Source of the DNA: a virus
Strand: one strand, 5' to 3'
DNA: 37,375 nt
IMG/VR virus record: IMGVR_UViG_3300025421_000004
Location: 1 to 37,375 of that record
A program made the position numbers and the translations under genes. This document shows, one piece after another, positions 1 through 37,375 of the stretch; position 1 is the stretch's first letter, and each line of letters starts with the position of its first letter. The notes below the pieces were generated by a model. The model worked only from the letters and a program-made list of their open reading frames with translations, made no database searches and was not told the origin of the DNA.

Positions 1-99
1 ACTGGCCGTCGCCTTATCGCCGGTCAATGATTCGGTTTCTTTTATTGCGGCGTCGATGGCTGCATACCATCCAGCCTCAAAAAATAAATATCTTTGATC
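1..99. repeat. Terminal direct repeat, left copy (circular-contig overlap)
   Basis: Bases 1-99 are identical to bases 37277-37375. A perfect overlap of exactly 99 nt is typical of a circular contig linearised by an assembler with an odd k-mer length. The unique genome is therefore 37,276 bp and circular or circularly permuted. A true 99-bp physical terminal repeat is possible but less likely, since a coding gene reads straight through it and P22-type terminases usually package by headful. Confidence 0.93.
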
Positions 100-108
100 A
101 TCGGTCAT
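1..108 (-). CDS. Small hypothetical protein, 5' part (gene crosses the junction)
   Basis: The gene starts with ATG at 108, has a GAGG ribosome site 7 nt upstream, and reads leftward through base 1. On the circle it continues from base 37276 to a TAA ending at 37169, giving 71 aa in total. This piece holds the first 36 residues, with an aromatic and acidic start (DDQRYLFFEAGWYAAIDAA). The ATG overlaps the stop of the preceding gene as ATGA, so it is translationally coupled in the leftward early operon. No family recognised. Confidence 0.7.
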   Translation of the reverse strand, partial: MTDDQRYLFFEAGWYAAIDAAIKETESLTGDKATAS

Positions 109-245
109 TTGCGCGCCTCAATCTCTTTTTTGATTAGGCTATGCCGGAAAGTATCCGACTCATAGTTGAGCATTATCTCTAACGCGCGCGTCGAGAGTAG
201 ATAGAGCATCTGTTGAAAGTCATAATATTCGGCCATGCGTGACAT
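105..245 (-). CDS. Small hypothetical protein (46 aa)
   Basis: ATG at 245 is preceded by a strong AGGGGGG ribosome site, and the stop overlaps the ATG of the next leftward gene (ATGA at 108-105). The 46-aa product is mostly helical and charged, with a MAEYYDFQQMLYLLSTRALE segment and a basic tail. No domain recognised. The tight coupling on both sides and the good ribosome site argue that it is real despite its size. Confidence 0.65.
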   Translation of the reverse strand: MSRMAEYYDFQQMLYLLSTRALEIMLNYESDTFRHSLIKKEIEARK

Positions 246-246
246 G

Positions 247-342
247 TTACCCCCCTATCGTATAGAGTAAGACTAAGGCTATTGCCGGAATTAATAGGCT
301 GGCGCATGTCGCCAGCCCTATAACGTAAAGCGCTTGTTTCAT
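247..342 (-). CDS. Mini membrane protein (31 aa)
   Basis: ATG at 342 overlaps the upstream stop as ATGA, and a GGAAG ribosome site lies 8 nt upstream. The 31-residue product is nearly all hydrophobic after MKQ, with one membrane segment (ALYVIGLATCASLLIPAIAL and on). It has no lipobox, because the residue before Cys is Thr. It sits in an early operon of tiny genes, so a role at the host inner membrane early in infection is possible (inference). The family is unknown. Confidence 0.62.
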   Translation of the reverse strand: MKQALYVIGLATCASLLIPAIALVLLYTIGG

Positions 343-629
343 GCGGCGTCTTCCATGCAGGCATAGGCTAGGCTTTCGTCGTCCAACAGCGCTTGTTCTA
401 TGTGCGCATAAAGCCAATGGTCTGCGTCTATATTGAGTTTACTGTCATTGTGCCCATGACCATAGATGACGATAGCGTCGATGCTAATATCCGTCGCATA
501 GTGCTCGAATATACCGACGTCCGGCTCAGGCGACGCTATGTTGTATGATACGTCCGCTTCACCAACGGCATAGACGGCATATCGCGGCAGGATTGATAGC
601 TCGTCAAAATAGTAAGTGAAGGTATTCAT
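339..629 (-). CDS. Hypothetical early protein (96 aa)
   Basis: ATG at 629 has a GGAG ribosome site 8 nt upstream. The 96-aa product is acidic and rich in Tyr, Asp and Ala, with a short His/Gly stretch (YGHGHND) and no membrane segment or Cys motif. Upstream and downstream neighbours overlap by 4 nt, typical of the leftward early operon. No family recognised; the small acidic character is common among early phage proteins that bind host factors, but nothing here shows a target. Confidence 0.72.
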   Translation of the reverse strand: MNTFTYYFDELSILPRYAVYAVGEADVSYNIASPEPDVGIFEHYATDISIDAIVIYGHGHNDSKLNIDADHWLYAHIEQALLDDESLAYACMEDAA

Positions 630-880
630 ATGAATATCTCCGCTGGCAAGGCGCTGACAGGCATTGTCTCTAACATTTTTAATACGTCTTCTCTTAACGC
701 CTCACCCGCATCATCAAACGGCGAATCATCGTCGCGCGCCTCGCGTCTTAGCGCATACCAATATTTTATATCTGTGCGATATGTTAAGACGTAATATACG
801 TTTGGATCATCCGTGATTATGTCGTAATCTATAAAGGGCGCGTATTCTTGCGCGCGTCCTGCGAAATAATAGTTTGTCAT
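626..880 (-). CDS. Hypothetical early protein (84 aa)
   Basis: ATG at 880 follows a near-perfect AGGAGG ribosome site with a 7-nt spacer, which fixes the start. The product is 84 aa, acidic and Tyr-rich in its first half (VYYVLTYRTDIKYWYALRRE), with a helical acidic second half. It overlaps both neighbours by 4 nt. No recognised domain. The strong ribosome site inside the 3' end of the preceding gene suggests it is translated at a high level. Confidence 0.72.
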   Translation of the reverse strand: MTNYYFAGRAQEYAPFIDYDIITDDPNVYYVLTYRTDIKYWYALRREARDDDSPFDDAGEALREDVLKMLETMPVSALPAEIFI

Positions 881-1149
881 GCTGCGTCCTCCTCTGCATA
901 TGCGCTTTCGATGCGCGCGCCGCTATGCGCGCAATAAAGATCGGGATCTTCGTAATTGATTGCGATTCCAACTATCTGCCATTGTTTGTCGCCATTTCGC
1001 ATATGGGCTGAACAAATCTCGCGCCAATTAGCGCGCGCCGAATCAATTGAAAGCGCCTCTCCATCAGCACAAATAAGATATAATGGGTAGCCGCCAGGCC
1101 ATGCGTATTTGTCACGAAGAGCCTGTTTAATGTCTGAAAGAGTTCTCAT
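877..1149 (-). CDS. Conserved phage hypothetical protein with a possibly degenerate zinc-ribbon layout (90 aa)
   Basis: I chose the ATG at 1149 because GGAGAG lies 8 nt upstream and the ATG overlaps the preceding stop (ATGA at 1149-1146). A longer frame from 1200 would intrude into the neighbour and lacks support. The sequence (LSDIKQALRDKYAWPGGYPL near the N-terminus; ARIESAYAE near the end) resembles a family I recall from tailed phages, in which paired Cys residues form a zinc ribbon. Here several of those places are Ser (SIDSAR, CAHSG). The family assignment is from memory and is uncertain. Confidence 0.72.
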   Translation of the reverse strand: MRTLSDIKQALRDKYAWPGGYPLYLICADGEALSIDSARANWREICSAHMRNGDKQWQIVGIAINYEDPDLYCAHSGARIESAYAEEDAA

Positions 1150-1418
1150 GCTGCTCTCTCCCCATAGTTGTCGATCATATGTTGCGCTATCTCTGTCCAA
1201 TTGACGTCAACAAGAAAAGCCATTGCGTATGAGAAGGCTAGGCTCATTGCGTCGCCTGTTTGCGCCTCTAATGATTCTTCGGCCATTTCTTTAAGACTCA
1301 GACCTAAGTCATACGCCTCGACGTCGGAGCTATGCCCGCAGTCATATGGATCATAACCGTCAAACATTTCTAAATTGACGCGCCATGTCGCGTGATTCGT
1401 CCAACCATTGTAAGACAT
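1146..1418 (-). CDS. DUF7249-like small phage protein (90 aa)
   Basis: The N-terminus MSYNGWTNHATWRVNLEMFD matches the start of a widespread small phage family, usually MxYNGWxNYETWxVxLW, annotated as DUF7249. Function is unknown. The product is 90 aa and acidic. ATG at 1418 follows a GGAGAG ribosome site, and the stop overlaps the next gene by 4 nt. Its place in the leftward early operon fits an accessory host-interaction role (inference). The family call rests on the N-terminal signature only. Confidence 0.78.
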   Translation of the reverse strand: MSYNGWTNHATWRVNLEMFDGYDPYDCGHSSDVEAYDLGLSLKEMAEESLEAQTGDAMSLAFSYAMAFLVDVNWTEIAQHMIDNYGERAA

Positions 1419-1430
1419 GATTTCTCTCCA

Positions 1431-1619
1431 TTAGGCATATGCGCGCAATAGGCGCTCGGATGATCTGTGACGCGTCGCGTCTTGGCGGCGCTCGCACATA
1501 TCTTTGAATGTGCGCGTCCGCTTTAGACGCCTTAACGCGCGCTCGTGTAAATCTCCGGTTATGTCGTCGAACACACGCTGGCGATGATAGCGCAATAGCT
1601 TTTCTAGTTTGGCTTCCAT
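1431..1619 (-). CDS. Small basic hypothetical protein (62 aa)
   Basis: ATG at 1619 is preceded by GGGAGAGA at good spacing. The 62-aa product is strongly basic and helical, with many Arg residues (ALRRLKRTRTFKDMCERRQD), suggesting nucleic-acid or protein binding, but no helix-turn-helix or zinc site is evident. Spacing to both neighbours is about 12 nt, so it is part of the same leftward transcript. No family recognised. Confidence 0.66.
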   Translation of the reverse strand: MEAKLEKLLRYHRQRVFDDITGDLHERALRRLKRTRTFKDMCERRQDATRHRSSERLLRAYA

Positions 1620-1631
1620 GATCTCTCTCCC

Positions 1632-1916
1632 TCAGTATTCGACAGTGATAAATAAGACCGTGCAGCAACCGTAGGGCCGGAAGTCTATCGTGTCGCCATA
1701 GTTCTCGACGCGGCCGCGCGCGCCGGTTATGCCTACGGCCGCTTTTGCTTTCTTCATCAGCTCGCGCTGATAGACTTTATTGGCTTTGCAATAGTTTGTG
1801 CCGCCATCGTAGCCATAATGCGTTAGCTCCGGCATGGTCACAGTTGCGCGTCGCACCCATGAGTAGTTTGATTCGCCGCCAAATGTGTCTGTGTATTCGA
1901 TGTTGTAAGTATTCAT
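1632..1916 (-). CDS. Conserved phage hypothetical protein (94 aa)
   Basis: ATG at 1916 follows GGGGAAAG at normal spacing. The protein begins NTYNIEYTDTFGGESNYSWV and ends with FRPYGCCTVLFI. From memory this pattern (EYTDTFGG...NY.WVRR...FRPYG) belongs to a small conserved protein found in phages and prophages of alpha- and betaproteobacteria, with no known function. It looks like a compact alpha/beta fold with a basic middle (QRELMKKAKAAVGITGARGR). It is the second gene of the leftward operon. Confidence 0.76.
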   Translation of the reverse strand: MNTYNIEYTDTFGGESNYSWVRRATVTMPELTHYGYDGGTNYCKANKVYQRELMKKAKAAVGITGARGRVENYGDTIDFRPYGCCTVLFITVEY

Positions 1917-1927
1917 TGTCTTTCCCC

Positions 1928-2026
1928 TTATCTGAACAGAATGAAAGGCGCCGCAATTGCCGCGACCATTAGCATGACGACGCCCATTGCGACGCAGGCT
2001 GAATTAAAAAACTCGGTTAGTGTCAT
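1928..2026 (-). CDS. Mini membrane protein (32 aa), first gene of leftward operon
   Basis: ATG at 2026 has a strong GAGGGGG ribosome site about 8 nt upstream. The 32-residue product has a short polar start (MTLTEFFNSA) and then one hydrophobic membrane segment (CVAMGVVMLMVAAIAAPFIL). It is the first gene after the large regulatory region, so it should be among the earliest genes expressed. Function unknown. Together with the 31-aa gene at 247-342, it gives this operon two single-span mini-proteins. Confidence 0.65.
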   Translation of the reverse strand: MTLTEFFNSACVAMGVVMLMVAAIAAPFILFR

Positions 2027-2058
2027 GATTTTTTCCCCCTCGTTTGTCTGTAAGATTA

Positions 2059-2087
2059 TCTTTAGCGCAATTATTCACAGATGTAAA
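2059..2087 (-). promoter_or_regulatory. Candidate leftward early promoter
   Basis: Read on the minus strand, TTTACA (2087-2082) and TAAAGA (2064-2059) are separated by 17 nt. The first matches the -35 consensus at 5 of 6 positions and the second matches the -10 only weakly. It lies about 35 nt upstream of the first leftward gene. A second possible leftward -35, TTGACT, lies at 2276-2271 beside AT-rich DNA. Promoter calls by eye are uncertain. Confidence 0.35.
2071..2079 (+). promoter_or_regulatory. DnaA box (TTATTCACA)
   Basis: TTATTCACA is an exact match to the DnaA box consensus TTWTNCACA. Only one exact box is seen in this region. Two or so would be expected by chance in the whole genome, so the location beside repeats and AT-rich DNA is what makes it notable. 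It may be bound by host DnaA or by the phage DnaA domain IV-like protein at 36913-37215 (inference). It also overlaps the spacer of the candidate leftward promoter. Confidence 0.45.
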
Positions 2088-2122
2088 GTATTTTCTTGCA
2101 TAAATTTTCACTTTTGTTTTTA

Positions 2123-2366
2123 TGGGTGATTTTTCTGGGTTGTTTGGGTTGTGGCTTGGTCGAGCAATGGGTTGTAAGCCAGGCTCATATAATGCCCATA
2201 ATTCATAGCTTTGGGTTGTTTGTGTTATTATTATTAGATAAAAAATAAAAAATATATAATAATTGATATAAGTCAAATAGGTCTTGAACGTGGGCGACTG
2301 TAGAAAAGTCATTCAGCGACTTAAAACCTATCACCCAAACAACCCATATCACCCAACAATCACCCA
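2123..2366. repeat. Cluster of TGGGTTGT / TGGGTGAT short repeats flanking an AT-rich core
   Basis: TGGGTTGT occurs at 2136, 2145, 2168 and 2212 on the plus strand and inverted at 2339-2346. The related TGGGTGAT occurs at 2123 and inverted at 2330-2337, 2348-2355 and 2359-2366. Two copies combine into a perfect 14-bp inverted repeat, TGGGTTGTTTGGGT (2136-2149) against 2333-2346. Nine copies of so similar an octamer in 244 bp is far above chance. They flank AT-rich 2221-2280. They look like iterons or operators for an unknown DNA-binding protein. Confidence 0.75.
2263..2276. promoter_or_regulatory. FNR/FixK-type box (TTGAT-N4-GTCAA)
   Basis: TTGATATAAGTCAA fits the FNR/FixK palindrome TTGAY-N4-RTCAA at every specified position. 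Such sites bind FNR, FnrL, FixK or CRP-family regulators, which are common in Alphaproteobacteria. It lies at the edge of the AT-rich core, between the early and late gene blocks, where a bound host regulator could affect either direction. The AT-rich surroundings raise the chance of a random match, so this is a candidate only. Confidence 0.4.
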
Positions 2367-2372
2367 ACTCTT

Positions 2373-2459
2373 GTTGACATTTGACTTAACATTTTACTTT
2401 AAGTTTACATTCTAAGTTAAGTTGACATTTGTTTACATTGAGCTGGTAGTTGACATTTG
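2373..2459 (+). repeat. Three direct repeats of GTTGACATTTG
   Basis: Identical 11-mers lie at 2373-2383, 2421-2431 and 2449-2459, with degenerate GTTTACATT copies at 2403 and 2431. Offsets from the first are 30, 48, 58 and 76 bp. Each perfect copy contains TTGACA, the -35 consensus, but no convincing -10 follows at 16-18 bp, so they may be binding sites instead of stacked promoters. They lie just upstream of the small terminase, where packaging sites and late promoters are often found. Confidence 0.65.
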
Positions 2460-2563
2460 GGGGAGGGGGTCTGGGCCTTGACCATCCCTTAAAGGTTTAC
2501 GAAGGGACTGCACGAAAATTTTTTTTATTTGCTAAAAAGCACCCCGTCATATATTTTGTTGCA

Positions 2564-3091
2564 ATGACATTCCAATCGCTACCTTATGAGCCGCGCAAGA
2601 TCGAAGCGACGGAGCAACGGCTCGGTCAGATCTATGAAGCGGCGCGGCGGGGGTTAAAAGGCGACGCACTGGCGTTGGCCTGTGATATGATGCCAGTCGA
2701 GTATCGTCGGCTTATCCAACTCGATCCGATCGCAGAGTATTACGAAACCAAAGGACGCGCTGACGGCGAGATGGAAATGGCGGGCGTTTTAAGAGACGCG
2801 GCGCTGGCAGGCGATGCAAAAGCTGCGCTTGATATTTTAAAGCATGTGCATGGTTGGGTTGCCAAACAAGCGGTCAGTGTCGAGGTCAACCAGACGATCT
2901 CTATTACGGCGGCGTTACAAGAGGCGCAGCAACGGGTCATTGAAGGGCAGATAATAGATGCAAGTGCCAATATACTCCCCGGAGGAGGAACAGCGTCTTA
3001 TGGCGACCTTATGGTCGCCGCAAATAAAGAACGACCCGCTGTCGTTCGTGAGGCTGGCGTTTCCGTGGGGGAAGCCAGGGACGCCTCTTGA
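2564..3091 (+). CDS. Terminase small subunit (probable)
   Basis: The product is 175 aa from ATG 2564. Function is inferred from position directly upstream of, and overlapping, the large terminase, from its size (P22 small terminase is 162 aa) and from a helical N-terminal part that could bind the packaging site (ATEQRLGQIYEAARRGLKGD...MPVEYRRLIQLDP). The C-terminal part is Gly/Ala-rich and would contact the large subunit. No ribosome site is seen before the ATG. The frame stays open upstream to a TTG at 2450 inside a repeat, but that extension is G-rich and low in plausibility. It overlaps the next gene by 134 bp. Confidence 0.8.
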   Translation: MTFQSLPYEPRKIEATEQRLGQIYEAARRGLKGDALALACDMMPVEYRRLIQLDPIAEYYETKGRADGEMEMAGVLRDAALAGDAKAALDILKHVHGWVAKQAVSVEVNQTISITAALQEAQQRVIEGQIIDASANILPGGGTASYGDLMVAANKERPAVVREAGVSVGEARDAS

Positions 3092-4484
3092 GCATTTTGA
3101 GGGGCCGCGTCGATGGCAGCTAGAGGTCTTAGTTGAGCTGCGCGAACACATCAAAGCAAACGGCGGTCGGGTAGACTTTGAGACTTTTAGGATGGCGACG
3201 TCTTCGGGGCGCGGCATCGGTAAATCTGCCTTAGTCTCATGGTTAGTGATCTGGATGCTGACCACACGGATCGGCTCGACGACCATCGTGTCGGCTAATT
3301 CCGAGGCGCAGCTCCGCAGCGTCACCTGGGCCGAGATCACGAAGTGGCTGAGTATGTCACTTCACAGTCACTGGTTCGAGGTGAGCGCGACGCGGGTGCT
3401 ACCGGCGAAGTGGATCTCGGAACTGGTCGAGCGCGACCTGAAGATGGGCACGCGCTATTGGGGCGTCGAGGGGCGGCTGTGGTCGGCTGAGAATCCAGAC
3501 AGCTACGCTGGGGTGCATAACTTCGCGGGCGTGATGCTGGTGTTTGATGAGGCGAGCGGTATTGATGATACGATATGGGCAGTGGCAGCGGGCTTTTTTA
3601 CGGAAAATACCCCTAATAGGTTTTGGTTGTGCTTTAGCAACCCCCGTCGTAACTCTGGCTACTTTTATGAGTGTTTTAACTCCAAACGAGACTTTTGGAG
3701 AAATAAGATTGTCGATGCCCGATCTGTCGAAGGGACAGATAAGGCCGTCTACCAGCAAATCATTGACGAATATGGCCCCGACTCAACCCAAGCCCACGTC
3801 GAAGTCTATGGACAATTCCCTAACGCCTCGGACGATCAGTTTATCTCCAATTCACTGGTCGATGACGCAATGGAAAGAGCGCGATGGCTCGACCAGACTG
3901 CGCCCATTGTCGTCGGAGTAGATCCGGCGCGGTTCGGTGCTGACGCGACTGTCATCGCAATACGACAAGGACGCGACATGGTAGCTATCAAACGGTATCG
4001 CGGCGACGACACCATGACAGTGGTCGGGCATATCATCGACGTGATCGAGGAGTATAAGCCTGCACTGGTCGTGATCGACGAGGGCGGACTCGGCGCAGGG
4101 ATCGTGGACCGGCTAAAGGAGCAACGCTACAAGGTGCGAGGGGTGAACTTCGGCAATAAAAGCAACAAGCCCATCATGTATGGTAATAAGCGTGCAGAGA
4201 TGTGGGGGACGATGAAGGAATGGCTGAAGAGCGCGAGCATACAAAAGGACAGATATTTGAAGTCGGACCTGACTGGACCGATGATGAAGCCGGACTCGAA
4301 AGGGACGATTTTCTTGGAGTCGAAGAAGGACATGAAGTCGAGGGGGCTAGCCTCCCCAGACGCTGCGGACGCGATAGCCGTTACTTTCGCTTTCCCCGTC
4401 GCACACCGCGAGGCGCGCGTTGACCAAACGCGGCGCGTCAGCTATGGTCAAGGCTCCGCATCATCTGGATGGATGGCCTCTTGA
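2958..4484 (+). CDS. Terminase large subunit (packaging ATPase and nuclease)
   Basis: This 508-aa protein drives ATP-powered DNA packaging through the portal and cuts the concatemer. Walker A is SGRGIGKS (residues 83-90), Walker B is MLVFDE (193-198), and the RNase H-like nuclease supplies acidic residues in GVDPARFGAD (Asp322), VVIDEGG (Asp374) and SPDAAD (about 468-471). The N-terminal DPLSFVRLAFPWG is typical of P22-like and related terminases. An internal ATG at 3000 has a stronger GGAGGAGG upstream, but family-like residues (SPEEEQRL) precede it, so I kept 2958. The stop overlaps the next gene as TGATG. Confidence 0.95.
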   Translation: MQVPIYSPEEEQRLMATLWSPQIKNDPLSFVRLAFPWGKPGTPLEHFEGPRRWQLEVLVELREHIKANGGRVDFETFRMATSSGRGIGKSALVSWLVIWMLTTRIGSTTIVSANSEAQLRSVTWAEITKWLSMSLHSHWFEVSATRVLPAKWISELVERDLKMGTRYWGVEGRLWSAENPDSYAGVHNFAGVMLVFDEASGIDDTIWAVAAGFFTENTPNRFWLCFSNPRRNSGYFYECFNSKRDFWRNKIVDARSVEGTDKAVYQQIIDEYGPDSTQAHVEVYGQFPNASDDQFISNSLVDDAMERARWLDQTAPIVVGVDPARFGADATVIAIRQGRDMVAIKRYRGDDTMTVVGHIIDVIEEYKPALVVIDEGGLGAGIVDRLKEQRYKVRGVNFGNKSNKPIMYGNKRAEMWGTMKEWLKSASIQKDRYLKSDLTGPMMKPDSKGTIFLESKKDMKSRGLASPDAADAIAVTFAFPVAHREARVDQTRRVSYGQGSASSGWMAS

Positions 4485-4750
4485 TGGCTAAGAAATCTGT
4501 ATCTTTAGCTGTAGGTCGTGGCGAGAAGCTATCGACAAAAGCGGGCGCTGGTCTGACTGCTAAAGGTCGTGCTAAGTATAATGCTGCTACGGGCAGCAAG
4601 TTAAAGGCTCCGGCACCTAATCCTAAGACTGAGGCTGATAAAGGCCGTAAGGCTAGTTTTTGTGCGCGTATGGGCGGCGTCGTCGCTAAGTCGAAGAACG
4701 CTGACCGCGCTAAAGCTAGTATGAAAAGGTGGAACTGTGGCAAACACTAA
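4484..4750 (+). CDS. DUF6321-like lysine-rich protein (88 aa)
   Basis: ATG at 4484 overlaps the terminase stop (TGATG). The protein is very basic and carries GAGLTAKGRAKYNAATGSKL, then SFCARMGG, then a KASMKRWNC end. This order matches a small phage family I know as DUF6321 (LTxxGRxKYNAATGSxLKxP...RKSFCARM...RW.C), which has no known function. It is the first of four small basic genes between terminase and portal, which suggests a role with DNA or the head (inference). A start five codons upstream is possible but less well placed. Confidence 0.8.
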   Translation: MAKKSVSLAVGRGEKLSTKAGAGLTAKGRAKYNAATGSKLKAPAPNPKTEADKGRKASFCARMGGVVAKSKNADRAKASMKRWNCGKH

Positions 4751-5165
4751 GCCTATTGGCGTCGCCTATGAGGATCAAAACATCATCGGCGCGACGACCG
4801 TGCAGGCCGCTAATATCTTGACGACTGGTCAGATTGGCTACGCAGCAGGCGCTTATGGCACTGTAACGCAGCAAAACAATAAAACGACCGGCGTGACAGT
4901 CAATTCCTCGTCAGGACAGATCACAACGGCTAACTCGCAGCTTGCGCCAAGCGCCCAAGCGGTGTTCACAGTAACAAACTCAAGCGTGTCGTCAAAAGAT
5001 GTGGTAACGTGCAGCGTATCATCGGGCGGCACGTTGGGAGCTTACAATGTATTTGTGGGCGCTATATCTGATGGGTCGTTTACGATAGTTATTAAGAACA
5101 GCACCAACAACGCATATAGCGAGTCTCTGGTGCTGAATTTTGCACTTCTTCACACGGTGACGTGA
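4737..5165 (+). CDS. Putative beta-rich virion protein (142 aa)
   Basis: GTG at 4737 overlaps the previous gene by 14 bp. The product is Ser/Thr/Gly/Asn-rich with a beta-strand pattern, like head decoration or fibre proteins. Its N-terminus NTKPIGVAY recurs at the start of the gene at 14395, although the DNA differs, so the two may share an N-terminal docking element. No enzyme motif. Assignment as a virion protein is from composition, location and that shared element. Confidence 0.72.
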   Translation: MANTKPIGVAYEDQNIIGATTVQAANILTTGQIGYAAGAYGTVTQQNNKTTGVTVNSSSGQITTANSQLAPSAQAVFTVTNSSVSSKDVVTCSVSSGGTLGAYNVFVGAISDGSFTIVIKNSTNNAYSESLVLNFALLHTVT

Positions 5166-5455
5166 TGATCGGCAACGGCAAAAAAGTCAACGCGACTAAA
5201 GGCGGTATGCCTAACGCTAAAATGGGCGCAGAGGCCGAGCGTATTCATGGCGGTAAGGGTAAGGGCGCTAAACCACCTAAACATGCGCGTAGTGCAAAGG
5301 CTGTCTATAACAACATGGGTGGCTTTGTATGCGCGACAAGTCACAATTATGGCTCACATCATGGCCGTAAAGGATCGCACCTTAAGGGTGCTGCATTACC
5401 AATAGATGGAGGCGTCAGTGCCGCTCAAGAAATCGACCAGCAAGACGAGTTTTAG
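5165..5455 (+). CDS. Small basic Gly/His/Lys-rich protein (96 aa)
   Basis: I chose ATG at 5165 (TGATG overlap with the preceding stop at 5165) over a GTG one codon upstream. The product is basic and low-complexity, with GGKGKGAKPPKHARSAKA and NYGSHHGRKGSHLKGAAL segments and one Cys. It may bind nucleic acid through charge (inference). The gene lies in the cluster of small basic genes before the portal and its 3' end overlaps the next gene by 38 bp. No certain family. Confidence 0.68.
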   Translation: MIGNGKKVNATKGGMPNAKMGAEAERIHGGKGKGAKPPKHARSAKAVYNNMGGFVCATSHNYGSHHGRKGSHLKGAALPIDGGVSAAQEIDQQDEF

Positions 5456-5564
5456 AAAAAACGTAAAGGCTGAGATTGAAGCAGGGAAACCTGTAAAACA
5501 GAGTGTTGCAATCGCGTATTCAGTTAAGCGCAAAGCCGCGTCCAAAAAAGGAAAAATGAAATGA
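5418..5564 (+). CDS. DUF6496-like small basic protein (48 aa)
   Basis: GTG at 5418 follows a GGAGG ribosome site with a 6-nt gap. The 48-aa product reads MPLKKSTSK...KNVKAEIEAGKPVKQSVAIAYS, which fits the DUF6496 pattern (MPLKKGxSKKxxxxNIKxExxAGKPxKQAVAIALS). This is a common, uncharacterised small protein of phages and environmental bacteria. It is encoded in a different frame across the end of the preceding gene and ends in an ATGA overlap with the following one. Confidence 0.75.
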   Translation: MPLKKSTSKTSFRKNVKAEIEAGKPVKQSVAIAYSVKRKAASKKGKMK

Positions 5565-5764
5565 GCTACGCTAAGAAAGCAGCGATGAAAATCGAAAAGC
5601 GTGAGCCTCGCGAGCCACACGCTGGCGCGGGCATGAAAGGTAAACCAGTGCCTAAAACGCTTCTTGCTGAACGTAATAGCCCAACGCACCACCCACATTT
5701 GACGGGTGAGATTAACCCAAAGCACGACAAGCCACACGTCCTTCGTAATCTCAAGGGCTGCTAA
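5561..5764 (+). CDS. Small basic hypothetical protein (67 aa)
   Basis: ATG at 5561 overlaps the previous stop (ATGA) and its stop overlaps the portal start (TAATG), so it is tightly coupled. The product is basic with a Lys-rich N-terminus (MSYAKKAAMKIEKREPREPH) and a His/Pro-rich middle (SPTHHPHLTGEINPKHDKPH). No domain recognised. It is the last of four consecutive small basic proteins before the portal, and likely expressed in similar amounts to them. Confidence 0.7.
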   Translation: MSYAKKAAMKIEKREPREPHAGAGMKGKPVPKTLLAERNSPTHHPHLTGEINPKHDKPHVLRNLKGC

Positions 5765-7902
5765 TGCCGTCATTTGCACACGACGACGTTGTAGGCGCGG
5801 GTAAAGTAGCCGAAGCGGACGATAAAGAACGCATCTCGCAGATGCTCCATCGATTTGAGATGGCGCTGTCGGCTTACTCTGAGTCGCGTGACGACGAGGT
5901 CGATGACCTACGCTTTATGGCTGGCTCGCCAGACAATCAGTGGCAATGGCCTGCTGACGTGCTGGCGACCCGCGGGTCGGTGCAAGGACAAACGATCAAC
6001 GCTAGACCGTGTCTAACGGTCAACAAGCTGCCGCAGCACGTCCGTCTGGTGACGAACGAACAGCGACAGAATCGCCCAACGGGGCGGGTTATACCAGCCG
6101 ATGAGAACGCTGATCCGCTGGTCGCTGAAATATTCGACGGTATCGTGCGGCATATTGAGTATATGTCAGACGCTGACGTGGCCTATGACACCGCCTGCGA
6201 CAACCAGGTCATCTACGGTGAGGGCTACATACGGCTTTATACGGAGTATGTGGGCGAAAACTCGTTCGATCAAGACATTAAGATCGGACGCATCCGCAAC
6301 AGCTTTAGCGTCTATATGGACCCGACAATTCAAGACCCATGCGGCCAGGACGCCGAGTGGTGCTTTATTGTTGAGGATATAGAAAAGAAAGAATACGAGC
6401 GACTGTTTCCTGACGCAACGCCCATCTCGACGATGATGACGCAAGGCGTAGGTAACGAAGCCAAAGGCATGTGGATCAAGCAGGATACGATCCGCATTGC
6501 TGAGTATTTTTATAAAGAGCATAAAAAAGAAAAGCTGAATCTATACCCCGGCAATGTCACGGCGTTTAATAATTCGCCTGAAGACAAAATGCTGAAGATG
6601 CAGTTTGGCAAACCGCTGCGGTCACGCGAAGTAGATAGAACGCGTGTAAAATGGCTCAAAACAAACGGCTTTGAGGTGTTAGAAGAGCGCGACTGGGCGG
6701 GTAAATATATTCCTGTCATTCGCGTGATCGGCAATGAGTTTGAGGTCGAAGGATCTATTTTCATAAGCGGTCTAGTGCGTAATGCTAAAGACGCACAACG
6801 CATGTATAACTATTGGGTCAGCCAAGAAGCAGAAATGCTGGCACTGGCTCCAAAAGCTCCTTTTATTGGCTATGGCGGTCAATTTGAGGGCTATGAGATG
6901 AATTGGAAGACGGCCAATACAAACAATTGGCCGTATCTGGAGGTCAATCCAGATGTCACGGACGGAGCAGGAAATCCTCTCCCCTTACCGACTCGCTCTT
7001 CTCCACCAGAAGCTCAGATCGGGCTTATACAGGCTAAGAGCGGTGCGGGCGAGGACATCAAAGCGACCACGGGTCAGTATGATAGTTCAATTGGCGCGAC
7101 AAGCAACGAACGAACGGGTCGTGCTATTCTTGCGCGGGAGCGGCAAGGCGACACGTCTACTTACCACTACGTCGATAATCTTTCCCGCGCTGTCAAATAT
7201 GTCACAAGACAACTCGTAGATCTGATTCCTAAGATTTATGACACGCAGCGCGTGGCTCGAATTATTAAGCCAGATGGCGAAGTTGGGATGGCTAAAATCA
7301 ACCCACAACAGCCAGAAGCGATTCGGTCAATCAGAGACGTCAACGGTATTGAGATTGAAAAGATCTACAATCCAAACGTTGGCACATATGATGTGCAAGT
7401 CTCCAGCGGGCCTAGCTATATGACCCGCAAGCAGGAGGCTATGGACATGATGGGCCAGATCCTTCAGACCAATCCAGCGCTTTGGTCGGTTGCTGGCGAT
7501 CTATTTGTAGAGAATATGGATTGGCCTGGTTCGGCTGAAATGGCTAAACGCTTCCAGAAAATGCTTGATCCAAAGGTTCTTCAGAATACTGATGAGTCGC
7601 CAGAGGCGCAGATTATGCGTCAACAGATGAATGATATGGCAAATCAGATGGAACAGACGACTCAGATGATTCAGCAACTGCAAAATAGCTATGATATGCA
7701 GAAACTGAAGATTGACGAGCAAAACACGCAAATTAAGGCTTTTGACGCCGAAACAAAGCGTATTCAAGCTACTGCCGCTAACATGACACCGGAGCAAATT
7801 CAGGATATAGTGCTTGGAACCGTCGCTGCGGCTATGGACACAGGCGATATTGTGCGCGGGACGCAGGCTAGAAACCCCGAACAAGGTGAATTAGGCGTAT
7901 GA
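5764..7902 (+). CDS. Portal protein (P22-like)
   Basis: This 712-aa protein should form the dodecameric ring at the capsid vertex through which DNA enters and leaves. The length is close to the P22 portal (725 aa). It has typical portal features: an acidic helical start, a central conserved part with DKERISQMLHRFEMAL, QRQNRPTGRVIPAD and DNQVIYGEGYIRLY, and a long Gln/Met-rich coiled C-terminal helix (about residues 620-680), like the P22 portal barrel. It follows the terminase and precedes the head genes. The stop overlaps the next start as ATGA. Confidence 0.93.
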   Translation: MPSFAHDDVVGAGKVAEADDKERISQMLHRFEMALSAYSESRDDEVDDLRFMAGSPDNQWQWPADVLATRGSVQGQTINARPCLTVNKLPQHVRLVTNEQRQNRPTGRVIPADENADPLVAEIFDGIVRHIEYMSDADVAYDTACDNQVIYGEGYIRLYTEYVGENSFDQDIKIGRIRNSFSVYMDPTIQDPCGQDAEWCFIVEDIEKKEYERLFPDATPISTMMTQGVGNEAKGMWIKQDTIRIAEYFYKEHKKEKLNLYPGNVTAFNNSPEDKMLKMQFGKPLRSREVDRTRVKWLKTNGFEVLEERDWAGKYIPVIRVIGNEFEVEGSIFISGLVRNAKDAQRMYNYWVSQEAEMLALAPKAPFIGYGGQFEGYEMNWKTANTNNWPYLEVNPDVTDGAGNPLPLPTRSSPPEAQIGLIQAKSGAGEDIKATTGQYDSSIGATSNERTGRAILARERQGDTSTYHYVDNLSRAVKYVTRQLVDLIPKIYDTQRVARIIKPDGEVGMAKINPQQPEAIRSIRDVNGIEIEKIYNPNVGTYDVQVSSGPSYMTRKQEAMDMMGQILQTNPALWSVAGDLFVENMDWPGSAEMAKRFQKMLDPKVLQNTDESPEAQIMRQQMNDMANQMEQTTQMIQQLQNSYDMQKLKIDEQNTQIKAFDAETKRIQATAANMTPEQIQDIVLGTVAAAMDTGDIVRGTQARNPEQGELGV

Positions 7903-8261
7903 AAGCGGCGGATTTTGTAGGGCATTTGTTTTTAGCGCGAGATGTGACGCATAGCGTCCATCTGAACACACGGTCTTATGCTAAACATAAGGCATTGAAC
8001 AAGTTCTATGATAAGATTATTGACCGTGCCGATGATTTTGCGGAAGCCTATCAAGGTCGGCATGGGTTGATTGGCCCGATTTCGCTAATGTCTGCCAAAA
8101 AGACCACAAATGTGGTAGAGTTTTTGGAAGATTCGCTAAAAGACATCGAAGATAACCGTTTTAAGGTCTGTGACGAGTCGGATACAGCCCTTCAGAACAT
8201 CATAGACGAGATCGTAGGCTTGTATTTGTCTACTCTCTACAAGCTCAAATTCTTGGCGTGA
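7899..8261 (+). CDS. DUF5856-like helical protein (120 aa)
   Basis: The sequence FVGHLFLARDVTHSVHLNTR, then YAKHKALNKFYDKI, then AEAYQGRHGLIGP matches the uncharacterised phage family DUF5856, predicted to be a ferritin/Dps-like four-helix bundle. Conserved His, Glu and Asp residues (VHLNT, HKALNKFYD, FAEAYQGRHG) could bind metal, but this is unproven. It is coupled to the portal by an ATGA overlap, so it may be a virion or DNA-protection protein (inference). Confidence 0.78.
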   Translation: MKAADFVGHLFLARDVTHSVHLNTRSYAKHKALNKFYDKIIDRADDFAEAYQGRHGLIGPISLMSAKKTTNVVEFLEDSLKDIEDNRFKVCDESDTALQNIIDEIVGLYLSTLYKLKFLA

Positions 8262-8268
8262 GGTAACG

Positions 8269-8685
8269 ATGCCTACTGCAACGTATAATAAATACACAGC
8301 CGCTATTGCGCCTTTGTTAGAGGGTATCAATTCTGGCTCAGATTCATGGAAAATAGCGCTTGCGGCAACTGTTAACGCAGCGGATACGACATTTACGCCG
8401 GGCACGTCTGATCTTGCCACAGGTAATGGCTATACGGCTGGCGGTAATGCTGCGACAGTATCATCGCACGCTCAGACAAGTGGCACTTATAAGTTAGTGC
8501 TTGCAAGCCCTGCTACATGGACAGCTACAGGTGCTGGATTTACGTTTAGATACGCTATTATGTGGGATTCGACGACTAGCACGCCTGTTGCGTATTGGGA
8601 TTATGGCTCTAGTCAGACAGTCGCCGCCGGAGAAACAGTCACTGTAACGCTTGACGCTACAAATGGCGTGTTCCAGGCGACCTAA
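8269..8685 (+). CDS. Putative virion decoration protein (138 aa)
   Basis: GAGG precedes the ATG by a normal gap. The product resembles a common small virion protein of tailed phages: an early GSDSWKIALAAT, then NGYTAGG, then TFRYAIMWDSTT and WDYGSSQTVAAGETVTVTLD, with beta-strand spacing throughout. Such proteins are usually annotated as head, decoration or fibre-tip components, and their exact role is unknown. It opens a run of structural-type genes that separates portal from scaffold. Confidence 0.76.
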   Translation: MPTATYNKYTAAIAPLLEGINSGSDSWKIALAATVNAADTTFTPGTSDLATGNGYTAGGNAATVSSHAQTSGTYKLVLASPATWTATGAGFTFRYAIMWDSTTSTPVAYWDYGSSQTVAAGETVTVTLDATNGVFQAT

Positions 8686-8689
8686 TGAT

Positions 8690-9433
8690 ATGTCAGATAA
8701 CAGGCTACTTTTAACGGAAAGTGGCAATAACCTTACTACAGAATCTGGCAGTTACATAATTGCCGTTGTTGTATATCTTACGATAGCCAACAATGGCACT
8801 TATAGCATTACAGGCCAATCAGCTACATTATTAAAAACTAAATCAATATCAGCTAGTTACGGTTCTTATAACGTAACTGGTCAATCAATTAATTTTATTA
8901 AAGGCCGTGTTCTTACATCTAATTATGGGTCTTATGCCGTTACAGGCAAAACAGCGGTCATATTAAGAAGTAAATTAATAACGGCGAATAATGGCTCGTA
9001 TAGCATCACAGGACAAACCGCAAACATACTAAAAAGCAAGTTAATAACATCTAACTACGGGTCTTATGCTGTTGTAGGACAGTCAGCTACGCTTTTGCGA
9101 GGCAACTTAATTGTCGCGAATAATGGTTCTTACAATGTCACAGGAAAAACAGCGGTCATTTTAAAAAGTAAATTAATAACAGCAAATAATGGCTCGTATA
9201 CAATAACAGGATATTCTGTTAAAATATCAAAAGGTTATTATTTAGCTCCTATATACGGCGCGTATAGCTTGACAGGTTACACAACGAATATATCTTACGG
9301 GCGTAATCTTTTTGTGTTACAAGGCAGCTATTCAATTGTTGGCGCAAGTGCTAACATTACGTCGGGTTCGGCTATAAATACGAGTCAATATCTTGTTGAG
9401 CTTCGATCATTTACGGAGCGGAGGAGATTCTGA
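8690..9433 (+). CDS. Tandem-repeat fibre-like protein (247 aa)
   Basis: I chose ATG at 8690, just after the previous stop. After a short start with a doubled LLLTESGN/LTTESGS element and a hydrophobic stretch, residues 32-226 are nine tandem 22-aa repeats around a core GSYxVTGQxA followed by a basic hydrophobic segment and TAN. Such regular repeats suggest a beta-solenoid or stacked-strand stalk, as in phage fibres. The DNA looks more AT-rich than the surroundings, which may reflect separate origin. Role in adsorption or capsid decoration is inferred. Confidence 0.76.
   Translation: MSDNRLLLTESGNNLTTESGSYIIAVVVYLTIANNGTYSITGQSATLLKTKSISASYGSYNVTGQSINFIKGRVLTSNYGSYAVTGKTAVILRSKLITANNGSYSITGQTANILKSKLITSNYGSYAVVGQSATLLRGNLIVANNGSYNVTGKTAVILKSKLITANNGSYTITGYSVKISKGYYLAPIYGAYSLTGYTTNISYGRNLFVLQGSYSIVGASANITSGSAINTSQYLVELRSFTERRRF
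8783..9367 (+). repeat. Nine 66-bp tandem coding repeats
   Basis: The region encodes nine consecutive 22-residue units inside the gene at 8690. Units 3, 4 and 6 are closest to each other in protein and DNA (for example TTAATAACGGCGAATAATGG against TTAATAACAGCAAATAATGG). The last three are more divergent, as expected for repeats grown by duplication and then drift. Unit number may vary between related phages through recombination. Confidence 0.85.
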
Positions 9434-9742
9434 GTGGCTACAAACATTAAAGCTATTACCTCATGCTTGGGGTATCAGCAGATCACTTCTACCAGCTCTG
9501 CGGTAAATTTGACCGTTCCAACTAAAGACCCTGTTTCAGGGCTGAACGTAAAGGCTAATTTTGCGCTGATTACTCCTGAAACACAGGCTGTCAGATGGCG
9601 CGATGACGGAACAGCTCCTACGGCTACAGTAGGTATGCCTTTAGCCGCAGGCGTTACACTTCAATATGACGGGGATCTGTCCAAGATTCAATTTATTGCA
9701 CAGACTGCCGGTGCTATCGTCAACGTCAGCTATTACGTTTGA
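9434..9742 (+). CDS. Small virion-type protein (102 aa)
   Basis: GTG at 9434 lies directly after the previous stop. The product contains LITPETQAVRWRDDGTAPTA, VGMPLAAGVTLQYDGDLSKI and ends NVSYYV. From memory this layout (a VRWRDDGTxPT core and a final VxVxYY) is a frequent small protein near capsid or fibre genes of tailed phages, of unknown detailed role. It has no enzymatic motif. It lies between the repeat protein and a coiled-coil protein. Confidence 0.75.
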   Translation: MATNIKAITSCLGYQQITSTSSAVNLTVPTKDPVSGLNVKANFALITPETQAVRWRDDGTAPTATVGMPLAAGVTLQYDGDLSKIQFIAQTAGAIVNVSYYV

Positions 9743-9749
9743 GGCTGTT

Positions 9750-10232
9750 ATGAACATCTCTAATGACAATCCGTCAGTTGACTATGTTGACTACTTTACC
9801 AAACAGTTTCCTCAAGATCTCGCCAAAATGGCGGCGCTTAAAGATGAACTGGCGGTCCGCCAGGGTGCATTAAGCGCAGCTCAAGACGCTATTGCTGATC
9901 GTGAAAAAGCTAAGACTGAGTTAGCTGACGCACAAGCGCAGGCAGCGGATATTATAGCTTCCGCACAAGCTAAACAGGCTGATGCAGACAAGTTAAAAGC
10001 TGATTTGGACATTCGCGAGAAGGTTATTTCTCAGCGCGAGACTGCTTTTGAAGCTACATCACAAGCTCGAAATGCCGCTCTTAAAACGGCTGAAAATGCT
10101 GTTTCTCAGCGTGAAAATAGCGTTAGCGACCGCGAAGATGCTTTGGCTGATTTGGCGGCCAAACTTGCTAACGACCGCGCGGCTTTAGAAGCGCGCATCA
10201 AGGCTTTCCAAGATAAAGTATCATCCTTCTAA
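9750..10232 (+). CDS. Coiled-coil protein (160 aa), possibly structural
   Basis: ATG at 9750 follows GAGG. A longer frame from 9666 is discarded because it overlaps the preceding gene and has no ribosome site. After about 25 residues the protein is almost entirely heptad-like Ala/Glu/Lys/Asp helix, with repeated QREN/DREDALAD and DIREKVISQRE units. It could be a rod, chaperone or scaffold-like element. No specific family is recognised; location before a fibre gene suggests assembly (inference). Confidence 0.74.
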   Translation: MNISNDNPSVDYVDYFTKQFPQDLAKMAALKDELAVRQGALSAAQDAIADREKAKTELADAQAQAADIIASAQAKQADADKLKADLDIREKVISQRETAFEATSQARNAALKTAENAVSQRENSVSDREDALADLAAKLANDRAALEARIKAFQDKVSSF

Positions 10233-10243
10233 GGACTGATTAA

Positions 10244-11335
10244 ATGACCGATGTAAAGATCTCCGCGCTTCCGTCTGCCACGACTCCACTTACTGGCACG
10301 GAGATTCTTCCGATTGTTCAAGGTGGCACGACAGACCAAGTTTCCGTAGCTAATCTGACCGCAGGCCGCGCTGTCTCTGCCGCCAGCTTGACCCTGACCA
10401 CAACACCGCTTGGCGTTGCTTCTGGCGGCACTGGCCTCACCAGTTTAACGGCTGGATATATACCGTATGGGAATGGGACGAGTGCGTTTAGTTCATCATC
10501 AGGTTTGTATTTTGATGGATCAAATTTAGGTATCGGGACAACTTCACCAGTCAATAAACTTGAAATTCACAGTAACACCACAGCCGACTGTTCTTTATAT
10601 TTTAGCAATGATTACAGTGGAGCAGCATATGCTGCAAATATCAAGTTAAACGCTGCTAATACCTCTGGCGCAAACTATAATGGGTTATTTTGCCTTAGCA
10701 ATGGAACAGTGAACTGGCAGATATACGGAGCCGGATCGTCTAATACTATAGCATTTGCAACAGGTTCTTCTTCAACAGAACGTATGCGCATCGACAGCAG
10801 CGGCAACGTAGGTATTGGAACTCAGACCCCAGGTTCATATGGTAAATTAGCAATAATTGATGCGACGGCTGCTAGTATTGTTAATTCAACTTCTAGCACA
10901 AACGGATATTCTTTTGTTCAACTTCAGAATACAGGATCTGGAGGACGCTCATGGCAATTTGCAACAGGCGGTTCAGCTTCCATATATAACGGTGGCTTTG
11001 CTATATTTGACTACACAGCTCTTGCCACTCGTTTATTTGTAGATAGCAGCGGTAACGTATTAATTGGAACAACTGTAGCAGGAACCCTTCTTACAGTTAA
11101 TGGTGTTGGCACGCTATGCTCAGGAACAGCCACACCCGCTGGCGGTTCTACATCTGCGCGCCTTCTTTTTGGAACAACCGCTGGCTTTGGTATTTACTAT
11201 GGCTCCGGCGCACCAACTGTCTCAGCCGCTCAGGGGTCTATTTATCTTCGATCTGATGGCTCATCTACGTCTACACGAATGTATGTAAATACAACCGGTA
11301 GCACTACTTGGACAAACGTGACAACAGCCGCGTAA
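10244..11335 (+). CDS. Fibre or appendage protein (363 aa)
   Basis: AAGGA precedes the ATG. The N-terminal KISALPSATTPLTGTEILPI is a widely shared phage fibre start. It is followed by GVASGGTGLTSLTAGYIPYG and by two or three copies of the RMRIDSSGNVGIGT-type repeat seen in trimeric fibres and spikes. The C-terminus (GSIYLRSDGSSTSTRMYVNT and TTWTNVTTAA) is also a common fibre end. No chaperone or peptidase residues are evident. It is probably a capsid or tail appendage that contacts the host surface. Confidence 0.82.
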   Translation: MTDVKISALPSATTPLTGTEILPIVQGGTTDQVSVANLTAGRAVSAASLTLTTTPLGVASGGTGLTSLTAGYIPYGNGTSAFSSSSGLYFDGSNLGIGTTSPVNKLEIHSNTTADCSLYFSNDYSGAAYAANIKLNAANTSGANYNGLFCLSNGTVNWQIYGAGSSNTIAFATGSSSTERMRIDSSGNVGIGTQTPGSYGKLAIIDATAASIVNSTSSTNGYSFVQLQNTGSGGRSWQFATGGSASIYNGGFAIFDYTALATRLFVDSSGNVLIGTTVAGTLLTVNGVGTLCSGTATPAGGSTSARLLFGTTAGFGIYYGSGAPTVSAAQGSIYLRSDGSSTSTRMYVNTTGSTTWTNVTTAA

Positions 11336-11346
11336 GGATTAAATTA

Positions 11347-11679
11347 ATGGCAAATACATACACTTGGGTAATCAGCCAATTAGAGTGCTATCCACAGCAA
11401 GATAACCACACGGACGTAGTGTTCACAATTCACTGGCGTCGCCAAGCAACAGATGGAACACACATCGCAGATGTTTATGGCTCACAGGGCGTAACGCTCA
11501 ACCCTGACGAGCATTTTACGCCTTACTCTGATTTGTCGTTTAGCCAAGTTTGCGGATGGCTTGACAAGGCGATGGGAGCGGAAAAGATTGCGGCTATGGA
11601 CGCTGCACTTGACACGCAGATCGCTAATCAGATTAACCCGCCTGTTACAACACCCCCGCTGCCTTGGGCGGCAGAATAG
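11347..11679 (+). CDS. DUF7936-like small phage protein (110 aa)
   Basis: The start at 11347 gives MANTYTWVISQLECYPQQDN, a start typical of a small phage protein family with TYTWxIxxLxxYP and a WxxxxTD core (family name DUF7936 from memory). The C-terminal half has LSFSQVCGWLDKAMGAEKIA, then a Pro-rich end. Function unknown. It usually sits beside fibre genes, as here. The frame is open upstream to 11308, but that start lies within the fibre gene and lacks a ribosome site. Confidence 0.74.
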   Translation: MANTYTWVISQLECYPQQDNHTDVVFTIHWRRQATDGTHIADVYGSQGVTLNPDEHFTPYSDLSFSQVCGWLDKAMGAEKIAAMDAALDTQIANQINPPVTTPPLPWAAE

Positions 11680-11687
11680 GAGACTTA

Positions 11688-11843
11688 ATGTTCACGGTTG
11701 AAGAATTAAATAAACTTTTGCAAATGCTTGACTTGGCGACTAAAGCTGGCGGTTTGGCCGTAGCGAATGAAGCGCTACCTTTAGCAGTCAAGATTCAAGA
11801 AGTTGCTAAAGGTCTTGTTGACGTTAAATCGGAACAAGAATAG
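11688..11843 (+). CDS. Small helical hypothetical protein (51 aa)
   Basis: ATG at 11688 follows GGAG with good spacing, and the gene sits between the preceding small gene and the scaffold gene. The 51-aa product is helical and amphipathic (MFTVEELNKLLQMLDLATKA ... IQEVAKGLVDVKSEQE). No family recognised. Its good ribosome site and coding-like sequence support it. Confidence 0.66.
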   Translation: MFTVEELNKLLQMLDLATKAGGLAVANEALPLAVKIQEVAKGLVDVKSEQE

Positions 11844-11880
11844 AGTAATTTAACCGACTGGCCGGAAAGCTAGGTAAGAA

Positions 11881-12654
11881 ATGTCTGATGAAGAACAGGC
11901 TGTAGCGGAGATCAGCCCCGCGCCGGAACAGGAAGCCACGGCGGCACCTGAATCTGTTGAGACGACGCCGGAGGAACAATCGACGAAATCGTTCACTCAA
12001 GAAGAGTTGGACGCTATCGTTGGAAAACGCCTAGCAAGAGAACAGCGCAAATGGGAAAGAGAGCAGGCCCAACGGCTTGCGGAGCAACAGGCTAGACAGC
12101 CGGTCGCACCTCCACCTGCGCCAGATGATTTTGAGAACGCACAGGTCTATGCAGAAGCATTGGCCGAGCGTAAGGCTCAAGAGATGCTGGCACAACGTGA
12201 GGCCGCAAAGCAGCAGGCAGCTCTACTTGACGCTTATCACGACCGTGAGGAAGACGCTCGGTCTAAGTATGACGACTTTGAACAAGTCGCGTATAACCCG
12301 AATCTTCCTGTGACGGATGTGATGGCTCAAGCCATACAGGCTTCTGATATTGGCCCCGATGTGATTTATCACCTTGGGTCTAACCCAAAAGAAGCCCATC
12401 GGATTTCCAGATTGCCGCCTGTCTTGCAGGCACGGGAGATCGGTAAACTTGAGGCTAAGTTAGCTTCAGATCCGCCGGTCAAGAGAACTTCATCTGCCCC
12501 GGCCCCTATTGCTCCTGTTGCTCCGCGTTCGTCTGGTGGCCCGACATATGATACAACTGACCCTCGGTCGATGAAATCAATGTCTACATCTGAGTGGATT
12601 GAAGCGGATAGACAGAGGCAACTTAGGAAGCTGGAGGCTCAACGTCGCAGATAG
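11881..12654 (+). CDS. Capsid scaffolding protein
   Basis: This 257-aa acidic, charged and mostly coiled protein (EELDAIVGKRLAREQRKWER; a long Gln/Ala/Glu helix) lies directly before the coat gene, as scaffold genes do. P22 scaffold is 303 aa. It ends in a basic helical tail (IEADRQRQLRKLEAQRRR), matching the C-terminal coat-binding helix-turn-helix of P22-type scaffolds. It would nucleate procapsid assembly and leave or be degraded afterwards. No protease domain is seen. Confidence 0.88.
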   Translation: MSDEEQAVAEISPAPEQEATAAPESVETTPEEQSTKSFTQEELDAIVGKRLAREQRKWEREQAQRLAEQQARQPVAPPPAPDDFENAQVYAEALAERKAQEMLAQREAAKQQAALLDAYHDREEDARSKYDDFEQVAYNPNLPVTDVMAQAIQASDIGPDVIYHLGSNPKEAHRISRLPPVLQAREIGKLEAKLASDPPVKRTSSAPAPIAPVAPRSSGGPTYDTTDPRSMKSMSTSEWIEADRQRQLRKLEAQRRR

Positions 12655-12664
12655 GTGACATAAA

Positions 12665-13870
12665 ATGAGCAATTCACTTTTAACAATTGATATGATTACA
12701 AGAAAGGCTCTGGAAATTCTGGAGAATAATCTTGTAATCACTCGCACTGTCAACCGCCAGTATGACGATTCTTTCGCTGTCGAAGGCGCTAAGATCGGTT
12801 CAACCCTCCGCATCCGTCTTCCTGACCGCGCTTTGGTTACGGATGGCGCTGCGCTCCAGGTTCAGGACGACAACGAGCAATACACGACTTTGACTGTTTC
12901 TTCACAGAAACACATTGGCGTGAACTTTACGTCTGCCGAACTGACCATGCAGTTGGACGACTTTGCTGAACGCGTGCTTAAGCCACGTATTTCTCAGCTT
13001 GCTTCCAGCATCGACGCTGACGTCGCTAACGCTTATCAGCAGATCTATAACTCTGTTGGCACGCCGGGCACGACGCCTGCTACGTCGCTTGTTCTTCTTC
13101 AGGGCAACCAGAAGCTGAACGAGTTCGCTACGCCAATGTCTCAGCGTTATGTCGCCGTCAACCCAGCCGCTAACGCTGGTCTGATCGAAGGCATGAAAGG
13201 CTTGTTTAATCCAGTCGATACCATCAGCAAGCAGTTTAAAAACGGCTTGATGGGTGAAGGTATCCTTGGCTACGACGAGCTGAACATGACGCAGTCGATC
13301 CGTCAGTTCACGACTGGCTCACGCTCCGGCACGATCACGGTAACGACCACTGTTGCAACACAAGGTCAGTCCACGATCACGCTGACGGGCACAGGCAGTC
13401 AGACGCTTGCTGTTGGTGACGTGTTCACCATCGCTAACGTCTACGCTGTCAACCCACAGACGCGTGAATCGACCGGTTCGCTTCAGCAATTTGTTGTGAC
13501 GACGGCCAACACAGCATCTTCGGGAACTTACTCGAACGTAGCGATCTCTCCTGCGATCTATACGTCGTCAAACGCTCTCGCTACTGTTGACAGCTTCCCG
13601 CAGTCAGGTGCGACAGTTACGTTCCTCGGCGCTGCTTCGACGACGTATCCACAGAACCTTATCCATCACAAAGACGCGATCTCTTTCGCGACTGCCGATC
13701 TTCTCCTTCCACAGGGTGTAGATATGGCTTCGCGTCAGGTTCACAACGGCATTTCGTTGCGTATTGTTCGTCAATACGACATCAACAATGACCGTATGCC
13801 TTGCCGTATCGACGTGTTGTATGGCTACAGCGCGATCCGTCCAGTAATGGCTGCTCGTCTTTGGGGCTAA
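12665..13870 (+). CDS. Major capsid protein (P22-type coat)
   Basis: This 401-aa protein is the shell subunit. It shows the P22 coat pattern: N-terminal NSLLTIDMITRKALEILENN, then VNRQYDDSFA, GAKIGSTLRIRLPDR and QKHIGVNFTSAELTMQLDDF, a central beta-rich insertion (about residues 220-325) and a C-terminal GISLRIVRQYDINNDRMPCR. P22 coat is 430 aa. AGGTGA precedes the ATG. The gene is followed by a hairpin that probably sets its expression relative to later genes. Confidence 0.93.
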   Translation: MSNSLLTIDMITRKALEILENNLVITRTVNRQYDDSFAVEGAKIGSTLRIRLPDRALVTDGAALQVQDDNEQYTTLTVSSQKHIGVNFTSAELTMQLDDFAERVLKPRISQLASSIDADVANAYQQIYNSVGTPGTTPATSLVLLQGNQKLNEFATPMSQRYVAVNPAANAGLIEGMKGLFNPVDTISKQFKNGLMGEGILGYDELNMTQSIRQFTTGSRSGTITVTTTVATQGQSTITLTGTGSQTLAVGDVFTIANVYAVNPQTRESTGSLQQFVVTTANTASSGTYSNVAISPAIYTSSNALATVDSFPQSGATVTFLGAASTTYPQNLIHHKDAISFATADLLLPQGVDMASRQVHNGISLRIVRQYDINNDRMPCRIDVLYGYSAIRPVMAARLWG

Positions 13871-13874
13871 TGAG

Positions 13875-13900
13875 AGGGGGCGAAAGCCCCTTCTTTCTTC
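13875..13900 (+). terminator. Hairpin terminator or attenuator after the coat gene
   Basis: Stem AGGGGGC / GCCCCTT (13875-13881 and 13886-13892, one G-T pair) with a stable GAAA tetraloop is followed by the pyrimidine-rich TCTTTCTTC. The next gene has its own strong TTAGGAG ribosome site. The U-tract is interrupted, so partial termination that enriches coat mRNA is more likely than a full stop. Confidence 0.72.
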
Positions 13901-13920
13901 CATTTTAGGAGTTAAATCAC

Positions 13921-14352
13921 ATGGCACTTCCTTCAGTCGGTGGTGGCTATCAGTTAGGCGATGGCAACCTTAACGAAGTAACAATTGGCGACCAGGGCAC
14001 AGTTACAGCTCTGACAGGCGCGTCAAACACGCTTACCGCTGCACAGCTTACCGCTAACATCATCACGATCAACAGTGGCGGCGCTGGCGCTACGGCAATC
14101 ACGACGCCAACTGGCGCGCAGATCGACGCATTGCTGACAAACGCTAAGATCGGCAGCACGTTCGATGTGGCGCTTATCAATATCTCCACGACAGGTGGCG
14201 ATGTCGCTAACTTGGTTGCAGGCACAGGTATTACTTTTGTCGGCAACGTCTATCTTGCTGTTGGTAACGCTTCGGCGGCAGCGGCTAGTTCAGCACTTTT
14301 CCGCTTTGCGCGCACAGCATCAGCGGCTTGGTCTTGCTATCGCATCGGCTAA
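13921..14352 (+). CDS. Putative capsid decoration protein (143 aa)
   Basis: A strong TAGGAG ribosome site and flanking hairpins suggest high expression. The product is Ala/Thr/Gly/Ile-rich with beta-strand spacing (VTIGDQGTVTALTGASNTLT, ITINSGGAGATAI) and ends SSALFRFARTASAAWSCYRI. It lies directly after the coat gene, where decoration or head-stabilising proteins often lie. No sequence family is certain. Confidence 0.74.
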   Translation: MALPSVGGGYQLGDGNLNEVTIGDQGTVTALTGASNTLTAAQLTANIITINSGGAGATAITTPTGAQIDALLTNAKIGSTFDVALINISTTGGDVANLVAGTGITFVGNVYLAVGNASAAAASSALFRFARTASAAWSCYRIG

Positions 14353-14355
14353 TAG

Positions 14356-14383
14356 AGTGGGCGTCAGCCCATTCTTCTCTTTT
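14356..14383 (+). terminator. Hairpin terminator or attenuator
   Basis: Stem AGTGGGC / GCCCATT (14356-14362 and 14367-14373, with one G-T pair) and loop GTCA are followed by CTTCTCTTTT. It repeats the design of the hairpin after the coat gene and precedes another strong TTTAGGAG ribosome site, so it probably lowers read-through stepwise. Confidence 0.7.
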
Positions 14384-14394
14384 AGGAGATTAAA

Positions 14395-14856
14395 ATGGTC
14401 AATACCAAACCGATTGGTGTTGCCTACTCTGATCCACAGCTTGTAAGCGGCACGACTATCGACGGCGCTGTCATTACAAACCCAACGGTCACAGGCGCAA
14501 CAATCACAGGCGCTGTTACGGCGTCTACGTTAAATCTTGCTGTTGCTAAACCAGCCGCAGCAGGCACAAACCAAGCTACAGCTACCGCTCTTGGCGCTGG
14601 TTTTAGCTGGGTTACGGCTGCTGACGGAACTAAAGGCGTTGCATTGCCAACAGGCGTTGCAGGTCTTGTTGTCATCATAAAAAATGATGATACGGCTAAC
14701 GCTATCCTTAAAGTTTACTCAGCTAATGACGGTAACAGCGCGGCTATTAATGCTGTGACTTCTGGCACTGCATATTCTATGGCTGCTAAAACCTCAGTTA
14801 TGTTTGTGGCCTATAGTGCAGCTCAGTGGTTCTCAATTCCGCTAGTAGCATCTTAA
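14395..14856 (+). CDS. Putative decoration or fibre-type virion protein (153 aa)
   Basis: The start MVNTKPIGVAYSDPQLVSGT shares NTKPIGVAY with the gene at 4737. A TVTGATITGAVTASTLNLAV repeat-like strand region follows, then a domain with GVALPTGVAGLVVIIKNDDTA, LKVYSANDGNSAA and SVMFVAYSAAQWFSIPLVAS, typical of small phage fibre or decoration proteins. It is flanked by hairpins and has a strong ribosome site, which fits an abundant virion protein. Confidence 0.75.
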   Translation: MVNTKPIGVAYSDPQLVSGTTIDGAVITNPTVTGATITGAVTASTLNLAVAKPAAAGTNQATATALGAGFSWVTAADGTKGVALPTGVAGLVVIIKNDDTANAILKVYSANDGNSAAINAVTSGTAYSMAAKTSVMFVAYSAAQWFSIPLVAS

Positions 14857-14868
14857 TACTAATACCAC

Positions 14869-14888
14869 GGGCGACCTACGGGTCGCCT
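14869..14888 (+). terminator. Stable hairpin after the second decoration gene
   Basis: Stem GGGCGACC / GGTCGCCT with loop TACG (14869-14876 and 14881-14888, G-T at the base) is very stable, but only GGCCCTCCC follows, without a U-tract. It may protect the upstream mRNA end, or weakly attenuate, more than terminate. The next gene has an AGGAG ribosome site. Confidence 0.5.
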
Positions 14889-14909
14889 GGCCCTCCCATA
14901 GGAGTTTTT

Positions 14910-15140
14910 ATGGCTGTTTTTTATCTTCGACACCCAAAGCACGGCGTCAAAGTTGCCACCTCTGATATGGAAGTGACGCATGACGAAGAGCGAGGATGGG
15001 AACTATTTAACCCTACTGAGGTGACTGAAGAACCGACCAATGCTATAGTTTTGCGGCGTGGACGCAGACCAAAGGTAGACGATGACAACAGCATACGACC
15101 AGATCTGCGGGGCCTTGAGACTGATAGGGATGCTGGCTGA
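14910..15140 (+). CDS. Small neck-region hypothetical protein (76 aa)
   Basis: ATG at 14910 follows an AGGAG site; a frame open from 14826 overlaps the previous gene and is discarded. The product starts MAVFYLRHPKHGVKVATSDM and ends in charged segments (LRRGRRPKVDDDNS). The start resembles small head-completion-region proteins seen next to gp4-like genes, but function is unknown. Its last 59 bp overlap the gp4-like gene in another frame. Confidence 0.7.
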   Translation: MAVFYLRHPKHGVKVATSDMEVTHDEERGWELFNPTEVTEEPTNAIVLRRGRRPKVDDDNSIRPDLRGLETDRDAG

Positions 15141-15792
15141 AGGTGAAACGCCTTCTTCAGAGACAGCTAATGATTCCCTGACAGCACTAAATCAGATGAT
15201 AGATTCTTGGAATACCGAGCGTCTATCTGTTTTTTGCACGCAAGATCAGACATTTCTTTGGACGCCAAACTTTTGTGTTCAGACACTTGGGCCTACCGGT
15301 GATTTTGTTGGTAATCGTCCAATTCGGTTAGATGACGCGACATATTTTAGAGATCCGTCAACAAACGTTTCGTTTGGCATTAAACTTATTAATCAACAAC
15401 AATATGATGGTATTGCCGTCAAAACAGTGACCAGCACTTATCCGCAGGTCATTTTTGTCAACATGACATACCCTAACATTACGATGAGCATTTATCCGGT
15501 TCCGACACGCGTGTTGGAATGGCATTTTATCTCTGTATCTACGCTTGATATACCTGCGACATTAGCAACACCATTGTTATTTCCGCCGGGGTATTTACGA
15601 GCCTTTAGGTATAATCTTGCTTGCGAGATCGCGCCGGAGTTTGGTGTCGAACCGCCGCCTACAGTTAGCCGTATTGCTATGGCGTCAAAACGCGATCTGA
15701 AGCGCGTCAATAATCCTGACGACGTAATGGCTCTGCCTTACAGCATGATGCAGCGTCGTCAGCGCTTTAACATTTATGCTGGCAATTATTAA
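15082..15792 (+). CDS. Head-to-tail adaptor, P22 gp4-like (packaged DNA stabilisation)
   Basis: This 236-aa protein fits the P22 gp4 family: N-terminal ICGALRLIGMLAEGETPSSE, then LTALNQMIDSWNTERLSVFC, later a LLFPPGYLRAFRYNLACEIA segment and a C-terminal tail ending MQRRQRFNIYAGNY. gp4 adds to the portal after DNA packaging and forms the platform for gp10. The P22 protein is 166 aa; this version is longer, as is common in related podoviruses. The stop overlaps the next ATG (TAATG). Confidence 0.88.
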   Translation: MTTAYDQICGALRLIGMLAEGETPSSETANDSLTALNQMIDSWNTERLSVFCTQDQTFLWTPNFCVQTLGPTGDFVGNRPIRLDDATYFRDPSTNVSFGIKLINQQQYDGIAVKTVTSTYPQVIFVNMTYPNITMSIYPVPTRVLEWHFISVSTLDIPATLATPLLFPPGYLRAFRYNLACEIAPEFGVEPPPTVSRIAMASKRDLKRVNNPDDVMALPYSMMQRRQRFNIYAGNY

Positions 15793-17324
15793 TGAAGACG
15801 CCTATCCTCGGCTCATCATACGTTACGCGTAGCCCTAACGCGGCTGACGCCCGTATGATTAATCTTTACCCTGAGATTATACCTGAAGGCGGTAAAGAGG
15901 CGGCGTGGCTTCAACGCGCGCCGGGGCTTCGATTTCTTGCTAACGTAGGATCTGGGCCTATTAGAGGTCTATGGGCGTATGGCAATTATGGCTACGTCGT
16001 TTCTGGGAATGGGCTATATCGTGTAGATACAAGCTGGCATCCGACATATTTAGGTTCAATTGCTGGAACAGGGCAAGTAAATTTATCTAATAACAACACA
16101 CAAGTATATGTTGCTGCTGGCGCTAACGGATATATTTACGATACGTCGTCAAATACATTCTCACAAATTACAAGCGCTAATTTTTTTGGCGCTGTTGGTG
16201 TTGGTTATCTTGACGGATATTTTGTTTATAACCAGCCTGGAACGCAGAATTTTTGGGTGTCTAATCTTCAAGATGGTCTAACCATACAACCTTTAAGTTA
16301 TGCGGCGGCTGATGGCGCGCCTGACAATCTTGTCACGCTGATCGTTGACCACCGCGAAGTTTGGTTGTTTGGATCTTATACAGTTGAGGTCTGGTATGAC
16401 GCTGGTCTGCCAACATTCCCATTAGCGCGTATTCAAGGTGCGTTTAACGAAATTGGATGTGCAGCGGCATATTCTGTCGCCAAGCTCGACAATGGCATCT
16501 TCTGGCTTGGAACTGATCAGCGCGGTAAAGGTATTGTTTATCGGTCTAATGGCTATTCCGGCACACGTATTTCTACACATGCTGTTGAATGGCAGATTCA
16601 ACAATATACTCAAATTTCTGACGCTGTTGCCTATACATACCAGCAAGATGGTCATTCGTTTTATGTGCTGAATTTTCCTACGGCTGATACGACATGGGTT
16701 TATGATGTAGCAACGCAAACATGGCATGAACGCGCGGGCTGGGATAATGACAAGTTTACACGGCAGCGCGGTAGCAGCCAGATGTTTTTTAATAATGAGA
16801 ATGTCATCGGGGATTACCGTGCCGGGGTAATATATGCGTATGATTTGAATGTCTATTCGGAGGCGGGAACATTACAAAAATGGTTGCGTTCATGGCGCGC
16901 ATTGCCGACAGGTCAAAATGACTTAAACCGCACAGTTCAACATAGTCTACAACTAGATTGTGAAGCTGGCGTCGGTATAGCAGGCGTGGATAATCAATAT
17001 TTAAATGGATTATATTTATCAACTGAAGATGATAATCATCTTATTACTGAATCGGGCAATTCTATTATAGCACAAGGAGCGCCGCTCGTAGCAGGTGTTG
17101 AGCCACAGGCGATGTTGCGATGGTCAGACGATGGTGGTCATACATGGTCTAATGAGCATTGGAAATCTATGGGCCGCATAGGACAGACCGGCTATCGTAC
17201 GATCTGGCGGCGTCTTGGCATGACGACTAAACTCCGTGACCGCGTGTATGAGGTGTCGGGCACTGATCCAGTTAAGATAGCCGTTATGGGCGCGGAGCTG
17301 CATGTGGACGGCACCAATGCCTAA
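15792..17324 (+). CDS. Tail accessory hub, P22 gp10-like (DNA stabilisation)
   Basis: The 510-aa product shows the gp10/PF11134 pattern: KTPILGSSYVTRSPNAADAR, RMINLYPEIIP, RAPGLRFLANVGSGPIRGLW, YVVSGNGLYRV and the C-terminal LRWSDDGGHTWSNEHWKSMG. gp10 plugs the head after gp4 and carries the tail needle and spike. Around residue 405 is an inserted LYLSTEDDNHLITESGNSII stretch that echoes the LLLTESGN start of the repeat protein at 8690. Coupling to gp4 by TAATG supports joint assembly. Confidence 0.9.
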   Translation: MKTPILGSSYVTRSPNAADARMINLYPEIIPEGGKEAAWLQRAPGLRFLANVGSGPIRGLWAYGNYGYVVSGNGLYRVDTSWHPTYLGSIAGTGQVNLSNNNTQVYVAAGANGYIYDTSSNTFSQITSANFFGAVGVGYLDGYFVYNQPGTQNFWVSNLQDGLTIQPLSYAAADGAPDNLVTLIVDHREVWLFGSYTVEVWYDAGLPTFPLARIQGAFNEIGCAAAYSVAKLDNGIFWLGTDQRGKGIVYRSNGYSGTRISTHAVEWQIQQYTQISDAVAYTYQQDGHSFYVLNFPTADTTWVYDVATQTWHERAGWDNDKFTRQRGSSQMFFNNENVIGDYRAGVIYAYDLNVYSEAGTLQKWLRSWRALPTGQNDLNRTVQHSLQLDCEAGVGIAGVDNQYLNGLYLSTEDDNHLITESGNSIIAQGAPLVAGVEPQAMLRWSDDGGHTWSNEHWKSMGRIGQTGYRTIWRRLGMTTKLRDRVYEVSGTDPVKIAVMGAELHVDGTNA

Positions 17325-17922
17325 TGTAAACCCTAATAATACTCAGATACCTGCACCGCGCGTAGAATTTATTGATAAAGCTACAAATTACGTTTCCCGC
17401 GCATGGTATACATGGCTGTTTAATATTTACCAAGCTGTGCAGGCTGGCGAGCGTTATGGATCATATTATGATACAACAACGCAAAGCGCGGCGGCGATAA
17501 ATACGGCATATGCTGTCACATTTAATAGCGCGTATGTTGACGCGTCTAATAACATTCTTCAATTTGGCGTTTATCGCGGGTCGCCTACATCGCTTATATA
17601 TGTAGATAATACAAGCACATACAACTTTCAATTTTCTTTACAATTAGTTAGCACAAACGCTACGGCAAAAAATGTCTATATATGGGCCGACGTTAATGGA
17701 ACGGCGGTGCCTTATTCGGGCACAAAAGTAACTTTACAAGGCGCTAGCGCAGCGTCTGTTGCTGCATGGAATTTTGTGCTAAACCTTCAAAAAGGTGATT
17801 ATTTTCGTCTTATGTGGTCTGTAGATAATACGAATGTTCAAATTGCCGCGTTTACTAGTTCAAGTCCTGTTCCAGCTATTCCATCGGCCATTCTGACCGT
17901 CACAAGTATTGTAGGTGCTTAA
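17302..17922 (+). CDS. Tail-tip or fibre-type protein (206 aa)
   Basis: The N-terminus reads IPAPRVEFIDKATNYVSRAW and YTWLFNIYQ, a common signature of short proteins after gp10-like genes in podoviruses. The rest is beta-rich and resembles a compact C1q/jelly-roll type head (YGSYYDTTTQSAAAINTAYA; KNVYIWADVNGTAVPYSGTK), with WNFVLNLQKGDYFRLMWSVD near the end. The start is ambiguous: 17302 has GGAG just upstream, 17317 avoids most of the overlap. It probably belongs to the tail. Confidence 0.78.
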   Translation: MWTAPMPNVNPNNTQIPAPRVEFIDKATNYVSRAWYTWLFNIYQAVQAGERYGSYYDTTTQSAAAINTAYAVTFNSAYVDASNNILQFGVYRGSPTSLIYVDNTSTYNFQFSLQLVSTNATAKNVYIWADVNGTAVPYSGTKVTLQGASAASVAAWNFVLNLQKGDYFRLMWSVDNTNVQIAAFTSSSPVPAIPSAILTVTSIVGA

Positions 17923-19353
17923 ATGACTGTTCTCACACCTGTAGCAAAAATGCAATTTTTGGACGCTTCAGGCGCACCGCTTGTTGGCGGCTTATTGTAT
18001 ACTTATAATGCTGGCACGACCACACCGCAGCCTACCTATACGGACAGCACAGGCGCAACGGCTAATACTAACCCTGTTGTTTTAAACGCGCGGGGCGAGG
18101 CTAATATATGGCTCGGCGCGGCGACGTATAAGTTCAAATTATGCGACGCTAATAATACTGAAATTTGGACGGTTGATAATATCTCAGCGCCAACAACGGC
18201 ATTATCGCCAGTTTTGTCAGGCAACGTCATTATTGCCTCATCGTCTAGCGGCGCGGCGCTTAAAATTGTGCAGACAGGCACAGGGCCTATTTTTGTCGCT
18301 CAAAATGTTAATGACCCTGACACAACGCCTGTCATTATCGACGCAAATAATAATCTTGGAGTTCAGACGACATCGCCTGGCGCTGCGTTAGACGTAGGTA
18401 ACGCGGGATCTATTTGGTTATCTAATAATGGTGTGGCGAGATCTATTATATCGGCTGATGGATCTAATTCTTATTATTCCGCTGAAGGCGCTCGCGGTAT
18501 AATTTTTAAAGCTAACAGCATTAATTTAATTTATGGGTCTAATAATGGTTTTGTAGGTATTAAAAATGCTTCGCCTGCTGTTGAGTTAGATGTTACTGGC
18601 GCTTTAAATACTTCAGGTAATATTACATGTAGCTCGGCGATTTCATCGACGGGCGCTATTACTGCCGGATCAACGCTTGCCTCTACGACAACATTAACCG
18701 CTGGCTCATCGTTAAATGTAACAACTTCAGCAACTATTGGAACGACTTTAAGTGTTGATACCGTTCAAGAAAAAACATCATCAGCCGGGGTTTCTGTATC
18801 TAGCGTATTAAAAGTAGACACTATCAACGGGAAAACGACCCCGACGACAATTTCAATTGCGGGTGTTTCTATCGCCAGTAGTCAAGTTGATCCTTCAAAT
18901 CGTGTAATTACAACAAGAACTGCACAAGCGACAACTTCAGGCACTAGCGTAGAATTTGCAAGTATCCCATCCTGGGTAAAACGAATCACATTAATGATTA
19001 ATGGCCTGACTGTTTCAGGAGCTGATAATCTTCTTATTCAATTGGGAACTGCTTCTAGTTATACTTTTACTTATACTGGAAGCGTTTCGACGTTAATTAG
19101 TGAAGGTTCGCCTGCTAATACTTATCCTAATACGTCTACATCGGGGTTTATTTTATATAACCCTAATTCTGCCGTATATGGTATTATGACCATTGTTCTA
19201 TGTGACACAAATACGTGGGTATCTATCCATCAAACCCGCAATAGATATGGTAGCGGTGTCGTGGCTCTTGGTGCGACGTTAACACGGCTAAAGTTAATTC
19301 TTTCGGGAAGTAACACTTTCACCGCTGGCTCTGTAAACATACTCTATGAGTAA
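17923..19353 (+). CDS. Tail fibre or spike protein (476 aa)
   Basis: The N-terminus (PVAKMQFLDASGAPLVGGLL, LYTYNAGTTTPQPTYTDSTG, VVLNARGEANIWLG) is the common virion-attachment domain of podovirus fibres and spikes. The middle is a low-complexity trimer-like stalk (TSSATIGTTLSV, ITAGSTLASTTTLTAGS). The C-terminus has SIPSWVKRITLMINGLTVSG and VLCDTNTWVSIHQTRN, a small terminal domain shared by many fibres, probably the receptor-binding tip. No lyase or hydrolase residues are evident. Confidence 0.85.
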   Translation: MTVLTPVAKMQFLDASGAPLVGGLLYTYNAGTTTPQPTYTDSTGATANTNPVVLNARGEANIWLGAATYKFKLCDANNTEIWTVDNISAPTTALSPVLSGNVIIASSSSGAALKIVQTGTGPIFVAQNVNDPDTTPVIIDANNNLGVQTTSPGAALDVGNAGSIWLSNNGVARSIISADGSNSYYSAEGARGIIFKANSINLIYGSNNGFVGIKNASPAVELDVTGALNTSGNITCSSAISSTGAITAGSTLASTTTLTAGSSLNVTTSATIGTTLSVDTVQEKTSSAGVSVSSVLKVDTINGKTTPTTISIAGVSIASSQVDPSNRVITTRTAQATTSGTSVEFASIPSWVKRITLMINGLTVSGADNLLIQLGTASSYTFTYTGSVSTLISEGSPANTYPNTSTSGFILYNPNSAVYGIMTIVLCDTNTWVSIHQTRNRYGSGVVALGATLTRLKLILSGSNTFTAGSVNILYE

Positions 19354-19699
19354 AATAATAGACAACCGCGCTATAGCCTTAAAAATAGGTTACGCCGCAA
19401 CTGATTGGGAAAACTATATAAGTTACGAGGACTACGAGGCTATTGCGGCAGATTGGGATTTGAAACTGATTATGAAAGATAACACGCCGATAGGAGCTAT
19501 CTATTCCAAAAATGGTGAAACTCATGTATCTATATTACCTGAATGGCGCAAGCGTTGGCTAACAAAAGGACTTTTAAAAGAAATTTTGGCCGGTATGCAA
19601 TTTACACGCATTACACCAGGCCATGAGTTCATGTATAACATATTGGAAAGACTAGGTTTCAAGCCACAAGCAGACGGAACCGTAGCAAGAGAGAATTAA
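19346..19699 (+). CDS. GNAT-like small protein (117 aa)
   Basis: ATG overlaps the fibre stop by 8 bp. The product has an acidic start (WENYISYEDYEAIAADW), then a GNAT-like core: IGAIYSKNGETHVSILPEWR (beta4-like) and KRWLTKGLLKEILAGM (alpha), with a final FMYNILERLGFKP typical of GNAT C-termini. The acetyl-CoA binding loop is not clearly present. Such proteins occur near fibre and ejection genes in podoviruses and may modify fibre or another virion protein (inference). Confidence 0.68.
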   Translation: MSKIIDNRAIALKIGYAATDWENYISYEDYEAIAADWDLKLIMKDNTPIGAIYSKNGETHVSILPEWRKRWLTKGLLKEILAGMQFTRITPGHEFMYNILERLGFKPQADGTVAREN

Positions 19700-19700
19700 A

Positions 19701-20570
19701 ATGGGATTTTCTGCCGCCGCTAATGCCTCAAATCAAGGCACCCAACAAGCCATGATGATGCAGGCTTTGCAGGCTCAACAGGCCCAGCAAGCTATTCAAC
19801 AAGGACAACAGCAAGCCTCAGGCGCGCTTCAACAAGGCCAGACGCAAGGTGTTAACGCGTTACAAGCAGGGCAAACTGGCGCGTTAGGCGCGCTGCAAAA
19901 TTATTATAACCAAGGCGTAGGCTATCAACAGCCGTATATGAACGCAGGCGCGCAAGCAACGAATCAGCTTGCGGCTATGTATGCGCCAGGCGGTCAGTAT
20001 GGTCAAATGCCAACAGCCGCGCAGCTTCAGATGGACCCAAGCTATGCTTGGCGGTTCCAGCAGGGTCAGCAGGCGGCGCAGAACGCTATAGCTGCGGGTC
20101 TTGGCGGCGCAAGTGTCGGTGGCAGCGCGTTGCAAGCGTTGACAAATTACGGTCAGAACGCCGCCAGTCAAGAATATCAAAACGCGTATCAGCGATTTAT
20201 GCAGCAGGCTCAGTTACAGACTGGCGCATTGCAGAATTTAGCTGGCACAGGTGCAGGCGCAGCTAATCAAGCCACAGGATTGGCCGGTCAGACCGGCGCT
20301 AATCTTGGAAATGTCTACACTGGAACAGGCCAGAATTTAGCCAGCACTTATGGCACGACAGGCTCTAATTTAGCAAACGTTTACACAGGCGCAGGGCAAC
20401 AACTTGCAGCTAATTATAACGCATTAGGCCAGAATCTTGGCCAAGGCTACGCCAACATGGGCGCGGCTAATGCTAGTGCTTATATGGGGCCGACAAACCT
20501 AATGGCGGCGCTTGCAGGGCAGGCTCTTGGTGCAGGTGCAACTTATCTCGGTATGAAGGCGCGCGGATAA
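19701..20570 (+). CDS. Gln/Ala-rich DNA ejection protein (P22 gp7-like, probable)
   Basis: The 289-aa product is dominated by Gln, Ala and Gly: an N-terminal Gln/Ala helix, then a conserved-looking core MDPSYAWRFQQGQQAAQNAI...GGSALQALTNYGQNAASQEY, and glycine-rich repeats near the end (GTGQNLASTYGTTGSNLANV). The SYAWRFxQGQQ...YGQ..AS.EY..A pattern is that of internal head proteins injected with DNA. It precedes two more ejection-type genes, matching the gp7-gp20-gp16 order of P22. Confidence 0.8.
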   Translation: MGFSAAANASNQGTQQAMMMQALQAQQAQQAIQQGQQQASGALQQGQTQGVNALQAGQTGALGALQNYYNQGVGYQQPYMNAGAQATNQLAAMYAPGGQYGQMPTAAQLQMDPSYAWRFQQGQQAAQNAIAAGLGGASVGGSALQALTNYGQNAASQEYQNAYQRFMQQAQLQTGALQNLAGTGAGAANQATGLAGQTGANLGNVYTGTGQNLASTYGTTGSNLANVYTGAGQQLAANYNALGQNLGQGYANMGAANASAYMGPTNLMAALAGQALGAGATYLGMKARG

Positions 20571-22201
20571 TGCCAATTCAATATCAGCCAGTTCCAGAAT
20601 TTCAGGTTCCTAATCTGAATCTTATGGGGTCTTATGCTCAAGGTGTAGCATTGGCTGAAAGTCAGGCGGATCAAGAGCGCAAAGATTTATTGGCGGGTAT
20701 TACTGCTACTAAAGAAGCACGATTAGCAGATCAAGCTACTAAGGAAGCGGCGGCTAAAGAACAAGAACGCGCGGCCAAACATTATGACGCGCTTGTTAAT
20801 CTTCTTCCTGCGGTTACAAAAGAAACTTGGCCTGCTTGGCGTCAAGCTGCGACAGCGGCGTATCCTGGCGTCGAAGGCATTGTAAAAAAAGAATTTGATC
20901 CTGAGCATATCCGCGATCTGATGGCTAAAGCCTCAGATGATAAAGAACAGATTCTTCAACAGCATTCTGGCGATACGTCACGTTTTATTCGTGTTGGACG
21001 TAAAGGCGGCGCTGAAGTTGTGCCCGGCACAGAAGTTACTGCGCCGGGCAAACAAAAAATTGTTGACCTTGGCGATAAAGGTCAGTTTCTTCAAAATGAA
21101 ACGACCGGTCAACTTACGCCAGTCACGCCGTCAATGCTTCAAGGCGGTATTAACATGCCCGCCGCAAAGGCTGCTATATCCAACATTGAAAGCGGCGGTG
21201 ATTATGGCGCGCTTGGTCCAGTTACTAAGTCAGGCGACCGCGCGCATGGCAAATATCAAGTTATGGGTGAAAATATTCCTAAATGGACAAAGCAGGCACT
21301 TGGCGTCAGTTTGACGCCGCAACAATTTTTAAATAGCCCTGAAGCACAAGAACGCGTGTTTGAAGATCAGTTTTCGCGTAATGCTGCGAAATATGGTTCG
21401 GCTCAAGACGCCGCGTCTGTTTGGTTCTCTGGAAAACCATTAGCTAAAGCTGGTAATCGCGCCGATATTCTTGGCACAACTACACCAGCATATGTTAATA
21501 AATTTAACGCCGTATATGGTGGTCAAGGCCCAGTTCAGAACGCTATGGTTTCACCAGTTACGGGCGCTAATGCTGTCACGCCAGCAACGCCTGTCGGGCC
21601 TCCTGCTGGTGTTATAGCGCAACCACAAATGCCTGTTGCTCGTATGCCAGCGCCAGTTATGCCCGCGCCTGAGTATCCTGTCGGCAGTGTCGAAGCGAAT
21701 AATCAAAAGTTTGGTAAAGATACACTTGAGTCGGCAGGTTACGATCCTAAGACAGGCGAAGATAAAATTTCTAAACTTATCATGGGGTCAACAAGCGGCG
21801 GTCTTCAATCGCTTGCAGCCGGAACCGTTGGCTATCTTACTGGCGAAGCTACGCCAGGTATGGAAAAGATCTCACAGATCAAGACCATTGTTAATGACGC
21901 TATTCTCAAGAAACTTAATGGTAAACTCGGCGCGGGTATATCAAACGAAGACCGTAATTTCATTCAATCAACACTTGGTAATCTTGACGACCCGTCTATT
22001 CCAGCTAATCAACGTCTTGCGGCGTGGAACCAAGTCAAACAAGTTCTATCTAAATATGCGGGGTTTGAACAACCTACAGAAGCAGCGCCAGCAGCGGCTG
22101 CACCGTCAGGCGGTCTGTCAGTCTCTGCGCCAAATGGTAAGACATACACATTCAAAGATAAAGCGAGCGCTGACGCGTTCCGTAAAGCTGCGGGGCTTTG
22201 A
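20570..22201 (+). CDS. Internal virion protein with lytic transglycosylase domain (ejection protein)
   Basis: The 543-aa product has a coiled N-terminal part (residues 20-130) and a lysozyme-like domain at about 200-320: ISNIESGGDYGALGP (probable catalytic Glu207), then AHGKYQVMGENIPKWT and AQDAASVWFSGK. This enzyme would open peptidoglycan locally to pass DNA. The C-terminal part is Pro/Ala-rich with a final YTFKDKASADAFRKAAGL. It overlaps the following gene (TGATG) and fits the ejection cluster. Confidence 0.87.
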   Translation: MPIQYQPVPEFQVPNLNLMGSYAQGVALAESQADQERKDLLAGITATKEARLADQATKEAAAKEQERAAKHYDALVNLLPAVTKETWPAWRQAATAAYPGVEGIVKKEFDPEHIRDLMAKASDDKEQILQQHSGDTSRFIRVGRKGGAEVVPGTEVTAPGKQKIVDLGDKGQFLQNETTGQLTPVTPSMLQGGINMPAAKAAISNIESGGDYGALGPVTKSGDRAHGKYQVMGENIPKWTKQALGVSLTPQQFLNSPEAQERVFEDQFSRNAAKYGSAQDAASVWFSGKPLAKAGNRADILGTTTPAYVNKFNAVYGGQGPVQNAMVSPVTGANAVTPATPVGPPAGVIAQPQMPVARMPAPVMPAPEYPVGSVEANNQKFGKDTLESAGYDPKTGEDKISKLIMGSTSGGLQSLAAGTVGYLTGEATPGMEKISQIKTIVNDAILKKLNGKLGAGISNEDRNFIQSTLGNLDDPSIPANQRLAAWNQVKQVLSKYAGFEQPTEAAPAAAAPSGGLSVSAPNGKTYTFKDKASADAFRKAAGL

Positions 22202-23838
22202 TGGACTACGACGCATTAGCAGCGCAACATGGCGGCGCGACAGAAGCTCCAGATTATGAAACATTAGCAGCGCAACATGGCGCGGCAGGGTATGAAGGTA
22301 TGCCGGGGCCTCGCGGCATATTAAATTACATAGACACAACGCTTGGTAATGTGCCTCAAGATGTTATGAACATCGGGCAAGGCGCGTATACTGCGGCGAC
22401 AAATCCGTTGCAGACATTACAAAATGTTTCTGAGGCAGTGGCTAACCCGGCTGAAACATTATCGGGTGTAGCGCGTGGCATCGGGCGTTTTCTTCAATCA
22501 CCTCTTCAGACATTTCAGCAAGCGCCTGTTTCAACGGCTTTGAATTTGTCAGGGGCTGGCGCGGTTACTGCGCCGCTTCGTGCTATTCCATATACATTAG
22601 CGGAACACGCATATCCAATGGCTCGCAATGCTTTTGCACCTAAAGCGCGGGCGTATATGGAAACGCTTGGCGCTCAGACGCCGGAGGCTATTAATGCTCT
22701 TGCGGCTGCACGCCCCGGCATGACCGTGCCGCAAGCACTAGCTGACATTAATGCGCCGCAACTTCAAACGTTTGCACAAGCGGCGATGAAGCAAATTCCA
22801 CAAGAAGCACGCGCCGCTACTATGGCTCAAGAGCAAGCACGCGCTGCTGAACTTGGACGAATTGCGGGGGCACCTGAACAATTAGAATTTGCTAAGACTG
22901 TCCGCGATGTTGAGGCAAAGAAAAATTATGCCGAGGCATTTAAACAAGCCGCGCCAGAAATACCTGAAGAATTATTAAACCGCCCGTCGATGAAAAAAGC
23001 AGTTAGCATAGCAGATAATATCGCCGCCGAGCGTGGTGGCGCACAGACGCCTATGGCTAAATTGCATACGGTGAAATTAGCGCTGGATGATATGATTCGT
23101 GATCCAGAACAGTTTGGCATAGGCGCTGCTGAAGCGGGCGCAATAAAAAGCACTCGAGAAAAATTTATTGAGGAGCTTAAAAAAGTTCCTGAATATGAGA
23201 CGGCAAGATCGAAATATGCGGCTCAAAGTCAACCGATTAATAAGATGCAAGTAGCACAACAACTTCAAAAAGCGCTTACGGAGCCAGTTACTGAGGGCGC
23301 TACACGCGGCGGTATGTTTGCGCGTGCTGTTGAAGAAGCACCTAAGACAATTAAAAAAGCTACGGGGCAGACGTTTTTTGATAAATTAGAAGACGTTTTT
23401 AGCCCTGAAGAAATGAAAGTTGTTAATGACGTTCGTGACGAGTTTCGTCGATCTAAGCTCGCTAAAGAACAGGCGGATCTTGGTAAAGCGGCAACGCCAT
23501 CAGCGGAAGAATTAGCAAGTAGCAAACTCGGGTCTATTTCGCATCTTAACTTACTTAACCGTGTGTGGACTATTGCTAATACAGTCGTCAAACGTTCGCT
23601 CGGTAAGATAGATGAAAAGCTCGCTACTGAGATCGGCATGCAGATGCTTGATCCTGCTGAGTTTAAGAAAGCTCTGACAGCGGCGCAAGAATATTCTAAA
23701 GCCACTGAAAAAGGCGTCGAAAATATTCGCGCTCGTAAAGCAGCAACTAAAAAGACAGTTATACCGCCAGCGATTTCGGGGGCGGTTACTTTTGGAAATG
23801 TGATGGCTCCTGAAAACCGTAACGCAATGGCGAGATGA
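22201..23838 (+). CDS. Internal virion / ejection protein (545 aa)
   Basis: ATG at 22201 overlaps the previous stop. The N-terminus holds two copies of DYxxLAAQHGxA encoded by a near-perfect 21-bp direct repeat (22214-22234 and 22262-22282). The rest is Ala-rich and helical, with a GIGRFLQSPLQTFQQAPVST region that could insert into membranes, and long charged helices up to the end. Size and place, just after the transglycosylase protein, match a P22 gp16/gp20-type ejection protein. No enzyme domain recognised. Confidence 0.8.
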   Translation: MDYDALAAQHGGATEAPDYETLAAQHGAAGYEGMPGPRGILNYIDTTLGNVPQDVMNIGQGAYTAATNPLQTLQNVSEAVANPAETLSGVARGIGRFLQSPLQTFQQAPVSTALNLSGAGAVTAPLRAIPYTLAEHAYPMARNAFAPKARAYMETLGAQTPEAINALAAARPGMTVPQALADINAPQLQTFAQAAMKQIPQEARAATMAQEQARAAELGRIAGAPEQLEFAKTVRDVEAKKNYAEAFKQAAPEIPEELLNRPSMKKAVSIADNIAAERGGAQTPMAKLHTVKLALDDMIRDPEQFGIGAAEAGAIKSTREKFIEELKKVPEYETARSKYAAQSQPINKMQVAQQLQKALTEPVTEGATRGGMFARAVEEAPKTIKKATGQTFFDKLEDVFSPEEMKVVNDVRDEFRRSKLAKEQADLGKAATPSAEELASSKLGSISHLNLLNRVWTIANTVVKRSLGKIDEKLATEIGMQMLDPAEFKKALTAAQEYSKATEKGVENIRARKAATKKTVIPPAISGAVTFGNVMAPENRNAMAR

Positions 23839-24098
23839 AAATGAGCGAATATCAGTTCTTTTTTAACGTCGCCACGGCGATAGTGAGCGTCACTTTTGGT
23901 TGGGTGCTTAACACAATCTGGGGGTCGTTAAAGGATCTTCAGACGGCTGACAAGGCGCTTGTTGATAAGGTCGCGTCAATTGAGGTGCTGGTTGCTGGCC
24001 GCTATGTGACGCGCGATGAGTTTAATACGTCGCTTAACGCGATCTTTTCTAAATTAGATCGTATTCAAGATCTCATTTCTCAGAAGGCAGACCGATGA
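23835..24098 (+). CDS. Single-span membrane coiled-coil protein (87 aa); holin- or spanin-like
   Basis: ATG at 23835 overlaps the upstream stop as ATGA (a second in-frame ATG is at 23841). One membrane span at about residues 8-28 (FFFNVATAIVSVTFGWVLNT) precedes a coiled C-terminal helix (VASIEVLVAGRYVTRDEFNT; LDRIQDLISQKA). Such N-terminal anchors with coiled tails occur right before endolysin genes in many phages and are called holin-like. Here a clearer spanin pair lies downstream, so holin or antiholin is the more likely role. Confidence 0.68.
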   Translation: MKMSEYQFFFNVATAIVSVTFGWVLNTIWGSLKDLQTADKALVDKVASIEVLVAGRYVTRDEFNTSLNAIFSKLDRIQDLISQKADR

Positions 24099-24589
24099 CC
24101 TGGCCTCTTCAATCACAATGCGACGCGTTCTATGGCAATCCTCGCGGTCGTAACGGCGGCGCATCAGCGCAATGGGAAAAAGCTAACCTTATTCGAATCA
24201 GCCCGCCGTTTAAAATGCAGTTTGCTGGCAAGCCGATCACGTCAATCGCCATAAATAAAAAATGTGCGGACAGTTTGTCACGGATTTTTGACGTAATATG
24301 GCTTGCATCTGGCAAAAATCAAAAAATAATCGACGATTGGGGCGTCTCTGTCTTTTCAGGGTCATATAACTATCGTGTAATGCGCGGCGGTAACGTATTG
24401 TCAATGCACGCATATGGGTGTGCTATTGACCTTGACGCCCCCCGGAATTGGTTTCACGACCAAGATCCGCACTTTGCAAAAGTGCCTCAAGTCCTAAAAG
24501 CCTTCGAGGACGAAGGTTGGACTTGGGGTGGTTCTTGGTCGGGCAGAAGTAAAGATGGTATGCACTTCCAAGCGGCGCGCGTCAGCTAA
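24095..24589 (+). CDS. Endolysin: M15-family (VanY-like) D,L-peptidase
   Basis: This 164-aa protein has the zinc peptidase M15 signature SMHAYGCAIDLD (His105, Asp112) and a second site DGMHFQ (His157), the three metal ligands of the family. It would cut peptidoglycan peptide cross-links to lyse the host. It has no signal peptide, so it depends on a holin to cross the inner membrane. It overlaps the previous gene (ATGA) and leads the lysis cassette. Confidence 0.9.
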   Translation: MTWPLQSQCDAFYGNPRGRNGGASAQWEKANLIRISPPFKMQFAGKPITSIAINKKCADSLSRIFDVIWLASGKNQKIIDDWGVSVFSGSYNYRVMRGGNVLSMHAYGCAIDLDAPRNWFHDQDPHFAKVPQVLKAFEDEGWTWGGSWSGRSKDGMHFQAARVS

Positions 24590-24601
24590 TAGGAGTTAAA
24601 T

Positions 24602-24781
24602 ATGAATAATATTACGTCTTGGATTCTTGCACGTATCTCTGAACAGTCAACCTATTCAGGTCTTGCTACTGTTATCGCCAGTATCGGCTTCTTGCCGCAC
24701 GCTGCTGAGATCGGTGCGCTTGTCCCAACGGTTGGCGTTCTAGTTATGGGCATCATTAAAATAATCCGCCCAACGCAATGA
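24602..24781 (+). CDS. Holin candidate (59 aa, two membrane spans)
   Basis: ATG at 24602 follows a strong TAGGAG. The 59-aa product has two hydrophobic segments (GLATVIASIGFLPHAAEI and ALVPTVGVLVMGIIKII) and a short basic end, a shape like class II-type holins. Between endolysin and spanin genes this is the expected place. It is coupled to the i-spanin by an ATGA overlap. Confidence 0.75.
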   Translation: MNNITSWILARISEQSTYSGLATVIASIGFLPHAAEIGALVPTVGVLVMGIIKIIRPTQ

Positions 24782-25017
24782 GTATAACCGCTCTAATTTC
24801 ACTTCTCAGTGGATTGATGGGCGTTATTGTCAATTTCTTCAACTGGCTGCATGAAAAACAACTTGTGCAGTCAGGTGTCGCGCAAGCTCAATTAGAAAGC
24901 ATGAAGGCGCAAGCCAATGAAGCTCAACTTGCTATCGCTGCCCGCGAAGCTGTTCGCGCTGATGTTGCCTCTAAGCCTGACAGCGTGCCAGTCAACGACC
25001 CTTTCATCCGAGACTGA
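24778..25017 (+). CDS. i-spanin (Rz-like inner membrane subunit)
   Basis: The 79-aa product has one N-terminal membrane anchor (ALISLLSGLMGVIVNFFNWL) followed by a periplasmic helix (GVAQAQLESMKAQANEAQLA) with coiled-coil character, the Rz pattern. It would pair with the lipoprotein encoded by the overlapping gene at 24917 to span the periplasm and fuse the two membranes in the last step of lysis. Its last 101 bp overlap the partner gene in another frame. Confidence 0.82.
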   Translation: MSITALISLLSGLMGVIVNFFNWLHEKQLVQSGVAQAQLESMKAQANEAQLAIAAREAVRADVASKPDSVPVNDPFIRD

Positions 25018-25147
25018 CCACGTATCATTCTGCCAAGCCGCGAGGGCGATATATTATTCGCGGCATGATACGGCCCCTACGATTGCTCAAATACGTGAGC
25101 ATAACGCGGTCGGGGTCGCACTCAAATGTGGTTGGCTTCGCAAATGA
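24917..25147 (+). CDS. o-spanin (Rz1-like outer membrane lipoprotein)
   Basis: ATG at 24917 begins a 76-aa product with a basic start, a hydrophobic core (LFALMLPLSLTAC) and lipobox LTAC with Cys24, so the mature protein is about 53 residues. It starts inside the Rz-like gene in another frame and runs beyond it, the overlapping spanin arrangement. The mature part is longer and less proline-rich than lambda Rz1, with two Cys that could form a disulfide. Confidence 0.82.
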   Translation: MKLNLLSLPAKLFALMLPLSLTACQSTTLSSETDHVSFCQAARAIYYSRHDTAPTIAQIREHNAVGVALKCGWLRK

Positions 25148-26175
25148 TAACCGCCCGTGATGTTGAGCAAGTTCTCAAAAAGCACAAGCAACCATCTGGG
25201 CGGTATCATATTAGTAAAGCGGCAAAAGAGCTAGGTATAGACCGCCATCGCCTTCGCTATCTAATGTTAAAATATAATAAATTTGAACAACCAAAACTTC
25301 CTCATCGCACGCGTCAAATTGATGAATTAATTCGTGATCGCTTATCTGAAAGCGAGCGAATCATTAACGCCGATGAAGCCCGTGATCTAATTAAAGTAAA
25401 AATTAATATCGACGGACCCGTAGCTCTGTTATGTATGGGTGATCCGCATATTGACGATCCGGGGTGCGCTTTTGCGTTACTTAAGTCTCATCTTGAGCTG
25501 GCTGCTAGTCACCCTTTTGTGCTGCCATGTAATATTGGAGACTTGGCGAACAACTGGGTCGGGCGCCTCGCTCGGCTGTATGCTGACCAATCCATCACCG
25601 CTAGGGAATCTTGGACGCTCGTTGAATGGATGGTCAAGTCGGTCCAATGGCTATTTATTTTGGCCGGAAATCATGACCTATGGACGGGGTCAGGAGATCC
25701 TGTTTCATGGTTCGCAAAACAAGCGGGTTCCATGTATGAAGAGCATGGCGTAAGGCTGGCGCTTCAGCATCCAGACGGCTCAGAGACGCGCGTTCATGCA
25801 CGTCATGACTTTCCAGGCCATTCGATCTGGAACTCTATGCACGGCCCAAAGCGTGAGGCTATTGCCGGATTCCGTGACCATCTTCTTATCGCAGGTCATA
25901 AGCACATCGGTGGCGATGAGGGCATGATAACGCCCGATGGCACCGCCGCTCAACTTGTCCGGGTGTCAGGGTATAAGGTGGCCGATACCTACGCTAAGTC
26001 ATTAGGTCTTAAAAAGATGCCCATGCACCCGGCAGCTTTAATAATTATAGACCCTAGAGAAGCTGGCACGTCACGCGGGCGTGTGTTCTGCGCGCCAACA
26101 ATTGAAAAGGGTGTCTTAATATTAGACGCGCTCCGTAGAGAATATGATGCTTCTAAAAAAAGGAAGAAATCATGA
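25144..26175 (+). CDS. Calcineurin-like metallophosphoesterase with N-terminal helix-turn-helix
   Basis: I used ATG 25144 (ATGA overlap with the o-spanin stop). The 343-aa product has an HTH-like N-terminus (HISKAAKELGIDRHRLRYLM, residues 22-41) and a phosphoesterase domain with the metal motifs GDPHIDD (Asp100, His102), GDLANNW (Asp133), AGNHD (Asn176, His177), HARHDFPGHS and GHKH (His252, His254). The substrate may be DNA ends, RNA or nucleotides, and the HTH suggests a nucleic-acid target (inference). It follows the lysis genes but is unlikely to act in lysis. Confidence 0.87.
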   Translation: MITARDVEQVLKKHKQPSGRYHISKAAKELGIDRHRLRYLMLKYNKFEQPKLPHRTRQIDELIRDRLSESERIINADEARDLIKVKINIDGPVALLCMGDPHIDDPGCAFALLKSHLELAASHPFVLPCNIGDLANNWVGRLARLYADQSITARESWTLVEWMVKSVQWLFILAGNHDLWTGSGDPVSWFAKQAGSMYEEHGVRLALQHPDGSETRVHARHDFPGHSIWNSMHGPKREAIAGFRDHLLIAGHKHIGGDEGMITPDGTAAQLVRVSGYKVADTYAKSLGLKKMPMHPAALIIIDPREAGTSRGRVFCAPTIEKGVLILDALRREYDASKKRKKS

Positions 26176-26408
26176 CGGAAGACGATGAAGATCTATATGA
26201 CGGCCCAGACATTATTGAGGAAGCCGAATTAGATCCGGTAGCCGCACGTTGTAACTCGTTTACAAAACTCCTTGCGTATGCCGCTCATATTAAAGATGAG
26301 GATCTACGCAAGGAAGCTATTTTAATGCTGGCCGCTGTGCGACGTAGTTTTAAGACTCTGCCGACCGGGGAGCTTGCACAGTTTCCAAATGTGAAAGGTC
26401 AAGCTTAG
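26172..26408 (+). CDS. Small acidic hypothetical protein (78 aa)
   Basis: ATG overlaps the previous stop (ATGA). The first third is very acidic (MTEDDEDLYDGPDIIEEAEL), followed by a helical part (CNSFTKLLAYAAHIKDEDLR, ILMLAAVRRSFKTLP). No family recognised. It ends convergent to, and overlapping by 59 bp, the leftward gene at 26350-26754. Confidence 0.68.
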   Translation: MTEDDEDLYDGPDIIEEAELDPVAARCNSFTKLLAYAAHIKDEDLRKEAILMLAAVRRSFKTLPTGELAQFPNVKGQA

Positions 26409-26754
26409 TATTAAGCTTAGTGACAACTGCCGCCCTAAAATCGCGCTTGCGCTTGTAGTCAATATCAGCGCCAGCGTTTGATTTTTGATCTTCATAATCT
26501 TTGGCAAACATCGTTGCAAACGCCTCATAATTCATAGCGTCTAAACGGCTGTCTATATGCGTCGGGTTAGCAAAGTTACGCGCGTTTTTGACGCACACCA
26601 TTATAACTGCCACTTCATAAGGATGTATATCACGACCGAGACGCAAAGAAGCAAGATCTGCAATGAGCTGGAAGTTATTTTCAATTCCCCCGTAATCAGC
26701 GCCGCGCTCTCCGATTAAGTCGCTGGCTTGTTTCAGTAGATCGTGTGGATTCAT
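26350..26754 (-). CDS. DUF6378-like phage protein (134 aa)
   Basis: ATG at 26754 follows AAGGGG. The core LIGERGADYGGIENNFQLIA, then EVAVIMVCVKNARNFANPTH and DAMNYEAFA matches the DUF6378 family of phage proteins (R..YG....NF..IA pattern), of unknown function though often near replication genes. The C-terminal 40 residues are basic and extra, and overlap the end of the opposing gene. It is the last gene of the leftward helicase cluster. Confidence 0.8.
   Translation of the reverse strand: MNPHDLLKQASDLIGERGADYGGIENNFQLIADLASLRLGRDIHPYEVAVIMVCVKNARNFANPTHIDSRLDAMNYEAFATMFAKDYEDQKSNAGADIDYKRKRDFRAAVVTKLNTKLDLSHLETVQAPRSAES
26401..26418. terminator. AT-rich hairpin at a convergent gene end (weak terminator candidate)
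   Basis: AAGCTTA / TAAGCTT with loop GTAT is a perfect 7-bp stem that lies over the last codons of the rightward gene and inside the 3' part of the leftward one. Symmetry suits both directions, but there is no U-tract and the stem is weak, so it may simply be a local repeat. Confidence 0.3.
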
Positions 26755-26932
26755 TTTCTATTCCCCTTAACAATTCAGTCCGTTCACGCGTCGCTCGCAG
26801 CGTTGTATATCGCTGGTGTAGACGTATAAGTATTGTGGACCGCCGAGCGTTATGGCGCTCGTCCTCCAAGAGATCCAATACCTCTTGTTCTGTAAAGCCT
26901 GCGATGGCTTGGTTAATTTCGCGCCAATTCAT
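26696..26932 (-). CDS. Small helical phage protein (78 aa)
   Basis: The product is helical and charged: WREINQAIAGFTEQEVLDLL followed by RRSTILIRLHQRYTTLRATR and a basic Arg-rich tail. The EVLDLLxxE...R.TxLxRLHQRYxTLRxxRER core is one I recall from small proteins next to phage helicases, with unknown function. It overlaps the helicase gene by 20 bp and the downstream gene by 59 bp. The ribosome site (GGAG, 11 nt away) is not ideal. Confidence 0.72.
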   Translation of the reverse strand: MNWREINQAIAGFTEQEVLDLLEDERHNARRSTILIRLHQRYTTLRATRERTELLRGIENESTRSTETSQRLNRRARR

Positions 26933-28199
26933 CTAGGGCTAACTCCGCTAAAGATTTCTTGTCATATAAACTGGCAAATATGCGTTCGTCAATAGTTTTA
27001 TTACAGAGAATAACGTAACACCATACGTCTTTGGTCTGGCCTGACCGATGCAGACGCCCTATCGTTTGTTCATAAAGTTCTAATGACCAAGGCATTGACA
27101 GAAAAACGATCTTGTTGCCGCCAAACTGTAGGTTCAATCCATGCCCGGCGCTTTTGGGGTGTATAGCTAAGATTTCTATTTCGCCTTTATTCCACCGCTC
27201 GACGGCGTCAGGCGCATCTATAGTTTGCATTTGCGGGTATCGGCGTTGTATCTCGGCTAGCTCTTCTTTGTAATTGTAGACGATGATCGTATTGTCTCGC
27301 TGATTCTCAGATAGAATTTCGCCCAAAACATCAAATTTGTGGTAGGAGATCCATTCAGGACCGTTGGGTCCGTAGACAAACCCGCCCGCAAGCTGTTGTA
27401 GCTTATTCGTGACAGCAGCAGCGGTCGCAGCGGTGATCGTTTGACTAAGCTCAAGAACAAACTCCTTTTTCATAGTCTCATATGATTTTCTATCCGGCAT
27501 ATCAACCGACATTCTGACAGTATGCAGCGGCGGTAACTTATCTCTATACTCGCCAGGCTCTAGCACATACGTCCAAGGTTTTATTTGCTTCATCACGTAA
27601 TCAAGCGACTGAGGCAGCGGTTCCCATTGACCATACTCGCGGTTAATACAACGAAAGTATTGTTGCATAAACGCTCCCTTAGACCGTCCTAAGATCGCTT
27701 TATGGATCACTTTGCATTGACCAAATACATCCTCAAGACCGTTTGACGTAAAAGAGCCTGTTAACCCCCAACGAATATCAAACTTGTCAAGCATTTTTTC
27801 TAAAATTTTAAAGCGTTTGCCGCTTGGATTTTTAAGCCGCGTCAACTCGTCAAATACAATCCCGTCAAAGTTGCCCGCGATCGAAGCGATATTATCGTAA
27901 TTTGTAACAACAATATCGGCGTCTGAGTCCATTGCTGCTTTGCGTTGTGCTGGCGTGCCGACAGCTATGGCGATCTCAAACTCAGGGCACCATTTAATGC
28001 CTTCTTGTTTCCATACATCAGTGCAGACGCGCTTGGGCGCTAACACAAGCCAGCGGTCCACGAAGCCGCTACGAAGCATTTCAGTCATAGCCGTCAGCGT
28101 TATCGCCGTTTTACCCGCGCCGACCGGCGCTAGGATCATGGCTCGGTCGTGGGCGTAGAGGAAGTCGGCGGCTTCGTGTTGATACGGTCGTAGCTCCAT
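26913..28199 (-). CDS. SNF2/DEAD-type DNA helicase or translocase
   Basis: The 428-aa product is a superfamily 2 ATPase. MELRPYQHEAADFLYAH is a typical Q-motif-like start, Walker A is APVGAGKT (residues 24-31), the DEAH-type box is VFDELTRLKN (115-124), and the C-terminal lobe has HGLNLQFGGNKI and QTIGRLHRSGQTKDV (motif VI with the arginine finger). SNF2-like phage helicases commonly sit by VRR-NUC and DUF2800 genes and help replication or recombination. The ribosome site is weak, and the gene overlaps the nuclease by 64 bp. Confidence 0.92.
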   Translation of the reverse strand: MELRPYQHEAADFLYAHDRAMILAPVGAGKTAITLTAMTEMLRSGFVDRWLVLAPKRVCTDVWKQEGIKWCPEFEIAIAVGTPAQRKAAMDSDADIVVTNYDNIASIAGNFDGIVFDELTRLKNPSGKRFKILEKMLDKFDIRWGLTGSFTSNGLEDVFGQCKVIHKAILGRSKGAFMQQYFRCINREYGQWEPLPQSLDYVMKQIKPWTYVLEPGEYRDKLPPLHTVRMSVDMPDRKSYETMKKEFVLELSQTITAATAAAVTNKLQQLAGGFVYGPNGPEWISYHKFDVLGEILSENQRDNTIIVYNYKEELAEIQRRYPQMQTIDAPDAVERWNKGEIEILAIHPKSAGHGLNLQFGGNKIVFLSMPWSLELYEQTIGRLHRSGQTKDVWCYVILCNKTIDERIFASLYDKKSLAELALDELARN

Positions 28200-28459
28200 C
28201 TGTCTATTTGCTCCCTATTCCATAGACACGCATATTTTTGATTTAGCTTTGCCATGTCGCTGGCAAATATTTTTTGCAATGCCGACAGTTTGCCACCGTC
28301 TTTTTTTATCTCTACAAACCACGTCTCACCATTAGGCAAACACGCAATTCTATCCGCGACGCCGCGATTAGACATCGAGTTAAATTTAAAGGTTATGCCG
28401 TCAAGTGATTGAACTGACTTAACAAAGTAGCGTTCAATGTCTTTTTCTAAATCTGTCAT
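28136..28459 (-). CDS. VRR-NUC nuclease
   Basis: The 107-aa product has the compact PD-(D/E)XK core of VRR-NUC proteins: SNRGVADRIACLPNGETWFV with catalytic Asp, then EIKKDGGKLSALQK with the E-x-K pair, and QKIFASDMAKLNQKYACLWN after it. These structure-specific endonucleases cut branched DNA and are often paired with SNF2 helicases in phages. It is the first gene of the leftward cluster, divergent from the DUF2800 gene, and lacks a clear ribosome site. Confidence 0.9.
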   Translation of the reverse strand: MTDLEKDIERYFVKSVQSLDGITFKFNSMSNRGVADRIACLPNGETWFVEIKKDGGKLSALQKIFASDMAKLNQKYACLWNREQIDRWSYDRINTKPPTSSTPTTEP

Positions 28460-28469
28460 AAGAATTGTA

Positions 28470-28499
28470 TTGACATGTCTGTAAAGAAAAGTCTAGTAT
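28470..28499 (+). promoter_or_regulatory. Promoter for the rightward replication module
   Basis: A consensus TTGACA (28470-28475) and TAGTAT (28494-28499) are 18 nt apart, upstream of the gene at 28524 by 24 nt. The 64-bp gap separates divergent genes, so this is the expected promoter place. A leftward promoter for the nuclease and helicase must also be near, but I see no clear one. Confidence 0.62.
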
Positions 28500-28523
28500 C
28501 ACATCATCGAAAGGTAAAGTAAA

Positions 28524-29633
28524 ATGTCACATAGCGATATTGTCGGCGGATCGACCGCCAAGCGTGTTATTAATTGTCCCGGCAGCGTTAAATTATGCCA
28601 GCAGGTTCCTCCAAGACCCTCGTCAAAATACGCTGAAGAAGGCACGCTTTTACATGAAGCCATCCATCAGATACTCTCTAATCGTGCATCTACGGATGAC
28701 TTTGGTCTTGGCGATGATCTTGTTGATCGTAAGCTGCGCCCTGCTCTCGAAGCATTAGCGGAGATTGATCCTGACAATCAGCTTGAGTTTGTTACGGAAC
28801 TCCGCGTTCATTTCGGAGGATTTTTAGCTGATGTATTTGGCTCCTGTGACCTCATTGGTCGTATTCGGAATCGTGCAATTGTTCTTGATTGGAAGTTTGG
28901 TGATGGGGTGGCGGTGGATGCTGTCGAGAACCATCAGCTTATGTTTTATGCCGCTGCGGCTATGCGGACTGAAGAAGCCCGTTGGGCGTTCGAGGGTGTT
29001 ACGGAAATCGAGTGCGTCATTGTCCAGCCGCCGCATGTCAAGCGTTGGGTCACTACGCCCGGTCGCATTAAAAACTTCGAGCGTGAGTTACAGAACGCGG
29101 TCGCTATCGCTCACGCGCCTAACCCGCCATTAGCAACTGGCGATCATTGTCGCTGGTGTGCAGCTAAAGCTGTTTGTCCTGTGTTGACAGGCGAGGCTGA
29201 CCGGGCGCTAAGAACGGCGCTCAATACCATATCACCGGAGGGCTATGGCAATGCACTGGTTATTGCAGACCGTCTCGAAGATTGGATCAAAGCTGTTCGT
29301 GAACAAGCACAACAAGCTCTTGAAAACGGAATCGTTATCCCAGGATTCAAGCTCGTCCCAAAGCGCGCCACAAGGCAATGGGTTAATGAAGAAGGGGCGC
29401 GTGAGTCTCTTGAGCAAATGGGCTTGGATATATCGGAATTAATGGAGACGAAGTTACGGTCGCCAGCGCAGCTTGAGAAGGTGCTTAAGAAACACAAGCT
29501 CGACCTGCCTAAAGACCATGTCGTCGCCATTTCATCGGGTAACACTGTCGCACCGGAGTCAGATCCGCGTCCGGCAGTGCTACAAGTCGGTCAGCATTTG
29601 CGGGCCGCTTTCTCTAAACTAGAGGTAAAGTAA
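28524..29633 (+). CDS. DUF2800-family Cas4/RecB-like nuclease
   Basis: The 369-aa product carries a RecB-type nuclease: EEGTLLHEAIH (His44, Glu45), GSCDLIG (Asp109), VLDWKFG (Asp122, Lys124) and ENHQLMFYAAA (Gln138). Cys18 and Cys25 near the start and HCRWCAAKAVCPV (Cys209, Cys212, Cys218) could hold an Fe-S cluster as in Cas4 and AddB. Such enzymes process DNA ends in phage recombination. It heads the rightward replication operon, next to its own promoter. Confidence 0.9.
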   Translation: MSHSDIVGGSTAKRVINCPGSVKLCQQVPPRPSSKYAEEGTLLHEAIHQILSNRASTDDFGLGDDLVDRKLRPALEALAEIDPDNQLEFVTELRVHFGGFLADVFGSCDLIGRIRNRAIVLDWKFGDGVAVDAVENHQLMFYAAAAMRTEEARWAFEGVTEIECVIVQPPHVKRWVTTPGRIKNFERELQNAVAIAHAPNPPLATGDHCRWCAAKAVCPVLTGEADRALRTALNTISPEGYGNALVIADRLEDWIKAVREQAQQALENGIVIPGFKLVPKRATRQWVNEEGARESLEQMGLDISELMETKLRSPAQLEKVLKKHKLDLPKDHVVAISSGNTVAPESDPRPAVLQVGQHLRAAFSKLEVK

Positions 29634-29634
29634 G

Positions 29635-30264
29635 ATGACAAGTATAGTAAAGTTCGGTGGCGCTAATCTCCCATCAGCGCAGTCTCTTTCACAGGCGCTT
29701 CGGTCAATTGAAGCTGACGTCGGTCCTATCGGCAGCGTGATCCTTAAGATGGACCGCACAGGTCACTGGGTCTATGGCGCGGATCAGACCGAGGTCGAGA
29801 AAGAAACGCTATGGGCGATTAATCCTTATTCTTTTGTGCATGGCTATATTGCATGGGGAACGGGCGAGGTATTGTCTGAGAAGATGGTGCCGATCGCCGA
29901 GCCTTTGCCGGATCTTGACCCACCGCCCGCTGGCGCACAGGCTGGATGGCAACCACAAGTTGGCATGTCATTGAAGTGCATGTCAGGCGAAGACAAAGGC
30001 ATGGAGGCACGCTTTGCAACGACTTCAGTAGGAGGCAAACGCTCAATGCACGCGTTGGCGCTCAAGATCGCTGAACAGGTTGACAAAGATCAAACCAAGC
30101 CTGTTGCCGTCGTAAAGCTCGGTAGCGACCATTATGCTCATAAATCCTATGGCCGCGTTTATACGCCGACATTCGATATTGTTGAGTTTATTGGCATGGA
30201 TGGTGAAGAAGACGTGTCAGAAAAGGTCGCAAGTCCTGACACAGGACGTCGTCGTCGTAGCTAA
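29635..30264 (+). CDS. Unknown protein in the single-strand DNA-binding position (209 aa)
   Basis: GAGG precedes ATG. The product is 209 aa with a mixed alpha/beta pattern (SVILKMDRTGHWVYGADQTE; LWAINPYSFVHGYIAWGTGE), aromatic residues that could stack bases, and an acidic then basic C-terminus (GEEDVSEKVAS...TGRRRRS). In many phages the gene between DUF2800 and family A polymerase is the DUF2815 single-strand binding protein. I see no DUF2815 motif, so this may be an unrelated replacement (inference by position). Confidence 0.75.
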   Translation: MTSIVKFGGANLPSAQSLSQALRSIEADVGPIGSVILKMDRTGHWVYGADQTEVEKETLWAINPYSFVHGYIAWGTGEVLSEKMVPIAEPLPDLDPPPAGAQAGWQPQVGMSLKCMSGEDKGMEARFATTSVGGKRSMHALALKIAEQVDKDQTKPVAVVKLGSDHYAHKSYGRVYTPTFDIVEFIGMDGEEDVSEKVASPDTGRRRRS

Positions 30265-30266
30265 TG

Positions 30267-30293
30267 GAGTGGGGGCGCAAGCCCCCATTTTTT
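30267..30293 (+). terminator. Intrinsic terminator
   Basis: Stem TGGGGGC / GCCCCCA (30270-30276 and 30281-30287), loop GCAA, followed by TTTTTT; a G-T and an A-T pair extend the stem. This is the most canonical rightward terminator in the genome. It splits the replication operon after the nuclease and the 209-aa gene, so the polymerase part needs read-through or its own promoter. Confidence 0.88.
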
Positions 30294-30305
30294 CCGGGGG
30301 TTTAG

Positions 30306-30410
30306 ATGACGGACAAGCCAGTAACATTGGATGTTATTTACGAAGAAATTAAACGCCTTCGTAAGAAGATTAAAAAACTCAAGCAAACAATTAGGGGTAT
30401 CAAAAAATGA
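30306..30410 (+). CDS. Mini coiled-coil protein (34 aa)
   Basis: ATG at 30306 follows GGGGG and ends in an ATGA overlap with the next gene. The 34 residues are mostly one basic helix (IYEEIKRLRKKIKKLKQTIR), able to form a coiled coil or bind nucleic acid. It comes directly after the terminator. No family known. Confidence 0.6.
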   Translation: MTDKPVTLDVIYEEIKRLRKKIKKLKQTIRGIKK

Positions 30411-31024
30411 GCAAGATATTTGTGCCTGCCTATTGGCCGGTGTTCAAGACGCATGAGCTGCGTCGGTTTGATTACGTTGCCGTAGATGGATCAATGCCGC
30501 CACTGACGTCGGTGTTCTCGTATGACGTCGGGTCTGATTCGATGCTCTACATCGACTACGACGCGCATCTGACGTGGAAAGACACATGGTATTATCGCTA
30601 TAATGTCGGCAGCGGCATTAATGAGTGGCGCGATGATTATCCCGGCGATAAGAAAGTAGTTATGTCGCCGCCTATTGGTTGGGGTGAATATCTAAACATA
30701 GGCGAGGATTACATAACCTACCCGCAGATGAGCCTGTTTCAATCATGGCCTCCGTCGATGTCCAAAGGCATACAGATTGTTCACATTGAGAAGCTATTAG
30801 ATTGGTGGCCTGGTCGCGATAACAAAATGTATAACGACGTGCTTGTATTCACTTACATGCAGGCTTGGGATGGTAAGCCTGGCACTGGCGCGCGTTATTG
30901 GATGGCTAATGGTGTTGGCCCCGTATCAGTGCAATGGCTCGCGCAAGATCCTAAAGATCCATACAGCAAACCGATTATAGAAACAGCGCGCATGGACGCG
31001 ACCATCTCAAAGGTGAACGCATGA
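30407..31024 (+). CDS. Hypothetical protein, aromatic-rich (205 aa)
   Basis: AGGGG precedes the ATG. The product is soluble, acidic and very rich in Trp and Tyr (LTWKDTWYYRYNVGSGINEW; LLDWWPGRDNKMYNDVLVFT). It has no Cys and no obvious catalytic cluster. It resembles no family I know. Because it follows the terminator and precedes a secreted protein, it may belong to an accessory cassette inserted in the replication module (inference). Confidence 0.73.
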   Translation: MSKIFVPAYWPVFKTHELRRFDYVAVDGSMPPLTSVFSYDVGSDSMLYIDYDAHLTWKDTWYYRYNVGSGINEWRDDYPGDKKVVMSPPIGWGEYLNIGEDYITYPQMSLFQSWPPSMSKGIQIVHIEKLLDWWPGRDNKMYNDVLVFTYMQAWDGKPGTGARYWMANGVGPVSVQWLAQDPKDPYSKPIIETARMDATISKVNA

Positions 31025-31251
31025 GATACATTGTATCACTTATGCTGATGACGTCGCCCGTCGCAGCGCAACAGATCTCTGTATTTAGCGGTCCTAATGG
31101 ACCTGTAGCTATTGAACTATCTTATCCGAAGGAGAATTTTTATTATACTAATGAAGGCATGATTTCCGCGCCAAAGATCGGCAATGTGACGATTTACAAC
31201 GGTCCTAACGGCGAATATTTAGGAGATCGCATTGACACCCCCAACGATTGA
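31021..31251 (+). CDS. Small secreted protein (76 aa)
   Basis: ATGA overlap with the previous gene. The N-terminus MRYIVSLMLMTSPVAA is a short signal peptide with a probable cleavage after AAQ or VAA. The mature part carries SGPNGPVAI and YNGPNGEYLG, two GPNG turns in similar beta context, suggesting a small repeat fold. A periplasmic role during infection is possible (inference). No family recognised. Confidence 0.65.
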   Translation: MRYIVSLMLMTSPVAAQQISVFSGPNGPVAIELSYPKENFYYTNEGMISAPKIGNVTIYNGPNGEYLGDRIDTPND

Positions 31252-31402
31252 TAGAAAGAATCATATCCTCATTTGGACGACTGAGATGGACGCTTACGTT
31301 AGTTATTGGCGTGACCGTCGCAAGTCGTTCGGCTGGATCGCAAAGCAGATGGACATCTCACGCTGCGCGATCATCGGTCGTGTGTATAGGAGAAAACTAT
31401 GA
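31232..31402 (+). CDS. GcrA-like DNA-binding mini-protein (56 aa)
   Basis: TTG at 31232 follows AGGAG at 6 nt, and the stop overlaps the next ATG. The product fits the N-terminal DNA-binding domain of the alphaproteobacterial cell-cycle regulator GcrA: IWTTEMDAYVSYW aligns with WTDERVELLKKLW, and ISRCAIIGRVYRRKL with VTRNAVIGKVHRLGL. The GcrA C-terminal part that contacts sigma-70 region 2 is missing. It may bind host GcrA sites (often at methylated GANTC) without activating. The alignment is by eye. Confidence 0.75.
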   Translation: MTPPTIDRKNHILIWTTEMDAYVSYWRDRRKSFGWIAKQMDISRCAIIGRVYRRKL

Positions 31403-31662
31403 CTGACTATTCAGACCTTGTGATGCGATTGCGTGGCAAAAAGTTAAACTGCATTTGTGCCGCTAAGTCAGCCAGTGAATGTTGTTGCGATACAGATTGG
31501 CCTGAGAGTTCTTGTAATGAAGCCGCCGACGCTATCGAGCTTTTACAGCGCGAACTAAAGTGTGCGAATGAACTATGGGAGCAGCAAAAGGAACTGGCTT
31601 TGGAATATTTGGCTGACATCGCTGAACTACATAAACAAGACGCATACGATGATCTGGGTTGA
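31399..31662 (+). CDS. Small Cys-rich hypothetical protein (87 aa)
   Basis: ATG follows AGGAG and overlaps the GcrA-like stop (ATGA). The product has a Cys cluster (NCICAAKSASECCCDTDW, plus two further Cys) that could bind zinc, then a long helix (EAADAIELLQRELKCANELW). The DLVMRLRG...EAADAIELLQRE layout is common in small phage proteins of unknown role. Its end overlaps the polymerase start by 14 bp. Confidence 0.7.
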   Translation: MTDYSDLVMRLRGKKLNCICAAKSASECCCDTDWPESSCNEAADAIELLQRELKCANELWEQQKELALEYLADIAELHKQDAYDDLG

Positions 31663-33544
31663 CTTTGAGACGAGGTCTGAGTGCGATCTCAAGACGGCGG
31701 GCGTATATAATTACGCCCGTCACGACACAACAGAAGTGTTGTGTATGTCATATGCCATCGACGATGGCGACGTTAAGACATGGCGTCCGGGTGAGCTGTT
31801 GCCCGTCTTAACAGGTCAGATTCGCGCGCATAACGCTGCGTTTGAGCGTCTGATTTTCTGGCATGTGTTAGGGCATCAGATTCCATTAGAGCAGTTCTAC
31901 TGCACCGCTGCACAAGCGCGGGCTAACTGTGCGCCAGGCTCGCTAGAAGACGTTGGCCGTTTTGCCAATACCGGCATGAAGAAAGACCATCGCGGCAACT
32001 ATCTTGTGCGTCAATGTTGCGTGCCGCCATACAATGATGAGTTATTACCTGAACTGATCGAATATTGCGAGCAGGACGTGCGCACAATGCGCGCCGTCTC
32101 AAAGGCGATGCGAGAGCTGACAGACGAAGAGCTTTTAGATTATCATGTCAACGAGCGTATTAATGACCGTGGCGTCAAGGTTGATGCTTATCTTTGTCAA
32201 GCCGCCATGCGTTATGCTGCTGATGAGCTGCAAGAGATTGAGCGTATTGTCAAGGAGGTAACGAACGGTGAAATCACATCGGTCAGATCACCTAAGATGC
32301 GTCAATGGGTCCAAGACCGCGTCGGACCAGAAGCGCTCAAGCTCATGGAGCGAGAGGGCAAGTATTCGATTGACAAAACAACGCGCGCAAATCTTTTGGC
32401 GATGGAAGATCCTGAACAAGTGCCGCCGGACGTGGCCGAGGTTATACAATGCGCTGACGATTTATGGGCTTCTTCTGTAGCAAAGTTCAAGCGTCTCTTC
32501 GATCTTGGCTGTGATGACCACCGCGTCAGAGGCGCGTTTGTATTTGCTGGCGGTAGCGCCACAGGCCGCGCGTCATCATACGGCGCTCAGGTGCATAACT
32601 TTACCCGCAAATGTGCTGATGATCCTGAAGCCGTTCGCACCGCTATGGTGCGCGGGCATAAGATCGTGCCGCAATATGGCAAGCGCATAACGGACGTTCT
32701 TAAGGGTATGTTGCGTCCGTCGCTCATGCCAGAGTCAGGTAATCAATTTGTTGTCGCTGATTGGTCAGCTATTGAAGGTCGCGTTAATCCTTGGCTGTCT
32801 GGCAATGGCGAAGACAAGTTAAAAATCTTTGCGTCTGGCCTCGACGTTTACAAAACAAACGCATCAGCGACGTTCAACGTCTCATATGATGCAGTTGACA
32901 AAGATCAAAGACAGGTCGGCAAGGTGCAGGAGCTGGCCTGCGGATTCGGCGGCGGTATCGGAGCCTTCGCGGCTATGGGCCGCGCTTATGGTCTACAAAT
33001 GCTTGAAGACGAGGCGCGTCGGATGGTCAACGCCTGGCGTCGTGCTAATCCGTGGTCTGTGCCATTTTGGGAATCTTTAGAGACAGCATACACGCGAGCT
33101 TTGCGGAATAAAGGTAAGATATTCTCCGCAGGCCGTATATCTTATCTGTTCGACGGCCAACATCTCTGGTATTCTCTCCCGTCCGGGCGCGTTCTTTGTT
33201 ACCCTTTTGCCCGTTTTGAAGACGACAATATCACTTATGCGAAGGCGAGTTGGAAACCTGCGGCTGACGCCAAGGAGTGGCCGCGTGCCCGTCTATGGCG
33301 GGGTCTAGCGTGTGAGAATGTTACACAGGCTACAGCTCACGATCTTTTGCGTGCGTCTCTTCGCCGTCTTGATGATGAGGGTTTTAATGTTGTCCTGCAC
33401 GTTCACGACGAGATCGTTCTTGAGACAGATCAGCCAGAGGAGGCAAAGCAGCGGTTAGAAGAAATAATGATAACGCCGCCCGAATGGGCGCATGGATTGC
33501 CATTGCAAGTAGAAGCGGGGGTTATGGGGAGATATGGAAAATAA
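31649..33544 (+). CDS. Family A DNA polymerase with proofreading exonuclease
   Basis: From ATG 31649 the 631-aa product has a 3'-5' exonuclease domain (VDFET with Asp5/Glu7; AHNAAFE; YCEQD with Asp143) and polymerase motifs A (VADWSAIEGR, Asp371), B (GKVQELACGFGGGIGAF, about 424-440) and C (HVHDE, Asp587). This is the short phage type lacking a 5'-3' nuclease. A frame open upstream to 31562 overlaps the previous gene and is not conserved-looking. The gene overlaps the primase-helicase by 11 bp, so the two are co-expressed. Confidence 0.94.
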   Translation: MIWVDFETRSECDLKTAGVYNYARHDTTEVLCMSYAIDDGDVKTWRPGELLPVLTGQIRAHNAAFERLIFWHVLGHQIPLEQFYCTAAQARANCAPGSLEDVGRFANTGMKKDHRGNYLVRQCCVPPYNDELLPELIEYCEQDVRTMRAVSKAMRELTDEELLDYHVNERINDRGVKVDAYLCQAAMRYAADELQEIERIVKEVTNGEITSVRSPKMRQWVQDRVGPEALKLMEREGKYSIDKTTRANLLAMEDPEQVPPDVAEVIQCADDLWASSVAKFKRLFDLGCDDHRVRGAFVFAGGSATGRASSYGAQVHNFTRKCADDPEAVRTAMVRGHKIVPQYGKRITDVLKGMLRPSLMPESGNQFVVADWSAIEGRVNPWLSGNGEDKLKIFASGLDVYKTNASATFNVSYDAVDKDQRQVGKVQELACGFGGGIGAFAAMGRAYGLQMLEDEARRMVNAWRRANPWSVPFWESLETAYTRALRNKGKIFSAGRISYLFDGQHLWYSLPSGRVLCYPFARFEDDNITYAKASWKPAADAKEWPRARLWRGLACENVTQATAHDLLRASLRRLDDEGFNVVLHVHDEIVLETDQPEEAKQRLEEIMITPPEWAHGLPLQVEAGVMGRYGK

Positions 33545-35828
33545 TTTATTACCTTATTTGTGCAGTCTTGCGCCTGAAGGCGAGACCCTGCTGGTCGTAA
33601 AACAAAAGCCAACGGGCGGCAATCATCTCGACGGGTCGCCTAAATATACATGGCCTGCCTACATGCCAACGCATAAGCGTAAGGACGGTGAGGCGTGGTA
33701 TGTGAACACAGGCTCTTTTATCGTTGATCGTTTTAAGGATGGTCGTCCATCTGCGTCGTCATCAAATTGCGAATACGTCGCGTTTATGATGCTGGACGAC
33801 ATCGGCACGAAGTCTAAAGAGCCGCCGTTAGAGCCGACATGGATTATTGAGACTAGCCCAGGATCGTTTCAGTGGGGCTATGCGTTCAGCGAACAACCGA
33901 CCAAAGGAGAATATTGTGCTGCTATTACGGCCATTGCTAAAAGCGGTTATACTGATCCTGGTGCTACCAATGCTGTTCGTAATTGCCGCCTGCCAGGTAG
34001 CGTTAACCTCAAGCCGGGACGCGATAATTTCCAAGCGCGCCTCGTTAAATTCCAAAAAGGACTAGAATATACCCTGCCTGAGATCTGTCAGGCGCTAGGA
34101 GTAACGCCCGATGAAGCGGATACCGCCAAGGCTATCTCGATCAAGCTGCGAGACACAGGCGAAGACAGCGTGTTGCAATGGCTCAACGACCAGAACCTCG
34201 TCTTATCGTCGATCAATGCGGAAGGCTGGCTCGGCGTTGTCTGCCCGAACCATGCAGAGCATACGGATGGTCAAGTTGAGGCACGCTATAATCCCCTTAA
34301 TCGCGCATTTTGCTGTTACCATGGTCATTGCGATCATCTGACCAGCGCCTCGTTTCTTGACTGGGTCTGCGATAATGGTGGCCCGCAAGTAACGCCGGGC
34401 TTACGTGACGATGTTTTAGCTAAAGAAATGGCGCGTTTACGTGACTTATTGCCTAATAATGACATGTTTAAAGACGATGCCAACAAGCGGATCGTCGAGG
34501 TCGAGCGCAAGCAGGCTGGCCGGGTCGAGCGCACCGGCTGGTTCGAGCGCTTTGCTTATATCCTGACCGATGACGCCTACTTTGACCTTGAGACGCGCAC
34601 AGAGCTGACGCGCGGCGCGTTTAACGCCGTGTTCAGACATATCGAGTGTCAATCAACACATGGTAAAGCGCGCCGTATCGAGGCTTCGACATGGTTTGAC
34701 GAGCATCGTCAAGAGGTCGGTGGGTTGCTCCTTAAAGGTCTGACCTACGCCGCTGGCGAAGAGCCTTTGGTCTATAACAAGGACGGTGACGTCTACGGCA
34801 ACCGCTGGATGGACGCGCGCCCTAAGCCCGGTAAGGGCAGTGTCAACAGATGGCTAGCGCATTGCGAGCGGCTTGTGCCTGACCCTAATGAGCGTGCGCA
34901 TGTCTTAGATGCGATGGCGTTCAAGGTTCAGAATCCTAAAGTAAAGATCAATCACGCGATCCTGCATGGCGGCGACGAGGGCTGCGGTAAAGACACCATG
35001 TGGGCTCCCTTCATATGGGCCGTGTGTGGGCCTAACTATAAGAACCGTGGCCTTGTCGATGGCGATAACCTCACCAGCCAGTGGGGCTATGCTATGGAGA
35101 GCGAGGTCTTGATCCTTAACGAGCTTAAGGAGCCAGAGGCACGCGAACGCCGCGCGTTGGCTAACAAGCTCAAGCCTATTATCGCCGCGCCACCTGAGAC
35201 GCTCCCGATCAATCGTAAGGGCTTGCATCCTTATGACATGGTGAACCGCCTCTTCGTCCTGGCGTTTACGAACGATCCCGTGCCGATCTCGCTGCCATCT
35301 CAAGACCGTCGATGGTTCTGCCTCTGGTCGCGCTCGTCACGTATGCAGCCTAATGAGGCTAAAGCAATATGGGAATGGTATAAGGCTGGCGGCTTTGAAG
35401 CTATCGCTGGCTGGCTAATGAGCCGCGATGTCTCCAAGTTCAACCCGGCTGCGACGCCTATGGAGACTGATTTCAAGCGCACGATGATAAGTTCAGGCAT
35501 GTCAACGGCTGAGTCTTACATCCTCGACGAGATCGAAGCCATGCGTTATCCTTTCAACCAGGGCGTTGTTGCTGGTCCATGGTTCAAGATCTGTCAGAAG
35601 CTCGCAGGTCTGGCTCCGACCGGCGTCAAGATCCCTCAAGCGGCGCTCTTACACGCGCTCAAAGAGGCAGGCTGGCGCGACCTTGGCCTTGTCCATGCGC
35701 CGGAGTATAAGAACAAGCGGCATCTTTTCGTATCCCCAAAATTGAAGCATTATAACAAGTCAGATCTTCGTCGCATGGTCGAAGATACGCCGCAGGAGGG
35801 GAATGTTGTTGCGCTTCGTCCTAATTAG
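33534..35828 (+). CDS. Primase-helicase (RepB/PrimPol-like primase, zinc site, SF3 helicase)
   Basis: The 764-aa protein has an N-terminal primase-polymerase-like part (MMLDDIGTK, about residue 85-93; SFQWGY; RNCRLPGSVNLK), a Cys/His cluster (CPNHAEH ... CCYHGHC, 237-266) that likely binds zinc, and a C-terminal SF3/DUF5906 helicase with Walker A HGGDEGCGKDT (478-488), Walker B-like LILNE (526-530) and FVLAFTNDPVPISLP with a final DRRW Arg. Helicase plus primase in one chain supports autonomous replication. GGGGAG is just 2 nt before ATG. Confidence 0.9.
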   Translation: MENNLLPYLCSLAPEGETLLVVKQKPTGGNHLDGSPKYTWPAYMPTHKRKDGEAWYVNTGSFIVDRFKDGRPSASSSNCEYVAFMMLDDIGTKSKEPPLEPTWIIETSPGSFQWGYAFSEQPTKGEYCAAITAIAKSGYTDPGATNAVRNCRLPGSVNLKPGRDNFQARLVKFQKGLEYTLPEICQALGVTPDEADTAKAISIKLRDTGEDSVLQWLNDQNLVLSSINAEGWLGVVCPNHAEHTDGQVEARYNPLNRAFCCYHGHCDHLTSASFLDWVCDNGGPQVTPGLRDDVLAKEMARLRDLLPNNDMFKDDANKRIVEVERKQAGRVERTGWFERFAYILTDDAYFDLETRTELTRGAFNAVFRHIECQSTHGKARRIEASTWFDEHRQEVGGLLLKGLTYAAGEEPLVYNKDGDVYGNRWMDARPKPGKGSVNRWLAHCERLVPDPNERAHVLDAMAFKVQNPKVKINHAILHGGDEGCGKDTMWAPFIWAVCGPNYKNRGLVDGDNLTSQWGYAMESEVLILNELKEPEARERRALANKLKPIIAAPPETLPINRKGLHPYDMVNRLFVLAFTNDPVPISLPSQDRRWFCLWSRSSRMQPNEAKAIWEWYKAGGFEAIAGWLMSRDVSKFNPAATPMETDFKRTMISSGMSTAESYILDEIEAMRYPFNQGVVAGPWFKICQKLAGLAPTGVKIPQAALLHALKEAGWRDLGLVHAPEYKNKRHLFVSPKLKHYNKSDLRRMVEDTPQEGNVVALRPN

Positions 35829-35907
35829 TGTTCTCATCTATGGGCTGGCTGCGTGTCAGGCCGCGAAGACGATCTATGACACATGCGCGGAGGGGCTATG
35901 TCGATAG
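35803..35907 (+). CDS. Mini lipoprotein (34 aa)
   Basis: ATG at 35803 follows AGGAGG inside the 3' end of the helicase gene in another frame. The product has a hydrophobic signal (LLRFVLISVLIYGLAAC), lipobox LAAC and only 17 mature residues, with AAKTIYDTCAEGLCR containing two further Cys. Very small phage lipoproteins can act in superinfection exclusion or lysis; which applies here is unknown. Since the o-spanin is elsewhere, this is a second, separate lipoprotein. Confidence 0.68.
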   Translation: MLLRFVLISVLIYGLAACQAAKTIYDTCAEGLCR

Positions 35908-35919
35908 TCCGAGATCTTT

Positions 35920-36138
35920 TTATTTGCTTCGCAGCGCTTTTATTATCAGCGCTTTGTCCGTGTCCTCGACCATCTCTATCGCCAATTCGAGCGCATAGCG
36001 TAGGCGTCGGATCTCGTCGGATGTCGCGCTAAGGTCAAAATCACAGCGTTGCCGTGCCTCTTCATATCCTTTAAGATAGGCTTGCGTCACTTCTTGCTGA
36101 AGCTGTTTTAGCTGGCGCTTATACTCGGATTCTAGCAT
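35920..36138 (-). CDS. Small coiled-coil protein (72 aa)
   Basis: ATG at 36138 (a GTG at 36150 is the alternative) begins a charged helical product: EYKRQLKQLQQEVTQAYLKG, then SATSDEIRRLRYALELAIEM and a final KALIIKALRSK. GAG lies 8 nt upstream. It is convergent with the replication operon, and its ATG shares bases with the ATG of the divergent gene at 36137. No known family. Confidence 0.65.
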   Translation of the reverse strand: MLESEYKRQLKQLQQEVTQAYLKGYEEARQRCDFDLSATSDEIRRLRYALELAIEMVEDTDKALIIKALRSK

Positions 36139-36574
36139 GGCAAAGCTCACTATTAAAAAAGACGAAAAAGATCCTATTGTTGAGCTATTGAACCAGCAAG
36201 CGATAGAGGATTTTAAGGCGAAACGCCAGCAGTTCCAGCAAACTTTACCAAAGCGCCAGGATCAGTCGTCGCCGTTTTATTCGCCATACGATGCCGCGCC
36301 TCAATATGGTCAGTTTGAATCAAATCCATACATAGAAAGCCGTCCCGTTGCTAGCGGCATGAATGCTATGCGCGAGGCGCTTATGCCTTATGTCAGAAAT
36401 ATGCCTTGGTTTTATCAGCCGACCGACCTGCCGACTAACGCTATGCTGCTCGGCGCGCATCCTATGGCCTCAGATGCCTTTAGAGGGCCGCCTGAAGAGC
36501 CGCCACAGATGCTTGGCTACTATGGTGGCACTGCCTCGTATAATTATCCTATGAAGCTCTACGGCCAGAAATAA
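36137..36574 (+). CDS. Proline/tyrosine-rich hypothetical protein (145 aa)
   Basis: ATG at 36137 lies within the CATG shared with the minus-strand gene. The start is Lys-rich and helical (LTIKKDEKDPIVELLNQQAI), the rest Pro-, Tyr- and Met-rich and probably disordered (SSPFYSPYDAAPQYGQFESN; PPEEPPQMLGYYGG). It resembles flexible virion or scaffold-like proteins, but nothing proves this. Only a GGA precedes the start. The stop lies at the foot of a minus-strand terminator. Confidence 0.65.
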   Translation: MAKLTIKKDEKDPIVELLNQQAIEDFKAKRQQFQQTLPKRQDQSSPFYSPYDAAPQYGQFESNPYIESRPVASGMNAMREALMPYVRNMPWFYQPTDLPTNAMLLGAHPMASDAFRGPPEEPPQMLGYYGGTASYNYPMKLYGQK

Positions 36575-36607
36575 AAAAGGCTCCGCGCTAGGGGTGAACG
36601 CGGAGCC
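36573..36607 (-). terminator. Intrinsic terminator of the leftward early operon
   Basis: A perfect 9-bp stem GGCTCCGCG / CGCGGAGCC (36579-36587 and 36599-36607) with an 11-nt loop is followed, on the minus strand, by TTTTTT (36578-36573). It lies after the last leftward gene at 36644 and meets the stop of the rightward gene at 36572-36574. Confidence 0.88.
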
Positions 36608-36643
36608 AAAGCCAGCAAATAAGGGAGGTTTGCCTCACCTTGT

Positions 36644-36850
36644 TTAGCAGGTGCCGTCGCCCATGTAAAGCAGGTCAAGACGTCGCGTTATTTCTTGCTC
36701 CGTCATTATGGGGTGTTCGGTTGCCGTGGGGTCCACCTTGCGCCAGAACAGCCACAAAGGCACGTTAATTTGGTAGCAAGGCATATCCCTAGGCACGTCG
36801 GGTATAACGGCCTGTATGGCCTCGTATTGTTCTTTAAAATGGTCTGTCAT
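36644..36850 (-). CDS. Small hypothetical protein (68 aa)
   Basis: I chose ATG at 36850, with a GAG about 5 nt upstream; a longer frame to 36883 would start inside the inverted repeat. The product is acidic with DHFKEQYEAIQAVIPDVPRD, PLWLFWRKVDP and EITRRLDLLYMGDGTC at the end. No family recognised. It is the last gene before the leftward terminator. Confidence 0.7.
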   Translation of the reverse strand: MTDHFKEQYEAIQAVIPDVPRDMPCYQINVPLWLFWRKVDPTATEHPIMTEQEITRRLDLLYMGDGTC

Positions 36851-36874
36851 TTTTCGCTCTTTTGTATCCTGAAG

Positions 36875-36899
36875 GCTACACATTGGTTAGATGTGTAGC
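36875..36899. promoter_or_regulatory. Perfect 9-bp inverted repeat (hairpin or operator)
   Basis: GCTACACAT / ATGTGTAGC with a 7-nt spacer lies in the short gap between the DnaA-like gene and the last leftward gene. On the minus strand no U-tract follows, so it is not a standard terminator. It could be an mRNA processing hairpin or an operator for a dimeric regulator. Confidence 0.6.
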
Positions 36900-36912
36900 A
36901 CATATAAGTCAT

Positions 36913-37215
36913 TTAACACCCAATAGAATCTCGATTATCGCTATTATTATAACCGACATTACGCCCTGGTTTTCTATATTCTTTCCCATCTAATCTCGCC
37001 TGATAACAGCGCTCCCCGTGTATGACTGTTGTATGATCGCGCTTTAACACGCGTCCAATTTGTGGATAGCTGGCGCTCGTTTCCCGCCGCGCGCGCCAAT
37101 AGATTCTATAGCGTGTCCATAGGATGTCTTGCCGCCTGCTATAGCTTAAGACCTGCTCCGGCGAGAGGTTACTGTCCAATGCCTCTTCCAATAAGATTTG
37201 TTTTACTTTCTTCAT
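36913..37215 (-). CDS. DnaA domain IV-like DNA-binding protein (100 aa)
   Basis: ATG at 37215 follows AAGGGGAAA. Residues 25-75 match the DnaA C-terminal DNA-binding domain: YSRRQDILWTRYRIYWRARR (basic helix), SYPQIGRVLKRDHTTVIHGE with the signature DHTTV (60-64) that reads DnaA boxes. The ATPase domain is absent, so it cannot melt DNA alone. Small DnaA-C proteins occur in alphaproteobacterial phages. It could bind the phage DnaA box or compete with host DnaA (inference). Confidence 0.85.
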   Translation of the reverse strand: MKKVKQILLEEALDSNLSPEQVLSYSRRQDILWTRYRIYWRARRETSASYPQIGRVLKRDHTTVIHGERCYQARLDGKEYRKPGRNVGYNNSDNRDSIGC

Positions 37216-37375
37216 TAGGCTTTCCCCTTAATTTTTTTAGCTTTGACATTGTTTTAAACGTGCGCGATAGCCCGCTACTGGCCGTCGCCTTATCGCCGGT
37301 CAATGATTCGGTTTCTTTTATTGCGGCGTCGATGGCTGCATACCATCCAGCCTCAAAAAATAAATATCTTTGATC
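37169..37375 (-). CDS. Small hypothetical protein, 3' part of the junction-crossing gene
   Basis: The frame is open from the right edge to a TAA ending at 37169. Bases 37277-37375 repeat bases 1-99, so this is the same 71-aa gene whose ATG lies at 108. The part beyond the repeat is basic (SKLKKLRGKPNEESKTNLIG). It overlaps the start of the DnaA-like gene by 47 bp in another frame. Confidence 0.68.
   Translation of the reverse strand, partial: DQRYLFFEAGWYAAIDAAIKETESLTGDKATASSGLSRTFKTMSKLKKLRGKPNEESKTNLIGRGIGQ
37277..37375. repeat. Terminal direct repeat, right copy (circular-contig overlap)
   Basis: Identical to bases 1-99. This should be counted once when the genome is closed. Confidence 0.93.

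Follow-up and report, generated by a model that had tools for sequence, protein, structure and literature searches.

Origins of the iteron-plasmid and lambda types combine repeats with an AT-rich element, and the host's DnaB helicase is brought in by a dedicated protein, Rep or O. In P4, the alpha protein fuses primase and helicase and has a C-terminal winged helix with which it binds short iterons at an AT-rich ori; a second iteron region, crr, is located kilobases from ori. The SaPI/PICI replicon is made up of Rep or Pri-Rep and an ori (Ubeda et al. 2007 and 2012, as recounted in PMC6092414 and PMC7581432). Its initiator helicase is element-encoded, carries a C-terminal iteron-reading domain and in many cases is joined to a primase in one protein (PMC6092414 Fig. 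2, PMC7581432); in SaPI Rep and the related Cch2 it is the C-terminal domain that binds the iterons (PMC7581432). PICI origins always entail two iteron sets flanking an AT-rich region, an organization described as known in no other bacterial replicon (PMC6092414). The NrS-1 polymerase is a PrimPol-helicase with an SF3-like hexameric ring (6k9c/6k9e) and a Tail domain described as a novel fold, and the NrS-1 genome has two copies of an 8-nt recognition sequence, not arrays around an AT core (PMC7102993).

We analyzed a window of 37,375 nucleotides, the whole stretch of the IMG/VR virus record IMGVR_UViG_3300025421_000004, in which one intergenic stretch is very probably the site where a freshwater bacterial virus would start to copy its DNA. 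Nine copies of the octamer TGGGTKRT are found at 2123-2366, arranged as two convergent sets with five on the plus and four on the minus strand (Table 1). The AT-richest 60 bp of the region lie between the sets, and a perfect 14-bp inverted repeat is formed by 2136-2149 and 2333-2346. The array sits in the longest non-coding gap of the window as judged by eye, from the end of a leftward gene at 1916 to the ATG of terS at 2564. The other 37 kb or so have only three further, scattered octamers, two of which (TGGGTGGT at 5688 and TGGGTTAT at 10681) are neither of the words given in an earlier note on this DNA. The total of 12 compares with a mean of 2.65 in the shuffled window and was reached in 0 of 100 shuffles. 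The nine related octamers, the inverted repeat, the flanked AT-rich core of about 60 bp and the long non-coding region that the earlier note had pointed out are all confirmed; the span that it gave, 2027-2460, is wider than the repeats themselves. An Rfam scan of the window returned no match. L002, L024, L197 and L199 have the conserved element that separates AT core and right set in the form AGCGACTT, and L016 has a related form, AGCGACCTGAAAC. The element is kept even where the iteron word differs, and is possibly a host-factor site or a start site.

Table 1. Positions of the features of the window that are discussed in the text.
Feature	Position	Strand	Remarks
Left iteron set, five octamers	2123..2219	+	TGGGTGAT 2123-2130, TGGGTTGT 2136-2143, 2145-2152, 2168-2175, 2212-2219; TGGG near-invariant among the 13 close-relative sequences
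AT-rich core, presumed DNA-unwinding element	about 2220..2276		about 90% AT; like position between convergent sets in relatives
Conserved element AGCGACTTAAAACC, between AT core and right set	2315..2328	+	little or no variation in close relatives
Right iteron set, four octamers	2330..2366	-	ATCACCCA at 2330, 2348, 2359; ACAACCCA at 2339; 9-bp pitch
terS, terminase small subunit, control protein here	2564..3091	+	no TerS column separates the word classes; partial correlation near zero
Primase-helicase, proposed initiator	33534..35828	+	RepB_primase + DUF5906, NrS-1-polymerase-like, SF3-type
C-terminal winged-helix region, proposed origin-binding domain	35505..35732	+	AlphaFold2 model
Hypervariable wing, proposed specificity element	35694..35717	+	residues 721-728, HAPEYKNK; co-varies with origin word
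Stand-alone DnaA domain IV protein (DnaA-IV)	36913-37215	-	Bac_DnaA_C match; RDHTT signature

The two ends of the window, 1-99 and 37277-37375, are an exact direct repeat of 99 bp, and the junction of these ends is read through in relatives such as L004. Both findings make it probable that the genome is circular and closed, at about 37,276 bp, which would place the primase-helicase gene 3.6 kb upstream of the repeats, with oppositely oriented leftward genes in between. A second repeat family, with three copies of TTGACATTTG and two of GTTTACATT, is seen at 2372-2459, between the octamers and terS. At least four words of this family occur within 1 kb upstream of terS in ten relatives that carry the DnaA-IV gene and in none that lack it; these repeats could be TerS or packaging sites, an operator, or DnaA-IV sites. 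At 2504-2530, also upstream of terS, GGGACTGCACGAAA is followed by a T run. This element, possibly a promoter or a packaging element, is conserved in MW202483.1 and others. In MW202483.1 (L002) an annotated homing endonuclease gene (10712-11158) is located between the origin region and terS.

The array was followed first among close relatives, the window being aligned with 12 of them to give 13 distinct sequences. Across the nine sites the mean conservation of TGGG was 0.998, compared to 0.867 for the region, and in a circular-shift test 0 of 259 shifts were as conserved. As the same test gave p = 0.07 for whole octamers and the tetramer was picked after that first result, we regard the conservation of TGGG as supporting, not independent, evidence. 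The environmental podovirus assembly MW202483.1 shows the same layout built from a different word: the left set reads TTGGTAGTG, the right set reads CACTACCAA, and an AT-rich segment lies between them. For a wider set, IMG/VR was searched with TerL and the helicase. With the window, MW202483.1 and some near-duplicates counted in, there were 192 loci in which a single contig holds both primase-helicase and terminase; every locus carries the primase-helicase because the loci were selected for it. By the array score, which rates convergent words around an AT-rich centre, 181 of the 192 loci lie above the 95% level of shuffled sequence, and in L055 the array is the single clear peak in 21 kb (10.4 compared to a median of 3.4). 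Across the family the commonest spacing of neighbouring sites is 9 bp (253 of 562), and the innermost sites enclose a core with a median length of 94.5 bp. The earlier note had proposed to look for the octamers in relatives. What persists is TGGG among close relatives and the layout among wider ones; the last four bases vary even among close relatives (e.g. TGGGTTGT, TGGGCTAT, TGGGTGTT), and farther out the word itself is replaced, by TTGGTAGT, TTGGGTCAT, TTGTGGACAAT, ATCGTCAT and others, TTTGGGTCATT, TTAGGCTA, GGTTAGGC and TTTCGGCA among them. Automatic word calls that took GC runs or neighbouring GTTTACAT repeats (e.g. in L002, L292, L293 and L197) were corrected by hand or excluded. A convincing array was not found in distant Vibrio phages, whose helicase regions are about 29% identical, and the GTDB genomes searched gave no helicase relatives, hence no prophage form. 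In Thiohalocapsa phage LS06-2018-MD04 (L314, 17780-18260) dense CTGAAGGT repeats with a score of 13.7 lie directly upstream of the primase gene.

The proposed initiator has two Pfam domains above cut-off, PF19263 and PF16793, which correspond to the DUF5906 helicase domain and an N-terminal primase domain, and its sequence matches the NrS-1 chains 6k9c and 6k9e (E = 3e-4 for 6k9c). An AlphaFold2 model of residues 590-764, the last 175, had a pLDDT of 82 and the order helix-strand-helix-helix-strand-wing-strand. The presumed recognition helix of this predicted winged helix is near-invariant (mean entropy of 0.46 bits, compared to 1.88 bits for the wing). With the C-terminal domain alone, Pfam and PDB sequence searches gave no significant match and Foldseek gave only weak winged-helix-like matches in the PDB (E of at least 0.02), the P4 alpha domain being absent among the sequence matches listed and among the 50 fold matches listed.

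The repeat word changes in step with the wing. Two word classes, TGTGGAC (34 loci) and GGGTCA (50 loci), were compared in 84 loci with 71 distinct helicases, all outside the window's own subclade. The wing residues distinguish the classes in 81 of 82 loci, with a K.R pattern accompanying TGTGGAC and A.G/S/A accompanying GGGTCA. The separation is perfect for wing column 735 and 0.986 for columns 726, 729, 730, 732 and 740; in Pol, TerS and TerL no column exceeds 0.68, 0.72 and 0.73, respectively, with a baseline of about 0.6. The sole exception, L056, combines a KSR wing with a GGGTCA-class word, and its relatives with the KSR wing have hybrid words of the form TGTGNGTCA. On a tree built without the C-terminal domain (helicase residues 1-560) the word class switched at least 9 times, compared to 17 on the TerL tree. 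The wing class follows the word class in eight supported independent pairs, and the opposite direction was never observed. Among close pairs, word and wing distances are correlated (r = 0.75) when the rest of the helicase is controlled for; the corresponding values are -0.08 for TerS and -0.17 for TerL. In a second clade, of DnaA-IV carriers, the change of word from ATCG to ATAG tracks that of a wing residue from C/S/Y to M/L, at one alignment position, in 26 of 26 loci and with three switches (23 of 23 without the three loci having another main word).

When distant pairs are included, the partial correlation of wing and word is a modest 0.20. Among the DnaA-carrying loci, the window's group, it is -0.09 over all pairs and 0.45 for close pairs, and a TerS signal of 0.25 remains among the latter. 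Since the all-pairs link is weak or absent, the direct evidence is strongest in the relatives and is carried to the window by homology and by the identical layout. The words might have switched through recombination of a linked block, but terS, which is nearer to the repeats than the helicase gene, does not travel with the word. Because the words change in step with its wing, the phage's own primase-helicase is most likely what reads them, and because this co-variation recurs across independent switches, an origin is the best-supported reading of the array. We hold it highly likely, on comparative sequence evidence, that 2123-2366 is an iteron-type replication origin that the phage's SF3-type primase-helicase would recognize and melt.

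The earlier note had also proposed an origin, and that proposal is upheld by a different route from the one that it took, through the co-variation of word and wing. Its exact DnaA box is TTATTCACA at 2071, which fits TTWTNCACA but has one mismatch to TTATCCACA. The window has no other TTWTNCACA, compared to a chance expectation of 3.1, and boxes are thus not enriched. An oriC-type origin, which would be built on DnaA boxes, was rejected, with one box, below chance, and no cluster. The DnaA-like protein is a weak clue, since 104 of the 192 loci yielded no gene for it. An upward turn of the cumulative GC skew is indeed seen near 2 kb, but it is confounded with gene orientation: coding switches from the minus to the plus strand there and no opposite turn is seen half a genome away, so the skew is not independent evidence.

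Packaging sites beside terS and terL are found in lambda and in many phages. By that precedent the terminase small subunit could bind the octamers as a site where packaging is initiated (pac or cosB), given that terS starts 200 bp from them and terS and terL adjoin. We consider this very improbable. Word changes between close pairs are independent of TerS distance, the TerS tree requires at least 23 switches of word, and another repeat family, TTGACATT/GTTTACATT, is nearer to terS; with no TerS column that separates the classes, TerS was rejected as the reader of the octamers. There is a similarly slim chance that the array is an operator for a transcription factor governing divergent leftward and rightward promoters. 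The intergenic region is indeed divergent and TTGACA-like boxes occur nearby, but promoter-like matches are near chance, and an operator explains neither the AT-core layout nor the pitch of 9 bp nor the link with the helicase wing. An array bound by the helicase could also repress transcription. Least probable of all is binding of the octamers by the phage's DnaA-IV protein, as initiator or regulator: the protein matches Bac_DnaA_C, in nearly all loci having it the gene sits on the minus strand between helicase and origin, and the word class TGTGGACAA is one base off a DnaA box, but the gene was found in 88 loci only and was not found even in loci with the DnaA-box-like word, its signature RDHT[TS] stays mostly the same between loci whose words differ, and DnaA distance adds nothing beyond phylogeny among close DnaA-carrying pairs (0.05, compared to 0.45 for the wing), so that it was rejected as the reader for its absence and lack of co-variation. 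In four of the arrays (L065, L069, L081 and L082), where the DnaA-IV gene was not found, the word is TGTGGACAA, or TGTGGATA in the case of L081, which matches a DnaA box exactly or nearly so, and host DnaA might compete or help there.

For an origin read by the primase-helicase, we infer a course of binding, ring assembly, melting and outward replication that is modelled on SaPI Rep and Cch2 (PMC7581432) and on PICI origins (PMC6092414). Subunits of the primase-helicase would bind the octamers of each set through the C-terminal winged helix, the wing reading the variable bases. The two convergent sets would load two oppositely facing helicase rings, one on each side of the AT-rich core, which would melt between them as the rings move outward. 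The fused primase and the phage's family-A polymerase would then begin synthesis. More tentatively, and at somewhat less than even chances, we envision a large autonomous family of freshwater phages with satellite-like origins, in which the word is set mainly by the wing and not by the recognition helix. The word-wing pair would have switched repeatedly as a matched set, perhaps since co-infecting relatives that share a word compete, with diversifying selection on replication specificity as in plasmid incompatibility. The many origin words paired with initiator wings constitute a natural data set for the recognition code of SF3 initiators. Origins in uncultivated phages may be sought as convergent arrays, to be checked for co-variation with the helicase C-terminus.

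Compared to the known systems, the phage shares with iteron plasmids and lambda the repeats near an AT-rich element, but its two sets point inward to the core, and the proposed recognizer is the helicase itself. With P4 alpha it has in common the primase-helicase fusion, a predicted C-terminal winged helix and an AT-rich origin; unlike P4, it has one repeat cluster and no distant crr, the extra octamers of the window being scattered. The DUF5906 helicase region is shared by sequence with NrS-1, and by this measure the protein belongs with the NrS-1-polymerase-like primase-helicases. The closest likeness in layout is to SaPI/PICI, in the two iteron sets flanking an AT-rich region. Yet these phages are complete, with their own structural and terminase genes (in the window, TerL is matched by PHROGs, and portal and virion-type ORFs by synteny with MW202483.1), and the SaPI/PICI origin lies immediately 3' of rep, whereas that of the phage family adjoins terS, at a distance of 3-5 kb from the helicase gene. 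Here the satellite-like origin is seen in phages that appear to form a large, autonomous freshwater family, marked by an origin away from the helicase gene and by rapid, matched change of word and wing. A layout described as unique to phage satellites (PMC6092414) is thereby extended to complete phages, and the origin is best called one that works like a SaPI/PICI origin in a phage that is not a member of that group.
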